IMG/VR virus record: IMGVR_UViG_3300035666_000119
Coordinates: 1 to 30,976 of that record
Origin: a virus
Length of the DNA stretch: 30,976 nucleotides
Reading direction: 5' to 3' (one strand)
This document shows positions 1-30,976 of the stretch, piece after piece (the first letter of the stretch is position 1; each line of letters begins with the position of its first letter). Both the position numbers and the translations under genes were made by a program. The notes beneath the pieces were generated by a model. The model saw nothing but the letters and a program-made list of their open reading frames with translations, was not told where the DNA came from and searched no databases.

Positions 1-337
1 TAGATACTGCTTTTTCAATCATTTTTAAATCTCTAACGTTCAATTTAAACTCATCTTCGTAGGCTTGGTAAGTATATCCATCGAATTCGATTGATTTAAG
101 AAACTTTTTTGTCGGCTTTTTCTTTGTGTCGCAAAAGTCTTTCACGATTTCCGTAAACTTTTCAAAATCCAAATCATAAACTTCATCTTCATTTGCGCCT
201 AAATCAATAAATATTTTAGCCCACTTTTCGAATTGGTCAAGTTCCAGGTTATTCATTGTTGCGCTAAGTTTCTCAAATTGCTCAATTGTAAGTTCAGTTA
301 CTTCGTTGTTAATCTTTGTTGTTCCGATTTTTACCAT
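1..337 (-). CDS. Tail assembly chaperone-like protein, N-terminal part only (cut by the window start)
   Basis: Read leftward from ATG at 337, this encodes the first 112 codons of the same protein that is complete at 30167-29610. The start MVKIGTTKIN and the motif LTIEQFEKL are conserved. About 16 bases differ from the right copy, mostly silent, so both copies come from functional genes. The gene runs off the window edge and is not a pseudogene by itself. Its role, a putative tail assembly chaperone, is discussed under the complete copy. A TATATTTG box at 358-351 on the minus strand lies 13 nt upstream of the start and is its likely -7 promoter element. Confidence 0.75.
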   Translation of the reverse strand, partial: MVKIGTTKINNEVTELTIEQFEKLSATMNNLELDQFEKWAKIFIDLGANEDEVYDLDFEKFTEIVKDFCDTKKKPTKKFLKSIEFDGYTYQAYEDEFKLNVRDLKMIEKAVS

Positions 338-350
338 AGTGTTTTTTTAG

Positions 351-358
351 CAAATATA
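351..358 (-). promoter_or_regulatory. Host-type -7 box for the minus-strand chaperone-like genes
   Basis: On the minus strand this reads TATATTTG, the flavobacterial -7 consensus (TAnnTTTG), 13 nt before the ATG at 337. I see no good TTG -33 element at 17-23 nt, only a T-rich stretch. It is back to back with the phage-type promoter of the protease gene, and the same arrangement recurs at 30181-30188. Confidence 0.45.
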
Positions 359-364
359 CAAAAA

Positions 365-397
365 TATAACAAAAAAAAATGTATGCCATTATAATGT
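365..397 (+). promoter_or_regulatory. Phage-type late promoter, site A (leaderless geometry)
   Basis: TATAACA at 365-371, 14 nt, CCATTATAA at 386-394, 3 nt, then ATG at 398. The same bipartite pattern is found before 2936, 19239, 23387 and 30228. Relative to the A of the ATG the boxes sit at -33 to -27 and -12 to -4, which places the expected transcription start at or next to the start codon. It would drive protease, capsid and the genes behind them. Calling it a promoter is inference from pattern, spacing and gene context. Confidence 0.7.
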
Positions 398-1351
398 ATG
401 GCGAATGACATTCCTATTTTTAAAGTTACGATTGACGAAGACTATTCCGATGGCGAAGTATTAGGAATTGAGCAAGTAGCATTTACTAGTAAACCCGCAA
501 TCTTAGTTAAAGGAATGGCGTTTAATAGTCATTCAAAAGTAATGCAGTTTGCGGATGAGCCAAAGATGAGAATCGTAGCACCCGCAATGATTCCAATGGA
601 TATTTACCGCAACGATTCCGATGGAGAATATTTTGTGCAATTTTCTGAAGAAGAGATTGAAACAATTTATTCCGATTTCATGCAGAATCTAAACAACAAT
701 AATCTTTTCAACCTGGAGCATGACGCTGGACAAATTGTTCCCGCTTACATTCTTGAAAGTTGGCTAGTTGAGAATCCTAAAGAAGATAAATCATATAGTT
801 CGTATGGTATTGAAGTACCAAAGGGAACTTTGATGCTAACTGCTCAGATAACAGATAAAGAATATTATAATAAACTTGTTGAAAGCGGACAAGTTGGCTT
901 TTCAATTGAGGGGTTTTTGGGCTTAAAATTAAGTATTAATAAACAAATAGAAAACAGTATGAATTTACCTGATGGAGAACATCTAATCGAAGGCAAAATC
1001 TACGTTGTAAAAGATGGAGAAGTTGTTGAAGTGAAAGATGCGCCTATTGAAGTAGAAGTCGAAATGGCATCTACGGAAGAAGTAGTTGAAGAAGAGGTAG
1101 TGATGGCTGAGGAAGTAGTAGAAGAAGAAGTTGTTGAAACTGCAATGGCAGTAGACCCAACAGCTGACGCTGAAGCTATCCTTGCAATCGTTATGCCTAC
1201 AATTGACGAAAAGTACAACGAACTTATTCAGTTAATAGCTGAAGTAAAAGCAATGATTCCAGCTCTTGAAGAAGAAGAAGTGGAAGTTACCGAGCAAAAA
1301 TTAACTGCTCACGAAAAATTAATGAAGTTTAACCAATTTAACAAAGACTAA
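398..1351 (+). CDS. Prohead protease (XkdF-like, peptidase S78_2) fused to an acidic scaffold-like tail
   Basis: The 317-aa protein matches what I know of XkdF-type phage serine proteases (Peptidase_S78_2), which cleave scaffold and capsid precursors inside the procapsid. The candidate catalytic residues are His108 in NLEHDAG and Ser169 in VGFSIEGF. After about residue 220 comes a Glu/Val-rich low-complexity stretch (about 221-250), then a helical region to the end that probably serves as internal scaffold, as no separate scaffold gene is present. The ATG lies 3 nt after the late-promoter box, and the capsid gene follows after 2 nt. The repeat copy at the right end lacks one residue in the acidic linker. 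The family call is confident; the scaffold role is inferred from position and composition. Confidence 0.8.
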   Translation: MANDIPIFKVTIDEDYSDGEVLGIEQVAFTSKPAILVKGMAFNSHSKVMQFADEPKMRIVAPAMIPMDIYRNDSDGEYFVQFSEEEIETIYSDFMQNLNNNNLFNLEHDAGQIVPAYILESWLVENPKEDKSYSSYGIEVPKGTLMLTAQITDKEYYNKLVESGQVGFSIEGFLGLKLSINKQIENSMNLPDGEHLIEGKIYVVKDGEVVEVKDAPIEVEVEMASTEEVVEEEVVMAEEVVEEEVVETAMAVDPTADAEAILAIVMPTIDEKYNELIQLIAEVKAMIPALEEEEVEVTEQKLTAHEKLMKFNQFNKD

Positions 1352-1353
1352 AA

Positions 1354-2271
1354 ATGTCAAGAAAATTAAAATTCGATTTAGACATCGAAACAAACGCACT
1401 ACTTTGTGCTAATCCTAACGAGTTCTACTCTCGTGCGTATATTACTGAAGACATCGTAGACAACTACCGTACTTTACCTGGTATCAAGTCAGCTACTAAA
1501 TTAGCTAATGTTGCTTTCGGCTCTATCCTACAATCAAGTACTTGTGCATTCTCTGCTCCTACTGATTCATTAGATGCAATCGACATTGACGTTTGTGCAT
1601 TGTCAGCAATGGCTCAAATTTGTCAGTTCGATTTAGAGCAATCTTTCCTTTCTTTACAAATGGCTGCGGGTTCAAACGGAAGTTTTGAAGTTGCTTCTTT
1701 CATGAGTTACTATTGGGAGACAATGTCAATGCAAATTGGTGAGGATGTTGAGTTATTGAGATGGCAAGGTGATACTGATTCAGTAGATGCACTTCTTTCT
1801 TTGTGTGATGGTTACCTTAAGCGTTTATTAGCTGACGCTGATGTAGTTGATGTTGCAAATGTTGCTATTACTTCTTCTAACGTTATCGCACAATTGACTG
1901 CTATCTTGAATGCTGCTCCTGCTTCTATTAAGCGTAAGAAAGCAGATTTACGTTTCTATGTTTCTTCAAACATTGCTACTGCTTACGAATTGGCTGCTGC
2001 TTCAGGTAACACTCAAACGTTTGTTACGCTTCCTTTAGCGTTGACGTTCTTAGGTATTAAGATGGTAGTTGCTGAAGGTCTTCCTAACGATACTGCGGTA
2101 TTGACTTTGAAGAATAACTTGATTTATGCATTCGATTCAGAATCAGATGCAAAAGCGTTGAGAGCAGTTAACTTGAATGATACAGTTGCTGAGCCTTATT
2201 TGAGAACTCGTGCTAACTTGAAAGTTGGATTCTGGTATACAAACCCAACTGAAATCGTTCTTTACTCTTAA
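1354..2271 (+). CDS. Major capsid protein
   Basis: The 305-aa product directly follows the protease-scaffold gene, which is the usual place for the major capsid protein of an HK97-fold phage. Its size fits a mature capsid subunit. The sequence is Ala/Ser-rich with long predicted helices in the middle (about 90-190) and beta-prone segments at the C end (FWYTNPTEIVLYS). Codon use is smoother than in its neighbours, with many GCT, TCT and CGT codons, as expected for a highly expressed gene. A strong terminator stands 22 nt downstream, so it is the last gene of a high-level unit. I do not recognise a diagnostic motif; the call rests on context, length, codon use and resemblance to capsid proteins of flavobacterial phages. 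Confidence 0.8.
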   Translation: MSRKLKFDLDIETNALLCANPNEFYSRAYITEDIVDNYRTLPGIKSATKLANVAFGSILQSSTCAFSAPTDSLDAIDIDVCALSAMAQICQFDLEQSFLSLQMAAGSNGSFEVASFMSYYWETMSMQIGEDVELLRWQGDTDSVDALLSLCDGYLKRLLADADVVDVANVAITSSNVIAQLTAILNAAPASIKRKKADLRFYVSSNIATAYELAAASGNTQTFVTLPLALTFLGIKMVVAEGLPNDTAVLTLKNNLIYAFDSESDAKALRAVNLNDTVAEPYLRTRANLKVGFWYTNPTEIVLYS

Positions 2272-2293
2272 GAACTAGTTTTATTAATTAACT

Positions 2294-2326
2294 AAAAAGG
2301 GTGGGTGGATTCGCCTACCCTTTTTT
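2294..2326 (+). terminator. Rho-independent terminator after the capsid gene
   Basis: The stem AAAAAGGGTGGG (2294-2305) pairs with CCTACCCTTTTTT (2314-2326), with one G-T pair and an 8-nt loop, and ends in a T run. The A-run and T-run on the two sides make it potentially bidirectional. Downstream gene 2341 has no late-promoter motif, so its expression would depend on read-through. Confidence 0.85.
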
Positions 2327-2340
2327 AATACATAAAAATT

Positions 2341-2850
2341 ATGCCTTGTAATACAATAACAACAATAACTAAAGGATGCGATAACAATATCGGAGGCATC
2401 CAAACGGTCTATATAAATGACCAAAGCGAAGTAACTTCAATTACGGTTGATGAACCTAATTGGGAAATAACTGCTATCGTACATGGAGACCCTTTTATTC
2501 CTTTTGAATTCAAACGAAATACGGGTAACTACGTTGAAGACCAAGCGAATGATTTAATCAATGGCTCTTCTTTCGTTACTGCAACAATTACTTTAATGTT
2601 TCACCGAAGAGAAGCAGCAAAGTCTCGTTCTATCAAGATTTTAGGAGAAGGACAGAGAGACCTTGCGATTATCGTTTTAGATGCTAACGGTAAATATTGG
2701 TATTTTGCAAACGCACAAGTAACTGCGGTAGCTGAAGGCTCAGGAACTGCTAAGGCAGATGGCTCTAAATATTCAATTACTATCGTTGCTGAATCAGAAA
2801 ATTTAGCTTACGAAGTTGACCCAGCTATCATTGATGCTTTACTAGTTTAA
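2341..2850 (+). CDS. Putative major tail (tube) protein
   Basis: A 169-aa beta-rich protein with a GCDNNIGGI motif near the N terminus and a C-terminal region of alternating strands (GKYWYFANAQVTAV, then YSITIVAESENLAYEV). It lies between two terminators, directly after the capsid gene. Small, beta-rich proteins in this position in Bacteroidetes siphophages are commonly tail-tube subunits, and no other gene here is a better tube candidate. A capsid decoration protein or head-tail adaptor cannot be excluded. The isolated position between terminators suggests its dose is set separately from capsid and portal. Confidence 0.45.
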   Translation: MPCNTITTITKGCDNNIGGIQTVYINDQSEVTSITVDEPNWEITAIVHGDPFIPFEFKRNTGNYVEDQANDLINGSSFVTATITLMFHRREAAKSRSIKILGEGQRDLAIIVLDANGKYWYFANAQVTAVAEGSGTAKADGSKYSITIVAESENLAYEVDPAIIDALLV

Positions 2851-2868
2851 GTAAACTTTGCTATCCTC

Positions 2869-2897
2869 ACCCTCACTTTAATTAGTGGGGGTTTTTT
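2869..2897 (+). terminator. Rho-independent terminator after the tail-tube candidate
   Basis: ACCCTCACT (2869-2877) pairs with AGTGGGGGT (2884-2892), with a T-G pair and the 6-nt loop TTAATT, followed by a run of T. Late promoter B begins 5 nt further on, so one transcription unit ends and a new one starts here. Confidence 0.85.
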
Positions 2898-2901
2898 GTT
2901 T

Positions 2902-2935
2902 TATAACAAATCGTAATTAAAGACCATTATAATAT
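2902..2935 (+). promoter_or_regulatory. Phage-type late promoter, site B
   Basis: TATAACA at 2902-2908, 15 nt, CCATTATAA at 2924-2932, 3 nt, ATG at 2936. It stands immediately behind a terminator, as expected of a true promoter that restarts transcription for the portal and lysis genes. Confidence 0.7.
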
Positions 2936-3292
2936 ATGATATACTTAGAAAAAGATTTTAGAAATACTTTTGTTCTCACGTTAACTGAGAGTTCAACTAT
3001 TTCGAATCCTACCTACTTATTTTTATTCCAAAATGAATTTAATAAAAGTTCACAAGGCTTTCAATGGGTAGGAGTAGATACTTCAGACTATAAAGAAAGA
3101 TACAATTTGTTTGAGTTAACGGAGAGCGTAGATGCGACCTTTGTACTTGGACAATATACCTATACTGTTTACGAATCTGCCGACCCTATCGTCATTGTAG
3201 ACCAAGATATTGATTATTATACTGGTTTAAATGTAGTAGAAGAGGGCAGAATGGTTGTCGCAGGAGTAGTAACAAACACAATTTACGATTAA
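2936..3292 (+). CDS. Conserved structural-module protein of unknown function
   Basis: The 118-aa protein is predicted to be mostly beta strand and has no signal peptide or membrane segment. I recognise the pattern from Bacteroidetes phages and prophages (an N-terminal LTLTES segment, PTYLFLFQNEF, a RYNLFELTE segment, a YTVYES strand and a C-terminal GRMVV), but know of no assigned function. It is the first gene behind late promoter B, and its stop overlaps the portal start by one base (TAATG), so the two are translationally coupled. A small virion or head-decoration protein is plausible. Confidence 0.6.
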   Translation: MIYLEKDFRNTFVLTLTESSTISNPTYLFLFQNEFNKSSQGFQWVGVDTSDYKERYNLFELTESVDATFVLGQYTYTVYESADPIVIVDQDIDYYTGLNVVEEGRMVVAGVVTNTIYD

Positions 3293-4617
3293 TGAAGATT
3301 TTAGGATTCGAATTTGGCTCAAATAAAGCCGTAGAAGTACAAGAATTAGGAGGGTATCAAGCATTCTCTACACCATTCTTGAAAGTAGGCAAGGGAGACT
3401 TATCTCTACCTTACGTTAATGCCCGTTTAAACGTTGGTAATTTCGTTCGATTTGGAAACGATAACTTATACCCACAGTTATTAAATCAAATGTACTACAC
3501 AAGCCCGTTACATGGTGCTGTAGTAGACTTTAAAACAAACGCTACGGTTGGCGGTGGTTATGAATTGCAATATTCTGCGACTTGTTCACCAATGGAAAAG
3601 GTAGACATCTACGCTTTTGAAAAGCGAATGAATCTAAAGAAGATTTTACCCGCAGTTACTAAAGAAAAAATCATTCATGGTAGAGTTTACTTTCACTTGC
3701 GATTCAATCAAACGGGAACGCTAATTTTTTGTAAGCACATCGCAGCGGATAAGGTAAGAAAGAACGCTACAAACGATTTATATTATATCTGCGATGATTG
3801 GAGTACTCAGATAAACATACAAACAATCAAGCCTTATAGATTTAATACTAAAGACCTTGAATTCTTGTATTGCTATGAGGACTATTCAGTAGGTCAAGAC
3901 GTTTACACGTTACCGCAGTATTCATCTTGTATGAATTGGGCTTTTTTAGATGGTGAAATGTCATATTTGCAAAAGTCTAACATTCAAAATAGTATCTTTC
4001 CATCGTTTGCAATGATGTTTCCAAAGAAACCACAAAACGAAGAAGAGAAGAATAGTATTAAAACAACTATTGATAGAGCAAAAGGTGCTACAAATGCGGG
4101 AAAAGCAATAGCATTCTTTGCTAACAATAAAGAATCATTACCAACGATTGAAGCAATACCTACGAACTCAAACGATAACTTGTTCCAGGTTACTACTGAA
4201 AGCATAGATTCAAAGATTTGTCAAGCGCATATAATAGACCCTATCTTAATGGGAATTCGTGTAAGCGGTAAACTTGGAAGTGGCAGCGACATCAAGCAAT
4301 CTTATGTAATTTTTGAAAAGAATAGTATCATTCCGCTTCGTAATTCAGTCGAAGAAATCTTCAATGAGATTTTAGCTATTTGCAACATCAATGCAAAGCT
4401 AGTAATCAATAATTTCCAAATTGTCAATGAAACGATTGTCGAATTAGATTCTACTTCTTCAGCTACCTCAGACGCATTGAATGCTATGAGTCCATTGGTA
4501 GCGAACAAGGTGCTTGATTCAATGACTCCAAACGAAATTCGTAAGTTAGCTAGTCTTCCTCCCGTAGAAGGTGGAGATTTAGCTTCTTCTTCAACTCCTT
4601 CAACTCCGATGCTATGA
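3292..4617 (+). CDS. Portal protein
   Basis: The 441-aa protein resembles portal proteins of Bacteroidetes siphophages: an N-terminal segment with FVRFGNDNLYPQLLNQMYYTS, then SPLHGAVVDFKTNATVGGG. A helix-rich wing and stem region follows, with late sequence KICQAHIIDPILMGI and SGSDIKQSYVIFEKNSIIPLR, and a flexible Ser/Thr/Pro-rich C end. The dodecameric portal would form the DNA entry vertex and dock the terminase and the connector. It overlaps the next gene by 4 nt (ATGA). Its position after the capsid gene, far from the terminase at 17.6-19.2 kb, is unusual. Confidence 0.8.
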   Translation: MKILGFEFGSNKAVEVQELGGYQAFSTPFLKVGKGDLSLPYVNARLNVGNFVRFGNDNLYPQLLNQMYYTSPLHGAVVDFKTNATVGGGYELQYSATCSPMEKVDIYAFEKRMNLKKILPAVTKEKIIHGRVYFHLRFNQTGTLIFCKHIAADKVRKNATNDLYYICDDWSTQINIQTIKPYRFNTKDLEFLYCYEDYSVGQDVYTLPQYSSCMNWAFLDGEMSYLQKSNIQNSIFPSFAMMFPKKPQNEEEKNSIKTTIDRAKGATNAGKAIAFFANNKESLPTIEAIPTNSNDNLFQVTTESIDSKICQAHIIDPILMGIRVSGKLGSGSDIKQSYVIFEKNSIIPLRNSVEEIFNEILAICNINAKLVINNFQIVNETIVELDSTSSATSDALNAMSPLVANKVLDSMTPNEIRKLASLPPVEGGDLASSSTPSTPML

Positions 4618-5123
4618 TTTACTTTGTAACTGAAAATTACCTAAAAACACAAACGCCAATTACCGCAAACATTGACGTGAATAATATTGTACCTTTCATA
4701 AAGACTCAAAGCGACATGAGAATAATGCCGATTCTAGGTACTTATTTTTATAACTACGTTTTGGCTGCGTATAACAATCAAACTTTGACTGTTGACGAAG
4801 AAGAACTAGTAACTTACATTCAACCCGCAATTGCATGGAGGAGTGCTGAAGATGCAGCTTTTGGTTTATCGTACCAACTTAAGAACAAAGGAATCCAAAC
4901 GCAAAATGGAGACTATTCGAATAACGTAAGTCAAGGAGAGGTCAACTTTGTTCAGGACCATTACGCACAAAAGGCTAGTTTCTACGAGTCAAGACTTTGG
5001 AAATACCTAGACATGAATAAAGACTTATTCCCTAACTTTATTTCACCTTTAAATAGAGATTCGGACATTAGACCATCGGTACAACAAACGCAAGGATTTA
5101 ACGATTCAATACTATTTTTATAA
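4614..5123 (+). CDS. Head-tail connector protein (DUF6712-like)
   Basis: The 169-aa helical protein starts inside the portal stop codon (ATGA). The pattern FIKTQSDMRIMPILGTYFYNYVL, an acidic stretch, and IQPAIAWRSAEDA matches proteins I associate with DUF6712 in Bacteroidetes phages, which sit next to the portal and are thought to be adaptor or connector subunits of the neck. Position, size and predicted helices agree with a gp6-type head-completion protein. The exact neck role is inferred. Confidence 0.6.
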   Translation: MIYFVTENYLKTQTPITANIDVNNIVPFIKTQSDMRIMPILGTYFYNYVLAAYNNQTLTVDEEELVTYIQPAIAWRSAEDAAFGLSYQLKNKGIQTQNGDYSNNVSQGEVNFVQDHYAQKASFYESRLWKYLDMNKDLFPNFISPLNRDSDIRPSVQQTQGFNDSILFL

Positions 5124-5133
5124 ATAAACCACA

Positions 5134-5361
5134 ATGCTTGAAATTTTAGAAACAATTAAGAAACATGGTGCTTTAGGAATGACTGTCATCGCATTGATTT
5201 GGATGAACTCCAGGTTGACCTCCGTTGAAGATAAACTATTCAATTGTCTAAGCGCAAACCAAGAAATACGTCAAGCATCAACGCATAGCAAGGTGGAGAT
5301 TAAAGAAAAACTACTTGCAATTCTACCAAATGAAAGAAAAAATAAAAGAGTTATTTCGTGA
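5134..5361 (+). CDS. Small membrane protein at the head of the lysis cassette
   Basis: The 75-aa product has one hydrophobic segment near the N end (GALGMTVIALIWMN, about 12-26) followed by a charged, probably coiled helix (RLTSVEDKLFNCLSANQE). Short proteins of this shape recur directly before holins in Bacteroidetes phages. It may be a holin partner or antiholin, similar in shape to XhlA-like proteins. It overlaps the next gene by 32 nt. No function is established. Confidence 0.55.
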   Translation: MLEILETIKKHGALGMTVIALIWMNSRLTSVEDKLFNCLSANQEIRQASTHSKVEIKEKLLAILPNERKNKRVIS

Positions 5362-5551
5362 TACTTTAAAAAAGGAAGGCAAATGGTCAAGAACTTCGCT
5401 TACAATGTTTACTTCTTTTTCTATTTGTGTGCTTGTTGGCTTAATAGATTTTTTTATGCATGGTTTTAATACTGAAGTATTTTTTGGTTTTCTTTCAGTT
5501 GCGGTAGGTAGTAAGATTTCAGATTCATTCAGTAAAAAATTAGAAAAATGA
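5330..5551 (+). CDS. Putative holin
   Basis: From ATG 5330 the product is 73 aa: a charged N-terminal helix (MKEKIKELFRDTLKKEGKW), two hydrophobic segments (TMFTSFSICVLVGLIDFF and VFFGFLSVAVGSKI) joined by a short loop, and a basic C end. This is a class II holin-like layout, and it lies directly before the spanin-like and endolysin genes. The start could also be TTG at 5315, but the ATG gives the expected N end. It overlaps the spanin gene by 4 nt (ATGA). Confidence 0.6.
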   Translation: MKEKIKELFRDTLKKEGKWSRTSLTMFTSFSICVLVGLIDFFMHGFNTEVFFGFLSVAVGSKISDSFSKKLEK

Positions 5552-5985
5552 AAATAAATTTCAATCATTTATTAGCGTTTATTTGGGCAAGTATAATGTC
5601 CTTTTTTATTTTATTAATGCTTTATGGTTGTTCAGCTTCGTATCACTACGGGAAAGCGGTCAAGAAAGGCATGAGATGTGAAACAATTTCCGATACAATC
5701 GAGATTCAAAAGATTGATTCAGTCTTCATAAATAACGAATGGGTAAGGTATGTTACCAAGTACGATACGATAGTGCGTTACAATCAAGTTTTTGTGCCTA
5801 AAACGAGGTATCAGATTAAAACGGAATATAAGATTAAACGAGATTCGATTGAAGTTGTAAAATATAAAGTAAAAACTGAGTATAAAACAATCAAGAAAAA
5901 GTGGAATTTCCCTATTAAAATTCTAATTATTTGTTTTGCGCTTGGATTTGTGATAGCTTTGGCAAAAGTATATTTAAGAAGATAG
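5548..5985 (+). CDS. Unimolecular spanin-like lipoprotein
   Basis: The 145-aa protein begins with a signal-peptide-like helix (residues 7-25) ending in a lipobox, Leu25-Tyr26-Gly27-Cys28, with Ser29 after the cysteine. The periplasmic part (about 30-120) is highly charged and rich in repeated Lys-Tyr and Thr-Glu-Tyr strands. A second transmembrane segment follows (IKILIICFALGFVIALAKVY), then a short basic end (LRR). An outer-membrane lipid anchor at one end and an inner-membrane helix at the other is the layout of u-spanins such as T1 gp11, which join the two membranes in the last step of Gram-negative lysis. It sits between holin and endolysin. The function is inferred from architecture and context. 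Confidence 0.65.
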   Translation: MKINFNHLLAFIWASIMSFFILLMLYGCSASYHYGKAVKKGMRCETISDTIEIQKIDSVFINNEWVRYVTKYDTIVRYNQVFVPKTRYQIKTEYKIKRDSIEVVKYKVKTEYKTIKKKWNFPIKILIICFALGFVIALAKVYLRR

Positions 5986-6083
5986 TGCATTACGTTGCAC
6001 AATTAAGTAAATTTCACCAAGATTAAGCAGAAATAACTATTGAAAGTGTGTTATATTGCACAATTAATATGTTTACAGTAAAC
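5985..6083 (+). promoter_or_regulatory. Repeated dyad elements and a palindrome before the endolysin gene
   Basis: Two related 22-bp elements occur at 5985-6006 and 6046-6067 (18 of 22 bases equal). Both have the layout GTGYR, 6 nt, TGCAC, AATTAA; the first forms a perfect 5-bp stem. A palindrome GTTTAC-A-GTAAAC follows at 6071-6083, 17 nt before the endolysin ATG. The second element includes TATATTGC, a weak resemblance to a -7 box. This could be an operator pair or an mRNA control element that delays endolysin synthesis. Confidence 0.5.
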
Positions 6084-6100
6084 AACTAAATGTAAATAAA

Positions 6101-6601
6101 ATGGATAAAATAACATTAGACCGAATAGAATTTGCACATCCAAAGATTCGCCAGGAGCTGCGGGAGCAATATCTAGAAATCAATTCAATGCTGCCTAAAA
6201 ATTGCAGACTTCGATTTGCTTATGTACTTAGAACTGCTGAAGAGCAACACGCTTTGTTTTTAAAAAGACCTAAAGTCACCAATGCGGATAAATGGCAATC
6301 AATCCACAACTACGGTTTAGCATTTGATATTGTGCTGTTATACGATAACGATGGGAACGGTACATTTGAAGAAGCATCCTGGTCCTTAACAAAGGATATT
6401 GATAAAGACAAAACACCTGAATGGACTGAGGTAGTTAATTACTTTAAATCCAAAGGATGGACCTGGGGAGGTGATTGGAAATCGTTTAAAGACGCACCAC
6501 ATTTCGAAAAAACATTTGGTCATACCTGGAGAACGCTTTTACCTTTAGTTACAAAAGGTCAAGTCATAACACAAGGTAAGATACTTTACCCAAACATTTA
6601 A
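6101..6601 (+). CDS. Endolysin, M15-family peptidoglycan peptidase
   Basis: The 166-aa protein has the zinc-binding pattern of M15/VanY peptidases: SIHNYGLAFD with His69 and Asp76, and the late DAPHFE with His134, preceded by the typical KGWTWGGDWKSF segment. M15 phage enzymes of this shape (L-alanyl-D-glutamate peptidases) cut the peptide stems of the cell wall. An Asp/Gly-rich insert (YDNDGNGTFEEAS, about 81-93) after the first motif could bind a metal. There is no signal peptide, so export depends on the holin. The gene has its own 115-bp leader with repeats and is followed by a terminator. Confidence 0.85.
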   Translation: MDKITLDRIEFAHPKIRQELREQYLEINSMLPKNCRLRFAYVLRTAEEQHALFLKRPKVTNADKWQSIHNYGLAFDIVLLYDNDGNGTFEEASWSLTKDIDKDKTPEWTEVVNYFKSKGWTWGGDWKSFKDAPHFEKTFGHTWRTLLPLVTKGQVITQGKILYPNI

Positions 6602-6605
6602 CAAC

Positions 6606-6626
6606 AAGCCCTTAATTGGGTTTTTT
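6606..6626 (+). terminator. Terminator after the endolysin gene
   Basis: AAGCCC (6606-6611) pairs with GGGTTT (6618-6623) around the loop TTAATT, followed by T residues to 6626. It would end the lysis transcript 5 nt after the endolysin stop. Confidence 0.75.
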
Positions 6627-6637
6627 AATTATACCTA

Positions 6638-7411
6638 ATGATAAGAAAAAGATTATTTTTCGATATTGAGACCTCATTTAATATCGGTATCTTTTGGCGA
6701 AGTGGTTACAACTTGACTATTCAGCCTGACGATATAATTAAAGAAAGAGCAATTATTTGCGTATCTTGGAAATGGGAGGGTAAAGATGAAGTACACCATT
6801 TACAATGGGATGAAAATCAATGTGACAAGAAACTACTTAAAGCATTTATAAAACAACTAAATAAAGCGGATGAAATCATAGCACACAACGGTGATAGATT
6901 CGACATCAAATGGCTACGTACACGCTGCTTATTTCATGGTATAGAGATGTTTCCACAATACCAATCAATAGATACGCTTAAACACGCTAAATCGCAGTTT
7001 AATTTTAATTCCAATAAGCTAGATTACATCGCAAAATTTCTTGGTGTTGGCGCAAAGCTAAAACATGAAGGCATGGATATGTGGAAAAGTATAATTTTCG
7101 ACAAAGATGCTGAAGCATTAAAGAGAATGGTTGAATATTGCGACATGGATGTAATTGTCCTGGAGAAAGTATTTGAAAAGATAGCACCTTATTCTAAGAA
7201 AAAAGTAAACTATGCAGTATTAAGAGGTGGAGAAAAGTTTGAATGTCCTGAGTGTGGAAGCTACAACATTCGATTGAGAAAAACATATACAACAGCAGCG
7301 GGAACGATTCAACATTACATGAGTTGTGAATGTGGTAATGCTTCGTACAAAATAAACAACAAAACTTTCATTGATTGGCTTCAATGGAAAATGAAGAATA
7401 ACATAAAATAG
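6638..7411 (+). CDS. DEDDy 3'-5' exonuclease (RNase H-fold) with C-terminal zinc ribbon
   Basis: The 257-aa protein carries the three exonuclease motifs of the DnaQ superfamily: Exo I FFDIET (Asp9, Glu11), Exo II AHNGDRFDIKW (Asp86/Asp89), and Exo III Y-CDMDV (Tyr167, Asp171), so the DEDDy type. This matches the RNase_H_2/YprB-like group. Residues 203-232 form a Cys4 zinc ribbon (CPEC ... CEC), probably for nucleic-acid binding. No polymerase gene is present here, so it would act alone on DNA or RNA ends, for example in recombination or host DNA breakdown. It starts 12 nt after the lysis terminator and has no clear promoter of its own. Confidence 0.8.
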   Translation: MIRKRLFFDIETSFNIGIFWRSGYNLTIQPDDIIKERAIICVSWKWEGKDEVHHLQWDENQCDKKLLKAFIKQLNKADEIIAHNGDRFDIKWLRTRCLFHGIEMFPQYQSIDTLKHAKSQFNFNSNKLDYIAKFLGVGAKLKHEGMDMWKSIIFDKDAEALKRMVEYCDMDVIVLEKVFEKIAPYSKKKVNYAVLRGGEKFECPECGSYNIRLRKTYTTAAGTIQHYMSCECGNASYKINNKTFIDWLQWKMKNNIK

Positions 7412-7432
7412 TTTATACATAAAGATATGATT

Positions 7433-7458
7433 TTGTAAAGAGTATTTTACTATATTTG
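7433..7458 (+). promoter_or_regulatory. Host-type promoter in front of a short transcript
   Basis: The -7 box TATATTTG at 7451-7458 is a perfect consensus match; TTG at 7433-7435 is the only -33 candidate, with a short 15-nt spacer. Transcription would start near 7465, and the first downstream signal is a terminator ending at 7523. Confidence 0.5.
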
Positions 7459-7464
7459 CAGCAG

Positions 7465-7523
7465 TTAACAAGTTTTGTTTTTCATGTTTAGGTTAAGAGG
7501 AGGTAGAAATATCTCCTTTTTTT
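7465..7523 (+). ncRNA. Candidate 60-nt noncoding RNA ending in a GNRA-loop terminator
   Basis: Between the promoter at 7433-7458 and the T run ending at 7523 there is room for an RNA of about 59 nt and no open reading frame of note. Its 3' end is a perfect 8-bp hairpin, AGGAGGTA-GAAA-TATCTCCT (7498-7517, one G-T pair), followed by Ts. The 5' part (GTTAACAAGTTTTGTTTTTC) is unstructured and U-rich. The strand of the stem containing AGGAGGT resembles an anti-SD target sequence. The start is predicted, not observed; an attenuator for downstream genes is the alternative. Confidence 0.4.
7498..7523 (+). terminator. Terminator with GAAA tetraloop
   Basis: Eight base pairs (7498-7505 with 7510-7517), GAAA loop at 7506-7509 and a run of seven T at 7517-7523. 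It separates the short transcript from the early promoter and also stops read-through from the exonuclease gene. Confidence 0.75.
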
Positions 7524-7525
7524 AT

Positions 7526-7573
7526 GCTATAACCTTAAATTTTTTGAATATTTTAAAGCTATAACCTTAAATT
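7526..7573 (+). repeat. Pair of 16-bp direct repeats in the control region
   Basis: GCTATAACCTTAAATT occurs exactly at 7526-7541 and again at 7558-7573, 32 bp start to start, or about three helical turns, so both copies face the same side of the DNA. This is a typical layout for a protein-binding site: an operator of the early promoter about 80 bp downstream, or origin iterons. Confidence 0.6.
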
Positions 7574-7651
7574 AAGTATTTTTTTTATGCGCTGAAAGTA
7601 TTGAAAACATTGAGAAACTAAAAATAAATGAAAAATAATTGTTAAAAAAGA

Positions 7652-7681
7652 TTGTAGTTATAAACAAAGTACATATATTTG
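7652..7681 (+). promoter_or_regulatory. Early promoter, host type
   Basis: TTG at 7652-7654, a 19-nt spacer, TATATTTG at 7674-7681: an excellent match to the flavobacterial -33/-7 consensus. The start would be near 7688, giving a leader of about 25 nt to the ATG at 7712. It probably drives the early genes. Confidence 0.75.
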
Positions 7682-7711
7682 CATATATCAATTAAACAAA
7701 AAACAAAAATT

Positions 7712-7915
7712 ATGACAACAACAACTTACACTTACGAAACATCAAAAGGTACTAACGTAGAAACCTTTACTTCAACTGGTTATGTTACTTTAATTCAAAA
7801 TGGATTGTTTAAATATGAAAATCATTTTGGAAGCCACATGATTAATTTACAAGAGCAATTCTTAATTAAAGAATTAGAAGAAAGAAACATTGGATATATT
7901 AAACAAATAAACTAA
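7712..7915 (+). CDS. Small early protein, unknown function
   Basis: The 67-aa product starts at ATG 7712 (MTTTTYTYETSKG); a longer reading from TTG 7679 would begin inside the -7 box and is rejected. It is Thr-rich at the N end with no membrane segment, and the C half (MINLQEQFLIKELEERNIGYI) is likely helical. As the first gene behind the strongest host-type promoter, it may be a host-takeover factor, but no family is recognised. Confidence 0.55.
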   Translation: MTTTTYTYETSKGTNVETFTSTGYVTLIQNGLFKYENHFGSHMINLQEQFLIKELEERNIGYIKQIN

Positions 7916-7923
7916 AAAAAAAA

Positions 7924-7940
7924 AGGGGTGAAATTCCCCT
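7924..7940 (+). terminator. Small hairpin between two early genes (attenuator-like)
   Basis: AGGGG (7924-7928) pairs with CCCCT (7936-7940) around a 7-nt loop; only a weak T run follows (ATAATTTTAA). It lies between the 67-aa and 93-aa genes and could act as a leaky terminator or as an mRNA stabiliser. Confidence 0.45.
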
Positions 7941-7968
7941 ATAATTTTAACCTTTAAAAACAAAAAAC

Positions 7969-8250
7969 ATGAAAGTTAACGTAACAAAATCAACAACAAC
8001 TACAAGCATCGTTGAATTAAATTTCCCTTGCTATGTAAAATCTAAAAGTGGTTATCACTTGTACAAGTTCAAATCAGAGAATGAAATCATTCAAATCTTT
8101 GATGGTACAGCTAGTAATGCTTTCCCTGATTACCACCATTCTTCAATTATGAATGTTAACATGTCAACTGCTTTGCAAGAAGGCTGGGAGTTTGCAACTG
8201 AGCAAGAATTTTATACAATGTTGTCAATCATTTTAAAATCATTTATATGA
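7969..8250 (+). CDS. Small early protein, unknown function
   Basis: The 93-aa product follows an A-rich leader (AACAAAAAACATG) typical of Bacteroidetes. Like the gene before it, it begins with a Thr/Ser-rich strand (MKVNVTKSTTTTSIVELNF), followed by a beta-rich central part (YVKSKSGYHLYKFKSENEIIQIF) and a helical end. The two could be distant relatives. No known domain. Its stop overlaps the start of the next gene. Confidence 0.55.
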   Translation: MKVNVTKSTTTTSIVELNFPCYVKSKSGYHLYKFKSENEIIQIFDGTASNAFPDYHHSSIMNVNMSTALQEGWEFATEQEFYTMLSIILKSFI

Positions 8251-8414
8251 ATCTAAAGAAATGGCTAAACAAAGATACCAAGCCGACTAAACTAGAGAAC
8301 ACATACACTCCTCCGATGGGAGTAAACGATGCTCATCGAAAGCAGCATTTTACAACCTACAACCTGGAGTTAATGAATGAGATTAGACGAATCAAATTAA
8401 ACGAAGGGAAATGA
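8247..8414 (+). CDS. Very small early protein (55 aa)
   Basis: This reading frame starts in the stop of the previous gene (ATGA at 8247-8250) and ends in the start of the next (ATGA at 8411-8414). Overlaps on both sides strongly suggest a translated, coupled gene. The 55-aa product (MNLKKWLNKDTKPTKLENTY...) is basic, with a PPMGVNDAHRKQHF segment and a helical C end (LELMNEIRRIKLNEGK). No function known. Confidence 0.6.
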   Translation: MNLKKWLNKDTKPTKLENTYTPPMGVNDAHRKQHFTTYNLELMNEIRRIKLNEGK

Positions 8415-8629
8415 TAGCAAAAGATAAAGCCAAAGAATTAGTTAAAAAATATTCTTGTTATTTTTACGGAATAGATAAAAATGTTAATTACGATGTAGTT
8501 ATTCATGATGACGCTAAACAATGCGCATTATTTGCAGCTGAAGATATTAGAATAGAAATGGTTAAACTACAAAATCACGAACTAGCAATTTATTGGTTTG
8601 ATGTTAAACGAGAAATAAGAGCATTATGA
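8411..8629 (+). CDS. Small conserved phage protein, unknown function
   Basis: The 72-aa product has a pattern I recognise from Bacteroidetes phages: an N-terminal AKELVKKYSCYFYG helix, a central AKQCALFAAEDIRIEM helix and a C-terminal YWFDVKREIRAL. It is coupled by ATGA overlaps on both sides. Function is not known. Confidence 0.6.
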   Translation: MIAKDKAKELVKKYSCYFYGIDKNVNYDVVIHDDAKQCALFAAEDIRIEMVKLQNHELAIYWFDVKREIRAL

Positions 8630-8865
8630 CAACAAACGAAAAAATACTAGCTATCCAGGTGCTGCCAACTTTAGCAGATTTCCTTGAAGATATACCAATG
8701 AAACGAGTGAGTAAAATGAAACGTAATCTTTTAATAAATGCAATACGCTCATTTGATTCTCACATGGTAGATTCAGCAGACATTGAAGCAATGGAGCAGC
8801 AAATAAATATACAACAGTCATTCCGTAAATGGTGTGACGAAAATTTTAAAGAAGATGGAGAATAA
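8626..8865 (+). CDS. Small helical protein, unknown function
   Basis: The 79-aa, mostly helical product contains FLEDIPMKRVSKMKRNLLINAIRSFD. Its C end, WCDENFKEDGE, resembles the ends of the next gene (NDNFKNKKNGE) and of the gene at 15696 (YYNETFKNTKE). It overlaps the next gene by 11 nt through the sequence ATGGAGAATAA, where the start of one lies in the stop region of the other. Confidence 0.55.
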   Translation: MTTNEKILAIQVLPTLADFLEDIPMKRVSKMKRNLLINAIRSFDSHMVDSADIEAMEQQINIQQSFRKWCDENFKEDGE

Positions 8866-9112
8866 AACAGCATTACAAGAAGTATTTTCAGAATTAGAAA
8901 AATTACATCCTCAACTTTTTAATGTTTATACGCAAGAAGGCAGAGATTTTTTAAATCACTTTCACAAGTTTTTAGAAATTGAGAGGCAGCAGATAATTGA
9001 AGCGCATGGAAGTAAACTAAAAAATTCAAGAGGAGTAACTAATTACGAATTTTGGTATACGGGAGAAATGTATTATAATGACAATTTTAAAAATAAAAAA
9101 AATGGAGAATAA
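8855..9112 (+). CDS. Small conserved phage protein (family shared with 15696-15905)
   Basis: The start is ATG 8855 (MENKTALQEVFSELEKL); a GTG further up at 8834 is less likely. The 85-aa product has a helical LEIERQQIIEAHG core and ends with a GEMYYNDNFKN motif, as in the gene at 15696 (MEKQQIVKAVFDSMG ... AEQYYNETFKN). I know this arrangement from many Bacteroidetes phages without an assigned function. It overlaps the next gene by 11 nt with the same junction sequence as at its own start. Confidence 0.55.
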   Translation: MENKTALQEVFSELEKLHPQLFNVYTQEGRDFLNHFHKFLEIERQQIIEAHGSKLKNSRGVTNYEFWYTGEMYYNDNFKNKKNGE

Positions 9113-9476
9113 AGAATTATTAAACGAGGTGATTGCAAAATACGAGGTAAACACGAAGTCAAGAAAACGAGATAAAGTTTACGCCAGGTTTGTTATTAGT
9201 AAATACCTTAGAAACAAAGGTTGGTCTTTACAAAAAATTGGAGAGGAATTGAATCGAGACCATTCAAGTATTGTTTATGCATTAAAGCAATTTGATATTT
9301 TGAAAAACGAAATGGATTTTAAGCATATTTATTCCGTTATTTTAAGAGACTTAGAAGAAACAGAATTTACGATTGATAACCCATTGATTACTGAGGTAGA
9401 AGAGCGAGTTTTAAAATGTGAAAACTACTTTCAAATGCGACTGCTCCAGGAAGAATTAATAAAAAAATACAATTAA
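9102..9476 (+). CDS. DnaA domain IV-like DNA-binding protein
   Basis: From ATG 9102 the product is 124 aa. Residues about 21-68 (RKRDKVYARFVISKYLRNKG, then SLQKIGEELNRDHSSIVYAL) match the C-terminal DNA-binding domain of DnaA; RDHSSIVYAL corresponds to the DHTTVLHA-type signature that contacts the DnaA box. The ATPase domains of DnaA are absent. Residues 70-124 are helical and unassigned. It may mark the phage origin, recruit or compete with host DnaA, or regulate transcription. It is the last gene before the promoter at 9481. The domain is clear; the role is inferred. Confidence 0.7.
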   Translation: MENKELLNEVIAKYEVNTKSRKRDKVYARFVISKYLRNKGWSLQKIGEELNRDHSSIVYALKQFDILKNEMDFKHIYSVILRDLEETEFTIDNPLITEVEERVLKCENYFQMRLLQEELIKKYN

Positions 9477-9480
9477 TTAG

Positions 9481-9508
9481 TTTGATTAGTTAAAAACTAT
9501 TATATTTG
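9481..9508 (+). promoter_or_regulatory. Host-type promoter for the recombination genes
   Basis: TTTG at 9481-9484, a short 16-nt spacer, and a perfect TATATTTG at 9501-9508, 24 nt before the ATG at 9533. It would drive the ERF, nuclease and SSB-like genes up to the structured terminator at 11067-11119. Confidence 0.6.
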
Positions 9509-9532
9509 TAAACAATTTAAAACCAAAACAAA

Positions 9533-10081
9533 ATGAAAAACGTAGAAAAATTTGAAGACGCAATTCCAAGAGTGAATGGAATTTATTACAAGCTACATTT
9601 AGCTAAACAAGCAATCGGAAAGATTAACAAGTCAGCTGACAATCCTTTTTTTAAGTCTAAATATGCTGATTTAAACACTATTTTAGATGTAGTTGAGCCA
9701 ATCTTACACAAGTACAATTTATTGCTCTTACAACCTATCGCAAATGGATGTGTGCAAAGCATAGTGATTGATATTGAAACGGGTGAGGAGTTTATATCTG
9801 AAATCAAACTACCTGAGATTAATGACCCTCAAAAATTAGGCGGATGTATTTCTTATTTTAGACGTTACTCCGTTCAATCATTGCTTTCTTTAAGTATGCA
9901 AGATGACGATGCTAACGATGTGACTAAACACGTTAACAAGAAACCTACAATGCCACAAGAAAGATTTGAAAACGGACTTGCAAAGGTAGATTCTGGCGAG
10001 ATAACAAAGGAACAATTCTTAAAGCCATTGAGCCAATTTGAATTAACGGAAGTACAAAAAGCAGTAATATCATTATTATAA
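9533..10081 (+). CDS. erf: ERF-family single-strand annealing protein
   Basis: The 182-aa protein has the hallmark pattern of ERF recombinases: NPFFKSKYADLNTILDVVEPIL, TGEEFISEIKLP, DPQKLGGCISYFRRYSVQSL, then the acidic DDDAND. ERF proteins bind single-stranded DNA and anneal homologous strands, often serving in circularisation and recombination-dependent replication. The C-terminal 50 residues are a helical tail. The nuclease behind it is the expected partner, making an ERF-exonuclease recombination pair comparable to Red beta and exo. Confidence 0.85.
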   Translation: MKNVEKFEDAIPRVNGIYYKLHLAKQAIGKINKSADNPFFKSKYADLNTILDVVEPILHKYNLLLLQPIANGCVQSIVIDIETGEEFISEIKLPEINDPQKLGGCISYFRRYSVQSLLSLSMQDDDANDVTKHVNKKPTMPQERFENGLAKVDSGEITKEQFLKPLSQFELTEVQKAVISLL

Positions 10082-10092
10082 ATTAAAACAAA

Positions 10093-10779
10093 ATGGAAAA
10101 AGAAATTTTATTTAGATGTTCATCACTAGGAAAGTTGATGACTGATGCAAGAACAAAATCAGAAGTATTGTCTGAGACTGCAAAAACATACATTCAAGAT
10201 GTATTTAAGGAAAAAGAATTAGGTATATACAAGGACTTTTCAAGTAGATATACTGACAAAGGAATCCAAATGGAAGACCAAGCAATCCAATTCGCTTCTG
10301 AGGTGCTTAATTGGGAGTTCGTAGTTAAGAATGAAACGAGATTTAACAACGAATGGTTGACTGGAGAGCCTGACATTTGCAGCGACAATTTATTAGCTGA
10401 TATTAAATGTAGTTGGAACGGTAGTACGTTTCCGATGTTTGATTCTACTTTGAAAAATAAAGATTACTATTGGCAGATGCAAGGCTACATGATGCTAACG
10501 GGACACGATAGTAGTGAGTTAGTTTATTGTTTAATGAATACTCCGTTTGAAATAGTTGAAGACGAGGTAAGACGTGAGCATTGGAAACTTCATTTAATTG
10601 ATGAGGACTTAGACGTTAGAAATGCAGTTCAGCTTTCACATAACTTTGACCAAATACCGAATGAGTTAAGAATAAAAAGATTCATTGTGCAAAAAGACGA
10701 AGAAGCACAAGCAAAAATAATTGAACGGGTCAAAGAGGCTCGTCAATATTACGAACAATTAAAAACAATTTTATCATGA
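10093..10779 (+). CDS. YqaJ/lambda-exo-like PD-(D/E)XK nuclease
   Basis: The 228-aa protein shows the YqaJ viral recombinase pattern: FRCSSLGKLMTD at the start, GIQMEDQAIQFASE around residue 60, the active-site region LTGEPDICSDNLLADIKCSW (Asp94 and Asp103-X-Lys105), and YYWQMQGYMMLTG. These enzymes chew one strand of double-stranded DNA 5' to 3' and hand the single strand to an annealing protein, here the ERF just upstream. The C end is a helical coiled segment. It overlaps the SSB-like gene by 4 nt. Confidence 0.8.
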   Translation: MEKEILFRCSSLGKLMTDARTKSEVLSETAKTYIQDVFKEKELGIYKDFSSRYTDKGIQMEDQAIQFASEVLNWEFVVKNETRFNNEWLTGEPDICSDNLLADIKCSWNGSTFPMFDSTLKNKDYYWQMQGYMMLTGHDSSELVYCLMNTPFEIVEDEVRREHWKLHLIDEDLDVRNAVQLSHNFDQIPNELRIKRFIVQKDEEAQAKIIERVKEARQYYEQLKTILS

Positions 10780-11060
10780 GTTCATTAATTAATTTTAGCA
10801 TTAAAAATGCACAAGGTGGTTACGATAAGTATACCATGAGCATTAACGAAAAACAAGATGACTACGGGAATAACGCAAGTATTTTTGTAGCGCAGTCGAA
10901 AGAAGACCGAGAGTCCAAAATGCCGAAGAAATATGTAGGTAATGGCAAAGTAGCTTGGACTGATGGCAAGATTGTAAAAGCTGAATACGTTGAAAGAACG
11001 GAAGCAAAGCCTACGGGAATGAGTATGCAATCTTCAAATAGTACTGATTTACCATTCTAA
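10776..11060 (+). CDS. Putative single-stranded DNA-binding protein
   Basis: The 94-aa product is beta-rich in its first 75 residues (INFSIKNAQGGYDKYTMSI, later KYVGNGKVAWTDGKIVKAEYV), then has a disordered Ser/Thr/Asn stretch ending in STDLPF. An acidic-hydrophobic tip ending in Pro-Phe is the protein-docking tail of SSB proteins (DDDIPF in E. coli). Together with the ERF and nuclease genes, to which it is coupled by ATGA, this supports an SSB role. It is shorter than cellular SSB, and the OB fold is inferred, not shown. Confidence 0.55.
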   Translation: MSSLINFSIKNAQGGYDKYTMSINEKQDDYGNNASIFVAQSKEDRESKMPKKYVGNGKVAWTDGKIVKAEYVERTEAKPTGMSMQSSNSTDLPF

Positions 11061-11066
11061 TAAATT

Positions 11067-11119
11067 GAGGGGTGTGTTGGAGTTCCAACAGTAAAGGATA
11101 AAAACCTTTCCCCTCTTTT
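11067..11119 (+). terminator. Structured RNA: three-way junction with terminator end
   Basis: The outer stem GAGGGG (11067-11072) pairs with CCCCTC (11110-11115) and encloses two perfect hairpins: TGTTGG-AGTT-CCAACA (11075-11090) and AAAGG with CCTTT around a 7-nt loop (11093-11109). A run of T follows. The multi-branched shape is more elaborate than an ordinary terminator; it could also be a regulatory leader of the gene at 11134 or the end of a stable RNA. Confidence 0.65.
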
Positions 11120-11133
11120 AAAACCTAAAAACT

Positions 11134-11355
11134 ATGAAAATAACAATTGAATACGATGACCAAGAAGATGCTAAACTAGCAATGGAGGCTTGGGATTGGA
11201 AGCATACAGTATGGCAGCTTGACGATTTACTAAGGGAAACGACTAAGCATAATATTTACCAAGGGCGAGAGGCTTCATCAGAAGAATATGCAATGGCTTA
11301 CTACCTCAGAGAGCAAATAAGAGAAATTGTAAACGATAATAACCTGGTGCTATGA
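11134..11355 (+). CDS. Small conserved phage protein, unknown function
   Basis: The 73-aa product has the pattern MKITIEYDDQEDAKLAMEAWDWKH, then VWQLDDLLRE and a C-terminal YYLREQIREIVND. It is a short conserved family I recognise from many phages without known activity. It starts 15 nt after the structured RNA with an A-rich leader, and is coupled to the next gene by a 4-nt overlap. Confidence 0.65.
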   Translation: MKITIEYDDQEDAKLAMEAWDWKHTVWQLDDLLRETTKHNIYQGREASSEEYAMAYYLREQIREIVNDNNLVL

Positions 11356-11561
11356 AAACTTATTACAAAGTGTTTTATTATAGAGAAAATCAACCTGCAT
11401 TTTGGATTGGTAACGCAAACAGTAAAGAAGATGCAGTCAAAAAGGCGGACATATTGCCCGACTTGGTTTACGATGTTTGGTTATTGGATGAATGGGAAGA
11501 TGAATGCGATTCGAGAAGAGGTATTTATTCAAAAAACTTTATTAAGAAAAGCAACCTTTAG
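11352..11561 (+). CDS. Small acidic protein, unknown function
   Basis: The 69-aa product has a beta strand start (TYYKVFYYRENQPAFWIGNA), a SKEDAVKKA helix and an acidic, Trp-rich patch (DVWLLDEWEDECD). No family recognised. The ATGA overlap with the previous gene supports translation. About 130 bases without a gene follow. Confidence 0.5.
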   Translation: MKTYYKVFYYRENQPAFWIGNANSKEDAVKKADILPDLVYDVWLLDEWEDECDSRRGIYSKNFIKKSNL

Positions 11562-11574
11562 TTAAAAATTACGT

Positions 11575-11678
11575 CTTAATAGTATACGTTCCCTTCTGAC
11601 ATTATAGGAACTTAAGAAATTATTGCCCTTTTTAATGAAGTTGAAGTCAGAAGCAACGGATTTAATTAGGGCTTTTTT
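11575..11678 (+). promoter_or_regulatory. Structured leader before the DUF6291-like gene
   Basis: Two consecutive foldable units lie here. CTTAA (11575-11579) and GTTCC (11588-11592) together pair with GGAACTTAAG (11607-11616), leaving an 8-nt bulge. GCCCT (11625-11629) pairs with AGGGC (11668-11672) and encloses GTTG/CAAC (11644-11662 region); a T run to 11678 follows. The second unit looks like a terminator just before the ATG at 11692, so this may be an attenuation leader. An alternative ACGT/ACGT stem competes with the first unit. Confidence 0.4.
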
Positions 11679-11691
11679 ATTTTATAAAATT

Positions 11692-12312
11692 ATGGCAGAG
11701 GATAAAAAAGGATTTTTGCTTTATGCAGATTATGAAGAATTATTTGAAGAGTTACCTGATGAGATAGCGGGTAAATTAATTAAACACATTTTGAAATATG
11801 TAAATGATAAGAATCCAATAACTGAAGATACACTTGTTAAAGTTTCTTTTATACCAATTAAAAGACAATTAAAAAGAGATTTAGAAAAGTACGAAGGTAA
11901 GCGTGAACAATGGTCTGAAGCTGGAAAGAAAAGTGCTGAATCAAGACGTTTAAAGAAAGAACAAACTTTAACGGATTTAACGAACGTTGATTCCGTTGCA
12001 ACGGATTTAACTGTTAATGTTAATGATAATGTAAATGTTAATGCTATACGAATACCTACTATTGAAGATTTTATAGCTTATGCTTTATTTAACAAACCAA
12101 ATGTTGATACAAATGAAGTTAGACTAAAATACCAATCTTGGTTAGTAAATGATTGGTGTGTTAATCGCAATGGTAAAATTCAACAAATTAAGAATTGGAA
12201 ATCTACCTTACTAAATACTTTACCATTTTTTAAAGAAGTTATCATAAACAAAAAAAGCATAGAACAACTTCAATATGAAAATGTAATGAAACAACTTGAA
12301 GCAAACAAATGA
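11692..12312 (+). CDS. DUF6291-like phage replication-module protein
   Basis: The best start is ATG 11692 (MAEDKKGFLLYADYEELFEE), giving 206 aa. The N-terminal 60 residues (FLLYADYEELFEELPDEIAG, then LIKHILKYVNDKNP) match the DUF6291 pattern found in phage replication regions. A charged helix (KYEGKREQWSEAGKKSAESR) and an Asn/Val-rich linker (TVNVNDNVNVNA) follow, then a C-terminal domain with a SWLVNDWCVNRNGKIQQIKN motif typical of phage replication initiators that sit before the helicase. It probably loads the helicase on the origin. The 4-nt overlap with the helicase gene fits this. The role is inferred. Confidence 0.6.
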   Translation: MAEDKKGFLLYADYEELFEELPDEIAGKLIKHILKYVNDKNPITEDTLVKVSFIPIKRQLKRDLEKYEGKREQWSEAGKKSAESRRLKKEQTLTDLTNVDSVATDLTVNVNDNVNVNAIRIPTIEDFIAYALFNKPNVDTNEVRLKYQSWLVNDWCVNRNGKIQQIKNWKSTLLNTLPFFKEVIINKKSIEQLQYENVMKQLEANK

Positions 12313-13211
12313 TACTACAAAACGGACATAGCACCCAATACTTACAAGATTTTAAGGATGGTAAAATTTCTAAGGGATTAGGTATTGGATGCACTTTAGA
12401 CGATTACCTTAGATTTAAACGTAAACAACTAAACATAGTTTTAGGACATGATAATGTAGGTAAGTCATATTTTATGGAATGGTACTTCCTGGCGTTAGCT
12501 ACTACTCACGATTTGAAATTTACTATTTGGATGGGTGAGAATTCAAGCGGTCAAGTAATGAGGGATTTAATACAAATGTATTCGGGTAAAAAATTCCAAG
12601 ATTTAACATATAACGAAATAAAAAAACACGAATCGTTTATAGAGTATTATTTTACTTTTGTTTCTAACAATAAACTCTACAAACCAAAAGAAATGTTAGA
12701 TATAATCGGCAGCACTAATTCAGATGTTGGATTTATAGACCCATTTACGGGATTGGATAGAGGTATGCAGCACTCGGATAATTACGAATTTCTCAACGAA
12801 ACGAGACAATTTTGCAATCAATCAGGGAAGACTTTGTATATTTCAACACATCCAAACTCGGAAAGCGGTAGAAGTGGAATGTTATACCCACAAGAGCATC
12901 ATTGGTTTGGGCATTTAAAGCCACCATTGAAAGCGCATATTGAAGGAGGTAAACCATTCTTAAACCGATGTGATGACATGATTGTGATTCATCGATTGGT
13001 TAAGCATCCCGATATGAAGTTTCAAACTATGATAGAAGTTGAAAAAATCAAAGACCGAGATACTGGAGGTCAACAAACTGAACTTGGCAATCCTTTACTA
13101 TTTGATTTCAATAATGGATTAGGTTTTAAAATTGGAGGAGTTGACGCTATCAAAAGACGAAGCAATCCAATGTCAAATGAGTTACAAACTTTTTATAGAA
13201 TAAAAGAATGA
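12309..13211 (+). CDS. DnaB-like replicative helicase (RecA-type ATPase)
   Basis: The 300-aa protein corresponds to the ATPase domain of DnaB-family helicases without the N-terminal domain. Walker A is GHDNVGKS (46-53), Walker B is DVGFIDPF (Asp144), followed by LYISTHPN and a late NRCDDMIVIHR strand that resembles the DnaB/RadA core. It would unwind the phage DNA at the fork as a hexamer. No phage primase or polymerase is visible in this window, so host enzymes must supply these. It is coupled to the upstream replication protein and to the PP-loop gene by 4-nt overlaps. Confidence 0.8.
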   Translation: MILQNGHSTQYLQDFKDGKISKGLGIGCTLDDYLRFKRKQLNIVLGHDNVGKSYFMEWYFLALATTHDLKFTIWMGENSSGQVMRDLIQMYSGKKFQDLTYNEIKKHESFIEYYFTFVSNNKLYKPKEMLDIIGSTNSDVGFIDPFTGLDRGMQHSDNYEFLNETRQFCNQSGKTLYISTHPNSESGRSGMLYPQEHHWFGHLKPPLKAHIEGGKPFLNRCDDMIVIHRLVKHPDMKFQTMIEVEKIKDRDTGGQQTELGNPLLFDFNNGLGFKIGGVDAIKRRSNPMSNELQTFYRIKE

Positions 13212-14074
13212 AAACAGTAAACAGTATATCGGGTGGTAAAACATCAGCATACATTGCAGCAAATTATCCAGCGGATTATAACGTTTTTTCTTTAGTTAGA
13301 ACTGACGATTTAAAATGTTTATTTCCTGACGCTAAAATCAGACAAATCGTATCTGATAAGATTGGTAAAGAATTTATAGGAACATTAGAAGAAGACGCAA
13401 TAATTTACACAATGTTAGACCTTGAGCAATTTATAGGTCAGAAAATTGATTGGGTTAGTGGTAAAACATTTGATGAAGTAATCATGAGAAATAATGGTGG
13501 TAAATCAAAAATTTACTTACCAAATGTTACTCAAAGATTTTGCACAACTGAAATGAAACTACAACCTTTATTTGATTGGTGGAAAGAAAATTTTAATGAA
13601 CCAGTTGAAATGAGAATAGGTTTTAGGGCTAACGAAATGAGAAGGGCTAAAACAATGATAGAAAAGTTAAATAAAAACGGAATATTAACTTTTAAATCTA
13701 TTGTAGGACAATCTAAAAACGGAAGAAATAAATGGAAAGAAATAGAATGGCAAAAACCATCTTTTCCGCTAATTAATGATTCAATTTTTAAAGATACTAT
13801 TGAAGAATTTTGGAAAGGTAAACCAATTAGATTTGCTTGGATGAATAATTGTGTAGGATGTTTTCATCGAAATGAAATACTTTTAAAACTAATGTCAGAA
13901 AAGCACCCTAATAAATTTGATTGGTTTATAGATGCAGAAAATAAAAATGCGGAATTTGGTAAACGTACTTTTAAAAATGGAATGAGTTATGAAAAAATTA
14001 AGAATTGGAAAACACAATTAAATCTATTTGAAGAAGATTTTAATGAATGTGATTCAGGATATTGTGGATTATAA
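13208..14074 (+). CDS. PP-loop ATPase of the PAPS reductase-like family
   Basis: The 288-aa protein begins with the pyrophosphate-binding loop SISGGKTSAYIA (SGGKTS at 8-13). RFCTTEMKLQP (Cys112) matches the conserved block of phage PAPS reductase-like proteins. Four more cysteines, Cys215 and Cys218 with His220 (NNCVGCFHRN) and Cys281/Cys286 at the very end, look like a metal or Fe-S site. True PAPS reductases lack this layout. Relatives act in tRNA or DNA thiolation and in adenylation chemistry. The neighbouring DNA methyltransferase makes a nucleic-acid modification role attractive, but this is inference. Base use is more AT-rich than in the tail genes. Confidence 0.7.
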   Translation: MKTVNSISGGKTSAYIAANYPADYNVFSLVRTDDLKCLFPDAKIRQIVSDKIGKEFIGTLEEDAIIYTMLDLEQFIGQKIDWVSGKTFDEVIMRNNGGKSKIYLPNVTQRFCTTEMKLQPLFDWWKENFNEPVEMRIGFRANEMRRAKTMIEKLNKNGILTFKSIVGQSKNGRNKWKEIEWQKPSFPLINDSIFKDTIEEFWKGKPIRFAWMNNCVGCFHRNEILLKLMSEKHPNKFDWFIDAENKNAEFGKRTFKNGMSYEKIKNWKTQLNLFEEDFNECDSGYCGL

Positions 14075-14083
14075 AAATGTACT

Positions 14084-14353
14084 ATGAAATCAACTGATAT
14101 ACTAATCGCAAGACTAAACATAAAGATAAGCATCAACCGATTGCTTTTTAGAATGAAATTAGCCAATCTAAGCGAAGAAAAGGTAAAAGCAATAGAAAGG
14201 GAAGCAAATGATTTAAACTATGCTTTAAAAGTCTTTAAAATGCTTGAAGAAGATAATGCTACTTTTGAGCGAGTGAATAGTAGTTTAAGATTGGAAATAT
14301 TATATTTGAAGCAAGAGTTAAATAAACAACAAGAGGAGGAAATTGAATTATGA
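14084..14353 (+). CDS. Small coiled-coil protein, unknown function
   Basis: The 89-aa product is almost entirely helical with heptad-like spacing of Leu, Ile and Val (LIARLNIKISINRLLFRMKLAN, later SSLRLEILYLKQELNKQQEE), so a coiled coil is likely. It lies between the PP-loop and methyltransferase genes and overlaps the latter by 4 nt. No family recognised. Confidence 0.5.
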   Translation: MKSTDILIARLNIKISINRLLFRMKLANLSEEKVKAIEREANDLNYALKVFKMLEEDNATFERVNSSLRLEILYLKQELNKQQEEEIEL

Positions 14354-15006
14354 AGATACTAAATTTATACGCTTGTCTAGGCGGTAATCGATACAAGTGG
14401 GGAGAAGAACATGAAATTACTGCGGTTGAGTTAGACCCTGAAGCAGCGAGATTATATCAAGAAAGATTCCCAAATGATACGGTAATTGTTGCAGATGCAC
14501 ACCAATATTTATTAGACCATTATAAGGAGTTTGATTTTATTTGGAGTTCGCCTCCTTGTCCAACACATAGTAGAATACAAATAAGCCAATATACAAGAGA
14601 AACTTGGAAACCACAATATCCTGATATGAAACTTTACCAAGAAATTATATTTTTAGATACATTTTTTAAAGGTAAATATTGTGTTGAAAATGTAATTCCA
14701 TATTATGAGCCATTAATTAAAGGGCAACAAAGAGACAGGCATTTATATTGGACAAATTTTATTTTACCAAATGATTTGAGGGGTAGAAAAAATCCTGATT
14801 TATCAAGAACAAAAGATTTAATAACTGTTCTCTCTAAATTTCACGATTACGATTTTAGACAGTATAAAGGTACTCAAAGCGTTCAAAAAATGGCTCGTAA
14901 TTTAGTGGACTATGAAGCAGGTAAAACAATCCTAAATACTGCAATGGGAATAATACATAAACAAAATGTAAACCAAACATCTATATTTGATTATGAAGAA
15001 ATGTAA
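14350..15006 (+). CDS. C5-cytosine DNA methyltransferase, short phage form
   Basis: The 218-aa protein has the core motifs of C5 methyltransferases: motif I LNLYACLGGNRYKWG (SAM binding), acidic residue in TAVELDP, motif IV SSPPCPTHSR with catalytic Cys70, and motif VI YCVENVIPYY (ENV at 113-115). A later YWTN block and the closing NTAMGIIHKQ fit motifs VIII-X. It is about half the length of Dcm-type enzymes, with almost no target-recognition domain. It probably methylates phage DNA to escape host restriction, as no restriction endonuclease gene is nearby. The next gene starts inside its 3' end. Confidence 0.8.
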   Translation: MKILNLYACLGGNRYKWGEEHEITAVELDPEAARLYQERFPNDTVIVADAHQYLLDHYKEFDFIWSSPPCPTHSRIQISQYTRETWKPQYPDMKLYQEIIFLDTFFKGKYCVENVIPYYEPLIKGQQRDRHLYWTNFILPNDLRGRKNPDLSRTKDLITVLSKFHDYDFRQYKGTQSVQKMARNLVDYEAGKTILNTAMGIIHKQNVNQTSIFDYEEM

Positions 15007-15517
15007 ATCTTGCTCAGAACAATTTGAGCCAAAGCAAAAGTTTAATTCAACTATAAAATCCAATCGTTGCGAGGTATGTTTGAAGACTGCACAAGCGTTG
15101 AAGAATCTATCTGCTATTAAAAAGGAGAAGAAGATTAAGCAAAAAGAAGATTTATTGACGCTTCAAGACTATCTAAAGTTAACGCAGCAAGTGTTTAATT
15201 CTTGGATTCGGAAAAGAGATGCGGGATTGAATTGTATTTCATGCGGTAAACCTTGCAAGAAAGAAAATGCAGGACATTATTTTAGTTCGGGAGGTCATGC
15301 TAACGTAAGATTTGACGAAGACAATGTGCATTTACAATGTGAATATTGTAATACATTTTTGCATGGAAATCTAATCGAATACGGAATCAACCTGGAGAAG
15401 AAAATAGGAAAAGACGAATTCATAGTTTTGCGTGAAAAAGCATATGAAACAAGAAAATTCACGAAGATTGAATTAAAAGAATTACTTTTGAAATACAAAC
15501 AAAAACTAAAGGAATGA
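14993..15517 (+). CDS. ninG: NinG/Rap-like recombination protein
   Basis: From ATG 14993 the product is 174 aa. It has an N-terminal zinc ribbon (Cys4, Cys7, Cys26, Cys29), a basic helix, and a C-terminal HNH-like domain: FNSWIRKRDAGLNCISCGK, AGHYFSSGGHANVRFDEDN and HLQCEYCN. This is the NinG (lambda Rap) pattern. Rap is a structure-specific nuclease that resolves branched recombination intermediates and fits with the ERF and YqaJ proteins encoded upstream. It overlaps the methyltransferase gene by 14 nt and the next gene by 4 nt. Confidence 0.8.
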   Translation: MKKCKSCSEQFEPKQKFNSTIKSNRCEVCLKTAQALKNLSAIKKEKKIKQKEDLLTLQDYLKLTQQVFNSWIRKRDAGLNCISCGKPCKKENAGHYFSSGGHANVRFDEDNVHLQCEYCNTFLHGNLIEYGINLEKKIGKDEFIVLREKAYETRKFTKIELKELLLKYKQKLKE

Positions 15518-15699
15518 AAGATTTACACTACGATAACACGAACGGAAGCCTTTACCTATTCGCCAGTCAACACGAATTGAATGCTTATGAATTTGACGTG
15601 ATTAAACGAATTGTGAGATGTAGGAAGAAAGGACAGTTTAGAGATGACCTAGAAAAGAGCATTAGAGTAATTGAGTTATATTTAAAAGAAACGGAATGA
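15514..15699 (+). CDS. Small conserved phage protein, possibly DUF3310-like
   Basis: The 61-aa product contains LNAYEFDVIKRIVRCRKKGQ, then a DLEKSIRVIELYLKE helix, a pattern close to the KYL-R-GKK--EDLEKA core of DUF3310 proteins (SaV-like, wrongly named nucleotide kinases) of phages. The similarity is partial. Coupled to both neighbours by 4-nt overlaps. Confidence 0.5.
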   Translation: MKDLHYDNTNGSLYLFASQHELNAYEFDVIKRIVRCRKKGQFRDDLEKSIRVIELYLKETE

Positions 15700-15905
15700 A
15701 ACAAACAGCAGTTGAATGGTTACGCTATACATTAGAAGGTGATGATATACCTAATTGGTTAAATGAGATTTTTGAACAAGCCAAAGAAATGGAGAAGCAG
15801 CAAATAGTAAAAGCAGTATTTGATTCAATGGGAACAAACCTAGACCCTAACATGGGAAGAGCAGAACAGTATTATAATGAAACCTTTAAAAACACGAAAG
15901 AATGA
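15696..15905 (+). CDS. Small conserved phage protein (family shared with 8855-9112)
   Basis: The 69-aa product has the arrangement AVEWLRYTLEG, FEQAKEMEKQQIVKAV, AEQYYNETFKNTKE that is frequent in Bacteroidetes phages. Its second half parallels the gene at 8855 (helix with ERQQIIEA, then GEMYYNDNFKN). Two family members in different operons suggest an old duplication. Function unknown. Confidence 0.6.
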   Translation: MKQTAVEWLRYTLEGDDIPNWLNEIFEQAKEMEKQQIVKAVFDSMGTNLDPNMGRAEQYYNETFKNTKE

Positions 15906-15950
15906 GAAATCTAATCTACATTTTAATAATAAATTTACTTTATAAAGGCA

Positions 15951-15990
15951 TTGATTAGAATTTAATCATATATTTGACGAAAAAAACGTC
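15951..15990 (+). promoter_or_regulatory. Host-type promoter and hairpin before the sigma-factor module
   Basis: TTG at 15951-15953, 15-nt spacer, TATATTTG at 15969-15976. Directly after it the inverted repeat GACG-A7-CGTC (15976-15990) touches the ATG at 15991. The hairpin would lie in the first bases of the mRNA or act as an operator overlapping the start point. This promoter places the phage sigma gene under host control. Confidence 0.55.
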
Positions 15991-16239
15991 ATGGAGTATT
16001 TAATTATTGTCGCTTTTGCTTGGTGGTTTGTCGAATTCGAGCCGATTCAGTTTGTAATAGATTGGATTTTTGACCATTTACCGATAAACTTTTTAACAAA
16101 TTGGGTTTATTCTGGACTAGGTTGTTTCAAGTGCATTGGCTTTTGGAGTGGACTAATCTACTCAGGTAGTTTTACATTTGCTTGTATCACTTCTTTATCA
16201 ACTTACATTCTTTCTTTATGTTTGAACAAGCTGAACTAG
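15991..16239 (+). CDS. Small membrane protein with a Cys-pair motif
   Basis: The 82-aa product has hydrophobic segments at both ends (MEYLIIVAFAWWFVEF; later GLIYSGSFTFACITSLSTYI) and a central GCFKCIGFWSG motif. A CxKCxxFW motif in front of a membrane segment recurs in small phage membrane proteins. The two cysteines may bind a metal or form a disulfide. First gene behind the promoter of the sigma module. Confidence 0.6.
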   Translation: MEYLIIVAFAWWFVEFEPIQFVIDWIFDHLPINFLTNWVYSGLGCFKCIGFWSGLIYSGSFTFACITSLSTYILSLCLNKLN

Positions 16240-16424
16240 ACTATATCGAATCAATCAAATTAGCTGATTCCACTATTCAGACTTCAAAAGTATCATGTAA
16301 AAAATTAGATACTATTTATGCACGAGTAAACGGAATAAAAAGCAAGGATTGTTTCTGCTCAATGGTTAGGCGGAAGATATTTATTAAAGACTTTTTCATT
16401 TGGTATGAAGGACTCACTAGATAA
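16218..16424 (+). CDS. Small conserved protein before the sigma factor
   Basis: The start is ATG 16218 (MFEQAELDYIESIKLADSTI), 68 aa; a longer TTG start would bury it deeper in the previous gene. It has a central YARVNGIKSKDCFCSMVRRK segment and ends in FFIWYEGLTR. I have seen similar short CFC...WYE proteins in Bacteroidetes phages. It overlaps both neighbours (22 and 20 nt), so it is probably co-translated with the sigma gene and may modulate it. Confidence 0.5.
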   Translation: MFEQAELDYIESIKLADSTIQTSKVSCKKLDTIYARVNGIKSKDCFCSMVRRKIFIKDFFIWYEGLTR

Positions 16425-16941
16425 ATACCTACAAACAAACTACATTGATGTAAAGAAGTACACGATGTATCTTTTAAACCGTATCAACCTACGCATTGAA
16501 GCCGACACCGTAATTTCAAACGCTTATCTTAACTGTCTAAAAAACGAATCAAAGTTTAAATATGGAAATGTTAAAGACTTTCTATTCCATTTTATCAAAT
16601 GCGAGTTATTATTCCGAGATACTGAAAGCAAAATAGAGATAGTCAATAGCGTAGAGAATGAGTTTCCAATTGAAGAAGCTGAAGACGAAATAAAAGACAA
16701 GATTTTATTTGAGTTGAACTACCAGGAGCAGAAATCAGTCATTGAAATATATCGAAATACTGTTGACGATAGAATCAAGTTAATTTTCTTTGAGACCTAC
16801 CACGATAAAGGCTATAATACTACCCGAAGCATAGCAGAACATTTCAATATTTCGGTATTTACTGCTCATGCAATGATTACTGAAATGAAGAATGACCTTC
16901 GACAATTAAAACACGAACTAAAAAAAGACCATTATGAGTAG
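16405..16941 (+). CDS. ECF-like RNA polymerase sigma factor
   Basis: The 178-aa protein has two helical parts joined by an acidic linker. Residues about 16-72 (YLLNRINLRIEADTVISNAY, then KYGNVKDFLFHFIKCELLF) match sigma region 2, which opens the -10 element. Residues about 122-170 (IKLIFFETYHDKGYNTTRSI, then AEHFNISVFTAHAMITEMKN) match the region 4 helix-turn-helix, which reads the -35 element. Size and the absence of region 3 are those of ECF sigmas. The gene sits just upstream of the terminase, where phages often keep their late activator, and four structural-gene starts carry a shared non-host promoter-like motif. Hence it is the candidate late sigma factor. Sequence match is by pattern only. 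Confidence 0.6.
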   Translation: MKDSLDKYLQTNYIDVKKYTMYLLNRINLRIEADTVISNAYLNCLKNESKFKYGNVKDFLFHFIKCELLFRDTESKIEIVNSVENEFPIEEAEDEIKDKILFELNYQEQKSVIEIYRNTVDDRIKLIFFETYHDKGYNTTRSIAEHFNISVFTAHAMITEMKNDLRQLKHELKKDHYE

Positions 16942-17104
16942 ATGGATAGCACTAACAACGTTTATTTTAGCAATTGGAATGAGCGTAATGATTTGGAATA
17001 GCCACGAATACCAAAATAAATTTATAGCTGCTACTATTTTTAGCTATTTAATGTTTTTAATCACAAACGAATATGAGAAAAATGAAGATAAAAGAGGAGT
17101 TTAA
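16934..17104 (+). CDS. Small two-helix membrane protein (56 aa)
   Basis: This reading frame begins within the sigma gene's last codons (ATG 16934, 8-nt overlap) and encodes 56 aa: segment WIALTTFILAIGMSVMIW, a short polar loop, segment FIAATIFSYLMFLIT and a charged tail NEYEKNEDKRGV. Two membrane helices in so few residues are unlikely by chance, and the overlap with its neighbours fits this compact operon. Possible roles include an antiholin or an anchor protein; none is proven. Confidence 0.55.
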   Translation: MSRWIALTTFILAIGMSVMIWNSHEYQNKFIAATIFSYLMFLITNEYEKNEDKRGV

Positions 17105-17318
17105 AGGAAAGACTGTTATCATTTACAATAGTGTTTTAGGAAATCAAAGTGTACTAATCGACAAGATACTACCGAAGCAATATGAATGGTATTTTAAAAA
17201 TGGATTGAAGCATATTTTTGAAGCTGATGAGGTTGAAGAGATTGTTGAAGAGATTGTTGAAGAAGAAGTGACTGAAGAAGTTATTGTTCCTAAAAAAACA
17301 CGAACTAAAAAGAAATGA
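17073..17318 (+). CDS. Conserved small protein with acidic repeat tail
   Basis: The 81-aa product (or 78 aa if ATG 17082 is used) begins MKIKEEFKGKTVIIYNSVLG and continues with QYEWYFKNGLKHIFEADE, a beta-rich fold found in short proteins encoded near structural genes of Bacteroidetes phages. The C end is a low-complexity acidic repeat (EEIVEEIVEEEVTEEV) and a basic tip (KKTRTKKK). The Glu/Val repeat resembles that of the protease-scaffold protein. A neck or head-completion role is possible but unproven. Confidence 0.6.
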   Translation: MRKMKIKEEFKGKTVIIYNSVLGNQSVLIDKILPKQYEWYFKNGLKHIFEADEVEEIVEEIVEEEVTEEVIVPKKTRTKKK

Positions 17319-17470
17319 ATTTCGACTTAATGATTGCTACAGTAAAGGAATATATTTACCAACATAAGGGAGTAGTCATAGAAATGAATTCTAACTTCAT
17401 TAAATCGGATGTAAGACAAATACAACTACTTTTTCAAGCGTTCAACTACATTCAAAGTGTCAAAGGATAA
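17315..17470 (+). CDS. Very small protein (51 aa), unknown function
   Basis: It starts in the stop of the previous gene (ATGA at 17315-17318) and ends 14 nt inside the next. The product is 51 aa (MNFDLMIATVKEYIYQHKGV...), amphipathic, with a QIQLLFQAFNYIQS helix. Overlap on both sides is the main evidence for translation. Confidence 0.5.
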   Translation: MNFDLMIATVKEYIYQHKGVVIEMNSNFIKSDVRQIQLLFQAFNYIQSVKG

Positions 17471-17645
17471 ATATTACATCGCAGTAATAAATCAAGAACT
17501 ACATTCAAGGGAATGGAAGAGACTGAAGGAATGCTTAAAAGCGACTGAGTCATCTTACTGCGTATTTTATTCGGACATTAAGAAAATAGAATTTAACGAA
17601 GTACCGAGAGAAGTATTTCAAGAAATGTGTTACCAAGAAAACTAG
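17457..17645 (+). CDS. Small protein before the terminase, unknown function
   Basis: The 62-aa product begins at GTG 17457 (MSKDKYYIAVINQELHSREW) and overlaps the previous gene by 14 nt. It has alternating strands and helices (REWKRLKECLKATESSYCVF) and an acidic C end. No domain recognised; its place before the terminase small subunit is the only clue. Confidence 0.45.
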   Translation: MSKDKYYIAVINQELHSREWKRLKECLKATESSYCVFYSDIKKIEFNEVPREVFQEMCYQEN

Positions 17646-17658
17646 AAAAAAACGAATC

Positions 17659-18075
17659 ATGGCAAAACATAAATACATAGAGACACCAGAGAAGCTATAT
17701 CAACTATTCGAAGAGTATAAGAGTAGCCTAAAACCAAGAGAGATTCAAAAGGCTACAGCAACGGGAGTAAAGTCAGAGTTTCACATTCCTCCGTATACAA
17801 TGGAAGGCTTTGAGAATTACTGCGAGGAGAAAATAGGATGCGTTCACCAATATTTCAATAATCAAGATAATGCGTATAAAGAATATCTGACTATCTGCTC
17901 ACGCATAAAGAGAATCATTCGTCAAGACCAAATCGAGGGGGGCATGGTCGGACAATTCAATCCAAGTATTACACAACGATTAAATTCGTTAACTGAGAAA
18001 ACTGACGTTACTAGTCAAGGTGAAAAGATAAACGAAATCAAAGTAACTATTGTAAGTGGAAATCAAAGCAACTAA
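17659..18075 (+). CDS. terS: Terminase small subunit
   Basis: The 138-aa protein matches the DNA-packaging gp3-like small terminase type: YIETPEKLYQLFEEYKSSLK, the IPPYTMEGFENYCEEKIG block, then YKEYLTICSRIKRIIRQDQI and a GGMVGQFNPSITQRLNSLTEK segment typical of Bacteroidetes phage small terminases. It would recognise the packaging site on concatemeric DNA and hand it to the large subunit, whose gene overlaps by 20 nt. Good match in order and context. Confidence 0.8.
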   Translation: MAKHKYIETPEKLYQLFEEYKSSLKPREIQKATATGVKSEFHIPPYTMEGFENYCEEKIGCVHQYFNNQDNAYKEYLTICSRIKRIIRQDQIEGGMVGQFNPSITQRLNSLTEKTDVTSQGEKINEIKVTIVSGNQSN

Positions 18076-19207
18076 AATCTTTGAGCAGAACTTTACTGCG
18101 CTATCTGATTCGTCTACTCGATTTATAATTAATCAAGGTGGCTCACGTTCAAGTAAGACCTATTCGCTTTGCCAGGTTATAATCGTCTACTGCTTACAAA
18201 ATCCTAACAAGGTAGTGAGTATAGTTCGAAAGACTTTTCCAGCTTTACGGGCAACAGTCATGCGAGATTTCTTTGAAATCATGAAGGACTTGGGAATCTA
18301 TGACGTAGCTAACCACAATAAGAGCGAGAATATTTATCGGTTTGGCAATGGCTCAATCGTTGAGTTTTTTTCAGTAGATGACGAGCAGAAGATTAGAGGA
18401 AGGAAAAGAGATATTGGTTGGTGCAACGAAGCCAACGAACTTTGGTTTGAGGATTTTCAGCAGTTAAATATGAGAACGGAATCGACAATGATTTTCGACT
18501 ACAATCCTTCAGATAGTTCTTCCTGGCTTTACGAACTACCCGAAGATGAAAGCGTACTAATCAAGTCAACGTACAAAGACAATCCATTCCTTCCCGAATC
18601 AATCAAGCGACAAATCGAAGACCTTAAAAGAACTGACGAAGCATTATACCAAATCTATGCGCTAGGTGAGAAGACTATAAGTAAAACAAACATCTATTCG
18701 AATTGGCAGTTTGTGAAAGAGAAGCCCTCCAGGTTTGAATCGTTCTGCTATGGTTTGGACTTTGGTTACAATCACCCAACTGCATTAATGAAAGTCTATT
18801 GGAACGAGAAAGACATATTCGTTGAATCGGTAATCTATGAAAGCTATCTAACAACTACTATGTTAATCGAGCGCATGAATGAATTAGGCATAGACAAAAA
18901 TGCTGACATATTAGGAGACCATTCAAGACCTGAGATAATAGCAGAAATTCAGATAGCGGGGTATAACATAAACAACGCAACGAAGGGAGTAAAGAAAGGA
19001 ATCGACAACGTCAAAACTTTTGGAGTTTACTGTTTGGATAATCCGAATCTGAAACGTGAGTATGAGAACTACAAATGGAAAAAGGTAGGTGATGCAATTA
19101 CTGACGAGCCAATCAAGTTGTTTGACGATGCGATGGATGCTATTCAGTATGCGGGGAGATTTATAAAAGACAATTACTACACCGATGATAGTTACTTCAG
19201 CTTCTAA
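18056..19207 (+). CDS. terL: Terminase large subunit
   Basis: The 383-aa protein is a Terminase_3/PBSX-type large subunit. Walker A is GGSRSSKT (28-35), Walker B and catalytic Glu lie in DIGWCNEANE (Glu125). The nuclease aspartates are Asp235 in YGLDFGYNHPTA, Asp288 in LGDHSRPE and Asp361 in DDAMDAIQYA. It pumps DNA into the procapsid through the portal and cuts it. The start is GTG 18056, inside the small-subunit gene. Unusually, the next genes are tail genes, not the portal, which lies about 14 kb away on the circular map. Confidence 0.9.
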   Translation: MEIKATKIFEQNFTALSDSSTRFIINQGGSRSSKTYSLCQVIIVYCLQNPNKVVSIVRKTFPALRATVMRDFFEIMKDLGIYDVANHNKSENIYRFGNGSIVEFFSVDDEQKIRGRKRDIGWCNEANELWFEDFQQLNMRTESTMIFDYNPSDSSSWLYELPEDESVLIKSTYKDNPFLPESIKRQIEDLKRTDEALYQIYALGEKTISKTNIYSNWQFVKEKPSRFESFCYGLDFGYNHPTALMKVYWNEKDIFVESVIYESYLTTTMLIERMNELGIDKNADILGDHSRPEIIAEIQIAGYNINNATKGVKKGIDNVKTFGVYCLDNPNLKREYENYKWKKVGDAITDEPIKLFDDAMDAIQYAGRFIKDNYYTDDSYFSF

Positions 19208-19238
19208 AACACGAATGAAATAAACACCATTATAAGAT
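19205..19238 (+). promoter_or_regulatory. Phage-type late promoter, site C
   Basis: TAAAACA at 19205-19211, 15 nt, CCATTATAA at 19227-19235, 3 nt, ATG at 19239. The -33-like box overlaps the stop codon of the terminase gene; the rest lies in a 31-bp gap between genes. Confidence 0.7.
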
Positions 19239-20648
19239 ATGGCAATAACACTAATCGCAAAACCTTTTACTTTCTCACCCGCTTACAATGAGTTAAAGTA
19301 TATCTACGATTCAACTAATAAGAATCAATTAGGCTTCAAATATATCTTTCAAGTACGTCAATATAGCGGCTCACAAATAGCTGAATATAGAGTTCTGCCA
19401 TTGGTAACAACTGGATACGGTGAGCAAGATTTGTCTAAGCTACTAAGCAATAAAGTTTCCTATGACTTACCAAGTGGAGCGATGTACAATGCTGCAAACT
19501 CGTTTTACGAATACGATGTAAGAATCGGAGAGGAATATATTACGGGAGTAAACTATACCGCTTCTTTGTCAAACAACGGAGGGAATGTTAAAGTAACAGT
19601 TACACATTCTTTTGTAGTTGGTGACCAGGTGAGAATCGTTCAAGCGGATAACGGAGTAGCTAATCCACAACTTGAAGGTTTGTTTGTTGTAACTGCAATA
19701 ACGGGAACTACTGACTTTACTGTTTCGGCTTTATGGTCGGAGGTAACGGATGCAACGATTAACGGAAGCGTCTACTATGCGGACAATCGTAAGACACAAA
19801 CTTTAGCAGTTGTAACGGTATCAAGGGCGGTAGTATTTAATGCAGCATTTAGTTGGTTAGATTGGATTAGTTACAACGAATCAAACTACAATTGTAATAC
19901 TGCAACTGATTTGCTTTTAACTTCGATTCCTCAAACGGGATTCTATGCGACTCCTGAGCAAGACCTAATCGTGAACGTACCTAATCAATCGGTATCTACG
20001 GGTTTCATGTACTTTGAGAATAGTAACGGAAGCGTATTTAAAAAGGCGGTAAGTAATGCCAATGTAATTACAGCGGTGACTGTTGGAGCAAACAATGTAG
20101 GCACATTGACAACGGTGAGCGGAACGGGTGGACTAGTCGAAGCAGATACTACCTACTATGACTTTTGGTATGCGTCAAGTGTAGGTGTACAATTCTCAGT
20201 TAAGTATCGAGTAAACTTAGACAAACGTTGCAAGATTGAAGATTATGAGATTTTGTTTCTAGATAGAAAAGGCTCATTCCCTTCATTTGCTTTTCAACTT
20301 AGAAGCTATGACAAAGGTAACGTACAACGAACTCAATTCAATAGAGACGTTGCGGGTTATGTTTCATCTTCTCGATGGAATTATTTCCCTACTGACTTTG
20401 GTATGACAAACGCAAGTGTATTACTCGAAAGTACAATTGACTTAAACACGAACTATATGACTGAGGAAATGGCAGTTCTATTTGAAGAATTGGTTTCTAC
20501 TCCTTTGGCATTTTTAAAGATTGGAGAAACATATCAAGCAGTTCAAATTGTAGATACATCTTTCGAAGTTGAGAAGTCAAGAAACAAGAATCTAATCAGA
20601 AAATCACTTACAGTTAAACCATCAAATCAAAACGTAATCAATGGTTAG
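19239..20648 (+). CDS. Tail protein (distal-tail or baseplate candidate)
   Basis: The 469-aa product is beta-rich. An N-terminal part (SPAYNELKYIYDSTNKNQLG) is followed by an Ig-like insertion (about 100-180: VKVTVTHSFVVGDQVRIV, FVVTAITGTTDFTVSA) and a C-terminal domain with EILFLDRKGSFPSFAFQL and RSYDKGNVQRTQF. Such two-part proteins with a late LDRKG-like segment precede the large tip protein in Bacteroidetes siphophages. A distal-tail or baseplate role is inferred from position. It is the first gene behind late promoter C and overlaps the next by 8 nt. Confidence 0.5.
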   Translation: MAITLIAKPFTFSPAYNELKYIYDSTNKNQLGFKYIFQVRQYSGSQIAEYRVLPLVTTGYGEQDLSKLLSNKVSYDLPSGAMYNAANSFYEYDVRIGEEYITGVNYTASLSNNGGNVKVTVTHSFVVGDQVRIVQADNGVANPQLEGLFVVTAITGTTDFTVSALWSEVTDATINGSVYYADNRKTQTLAVVTVSRAVVFNAAFSWLDWISYNESNYNCNTATDLLLTSIPQTGFYATPEQDLIVNVPNQSVSTGFMYFENSNGSVFKKAVSNANVITAVTVGANNVGTLTTVSGTGGLVEADTTYYDFWYASSVGVQFSVKYRVNLDKRCKIEDYEILFLDRKGSFPSFAFQLRSYDKGNVQRTQFNRDVAGYVSSSRWNYFPTDFGMTNASVLLESTIDLNTNYMTEEMAVLFEELVSTPLAFLKIGETYQAVQIVDTSFEVEKSRNKNLIRKSLTVKPSNQNVING

Positions 20649-23355
20649 AATTCAGCTTGAAAATGGTTTCATAGATATTAAAGAGGGGAGTAATTTCCCT
20701 TTGAACTTTGCTTCGGGAGATGTGCGAGATTTGACGCAAAAGAAAGGGTCGAACTCAAAGACGTTAACTGCAATAGGTAGCAAGAACAATCACGATTTAC
20801 TAAATCATTACTACGATGTAAACATAATTGCGGGAACGTTTGACATTAACGCTTTGACTAAATGTGCGGTAATTCAAGATGGAATTCCCATAATGGAAGA
20901 TTGTTACTTGCAACTATTATCCGTTAACAAATCGCAACCAAATAGCAACTACGAACAAGAAGTTGAATATCAGTTAATGGTGAAGGATGCTACGTCTGAT
21001 TTGTTTACCAAGTTAGATAACAAGTATTTGACTGATTTAGATTTTAGTGAATTAGACCACATAATAACTGCTAGTAATGTTGTCGCTACGTTTACTAATA
21101 CGGTAACGGATGGATATAAATATTTGTTGCCTTGGTCGGGTGATAACGTTTATCCGCTTAAAGAAATGCGTCCTGCTATCTATGTAAAGCGTTATTTCGA
21201 TTCTATCTTTGCGACTAATGGATTCAGTTATACCTGGTCGACATCGGCAGCTGCTAAATTTGACCAATTGATTATTCCTTATAACGGAGATTTACCAACT
21301 TTTGATTATGACAACTTTGAGGTCATAGCAACAAAATCAGAAGTCTATAATTTTCCACAAGACCCAGGTAGTAGCGAAACATCAATTACTCCTTTAGTCA
21401 ACTTGACTGAGGTGCAAGATAACCTTTCAATATTCAATCCAACTACGGGAACATATGCTTCTCAGTTTACTGTTACATGGGGACAAGTAATAATATTTAA
21501 TTTCAATGTAAACCTAACTTTTAGCCTTGACAATACAACGGCATCAAATGCTTTTTTGTATTCAAGTTTAAATGCTTTATACACTTACTATCCCGTTATT
21601 CAATTGTACAAGAATGGGAATTTATATTTAACTTCTCCCATTGGATTTATGGGTAGTTACACAAGAAACGCTTCAGCTACTCCGTTACCTTCGGGAGTAA
21701 ACAATTTTATAAGCGGCTCTTTTAACTTTGGGATACCCGTAACGGGATTAGTTCCGACTGACGTTATTACTGCAAGAATTGGTGTAAGGGTAGATAATAT
21801 TTATTCTCCTGAATGGAAAGATGCTAATAGTGGAAGTGGTACGGATGTACAAGTTGATTTGATTCTAAATGTAAGTGAACTTACAATGAACATTCAACCT
21901 TCAACAAATATATTGGCTACGGGGTCAAGTGTTGAAATGAATAACTTTATACCTAAGAAAATAAAGCAGCGAGACTTTGTGAAAGGTATATTATCGATGT
22001 TTAACTTGTTTGTTGAGATTGATAAGACTGCGCCTAACAACTTAATACTTCAGCATAGAGACGATTACTACGATAGCGGTAACGTAGTAGATTGGACTAA
22101 AAAACTATGCAAGGATATTGACCAAGAATTAGTATTCTTACCCGACATTACTGCAAAGAAAATGATTCTCACGTACAAGGCTGACCAAGACCTACCAAAT
22201 ACTGATTACGTTGGAGCGACAAATGAGATTTACGGACAACTTGAATATATTTTCGATACTGAATATCAAAAGGGAATAGACGTAAAAGAAATGATTTTCT
22301 CACCTACTCCCGTAGGTCGAACAACATTCGATGCATACGTTCCATTTATTGCTGGGTCTGCTCCTAAAACAAACATTAGAATTTTAGTAGATGGTGGAAC
22401 TGATACTTGCGGTGCTTATAATATTTACGATTATGGCACAACGGGAGAAATAGGATTAACAACTTACCCATTGCTTGGGCATTTTGACAATCCATTGAAT
22501 CCAACTTTCGACTTGAACTTTGCGACTTGTGATTTCTACTATTACAACGGAATCAATCCAACGAACAACAATCTCTATAATAAATATTGGAGAAGAACGG
22601 TTAACCAAATCAATACGGGTAAAATGTTAATTGCTTACTTTGACTTGAATGAGAGCGACATCCAGGCAATGCGATTAAATGACAAGATTAGAATTGATAA
22701 TAGTTGGTGGAACATAAACAAAATAATCGACTATAACGCAAACATAAAAGGATTTACGAAAGTCGAATTGATTAGCATAGATTCAGAAATTGATTTTGCG
22801 CCTTTTAATTTTAAGATTCCAAAGTTACCCGTTGAATCGCAAGTTAGCCATATTACAAAATCTATTCTTCAGACTAGCGTAGATAATAATAACGTTGTAA
22901 TGTCAGGTGCTGACGTAGTTATTAAAGGTCGCAATAACGTAGTGTTAAGTAATACACGAGGAACTATAATCGGAGATGATAACGTAGTAACTGAAAGATA
23001 TGTAAACATAACTGAGGGCGTAGCGGTTGGAGAAAACTTTGCTAATACTGATTTAACTTTAACGGGAACTAGGGTTCATGACTTAGATGGTAACATCTTA
23101 GGTTTGCTTCAAGGTAATACAACTTTTGCAAATAGTCCAGGTATAATAAATCCCGTTGTTAGCGTAATTGGAGAAGATGATACCGCATTATATCTTTATG
23201 CAAATGATGGTAGTAAATTATCTTTAGATTGTGGCAATGGATTAGTAAGAATGGTATTACCTACTTATGCAAATGATGCAGCAGCAGGAACGGGAGGATT
23301 GACAATTGGAATGATATACAAAACTGCAACGGGTGAACTTAGAATTAAACTTTAA
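20641..23355 (+). CDS. Large tail-tip protein with C-terminal beta-helix-like segment
   Basis: The 904-aa protein is the largest in the window. The N-terminal 450 residues begin with a VRIQLENGFIDIKEGSNFPL strand and FASGDVRDLTQKKGSNSKTL, a start known from Bacteroidetes phage tail proteins, then contain a jelly-roll-like region. The middle (KQRDFVKGILSMFNLFVEID) resembles hub proteins. Residues about 740-800 contain short repeats (NNVVMSGADVVIKGRNNVVL, then RGTIIGDDNVV) suggesting a beta-helix, and the C end is a compact fibre-like tip. Probably the tail hub or tip with receptor or polysaccharide contact. No enzyme active site is recognised. Confidence 0.55.
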   Translation: MVRIQLENGFIDIKEGSNFPLNFASGDVRDLTQKKGSNSKTLTAIGSKNNHDLLNHYYDVNIIAGTFDINALTKCAVIQDGIPIMEDCYLQLLSVNKSQPNSNYEQEVEYQLMVKDATSDLFTKLDNKYLTDLDFSELDHIITASNVVATFTNTVTDGYKYLLPWSGDNVYPLKEMRPAIYVKRYFDSIFATNGFSYTWSTSAAAKFDQLIIPYNGDLPTFDYDNFEVIATKSEVYNFPQDPGSSETSITPLVNLTEVQDNLSIFNPTTGTYASQFTVTWGQVIIFNFNVNLTFSLDNTTASNAFLYSSLNALYTYYPVIQLYKNGNLYLTSPIGFMGSYTRNASATPLPSGVNNFISGSFNFGIPVTGLVPTDVITARIGVRVDNIYSPEWKDANSGSGTDVQVDLILNVSELTMNIQPSTNILATGSSVEMNNFIPKKIKQRDFVKGILSMFNLFVEIDKTAPNNLILQHRDDYYDSGNVVDWTKKLCKDIDQELVFLPDITAKKMILTYKADQDLPNTDYVGATNEIYGQLEYIFDTEYQKGIDVKEMIFSPTPVGRTTFDAYVPFIAGSAPKTNIRILVDGGTDTCGAYNIYDYGTTGEIGLTTYPLLGHFDNPLNPTFDLNFATCDFYYYNGINPTNNNLYNKYWRRTVNQINTGKMLIAYFDLNESDIQAMRLNDKIRIDNSWWNINKIIDYNANIKGFTKVELISIDSEIDFAPFNFKIPKLPVESQVSHITKSILQTSVDNNNVVMSGADVVIKGRNNVVLSNTRGTIIGDDNVVTERYVNITEGVAVGENFANTDLTLTGTRVHDLDGNILGLLQGNTTFANSPGIINPVVSVIGEDDTALYLYANDGSKLSLDCGNGLVRMVLPTYANDAAAGTGGLTIGMIYKTATGELRIKL

Positions 23356-23386
23356 AACACTATTCAAAAAATTACCATTATAAAGT
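23353..23386 (+). promoter_or_regulatory. Phage-type late promoter, site D
   Basis: TAAAACA at 23353-23359, 15 nt, CCATTATAA at 23375-23383, 3 nt, ATG at 23387. Again in a 31-bp gap between two large structural genes that would otherwise be expected to share one transcript. Confidence 0.7.
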
Positions 23387-25513
23387 ATGGCTTCATCACC
23401 GATTGAGATACCTATTAAATTAAATGGCTTAGCAGCTATTAAGTCAGAACTTCGTGAGTTGAAGGGTGAGTTAGCAAATGCGACTGACCCTAAACAAATG
23501 CAAGAACTCGCTATGAGAGCGGGTGAACTTAAAGACCAACTTGCAGATGCCAATGAACAAGTAGCAGTATTCGCTTCGGGAAGTAAGTTTGAACAAGTAT
23601 CGAATTCGTTTGGCTCGATGAAAGATTCTTTGATGTCATTAGACTTTGAAGAAGCAGCACAAAAGGCTAAAATGTTTCAGCAGACTTTAGGCTCAATTTC
23701 TCCCGCAACTATTGGGAATAGCATTAAAGGATTGATTTCAGTTGTTGGTAGTTTAAGTAAAGCGTTTGTTCAGTTTGGAGTAGCATTACTTGCAAATCCT
23801 ATCTTCTTATTAGTAGCTGCCATTGTTGCTATCGTTGCGGTTATCGGAGTTATAATGAATAAGCTGGGAATATTAAAGCCAGTATTAAATGCAATAGGCA
23901 AAGCGTTTGAGTTTATAGGTGCGGTTGTAGACATGGTTATTCAAGGATTCAAAGACTTGACTGATTGGTTAGGACTTACGAATAATGCAGCAGAAGACGC
24001 AGCAGATAAACAAGCAGCAGCAGCAGAAAAAACTGCAGCAGCATATGAAGAAAAAAGTAAATCGGTTGTTGGTGGCTATGATAGAGAGATTGAACTTGCT
24101 AAATTAGATGGTAAAAATACGGTTGAACTAGAAAAGCAAAAACAGTATTGGATAATCAAGACTGCGGAAGCGAGATTGAAAGCTATTAAAGAGAAAATCA
24201 TAGCGGGTAAATTAAGCGGTGATTTAGATTCTGAAGAAATTGCAGAATTACGAAAAGCCTACAACGAACAAGTTGAAGTAGTCAAAGATTCAAAGCACCA
24301 GGTTGAGGTAATCGATAAAACTGAAGCTAACCGTAAAAAAGAGGATAGAGAAAAGGAAGCTGAAGAACAAGCTAAAACAACGGAGAACAATAGAAAGAAA
24401 GCAGCGGACTCTTACAAAGCAAGAATTGAAGCAGAAAAGAAATATCAAGCTGAAAGATTAGCAGCAAGAAGACAAATAGAAGATTTAGAGGCTTCTTTAT
24501 TAGAAGAGGGTGTACAAAAAGAACTTCAAATAAACAAATTAAAATTCAAAAGATTAATTGAAGATACACAAGCGAGAGTCACAAAAACTAAAGAAGAAGA
24601 AGACGAAAAAGCAAGATTGCTAAATTTATATTATGTTGAGTATTCTAAAACACAAGATGAAATAAATCAAAAAGAACTTGCAAGAATAAATCAGTTTGAG
24701 ATAGACGCTAAAAAAATAAAGGAAGATGCGGAGACTGCTTGGTTGCAAACGGTTGAAGACATTGCGGAACAAAACTATATTAATTCATTATCAGACAAGG
24801 ACAAAGAACTTTTAGCAGTTAACGATAAGTACTTCGCCTTGCAAGAAGCTGCTAAAGGTAACGCTGAGCAAATGAAAATCATTGAAGAAGCAAAGGCAAC
24901 GGAAGTGGCTGCAATAAATGACAAAGCAGCTAAAGATGAAATCGCAAGTTTACAAGCAGTAGCAGATGCAAAAAAAGCTATTCAAAACGCAAACTTAGAT
25001 TTAGTTGTTTCAGGTGTTGGACTTCTTAAAAATGTATTTGAAAAGAATAAATCAATTCAAAAAGGTTTATTGATAGCAGAAAATGCAGCGGGTATTGCAA
25101 AGATTATAATTAACACCGCAGCAGCAAACGCAGCAGTAACTTTAAAATATGCTTTAATTCCTGGAGGACCAGCAATTGCAGCGGGTGAAATTGCAAGAAA
25201 TAAAATAGGAGCGGGAATAGGAATAGCTGCTTCAATAGCTGCGACTGCAAAAGGTTTAGCTGCTCTTGGTGGAGGTGGTGCAACGGGAGGAACTGCTCCA
25301 GGTGGAGGTGGTGGAGGTAGTTCGTCTACTTCAACGCAACAAGCTACCCCGCAAGTAAATCTATTCGGTGCAAACAATAACGCCAATACAATTAACGGAA
25401 GTCAGTCATCTAATCAAGGTGGCGAGATGATAGTAAAGGCAGTTGTTGTCGAATCAGACGTAACTTCAATGCAGAAAAAGATGAATAAAGTTCAAGAATC
25501 CGCAGTATTATGA
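23387..25513 (+). CDS. Tape measure protein
   Basis: The 708-aa protein has the tape measure layout: helical N end (LAAIKSELRELKGELANATD), a long hydrophobic stretch (about 115-158, with LLANPIFLLVAAIVAIVAVI), a long charged coiled coil (about 220-540) and an Ala-rich hydrophobic helix near 570-640. A Gly-rich linker and a short C end follow. It fixes tail length and is ejected into the host membrane; at the usual 0.15 nm per residue it predicts a tail of about 100 nm. This indicates a siphovirus, as no sheath gene is present. Overlaps the next gene by 4 nt. Confidence 0.85.
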   Translation: MASSPIEIPIKLNGLAAIKSELRELKGELANATDPKQMQELAMRAGELKDQLADANEQVAVFASGSKFEQVSNSFGSMKDSLMSLDFEEAAQKAKMFQQTLGSISPATIGNSIKGLISVVGSLSKAFVQFGVALLANPIFLLVAAIVAIVAVIGVIMNKLGILKPVLNAIGKAFEFIGAVVDMVIQGFKDLTDWLGLTNNAAEDAADKQAAAAEKTAAAYEEKSKSVVGGYDREIELAKLDGKNTVELEKQKQYWIIKTAEARLKAIKEKIIAGKLSGDLDSEEIAELRKAYNEQVEVVKDSKHQVEVIDKTEANRKKEDREKEAEEQAKTTENNRKKAADSYKARIEAEKKYQAERLAARRQIEDLEASLLEEGVQKELQINKLKFKRLIEDTQARVTKTKEEEDEKARLLNLYYVEYSKTQDEINQKELARINQFEIDAKKIKEDAETAWLQTVEDIAEQNYINSLSDKDKELLAVNDKYFALQEAAKGNAEQMKIIEEAKATEVAAINDKAAKDEIASLQAVADAKKAIQNANLDLVVSGVGLLKNVFEKNKSIQKGLLIAENAAGIAKIIINTAAANAAVTLKYALIPGGPAIAAGEIARNKIGAGIGIAASIAATAKGLAALGGGGATGGTAPGGGGGGSSSTSTQQATPQVNLFGANNNANTINGSQSSNQGGEMIVKAVVVESDVTSMQKKMNKVQESAVL

Positions 25514-26142
25514 CAAGCTACATATCACTATTATCTAAAATAGAAGCATTCTGCAATGCTCACCTACAAATCAAAAAGTATGGTGGGGAATTTCGTGAGC
25601 AGATGCCTAACTTTGCAACGAAGGACGAGAAGTACCCCGTTGTTTTTGTAACTCCAACGAGTGATACTGAAGCGTTAAATACGAATCAGTTTACAGTAGA
25701 CATCTATTGCGTAGATATTATTCAAGCGGATAGAGCGAATCTAAACAGTATTATTTCAGATTGTCAGCTTATCTTAAAAGATATGTACGTTTACTACACG
25801 AATGACAACGATGTTGAAATAGATGTAGTAGGAACTGCTAGTATGAATCCTTTAAATAACCAGGATTTAGATTACGTTGCGGGGTGGGTAATGTCAATTA
25901 CATTTGAGGTAGCAAGTTACGGAAGTTGTGCTATTCCAATGAATCCAATAAATCCAAATCCTCCGATTGTTTGTGAAGATGCGACAGTAAGAAATAGTGA
26001 TAGTACATATTCAGAAACAGTAGCTAGTGGTGGCACATTAATACTACCTGATACAACATACAATTTTATAGTAAACGGAGTTACAACAAGCGTAACAGTT
26101 CCAAGTATTAAAGACGAAACATTTAACATAGTATGGCAATAG
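25510..26142 (+). CDS. Tail protein, two-part, possible tail terminator with fibre-type C end
   Basis: The 210-aa product has an N-terminal domain (about 1-140) with helix and strand order like tail completion or terminator proteins (LLSKIEAFCNAHLQIKKYGG; FTVDIYCVDIIQADRANLNS). A Pro/Asn linker (PMNPINPNPP) is followed by a small domain with RNSDSTYSETVASGGTLILP and TYNFIVNGVT, a module seen at the ends of flavobacterial phage tail proteins. The function is inferred. Coupled to tape measure (4 nt) and fibre (10 nt). Confidence 0.45.
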   Translation: MTSYISLLSKIEAFCNAHLQIKKYGGEFREQMPNFATKDEKYPVVFVTPTSDTEALNTNQFTVDIYCVDIIQADRANLNSIISDCQLILKDMYVYYTNDNDVEIDVVGTASMNPLNNQDLDYVAGWVMSITFEVASYGSCAIPMNPINPNPPIVCEDATVRNSDSTYSETVASGGTLILPDTTYNFIVNGVTTSVTVPSIKDETFNIVWQ

Positions 26143-27593
26143 ATATTAACATAGCAACACCAACTTTACAAAAGGTAACTGATTCAGGCAACACAACGAA
26201 TAACGATGTTGCATTTACTGATAATGCTGGTATTTTATTAGAGAATACATCTCGACTTCGTGAGGGTACAATCGACTCAGGTGCGGGTGGAGGTATCGCT
26301 CAGATTTGCGCAGTTGGTTATGAATTGAAATGGGAAGCGGGTAGCCAGTATGTAATGACGGGTGATGGTCTTCAAATTAGAGAAGTAAACCACAAGTTCA
26401 ACACTATTCCAACTTCTACAAACGATAAAACGGAAGGATTTTATGTAGGCTCAAGATGGATTTTAGATAACGGAGATGTATATATATGTACCGATAGGAC
26501 TGAAAACGCTGCGGTTTGGGAGATAGTTCCTAATGCTGATTGGAACGCTACAAGCGGCTCTACTGCTATTGCAAATAAACCTAGTATTCCCGCTGCTCAA
26601 GTGAACGCTGATTGGAACGCTACAAGTGGAGTTGCTGAAATATTAAACAAGCCAACTATTCCAAGTGTAACGGGCTTTGTTCCTTATACGGGAGCAACTA
26701 ATGACCTTGATATGGGTACGCACAATGTAACTGCTGACCATATTAGTTTAAACGTATCGCCTTCGGGAGCGGGTTTTATTGTAGGCTCAACTCAATGGAA
26801 TAATACAATAGGAAGTTCTGAAACACTTTTAAAAGGCGGTAACGTAACTATTAAAAACGGTGTTGATTTAGTTGCTCGAATAGTCAACAAAGTAAGCCCA
26901 AACACAACGCTAACAAAAGCAAATTACCAAGCGGTCAGAATAAGCGGTGCGCAAGGTGGAAGATTAGCGGTTAATTTAGCACAAGCAAATAACGATAATA
27001 ACTCAGCTGACACGATTGGCTTAGTTACTGAAACAATAGCAACAAACCAAGAAGGCTTTATTATTACAGTTGGTCAATTGTTAGATGTCAATACTACGGG
27101 TTCTTTGCAAGGCGAGACTTGGGCAGATGGAGATGTGCTTTATCTAAGTCCAACAACTGCGGGTAAATTAACAAACATCAAACCTACGGGTGCAACAGGT
27201 CATATCGTAGTGATTGGATATGTTGAATACGCACACGCAACACAAGGAGCAATTTACGTTAAGATAATGAACGGTTGGGAACTTGACGAACTTCACAACG
27301 TTTCAATTACTTCGGTTGCAGGTGGTAATCAGCTTGAGTATGATGCAACTACGAGCCTTTGGAAAAATGTAAAAATACAATATACGATAGAACTTGTTGC
27401 TGCACTTACAGTTGATTTCTATGCACCTTATAGTATGGTTATAACATCCGTTAGTAACGTGTTGAATGCTCCGACTATTACTATTCAAGATGATGGAGTA
27501 GCTTATACGTTAGGAAACACAATAGCAATAGGAAGTAAGATAACAGTAACTGCATCAACTCTTTCGGTTGTTAATCTAAATATAACTAAATAA
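26133..27593 (+). CDS. Tail fibre protein
   Basis: The 486-aa product looks like a trimeric fibre. The N-terminal region starts with MAIDINIATPTLQKVTDSGN, typical of phage fibre attachment segments. Two copies of a repeat with NADWNATSG and NKPxIP follow (about 134-185), then FVPYTGATNDLDMGTHNVTA, a common fibre motif, and a beta-rich C end. NADWNATSG-NKP repeats are widespread in phage fibres. It shares one base with the DUF1566 gene (TAATG), suggesting shaft and tip are encoded in turn. Confidence 0.65.
   Translation: MAIDINIATPTLQKVTDSGNTTNNDVAFTDNAGILLENTSRLREGTIDSGAGGGIAQICAVGYELKWEAGSQYVMTGDGLQIREVNHKFNTIPTSTNDKTEGFYVGSRWILDNGDVYICTDRTENAAVWEIVPNADWNATSGSTAIANKPSIPAAQVNADWNATSGVAEILNKPTIPSVTGFVPYTGATNDLDMGTHNVTADHISLNVSPSGAGFIVGSTQWNNTIGSSETLLKGGNVTIKNGVDLVARIVNKVSPNTTLTKANYQAVRISGAQGGRLAVNLAQANNDNNSADTIGLVTETIATNQEGFIITVGQLLDVNTTGSLQGETWADGDVLYLSPTTAGKLTNIKPTGATGHIVVIGYVEYAHATQGAIYVKIMNGWELDELHNVSITSVAGGNQLEYDATTSLWKNVKIQYTIELVAALTVDFYAPYSMVITSVSNVLNAPTITIQDDGVAYTLGNTIAIGSKITVTASTLSVVNLNITK
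26535..26626 (+). repeat. Short internal repeat in the fibre gene
   Basis: A 20-bp sequence coding for ADWNATS is identical at 26535-26554 and 26607-26626, 72 bp apart. The repeat unit encodes a 24-residue fibre shaft element; it could drive gain or loss of units by recombination. Confidence 0.75.
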
Positions 27594-28210
27594 TGAGTGA
27601 TAATAGATATATTAAAGCAGTTGTAGCTTCGACTCCTTCAGCAGTTGGTGCTACTTTAATGAAAACGGGACAAACAACTTCATATCGAACGGGTGACGAT
27701 GGTGATATAGAAGCTGGTAGGGCTACTTCGTTTACTGTTTTGGCGAGTAATAATCCATTTGGAAATACTAATAGATTCACCGATGAATTAGGCGGTTCAA
27801 CTTACACGAATAATATTGTAATTGATTGGTCAACTTACAACGGTACAAATGTGCTAGGCATATCTAGGCTTTCCATAGCTACGGGTAATACTTGGAATCA
27901 GGCAGTAGATAATTCTTTAAGTTATTCAATCGGTACTTTTACTAGCGGATGGAGGTTGCCAAATATTAAGGAGATAATGAATCTTATGAACTTTGCTAAT
28001 GACCAAAATAATATATTGAATTATTCTCCTTTTAATTTGTCGTCAGTCGGTAGAGTTTATTGGAGTTCTAATACGGTGTTAAATACAACAGCATACGCAT
28101 ACATTTTGAACAATCTAGGTCTAATAAGTGTAAACACTAAAACAACGTCAGTAGCTTATACATATTTTCGAGTCCGCACATTCACAGTAACAGGAACAAC
28201 TTTAACATAA
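27593..28210 (+). CDS. DUF1566-type adhesin, probable receptor-binding tip
   Basis: The 205-aa product has the DUF1566 (Lcl C-terminal) pattern: TGQTTSYRTGDDGDIEAGRA near the start, NPFGNTNRFTDELGG, NNIVIDWSTY, TWNQAVDN, SGWRLPNIKEIMNLMNF, VYWSSNT and a final YFRVRTF. The domain is related to C-type-lectin-like formylglycine-generating folds and is common in phage and bacterial surface adhesins. Placed directly after the fibre gene, it probably forms the receptor-contacting tip. No reverse transcriptase or template repeat is seen, so diversification by a retroelement is not supported. Confidence 0.7.
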   Translation: MSDNRYIKAVVASTPSAVGATLMKTGQTTSYRTGDDGDIEAGRATSFTVLASNNPFGNTNRFTDELGGSTYTNNIVIDWSTYNGTNVLGISRLSIATGNTWNQAVDNSLSYSIGTFTSGWRLPNIKEIMNLMNFANDQNNILNYSPFNLSSVGRVYWSSNTVLNTTAYAYILNNLGLISVNTKTTSVAYTYFRVRTFTVTGTTLT

Positions 28211-28215
28211 AAAAT

Positions 28216-28449
28216 ATGACTTATACATTTCCACAGTTTAACGTAGAGATTGAAAATCCTACAATCGAGGTAAACCTTAACACAATACAAGACAAAGCAA
28301 TTGACCAACTATTAAGTGTTGATGTTTTATTGACAACTGATACCTCAAAATTTGGAGTAACTGCTGAAGATATGCCATACACCGATACTTGGGAGGATAG
28401 CAAAGTTGAAGGAATGGTTTTAAATTGGTTAAAGCAATTCGAAGTATAA
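28216..28449 (+). CDS. Small protein behind the adhesin gene (fibre chaperone candidate)
   Basis: The 77-aa acidic product (MTYTFPQFNVEIENPTIEVN, then AIDQLLSVDVLLTTDTSKFG and TWEDSKVEGMVLNWLKQFEV) belongs to a short family I recognise after fibre or adhesin genes in flavobacterial phages. By position it may assist fibre folding or attach to the tip; that is inference. Confidence 0.55.
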   Translation: MTYTFPQFNVEIENPTIEVNLNTIQDKAIDQLLSVDVLLTTDTSKFGVTAEDMPYTDTWEDSKVEGMVLNWLKQFEV

Positions 28450-28462
28450 ATAGTTTTTAGCT

Positions 28463-28470
28463 TATATTTG
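28463..28470 (+). promoter_or_regulatory. Host-type -7 box four bases before a start codon
   Basis: TATATTTG at 28463-28470 is a perfect -7 consensus, with the ATG at 28475. It occupies the same place relative to the start codon (-12 to -5) as the CCATTATAA box does elsewhere, so a leaderless transcript is predicted. No TTG -33 element at normal distance was found. Confidence 0.4.
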
Positions 28471-28474
28471 CAGC

Positions 28475-28909
28475 ATGGCTACGTTCAAAGTAAAATACGC
28501 AACAAGGAATAAACTCGCAAGAGCCTTGCAGATGGAAATCAAGAAACTTGGTTTAATCGACTACGGTACAATGTACGATAGTGTGCGTATTTCTGCGATG
28601 ACTGGAACGGAACTAAATAGAATTGATATTACTGTAAGTGTAATGTACTACTATTTCTTTCTTGATGAAGGAACGATTTACATTGATGCGTTTGATATTA
28701 CGGATAGATGGCTTGATAGTCCAATCGTTCAAGGTATAATCGGTGAAATTGTGCAAGACTACATCCAATGGCAGTTTGAAAAATACCCGTTACTTGAAAT
28801 GGCAAGAATGCTAAACAATCCAAAAGTATTTGTTGACTTCAATTGGATAGATGAAAATGCTTTGCCATACAAACTACCTGGAAGAAACATTCAGAACTTA
28901 GATTTCTAA
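28475..28909 (+). CDS. Putative head-tail or tail completion protein
   Basis: The 144-aa product has an N-terminal helix rich in basic residues (KVKYATRNKLARALQMEIKK), a beta strand core (DYGTMYDSVRISAMTGTELN; ITVSVMYYYFFLDEGT) and a helical C half. The order, helix then GTMYDSVRI-type strand then YYYFFLDEGT, resembles HK97 gp10-type neck proteins. It is the last plus-strand gene; its 3' end overlaps the convergent minus-strand gene by 12 bp. Medium to low certainty for the role. Confidence 0.5.
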   Translation: MATFKVKYATRNKLARALQMEIKKLGLIDYGTMYDSVRISAMTGTELNRIDITVSVMYYYFFLDEGTIYIDAFDITDRWLDSPIVQGIIGEIVQDYIQWQFEKYPLLEMARMLNNPKVFVDFNWIDENALPYKLPGRNIQNLDF

Positions 28910-29635
28910 TTCTTTCTTCATTCCTAAAATATTAAAGGCGAATACTAGATTCAGTTCTAGTACGTCTTTGATTTTAGTAACATCTTCGTTAGCTAAATTG
29001 TAAAGTGTATGTTCCCAAGACCATCGGTTAATTTTATCTTCAGCTTCTTGCTCTTTTAAATCTTCTTCGTCTAGTTCAGCTTCGTCAAGTTCGTCTTCGT
29101 CAAAGATTGGGTTGAATAAGTTTTCATACACTTTTAAAAAGTTCTCCCGAAACTTAATGTATTCCGCAATGATTCCGTAGATTGATGTAATTGGTAACTC
29201 GTTAAACTGCTCCTTTCGTTTTTCTATGTTGAATGAATAATCTTCAAAAATCAATTCTTCCCATTCGCTTAGTTTAGTTTTACGGTATAATACTGAACTA
29301 ATATAGGTTAGATGTTTAACGTAATCGTTGGCGAAGTAGTATTCCAAGTCGATAAACTCACCTAGTTTCAAATCATTCAATCCAATGTATGTAAGGTTGT
29401 TGATTTCATTCTTGAAAATATTTGAAGGCTGCTTTTTTATGAATGTAACTTGCTTAACAATCTTGGAAAGTTCGTCTATTTCCATATCATCGAATTCATC
29501 TACATCTATGTCGGTCAAAATAGATAAGCATTCTATTTCGTAGCTAAATAAAGAGTCAAAGTCTTCGTTATTCAAAGACCTCAACTCAATAAACTGTTCG
29601 ACTGTTATATCATTCCACGATTTCGGTAGCTTCAA
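28898..29635 (-). CDS. Tail assembly chaperone-like protein, long form
   Basis: The 245-aa product starts at TTG 29635 (MKLPKSWNDITVEQFIELRS), 26 nt inside the preceding minus-strand gene; no ATG lies near. It is paralogous to that gene: ITVEQFIEL vs LTIEQFEKL, ELSKIVKQ vs KFTEIVKE, KKQPSNIF vs KKKPTKKF, SVLYRKTKL vs AIIFKRTDL. After an acidic linker (about 180-200) a C-terminal domain follows (WSWEHTLYNLANEDVTKIKD, LVFAFNILGMKKE), resembling chaperone C ends that are made by frameshifting. The reading frame is +1 relative to the upstream gene and opens 51 nt before that gene's stop, so either a TTG start or a frameshift is possible. Confidence 0.5.
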   Translation of the reverse strand: MKLPKSWNDITVEQFIELRSLNNEDFDSLFSYEIECLSILTDIDVDEFDDMEIDELSKIVKQVTFIKKQPSNIFKNEINNLTYIGLNDLKLGEFIDLEYYFANDYVKHLTYISSVLYRKTKLSEWEELIFEDYSFNIEKRKEQFNELPITSIYGIIAEYIKFRENFLKVYENLFNPIFDEDELDEAELDEEDLKEQEAEDKINRWSWEHTLYNLANEDVTKIKDVLELNLVFAFNILGMKKELEI

Positions 29636-30167
29636 CTTGAATTTCTTTAGCGGTTTTACCTAACTTTTGACCAATGTAAGCAATAAAAGGAATGGCAATA
29701 TTTGCTTTTTGCTCCTTAAACATCTTCGACTTTAAAGCAATGTGTGAATCTCCGTAATGTTCTGCTTTAGTTAAGTCAGTTCGTTTAAAAATAATAGCCA
29801 TAACTCTGGAAATATAATTTTCGGGAGAAGTAGATACTGCTTTTTCAATCATTTTTAAATCTCTAACGTTCAATTTAAACTCATCTTCGTAGGCTTGGTA
29901 AGTATATCCATCGAATTCGATTGATTTAAGAAACTTTTTTGTCGGCTTTTTCTTTGTATCGCAAAATTCTTTCACGATTTCCGTAAACTTTTCAAAGTCT
30001 AAATCATAAACTTCATCTTCATTTGCGCCTAAATCAATAAATATTTTAGCCCACTTTTCGAATTGGTCAAGTTCTAAATTGTTCATTGTTGCGCTCAACT
30101 TTTCAAATTGCTCGATTGTAAGTTCAGTAACTTCGTTATTGATTTTTGTTGTTCCGATTTTTACCAT
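29610..30167 (-). CDS. Tail assembly chaperone-like protein, short form
   Basis: The 185-aa product begins at ATG 30167 behind a TATATTTG box (30188-30181, minus strand). It is helical and acidic, containing LTIEQFEKLSATMNNLELDQ, DFEKFTEIVKEF and RVMAIIFKRTDL, with the same block order as its downstream paralogue. Pairs of overlapping helical acidic genes near the tape measure are typical of tail assembly chaperones (lambda G and GT), which coat the tape measure during tail building. What is odd is the strand: the pair faces away from the tape measure and all other genes. A truncated copy lies at the left end of the window. Confidence 0.5.
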   Translation of the reverse strand: MVKIGTTKINNEVTELTIEQFEKLSATMNNLELDQFEKWAKIFIDLGANEDEVYDLDFEKFTEIVKEFCDTKKKPTKKFLKSIEFDGYTYQAYEDEFKLNVRDLKMIEKAVSTSPENYISRVMAIIFKRTDLTKAEHYGDSHIALKSKMFKEQKANIAIPFIAYIGQKLGKTAKEIQVEATEIVE

Positions 30168-30194
30168 AGTGTTTTTTTAGCAAATATACAAAAA

Positions 30195-30227
30195 TATAAC
30201 AAAAAAAAATGTATGCCATTATAAAGT
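30195..30227 (+). promoter_or_regulatory. Phage-type late promoter, site E (repeat copy of site A)
   Basis: TATAACA at 30195-30201, 14 nt, CCATTATAA at 30216-30224, 3 nt, ATG at 30228. Compared with site A the only change in the whole 60-bp intergenic region is in the variable 3-nt spacer (TGT to AGT). Confidence 0.7.
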
Positions 30228-30976
30228 ATGGCTAATGACATTCCTATTTTTAAAGTTACGATTGACGAAGAATATTCCGATGGGGAAATCTTAGGAATTG
30301 AGCAAGTAGCGTTTACTAGTAAACCTGCAATTTTAGTAAAAGGAATGGCGTTTAATAGTCATTCAAAAGTAATGCAGTTTGCAGATGAGCCAAAGATGAG
30401 AATCGTAGCACCCGCAATGATTCCGATGGACATTTACCGCAACGATGAAGAAGGAGAATATTTTGTACAATTTTCTGAAGAAGAAATAGAAACAATTTAT
30501 TCCGATTTCATGCAGAATCTAAACAACAATAATCTTTTCAACCTGGAGCATGATGCTGGTCAAATTGTTCCCGCTTACATTCTTGAAAGTTGGCTAGTTG
30601 AAAATCCAAAGTCAGATAAATCATTTAGTTCGTATGGTATTGAAGTGCCTAAAGGAACGCTTATGCTGACTGCTCAAATAACGGACAAAGAATATTATAA
30701 TAAACTTGTCGAAAGCGGACAAGTTGGTTTCTCAATTGAGGGGTTTTTAGGCTTAAAATTAAGTATTAATAAACAAATAGAAAACAGTATGAATTTACCT
30801 GATGGAGAACATCTGATTGAAGGCAAAGTATACGTTGTAAAAGACGGAGTAGTTGTCGAAGTGAAAGATGCGCCTATTGAAGTGGAAGTCGAAATGGCTA
30901 CCGAAGAAGTAGTTGAAGAAGAGGTAGTGATGGCTGAGGAAGTAGTAGAAGAAGAAGTTGTTGAAACTGCAATGGC
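30228..30976 (+). CDS. Prohead protease, N-terminal part (cut by the window end)
   Basis: A strain-variant copy of the protease at 398, open to the window edge (249 codons, plus 2 bases). It keeps His and Ser of the active site (NLEHDAG, VGFSIEGF). It differs at several residues (DYS to EYS, EVLG to EILG, SDGE to EEGE, PKED to PKSD, SYSS to SFSS, GKIY to GKVY, AST to AT). Most base changes are silent, so both versions appear to be under selection for function. Confidence 0.85.
   Translation, partial: MANDIPIFKVTIDEEYSDGEILGIEQVAFTSKPAILVKGMAFNSHSKVMQFADEPKMRIVAPAMIPMDIYRNDEEGEYFVQFSEEEIETIYSDFMQNLNNNNLFNLEHDAGQIVPAYILESWLVENPKSDKSFSSYGIEVPKGTLMLTAQITDKEYYNKLVESGQVGFSIEGFLGLKLSINKQIENSMNLPDGEHLIEGKVYVVKDGVVVEVKDAPIEVEVEMATEEVVEEEVVMAEEVVEEEVVETAM

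Follow-up and report, generated by a model that had tools for sequence, protein, structure and literature searches.

A predicted ECF-like sigma factor encoded upstream of the terminase genes is the probable reader of late promoters in an uncultivated phage lineage

Introduction

Phage-encoded sigma factors that read bipartite late promoters are already known from Salmonella phage 7-11, and a one-box version is known from phiEco32. The 7-11 protein gp47 (SaPh711_gp47) binds the host core polymerase and reads late promoters of the form GTAAtg-16-aCTA, while the early genes of that phage use the host primary sigma factor (PMC8948821). In phiEco32, gp36 works together with the inhibitor gp79 (PMC8948821). 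Among ECF sigma factors generally, an AAC at −35 combined with a diverged −10 is the usual promoter pattern (PMC4598750). ECF-like late sigma factors of phages with mapped promoters are very few, with 7-11 and phiEco32 being those found in the literature searched.

Here we describe a candidate for this group in a 30,976-base virus record (34% G+C), hereafter the window. An original prediction, made from the sequence alone, proposed that one open reading frame encodes a phage ECF-like sigma factor that reads a set of late promoters. The protein is very probably a phage initiation factor of the sigma-70 superfamily, ECF-like in consisting of regions 2 and 4 only, and would act late in infection with the host core polymerase; this assessment draws on sequence comparison and structure modelling.

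Results

Genomic context of the sigma gene

The ECF-like sigma factor gene occupies positions 16405..16941 on the plus strand, exactly as claimed, and encodes 178 aa. It is the last gene of a three-gene unit transcribed in one direction, which opens with a membrane-protein-like ORF of 82 aa (15991..16239, plus strand) and continues with an ORF of 68 aa (16218..16424, plus strand) whose end overlaps the start of the sigma gene by 20 nt. This overlap possibly reflects translational coupling, and the 68-aa product may be translated together with the sigma factor as its partner. Since it has no match among phage records, an anti-sigma or co-factor role for it is unsupported.

The gene had been placed directly before the terminase genes and behind a host-type promoter, and each statement holds in part. 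The sigma gene does precede the terminase genes, but four small ORFs separate it from the small subunit gene (17659..18075, plus strand; phrog_606, E=2.9e-12), which lies downstream of the fifth promoter candidate described below. The large subunit gene follows (18056..19207, plus strand; PF04466, E=1.7e-30), and its TAA stop codon abuts the AAC of the next promoter. Upstream, a candidate host-type (Bacteroidota) promoter does exist at 15951..15976 (plus strand; TTG-N15-TATATTTG, with TTG at 15951 and TATATTTG at 15969-15976), but about 430 bp and two small genes separate it from the sigma gene downstream, and the spacing of its TTG (15) is below the usual. The TTG...TATATTTG element occurs at the same place in 11 of the 14 close relatives examined, and TATATTTG fits the −7 consensus TAHHTTTG of the Flavobacterium primary sigma factor (PMC6847099). 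Two copies of TTGATTAG-N-TATATTTG are present in the window, at 9482-9508 (spacing 16) and 15951-15976 (spacing 15), each before a gene unit, and they likely represent a shared early promoter type.

The presence of TAnnTTTG-type promoters, together with the absence of other signals, suggests a host among the Bacteroidota; the searches run recovered no host genome, prophage or isolate for this phage lineage. The early region also encodes a protein carrying the C-terminal DNA-binding domain of DnaA (9078-9476; PF08299, E 1.5e-8), a PAPS-reductase-like protein (13208-14074), a short DNA cytosine methylase-like protein (14350-15006) and a NinG/Rap-like nuclease (14999-15517). The two ends of the record, 1-1149 and 29831-30976, repeat each other over about 1.1 kb, with 95-99% identity where they were compared. 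Since this is short of 100%, the record probably represents a genome of about 29.8 kb whose closure joins two strain variants.

A search with the large terminase returned 567 related viral contigs, and the best 80 were retained; two more profile scans widened the family to about 20-25% identity. A divergent sigma homologue was found upstream of the terminase in all 181 loci whose upstream sequence extends to 3.5 kb or more. Many of these 181 loci were retrieved via the sigma protein itself, and the unbiased set is that of the 80 terminase-derived loci (the best 80 of 567), where the gene is present in 71 and the remaining nine end before reaching it. A second ORF of the sigma family was found in none of the loci examined.

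Sequence and predicted structure

The sigma70-ECF model TIGR02937 aligns with residues 4-167 of the query at E=4.2e-5, scoring 23.2 bits against a cut-off of 42.9, and matches 31 of 60 family members. For phrog_351 (‘RNA polymerase sigma factor’) the best E was 1.2e-5, and hhalign of the family against RpoE, FecI and 7-11 gp47 returned a collinear alignment over 137 columns (E 0.003, probability 10%). The sequence match to Sigma70_r2 and Sigma70_r4 proposed as a check was not obtained from the Pfam models, and the query alone drew only a helix-turn-helix hit from Pfam (Mga HTH, E 6e-4). Searches with the query alone against PHROGs, PDB sequences, 50,697 phage records and 84,980 bacterial and archaeal genomes found nothing, and we regard the PDB sequences matched by the family profile (glucosaminidase, eIF5B) as chance hits. 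Identity to cellular ECF sigma factors is about 10-15%. Because TIGR02937 stays below its curated cut-off and the Pfam sigma models do not match, we keep the protein as ECF-like and outside the classified ECF groups; the term is fair for the architecture and the promoter type.

An AlphaFold model built from an alignment of 60 diverse family members contains two helical domains (mean pLDDT 81.5); an earlier model from 18 near-identical sequences, with a pLDDT of 49, was set aside. The N-terminal part forms three helices (residues 2-27, 33-46 and 56-69), residues 73-91 form a low-confidence linker, and the C-terminal part (93-177) forms four helices. The protein can thus be divided into a region 2-like domain (residues 1-72), a flexible linker (about 73-92) and a region 4-like domain (about 93-177). 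Nothing resembling region 3 lies between the two domains, and regions 1.1 and 3 are absent, as judged from the 178-aa length and the model. The predicted structure thereby bears out the region 2-like and region 4-like helical parts without region 3 that had been described from the sequence.

The top Foldseek matches in the PDB are nearly all sigma factors (SigH, SigL, WhiG, sigma32, SigW, AlgU, sigmaE and SigK). Whole-chain E-values are only 0.009-0.1, with poor superposition and low whole-chain TM, because the two domains hold no fixed arrangement and the match is carried by single domains. Compared singly, each domain resembles its sigma counterpart, as had been anticipated. Residues 1-72 take the region 2 fold, superposing on region 2 of SigR (1h3l) with Z 8.5 and rmsd 2.6 over 68 residues, and residues 104-174 superpose on region 4 of sigmaE bound to −35 DNA (2h27) with Z 7.6 and rmsd 2.7 over 69, the TM of target of 0.65-0.71 in this comparison agreeing with a region 4 helix-turn-helix. 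The C-terminal part of Fusobacterium SigH (3mzy) gave Z 9.1 and rmsd 2.2 over 75; Z values of 8-9 are modest for helical domains, and the weight rests on the consistency of the sigma matches. Among viral predicted structures, proteins annotated as RpoE homologues rank first together with the uncultured Caudovirales protein A0A6J7X487 (BFVD), which matches best in structure (E 1e-9, 32% identity) and is evidently a member of the sigma family.

A rival reading is a late activator of the RinA/ArpU/Xpf kind with a sigma-like fold, which would bind at the promoters and aid the host sigma factor instead of replacing it. RinA/ArpU activators occupy the position immediately ahead of the terminase small subunit, which is where the gene is found; generic helix-turn-helix families match the C-terminal half of the protein, and TIGR01636 (phage_rinA) weakly matches 12 of 60 members (best E 0.003), the query itself not being among them. 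We nevertheless regard this reading as unlikely: TIGR02937 matches more members and covers the full length of the query, an N-terminal region 2 domain is predicted, and the late sites described below lack the host −7 box TAnnTTTG and carry a lineage-specific −10 that tracks region 2. A complete sigma factor is the reading that we carry forward.

Late promoters in the window

At least four late promoters, sites A-D, had been proposed without positions. The motif AAC-N15/16-CCATTATA-N2/3-TATG recovers four, with AAC at 368, 2905, 19208 and 23356, all on the plus strand and directly before late ORFs. Dinucleotide shuffles gave a mean of 0.04 matches to AAC-N15/16-CCATTATA, and the full motif including TATG did not occur in 300 shuffles. 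The AAC core of ECF type pointed out for the −35 box is present at all four sites. One promoter follows the large terminase gene (19208..19234; AAC-N17-CATTATA, then the ATG of the gene at 19239), a second precedes a tape-measure-like gene (23356..23382; AAC-N17-CATTATA, ATG at 23387), a third precedes the head gene operon (368..393; AAC-N16-CATTATA, ATG at 398) and the fourth lies inside the head gene cluster, before the ORF at 2936-3292 (2905..2931; AAC-N17-CATTATA). A copy of the promoter at 368 is found at 30198-30223, within the terminal overlap. Exact matches on the minus strand or before early genes are absent from the window. Between the tail and head blocks, at 28898-30167, the minus strand carries two ORFs (245 and 185 aa), the sole long leftward genes.

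A fifth, imperfect candidate (16910..16936, plus strand; AAC-N17-CATTATG) lies within the 3′-terminal codons of the sigma gene and points towards the small ORFs and the terminase genes; the four sites and this candidate all stand before terminase, tail or head genes. In 9 of 23 family clusters the sigma gene likewise carries a motif at its 3′ end, compared with about 0.6 expected (0.62). Conserved protein sequence was considered as the sole cause and rejected, since in several clusters other residues are encoded there or the site extends beyond the stop codon; despite these differing codons, the sites keep AAC-N16/17 and the −10 of their own branch. From this pattern, the site at 16910 is a probable promoter.

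Conservation and co-variation across relatives

Close relatives carry both boxes at matching positions, largely unchanged, with a variable spacer between them. In more distant phages of the family, AAC persists in the post-terminase slot, 16-18 nt from an altered −10: CCATTATA in the window is replaced elsewhere by ACATTATA, ACAATATA, CTATTATA, GCAATATA or xTAATATA. The most divergent branch (lineages L056, L042, L043, L096 and L182) carries ACAATTAA, ACTTATTA or CCAAGTTT at a similar distance from AAC; the −10 letters of these five most divergent tips were assigned by eye. A general form of the motif is found after the terminase in 25 of 38 distinct regions (0.42 expected), before the tape-measure gene in 14 of 24 (0.36 expected; some of the ten unmatched regions evidently result from a mis-set gene start) and before head genes in 3 of 7 (0.1 expected). 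No minus-strand match preceding an ORF was seen in 22 loci. The AAC at −35, the diverged −10 and the near-constant spacing are those of ECF promoters. Taken with the presence of the gene in every testable locus, these counts provide the co-occurrence of gene and motif across related phages that had been named as support for the sigma reading.

The converse case, a related phage with the motif and without the gene, did not appear. The window's version of the motif occurs in 23 of 2.9 million viral contigs. Of these, 17 contain the gene, four are partial sequences from the same phages and begin downstream of it, two are chance matches in unrelated sequence, and none of the 23 is a related phage that demonstrably lacks it. 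Where a phage has two recognisable sites, they resemble each other more than they resemble those of other phages (p 0.004, n=7; p 0.034, n=5), as expected for one reader acting in trans.

The −10 element of a promoter is recognised by region 2 of the sigma factor. In Mantel tests, the distance between −10 variants correlates with region 2 distance (r 0.70; 0.51 given region 4 and TerL), whereas given region 2 the values for region 4 and TerL are −0.06 and −0.08 (full set). Once region 4 distance was allowed for, neither loop L3 alone nor the region 4 recognition helix correlated further with the −10 variant. Mantel tests are liberal on related sequences, and this is a fragile result: when the five most divergent tips are dropped, the correlation with region 2 given TerL is 0.20 (p 0.066), though region 2 still outranks region 4 (0.36 vs 0.03). 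Across phages, the −10 variant tracks region 2 of the sigma factor, less clearly when the most divergent lineages are removed. Sigma-like fold, promoter motif and conservation, gene–motif co-occurrence and co-variation were all computed directly, and the co-occurrence and co-diversification across relatives add support to the proposed sigma–promoter pairing.

It is very improbable, in our estimate, that the late promoters are genuine and read by another phage or host factor, with the sigma-like protein a co-inherited bystander. Every gene in these phages co-occurs, the sigma–site link is computational, and the −10 variant follows TerL distance as well (correlation 0.26, or 0.53 without the five divergent tips). 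TerL distance adds nothing beyond region 2 distance in the full set, however; the loci offer no second member of the sigma family, and gene and sites share the AAC/−10 logic of ECF sigma factors. Least credible of all is that the CCATTATA box is a translation-initiation or operator element (the ATG forms part of a palindrome, CCAT-N8-ATGG) recognised by ribosomes or by a repressor: for it speak the ATG exactly 12 nt past the first C at all four sites in the window (ORFs 398, 2936, 19239 and 23387) and the fact that Bacteroidota, lacking Shine-Dalgarno sequences, tune initiation by Kozak-like upstream bases (PMC6847099), but the box-to-ATG distance differs by branch from about 3 to about 20 nt, relatives lose the ATGG half and with it the palindrome while keeping AAC and the 16-18-nt spacing, and the fifth site sits in coding sequence. 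Because the ATG distance varies between phages, the late element is not a start-codon signal. We know of no translation signal that includes a distant AAC box at fixed spacing.

Discussion

Structure, co-occurrence and co-diversification together support the original prediction of a phage ECF-like sigma factor as the reader of the late promoters. In the mechanism that we propose, host polymerase would make the sigma factor early from the host-type promoter, because the TATATTTG element heads the sigma unit. The protein would then bind the host core RNA polymerase and steer it to the bipartite late promoters (an AAC-containing −35, 15-16 nt and the CCATTATA −10), and the polymerase so directed would transcribe the terminase, tail and head genes, while early genes would be served by host primary-sigma promoters (TAnnTTTG). 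Core binding, transcription from the late sites, timing and leaderless starts are the steps that we infer. Most late transcripts in the window's branch may start at the ATG or within a few nucleotides of it, and so be leaderless or nearly so, given that 4-5 nt separate the −10 from the start in F. johnsoniae; of the predicted transcripts of F. johnsoniae, 87% have leaders longer than 10 nt (PMC6847099).

A broader scheme is possible but doubtful: the family may form a series of sigma factors in which region 2 and the −10 have repeatedly co-diversified around a fixed AAC to give pairs that are mutually orthogonal inside a single phage lineage, with the window's promoters fused to the start codon, late messages beginning at the A of the ATG (leaderless) and one promoter placed within the last codons of the sigma gene itself. 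If the mechanism is true, the many natural variants make co-change of sigma and promoter specificity directly testable, and the family would supply small sigma/promoter pairs for Bacteroidota, whose transcription signals are unlike those of E. coli. The lineage is uncultivated and apparently of Bacteroidota, and it carries a putative sigma factor whose candidate promoters can be identified from sequence.

Among described systems, gp47 of phage 7-11 is comparable in being a small phage sigma factor with regions 2 and 4 (PMC8948821). The two are barely related in sequence, as the hhalign value above indicates, and both −35 and −10 differ; 7-11 is a 90-kb enterobacterial phage and the window a 30-kb phage apparently of Bacteroidota, and gp47, unlike the window's sigma factor, does not adjoin the terminase. 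The phiEco32 protein gp36 is likewise a phage-encoded sigma factor, for middle and late genes, but has no region 4 match and uses the single-element promoter tAATGTAtA (PMC8948821). Cellular ECF sigma factors (group 4: E. coli RpoE and FecI; Streptomyces SigR) share regions 2 and 4 without 1.1 and 3, the predicted fold of each domain and an AAC at −35 with a variable −10, whereas the window's sigma factor is phage-borne and fixed beside the terminase, with no anti-sigma gene recognised. Activators of the RinA/ArpU/Xpf kind are alike in their position before the terminase and in a weak sequence match to some members, but the region 2 domain and lineage-specific −10 of the window's family point to a full sigma factor. 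What is new here is the sigma family itself, its apparent setting in phages of Bacteroidota, its fixed place beside the terminase and its promoters, which form a co-varying series.
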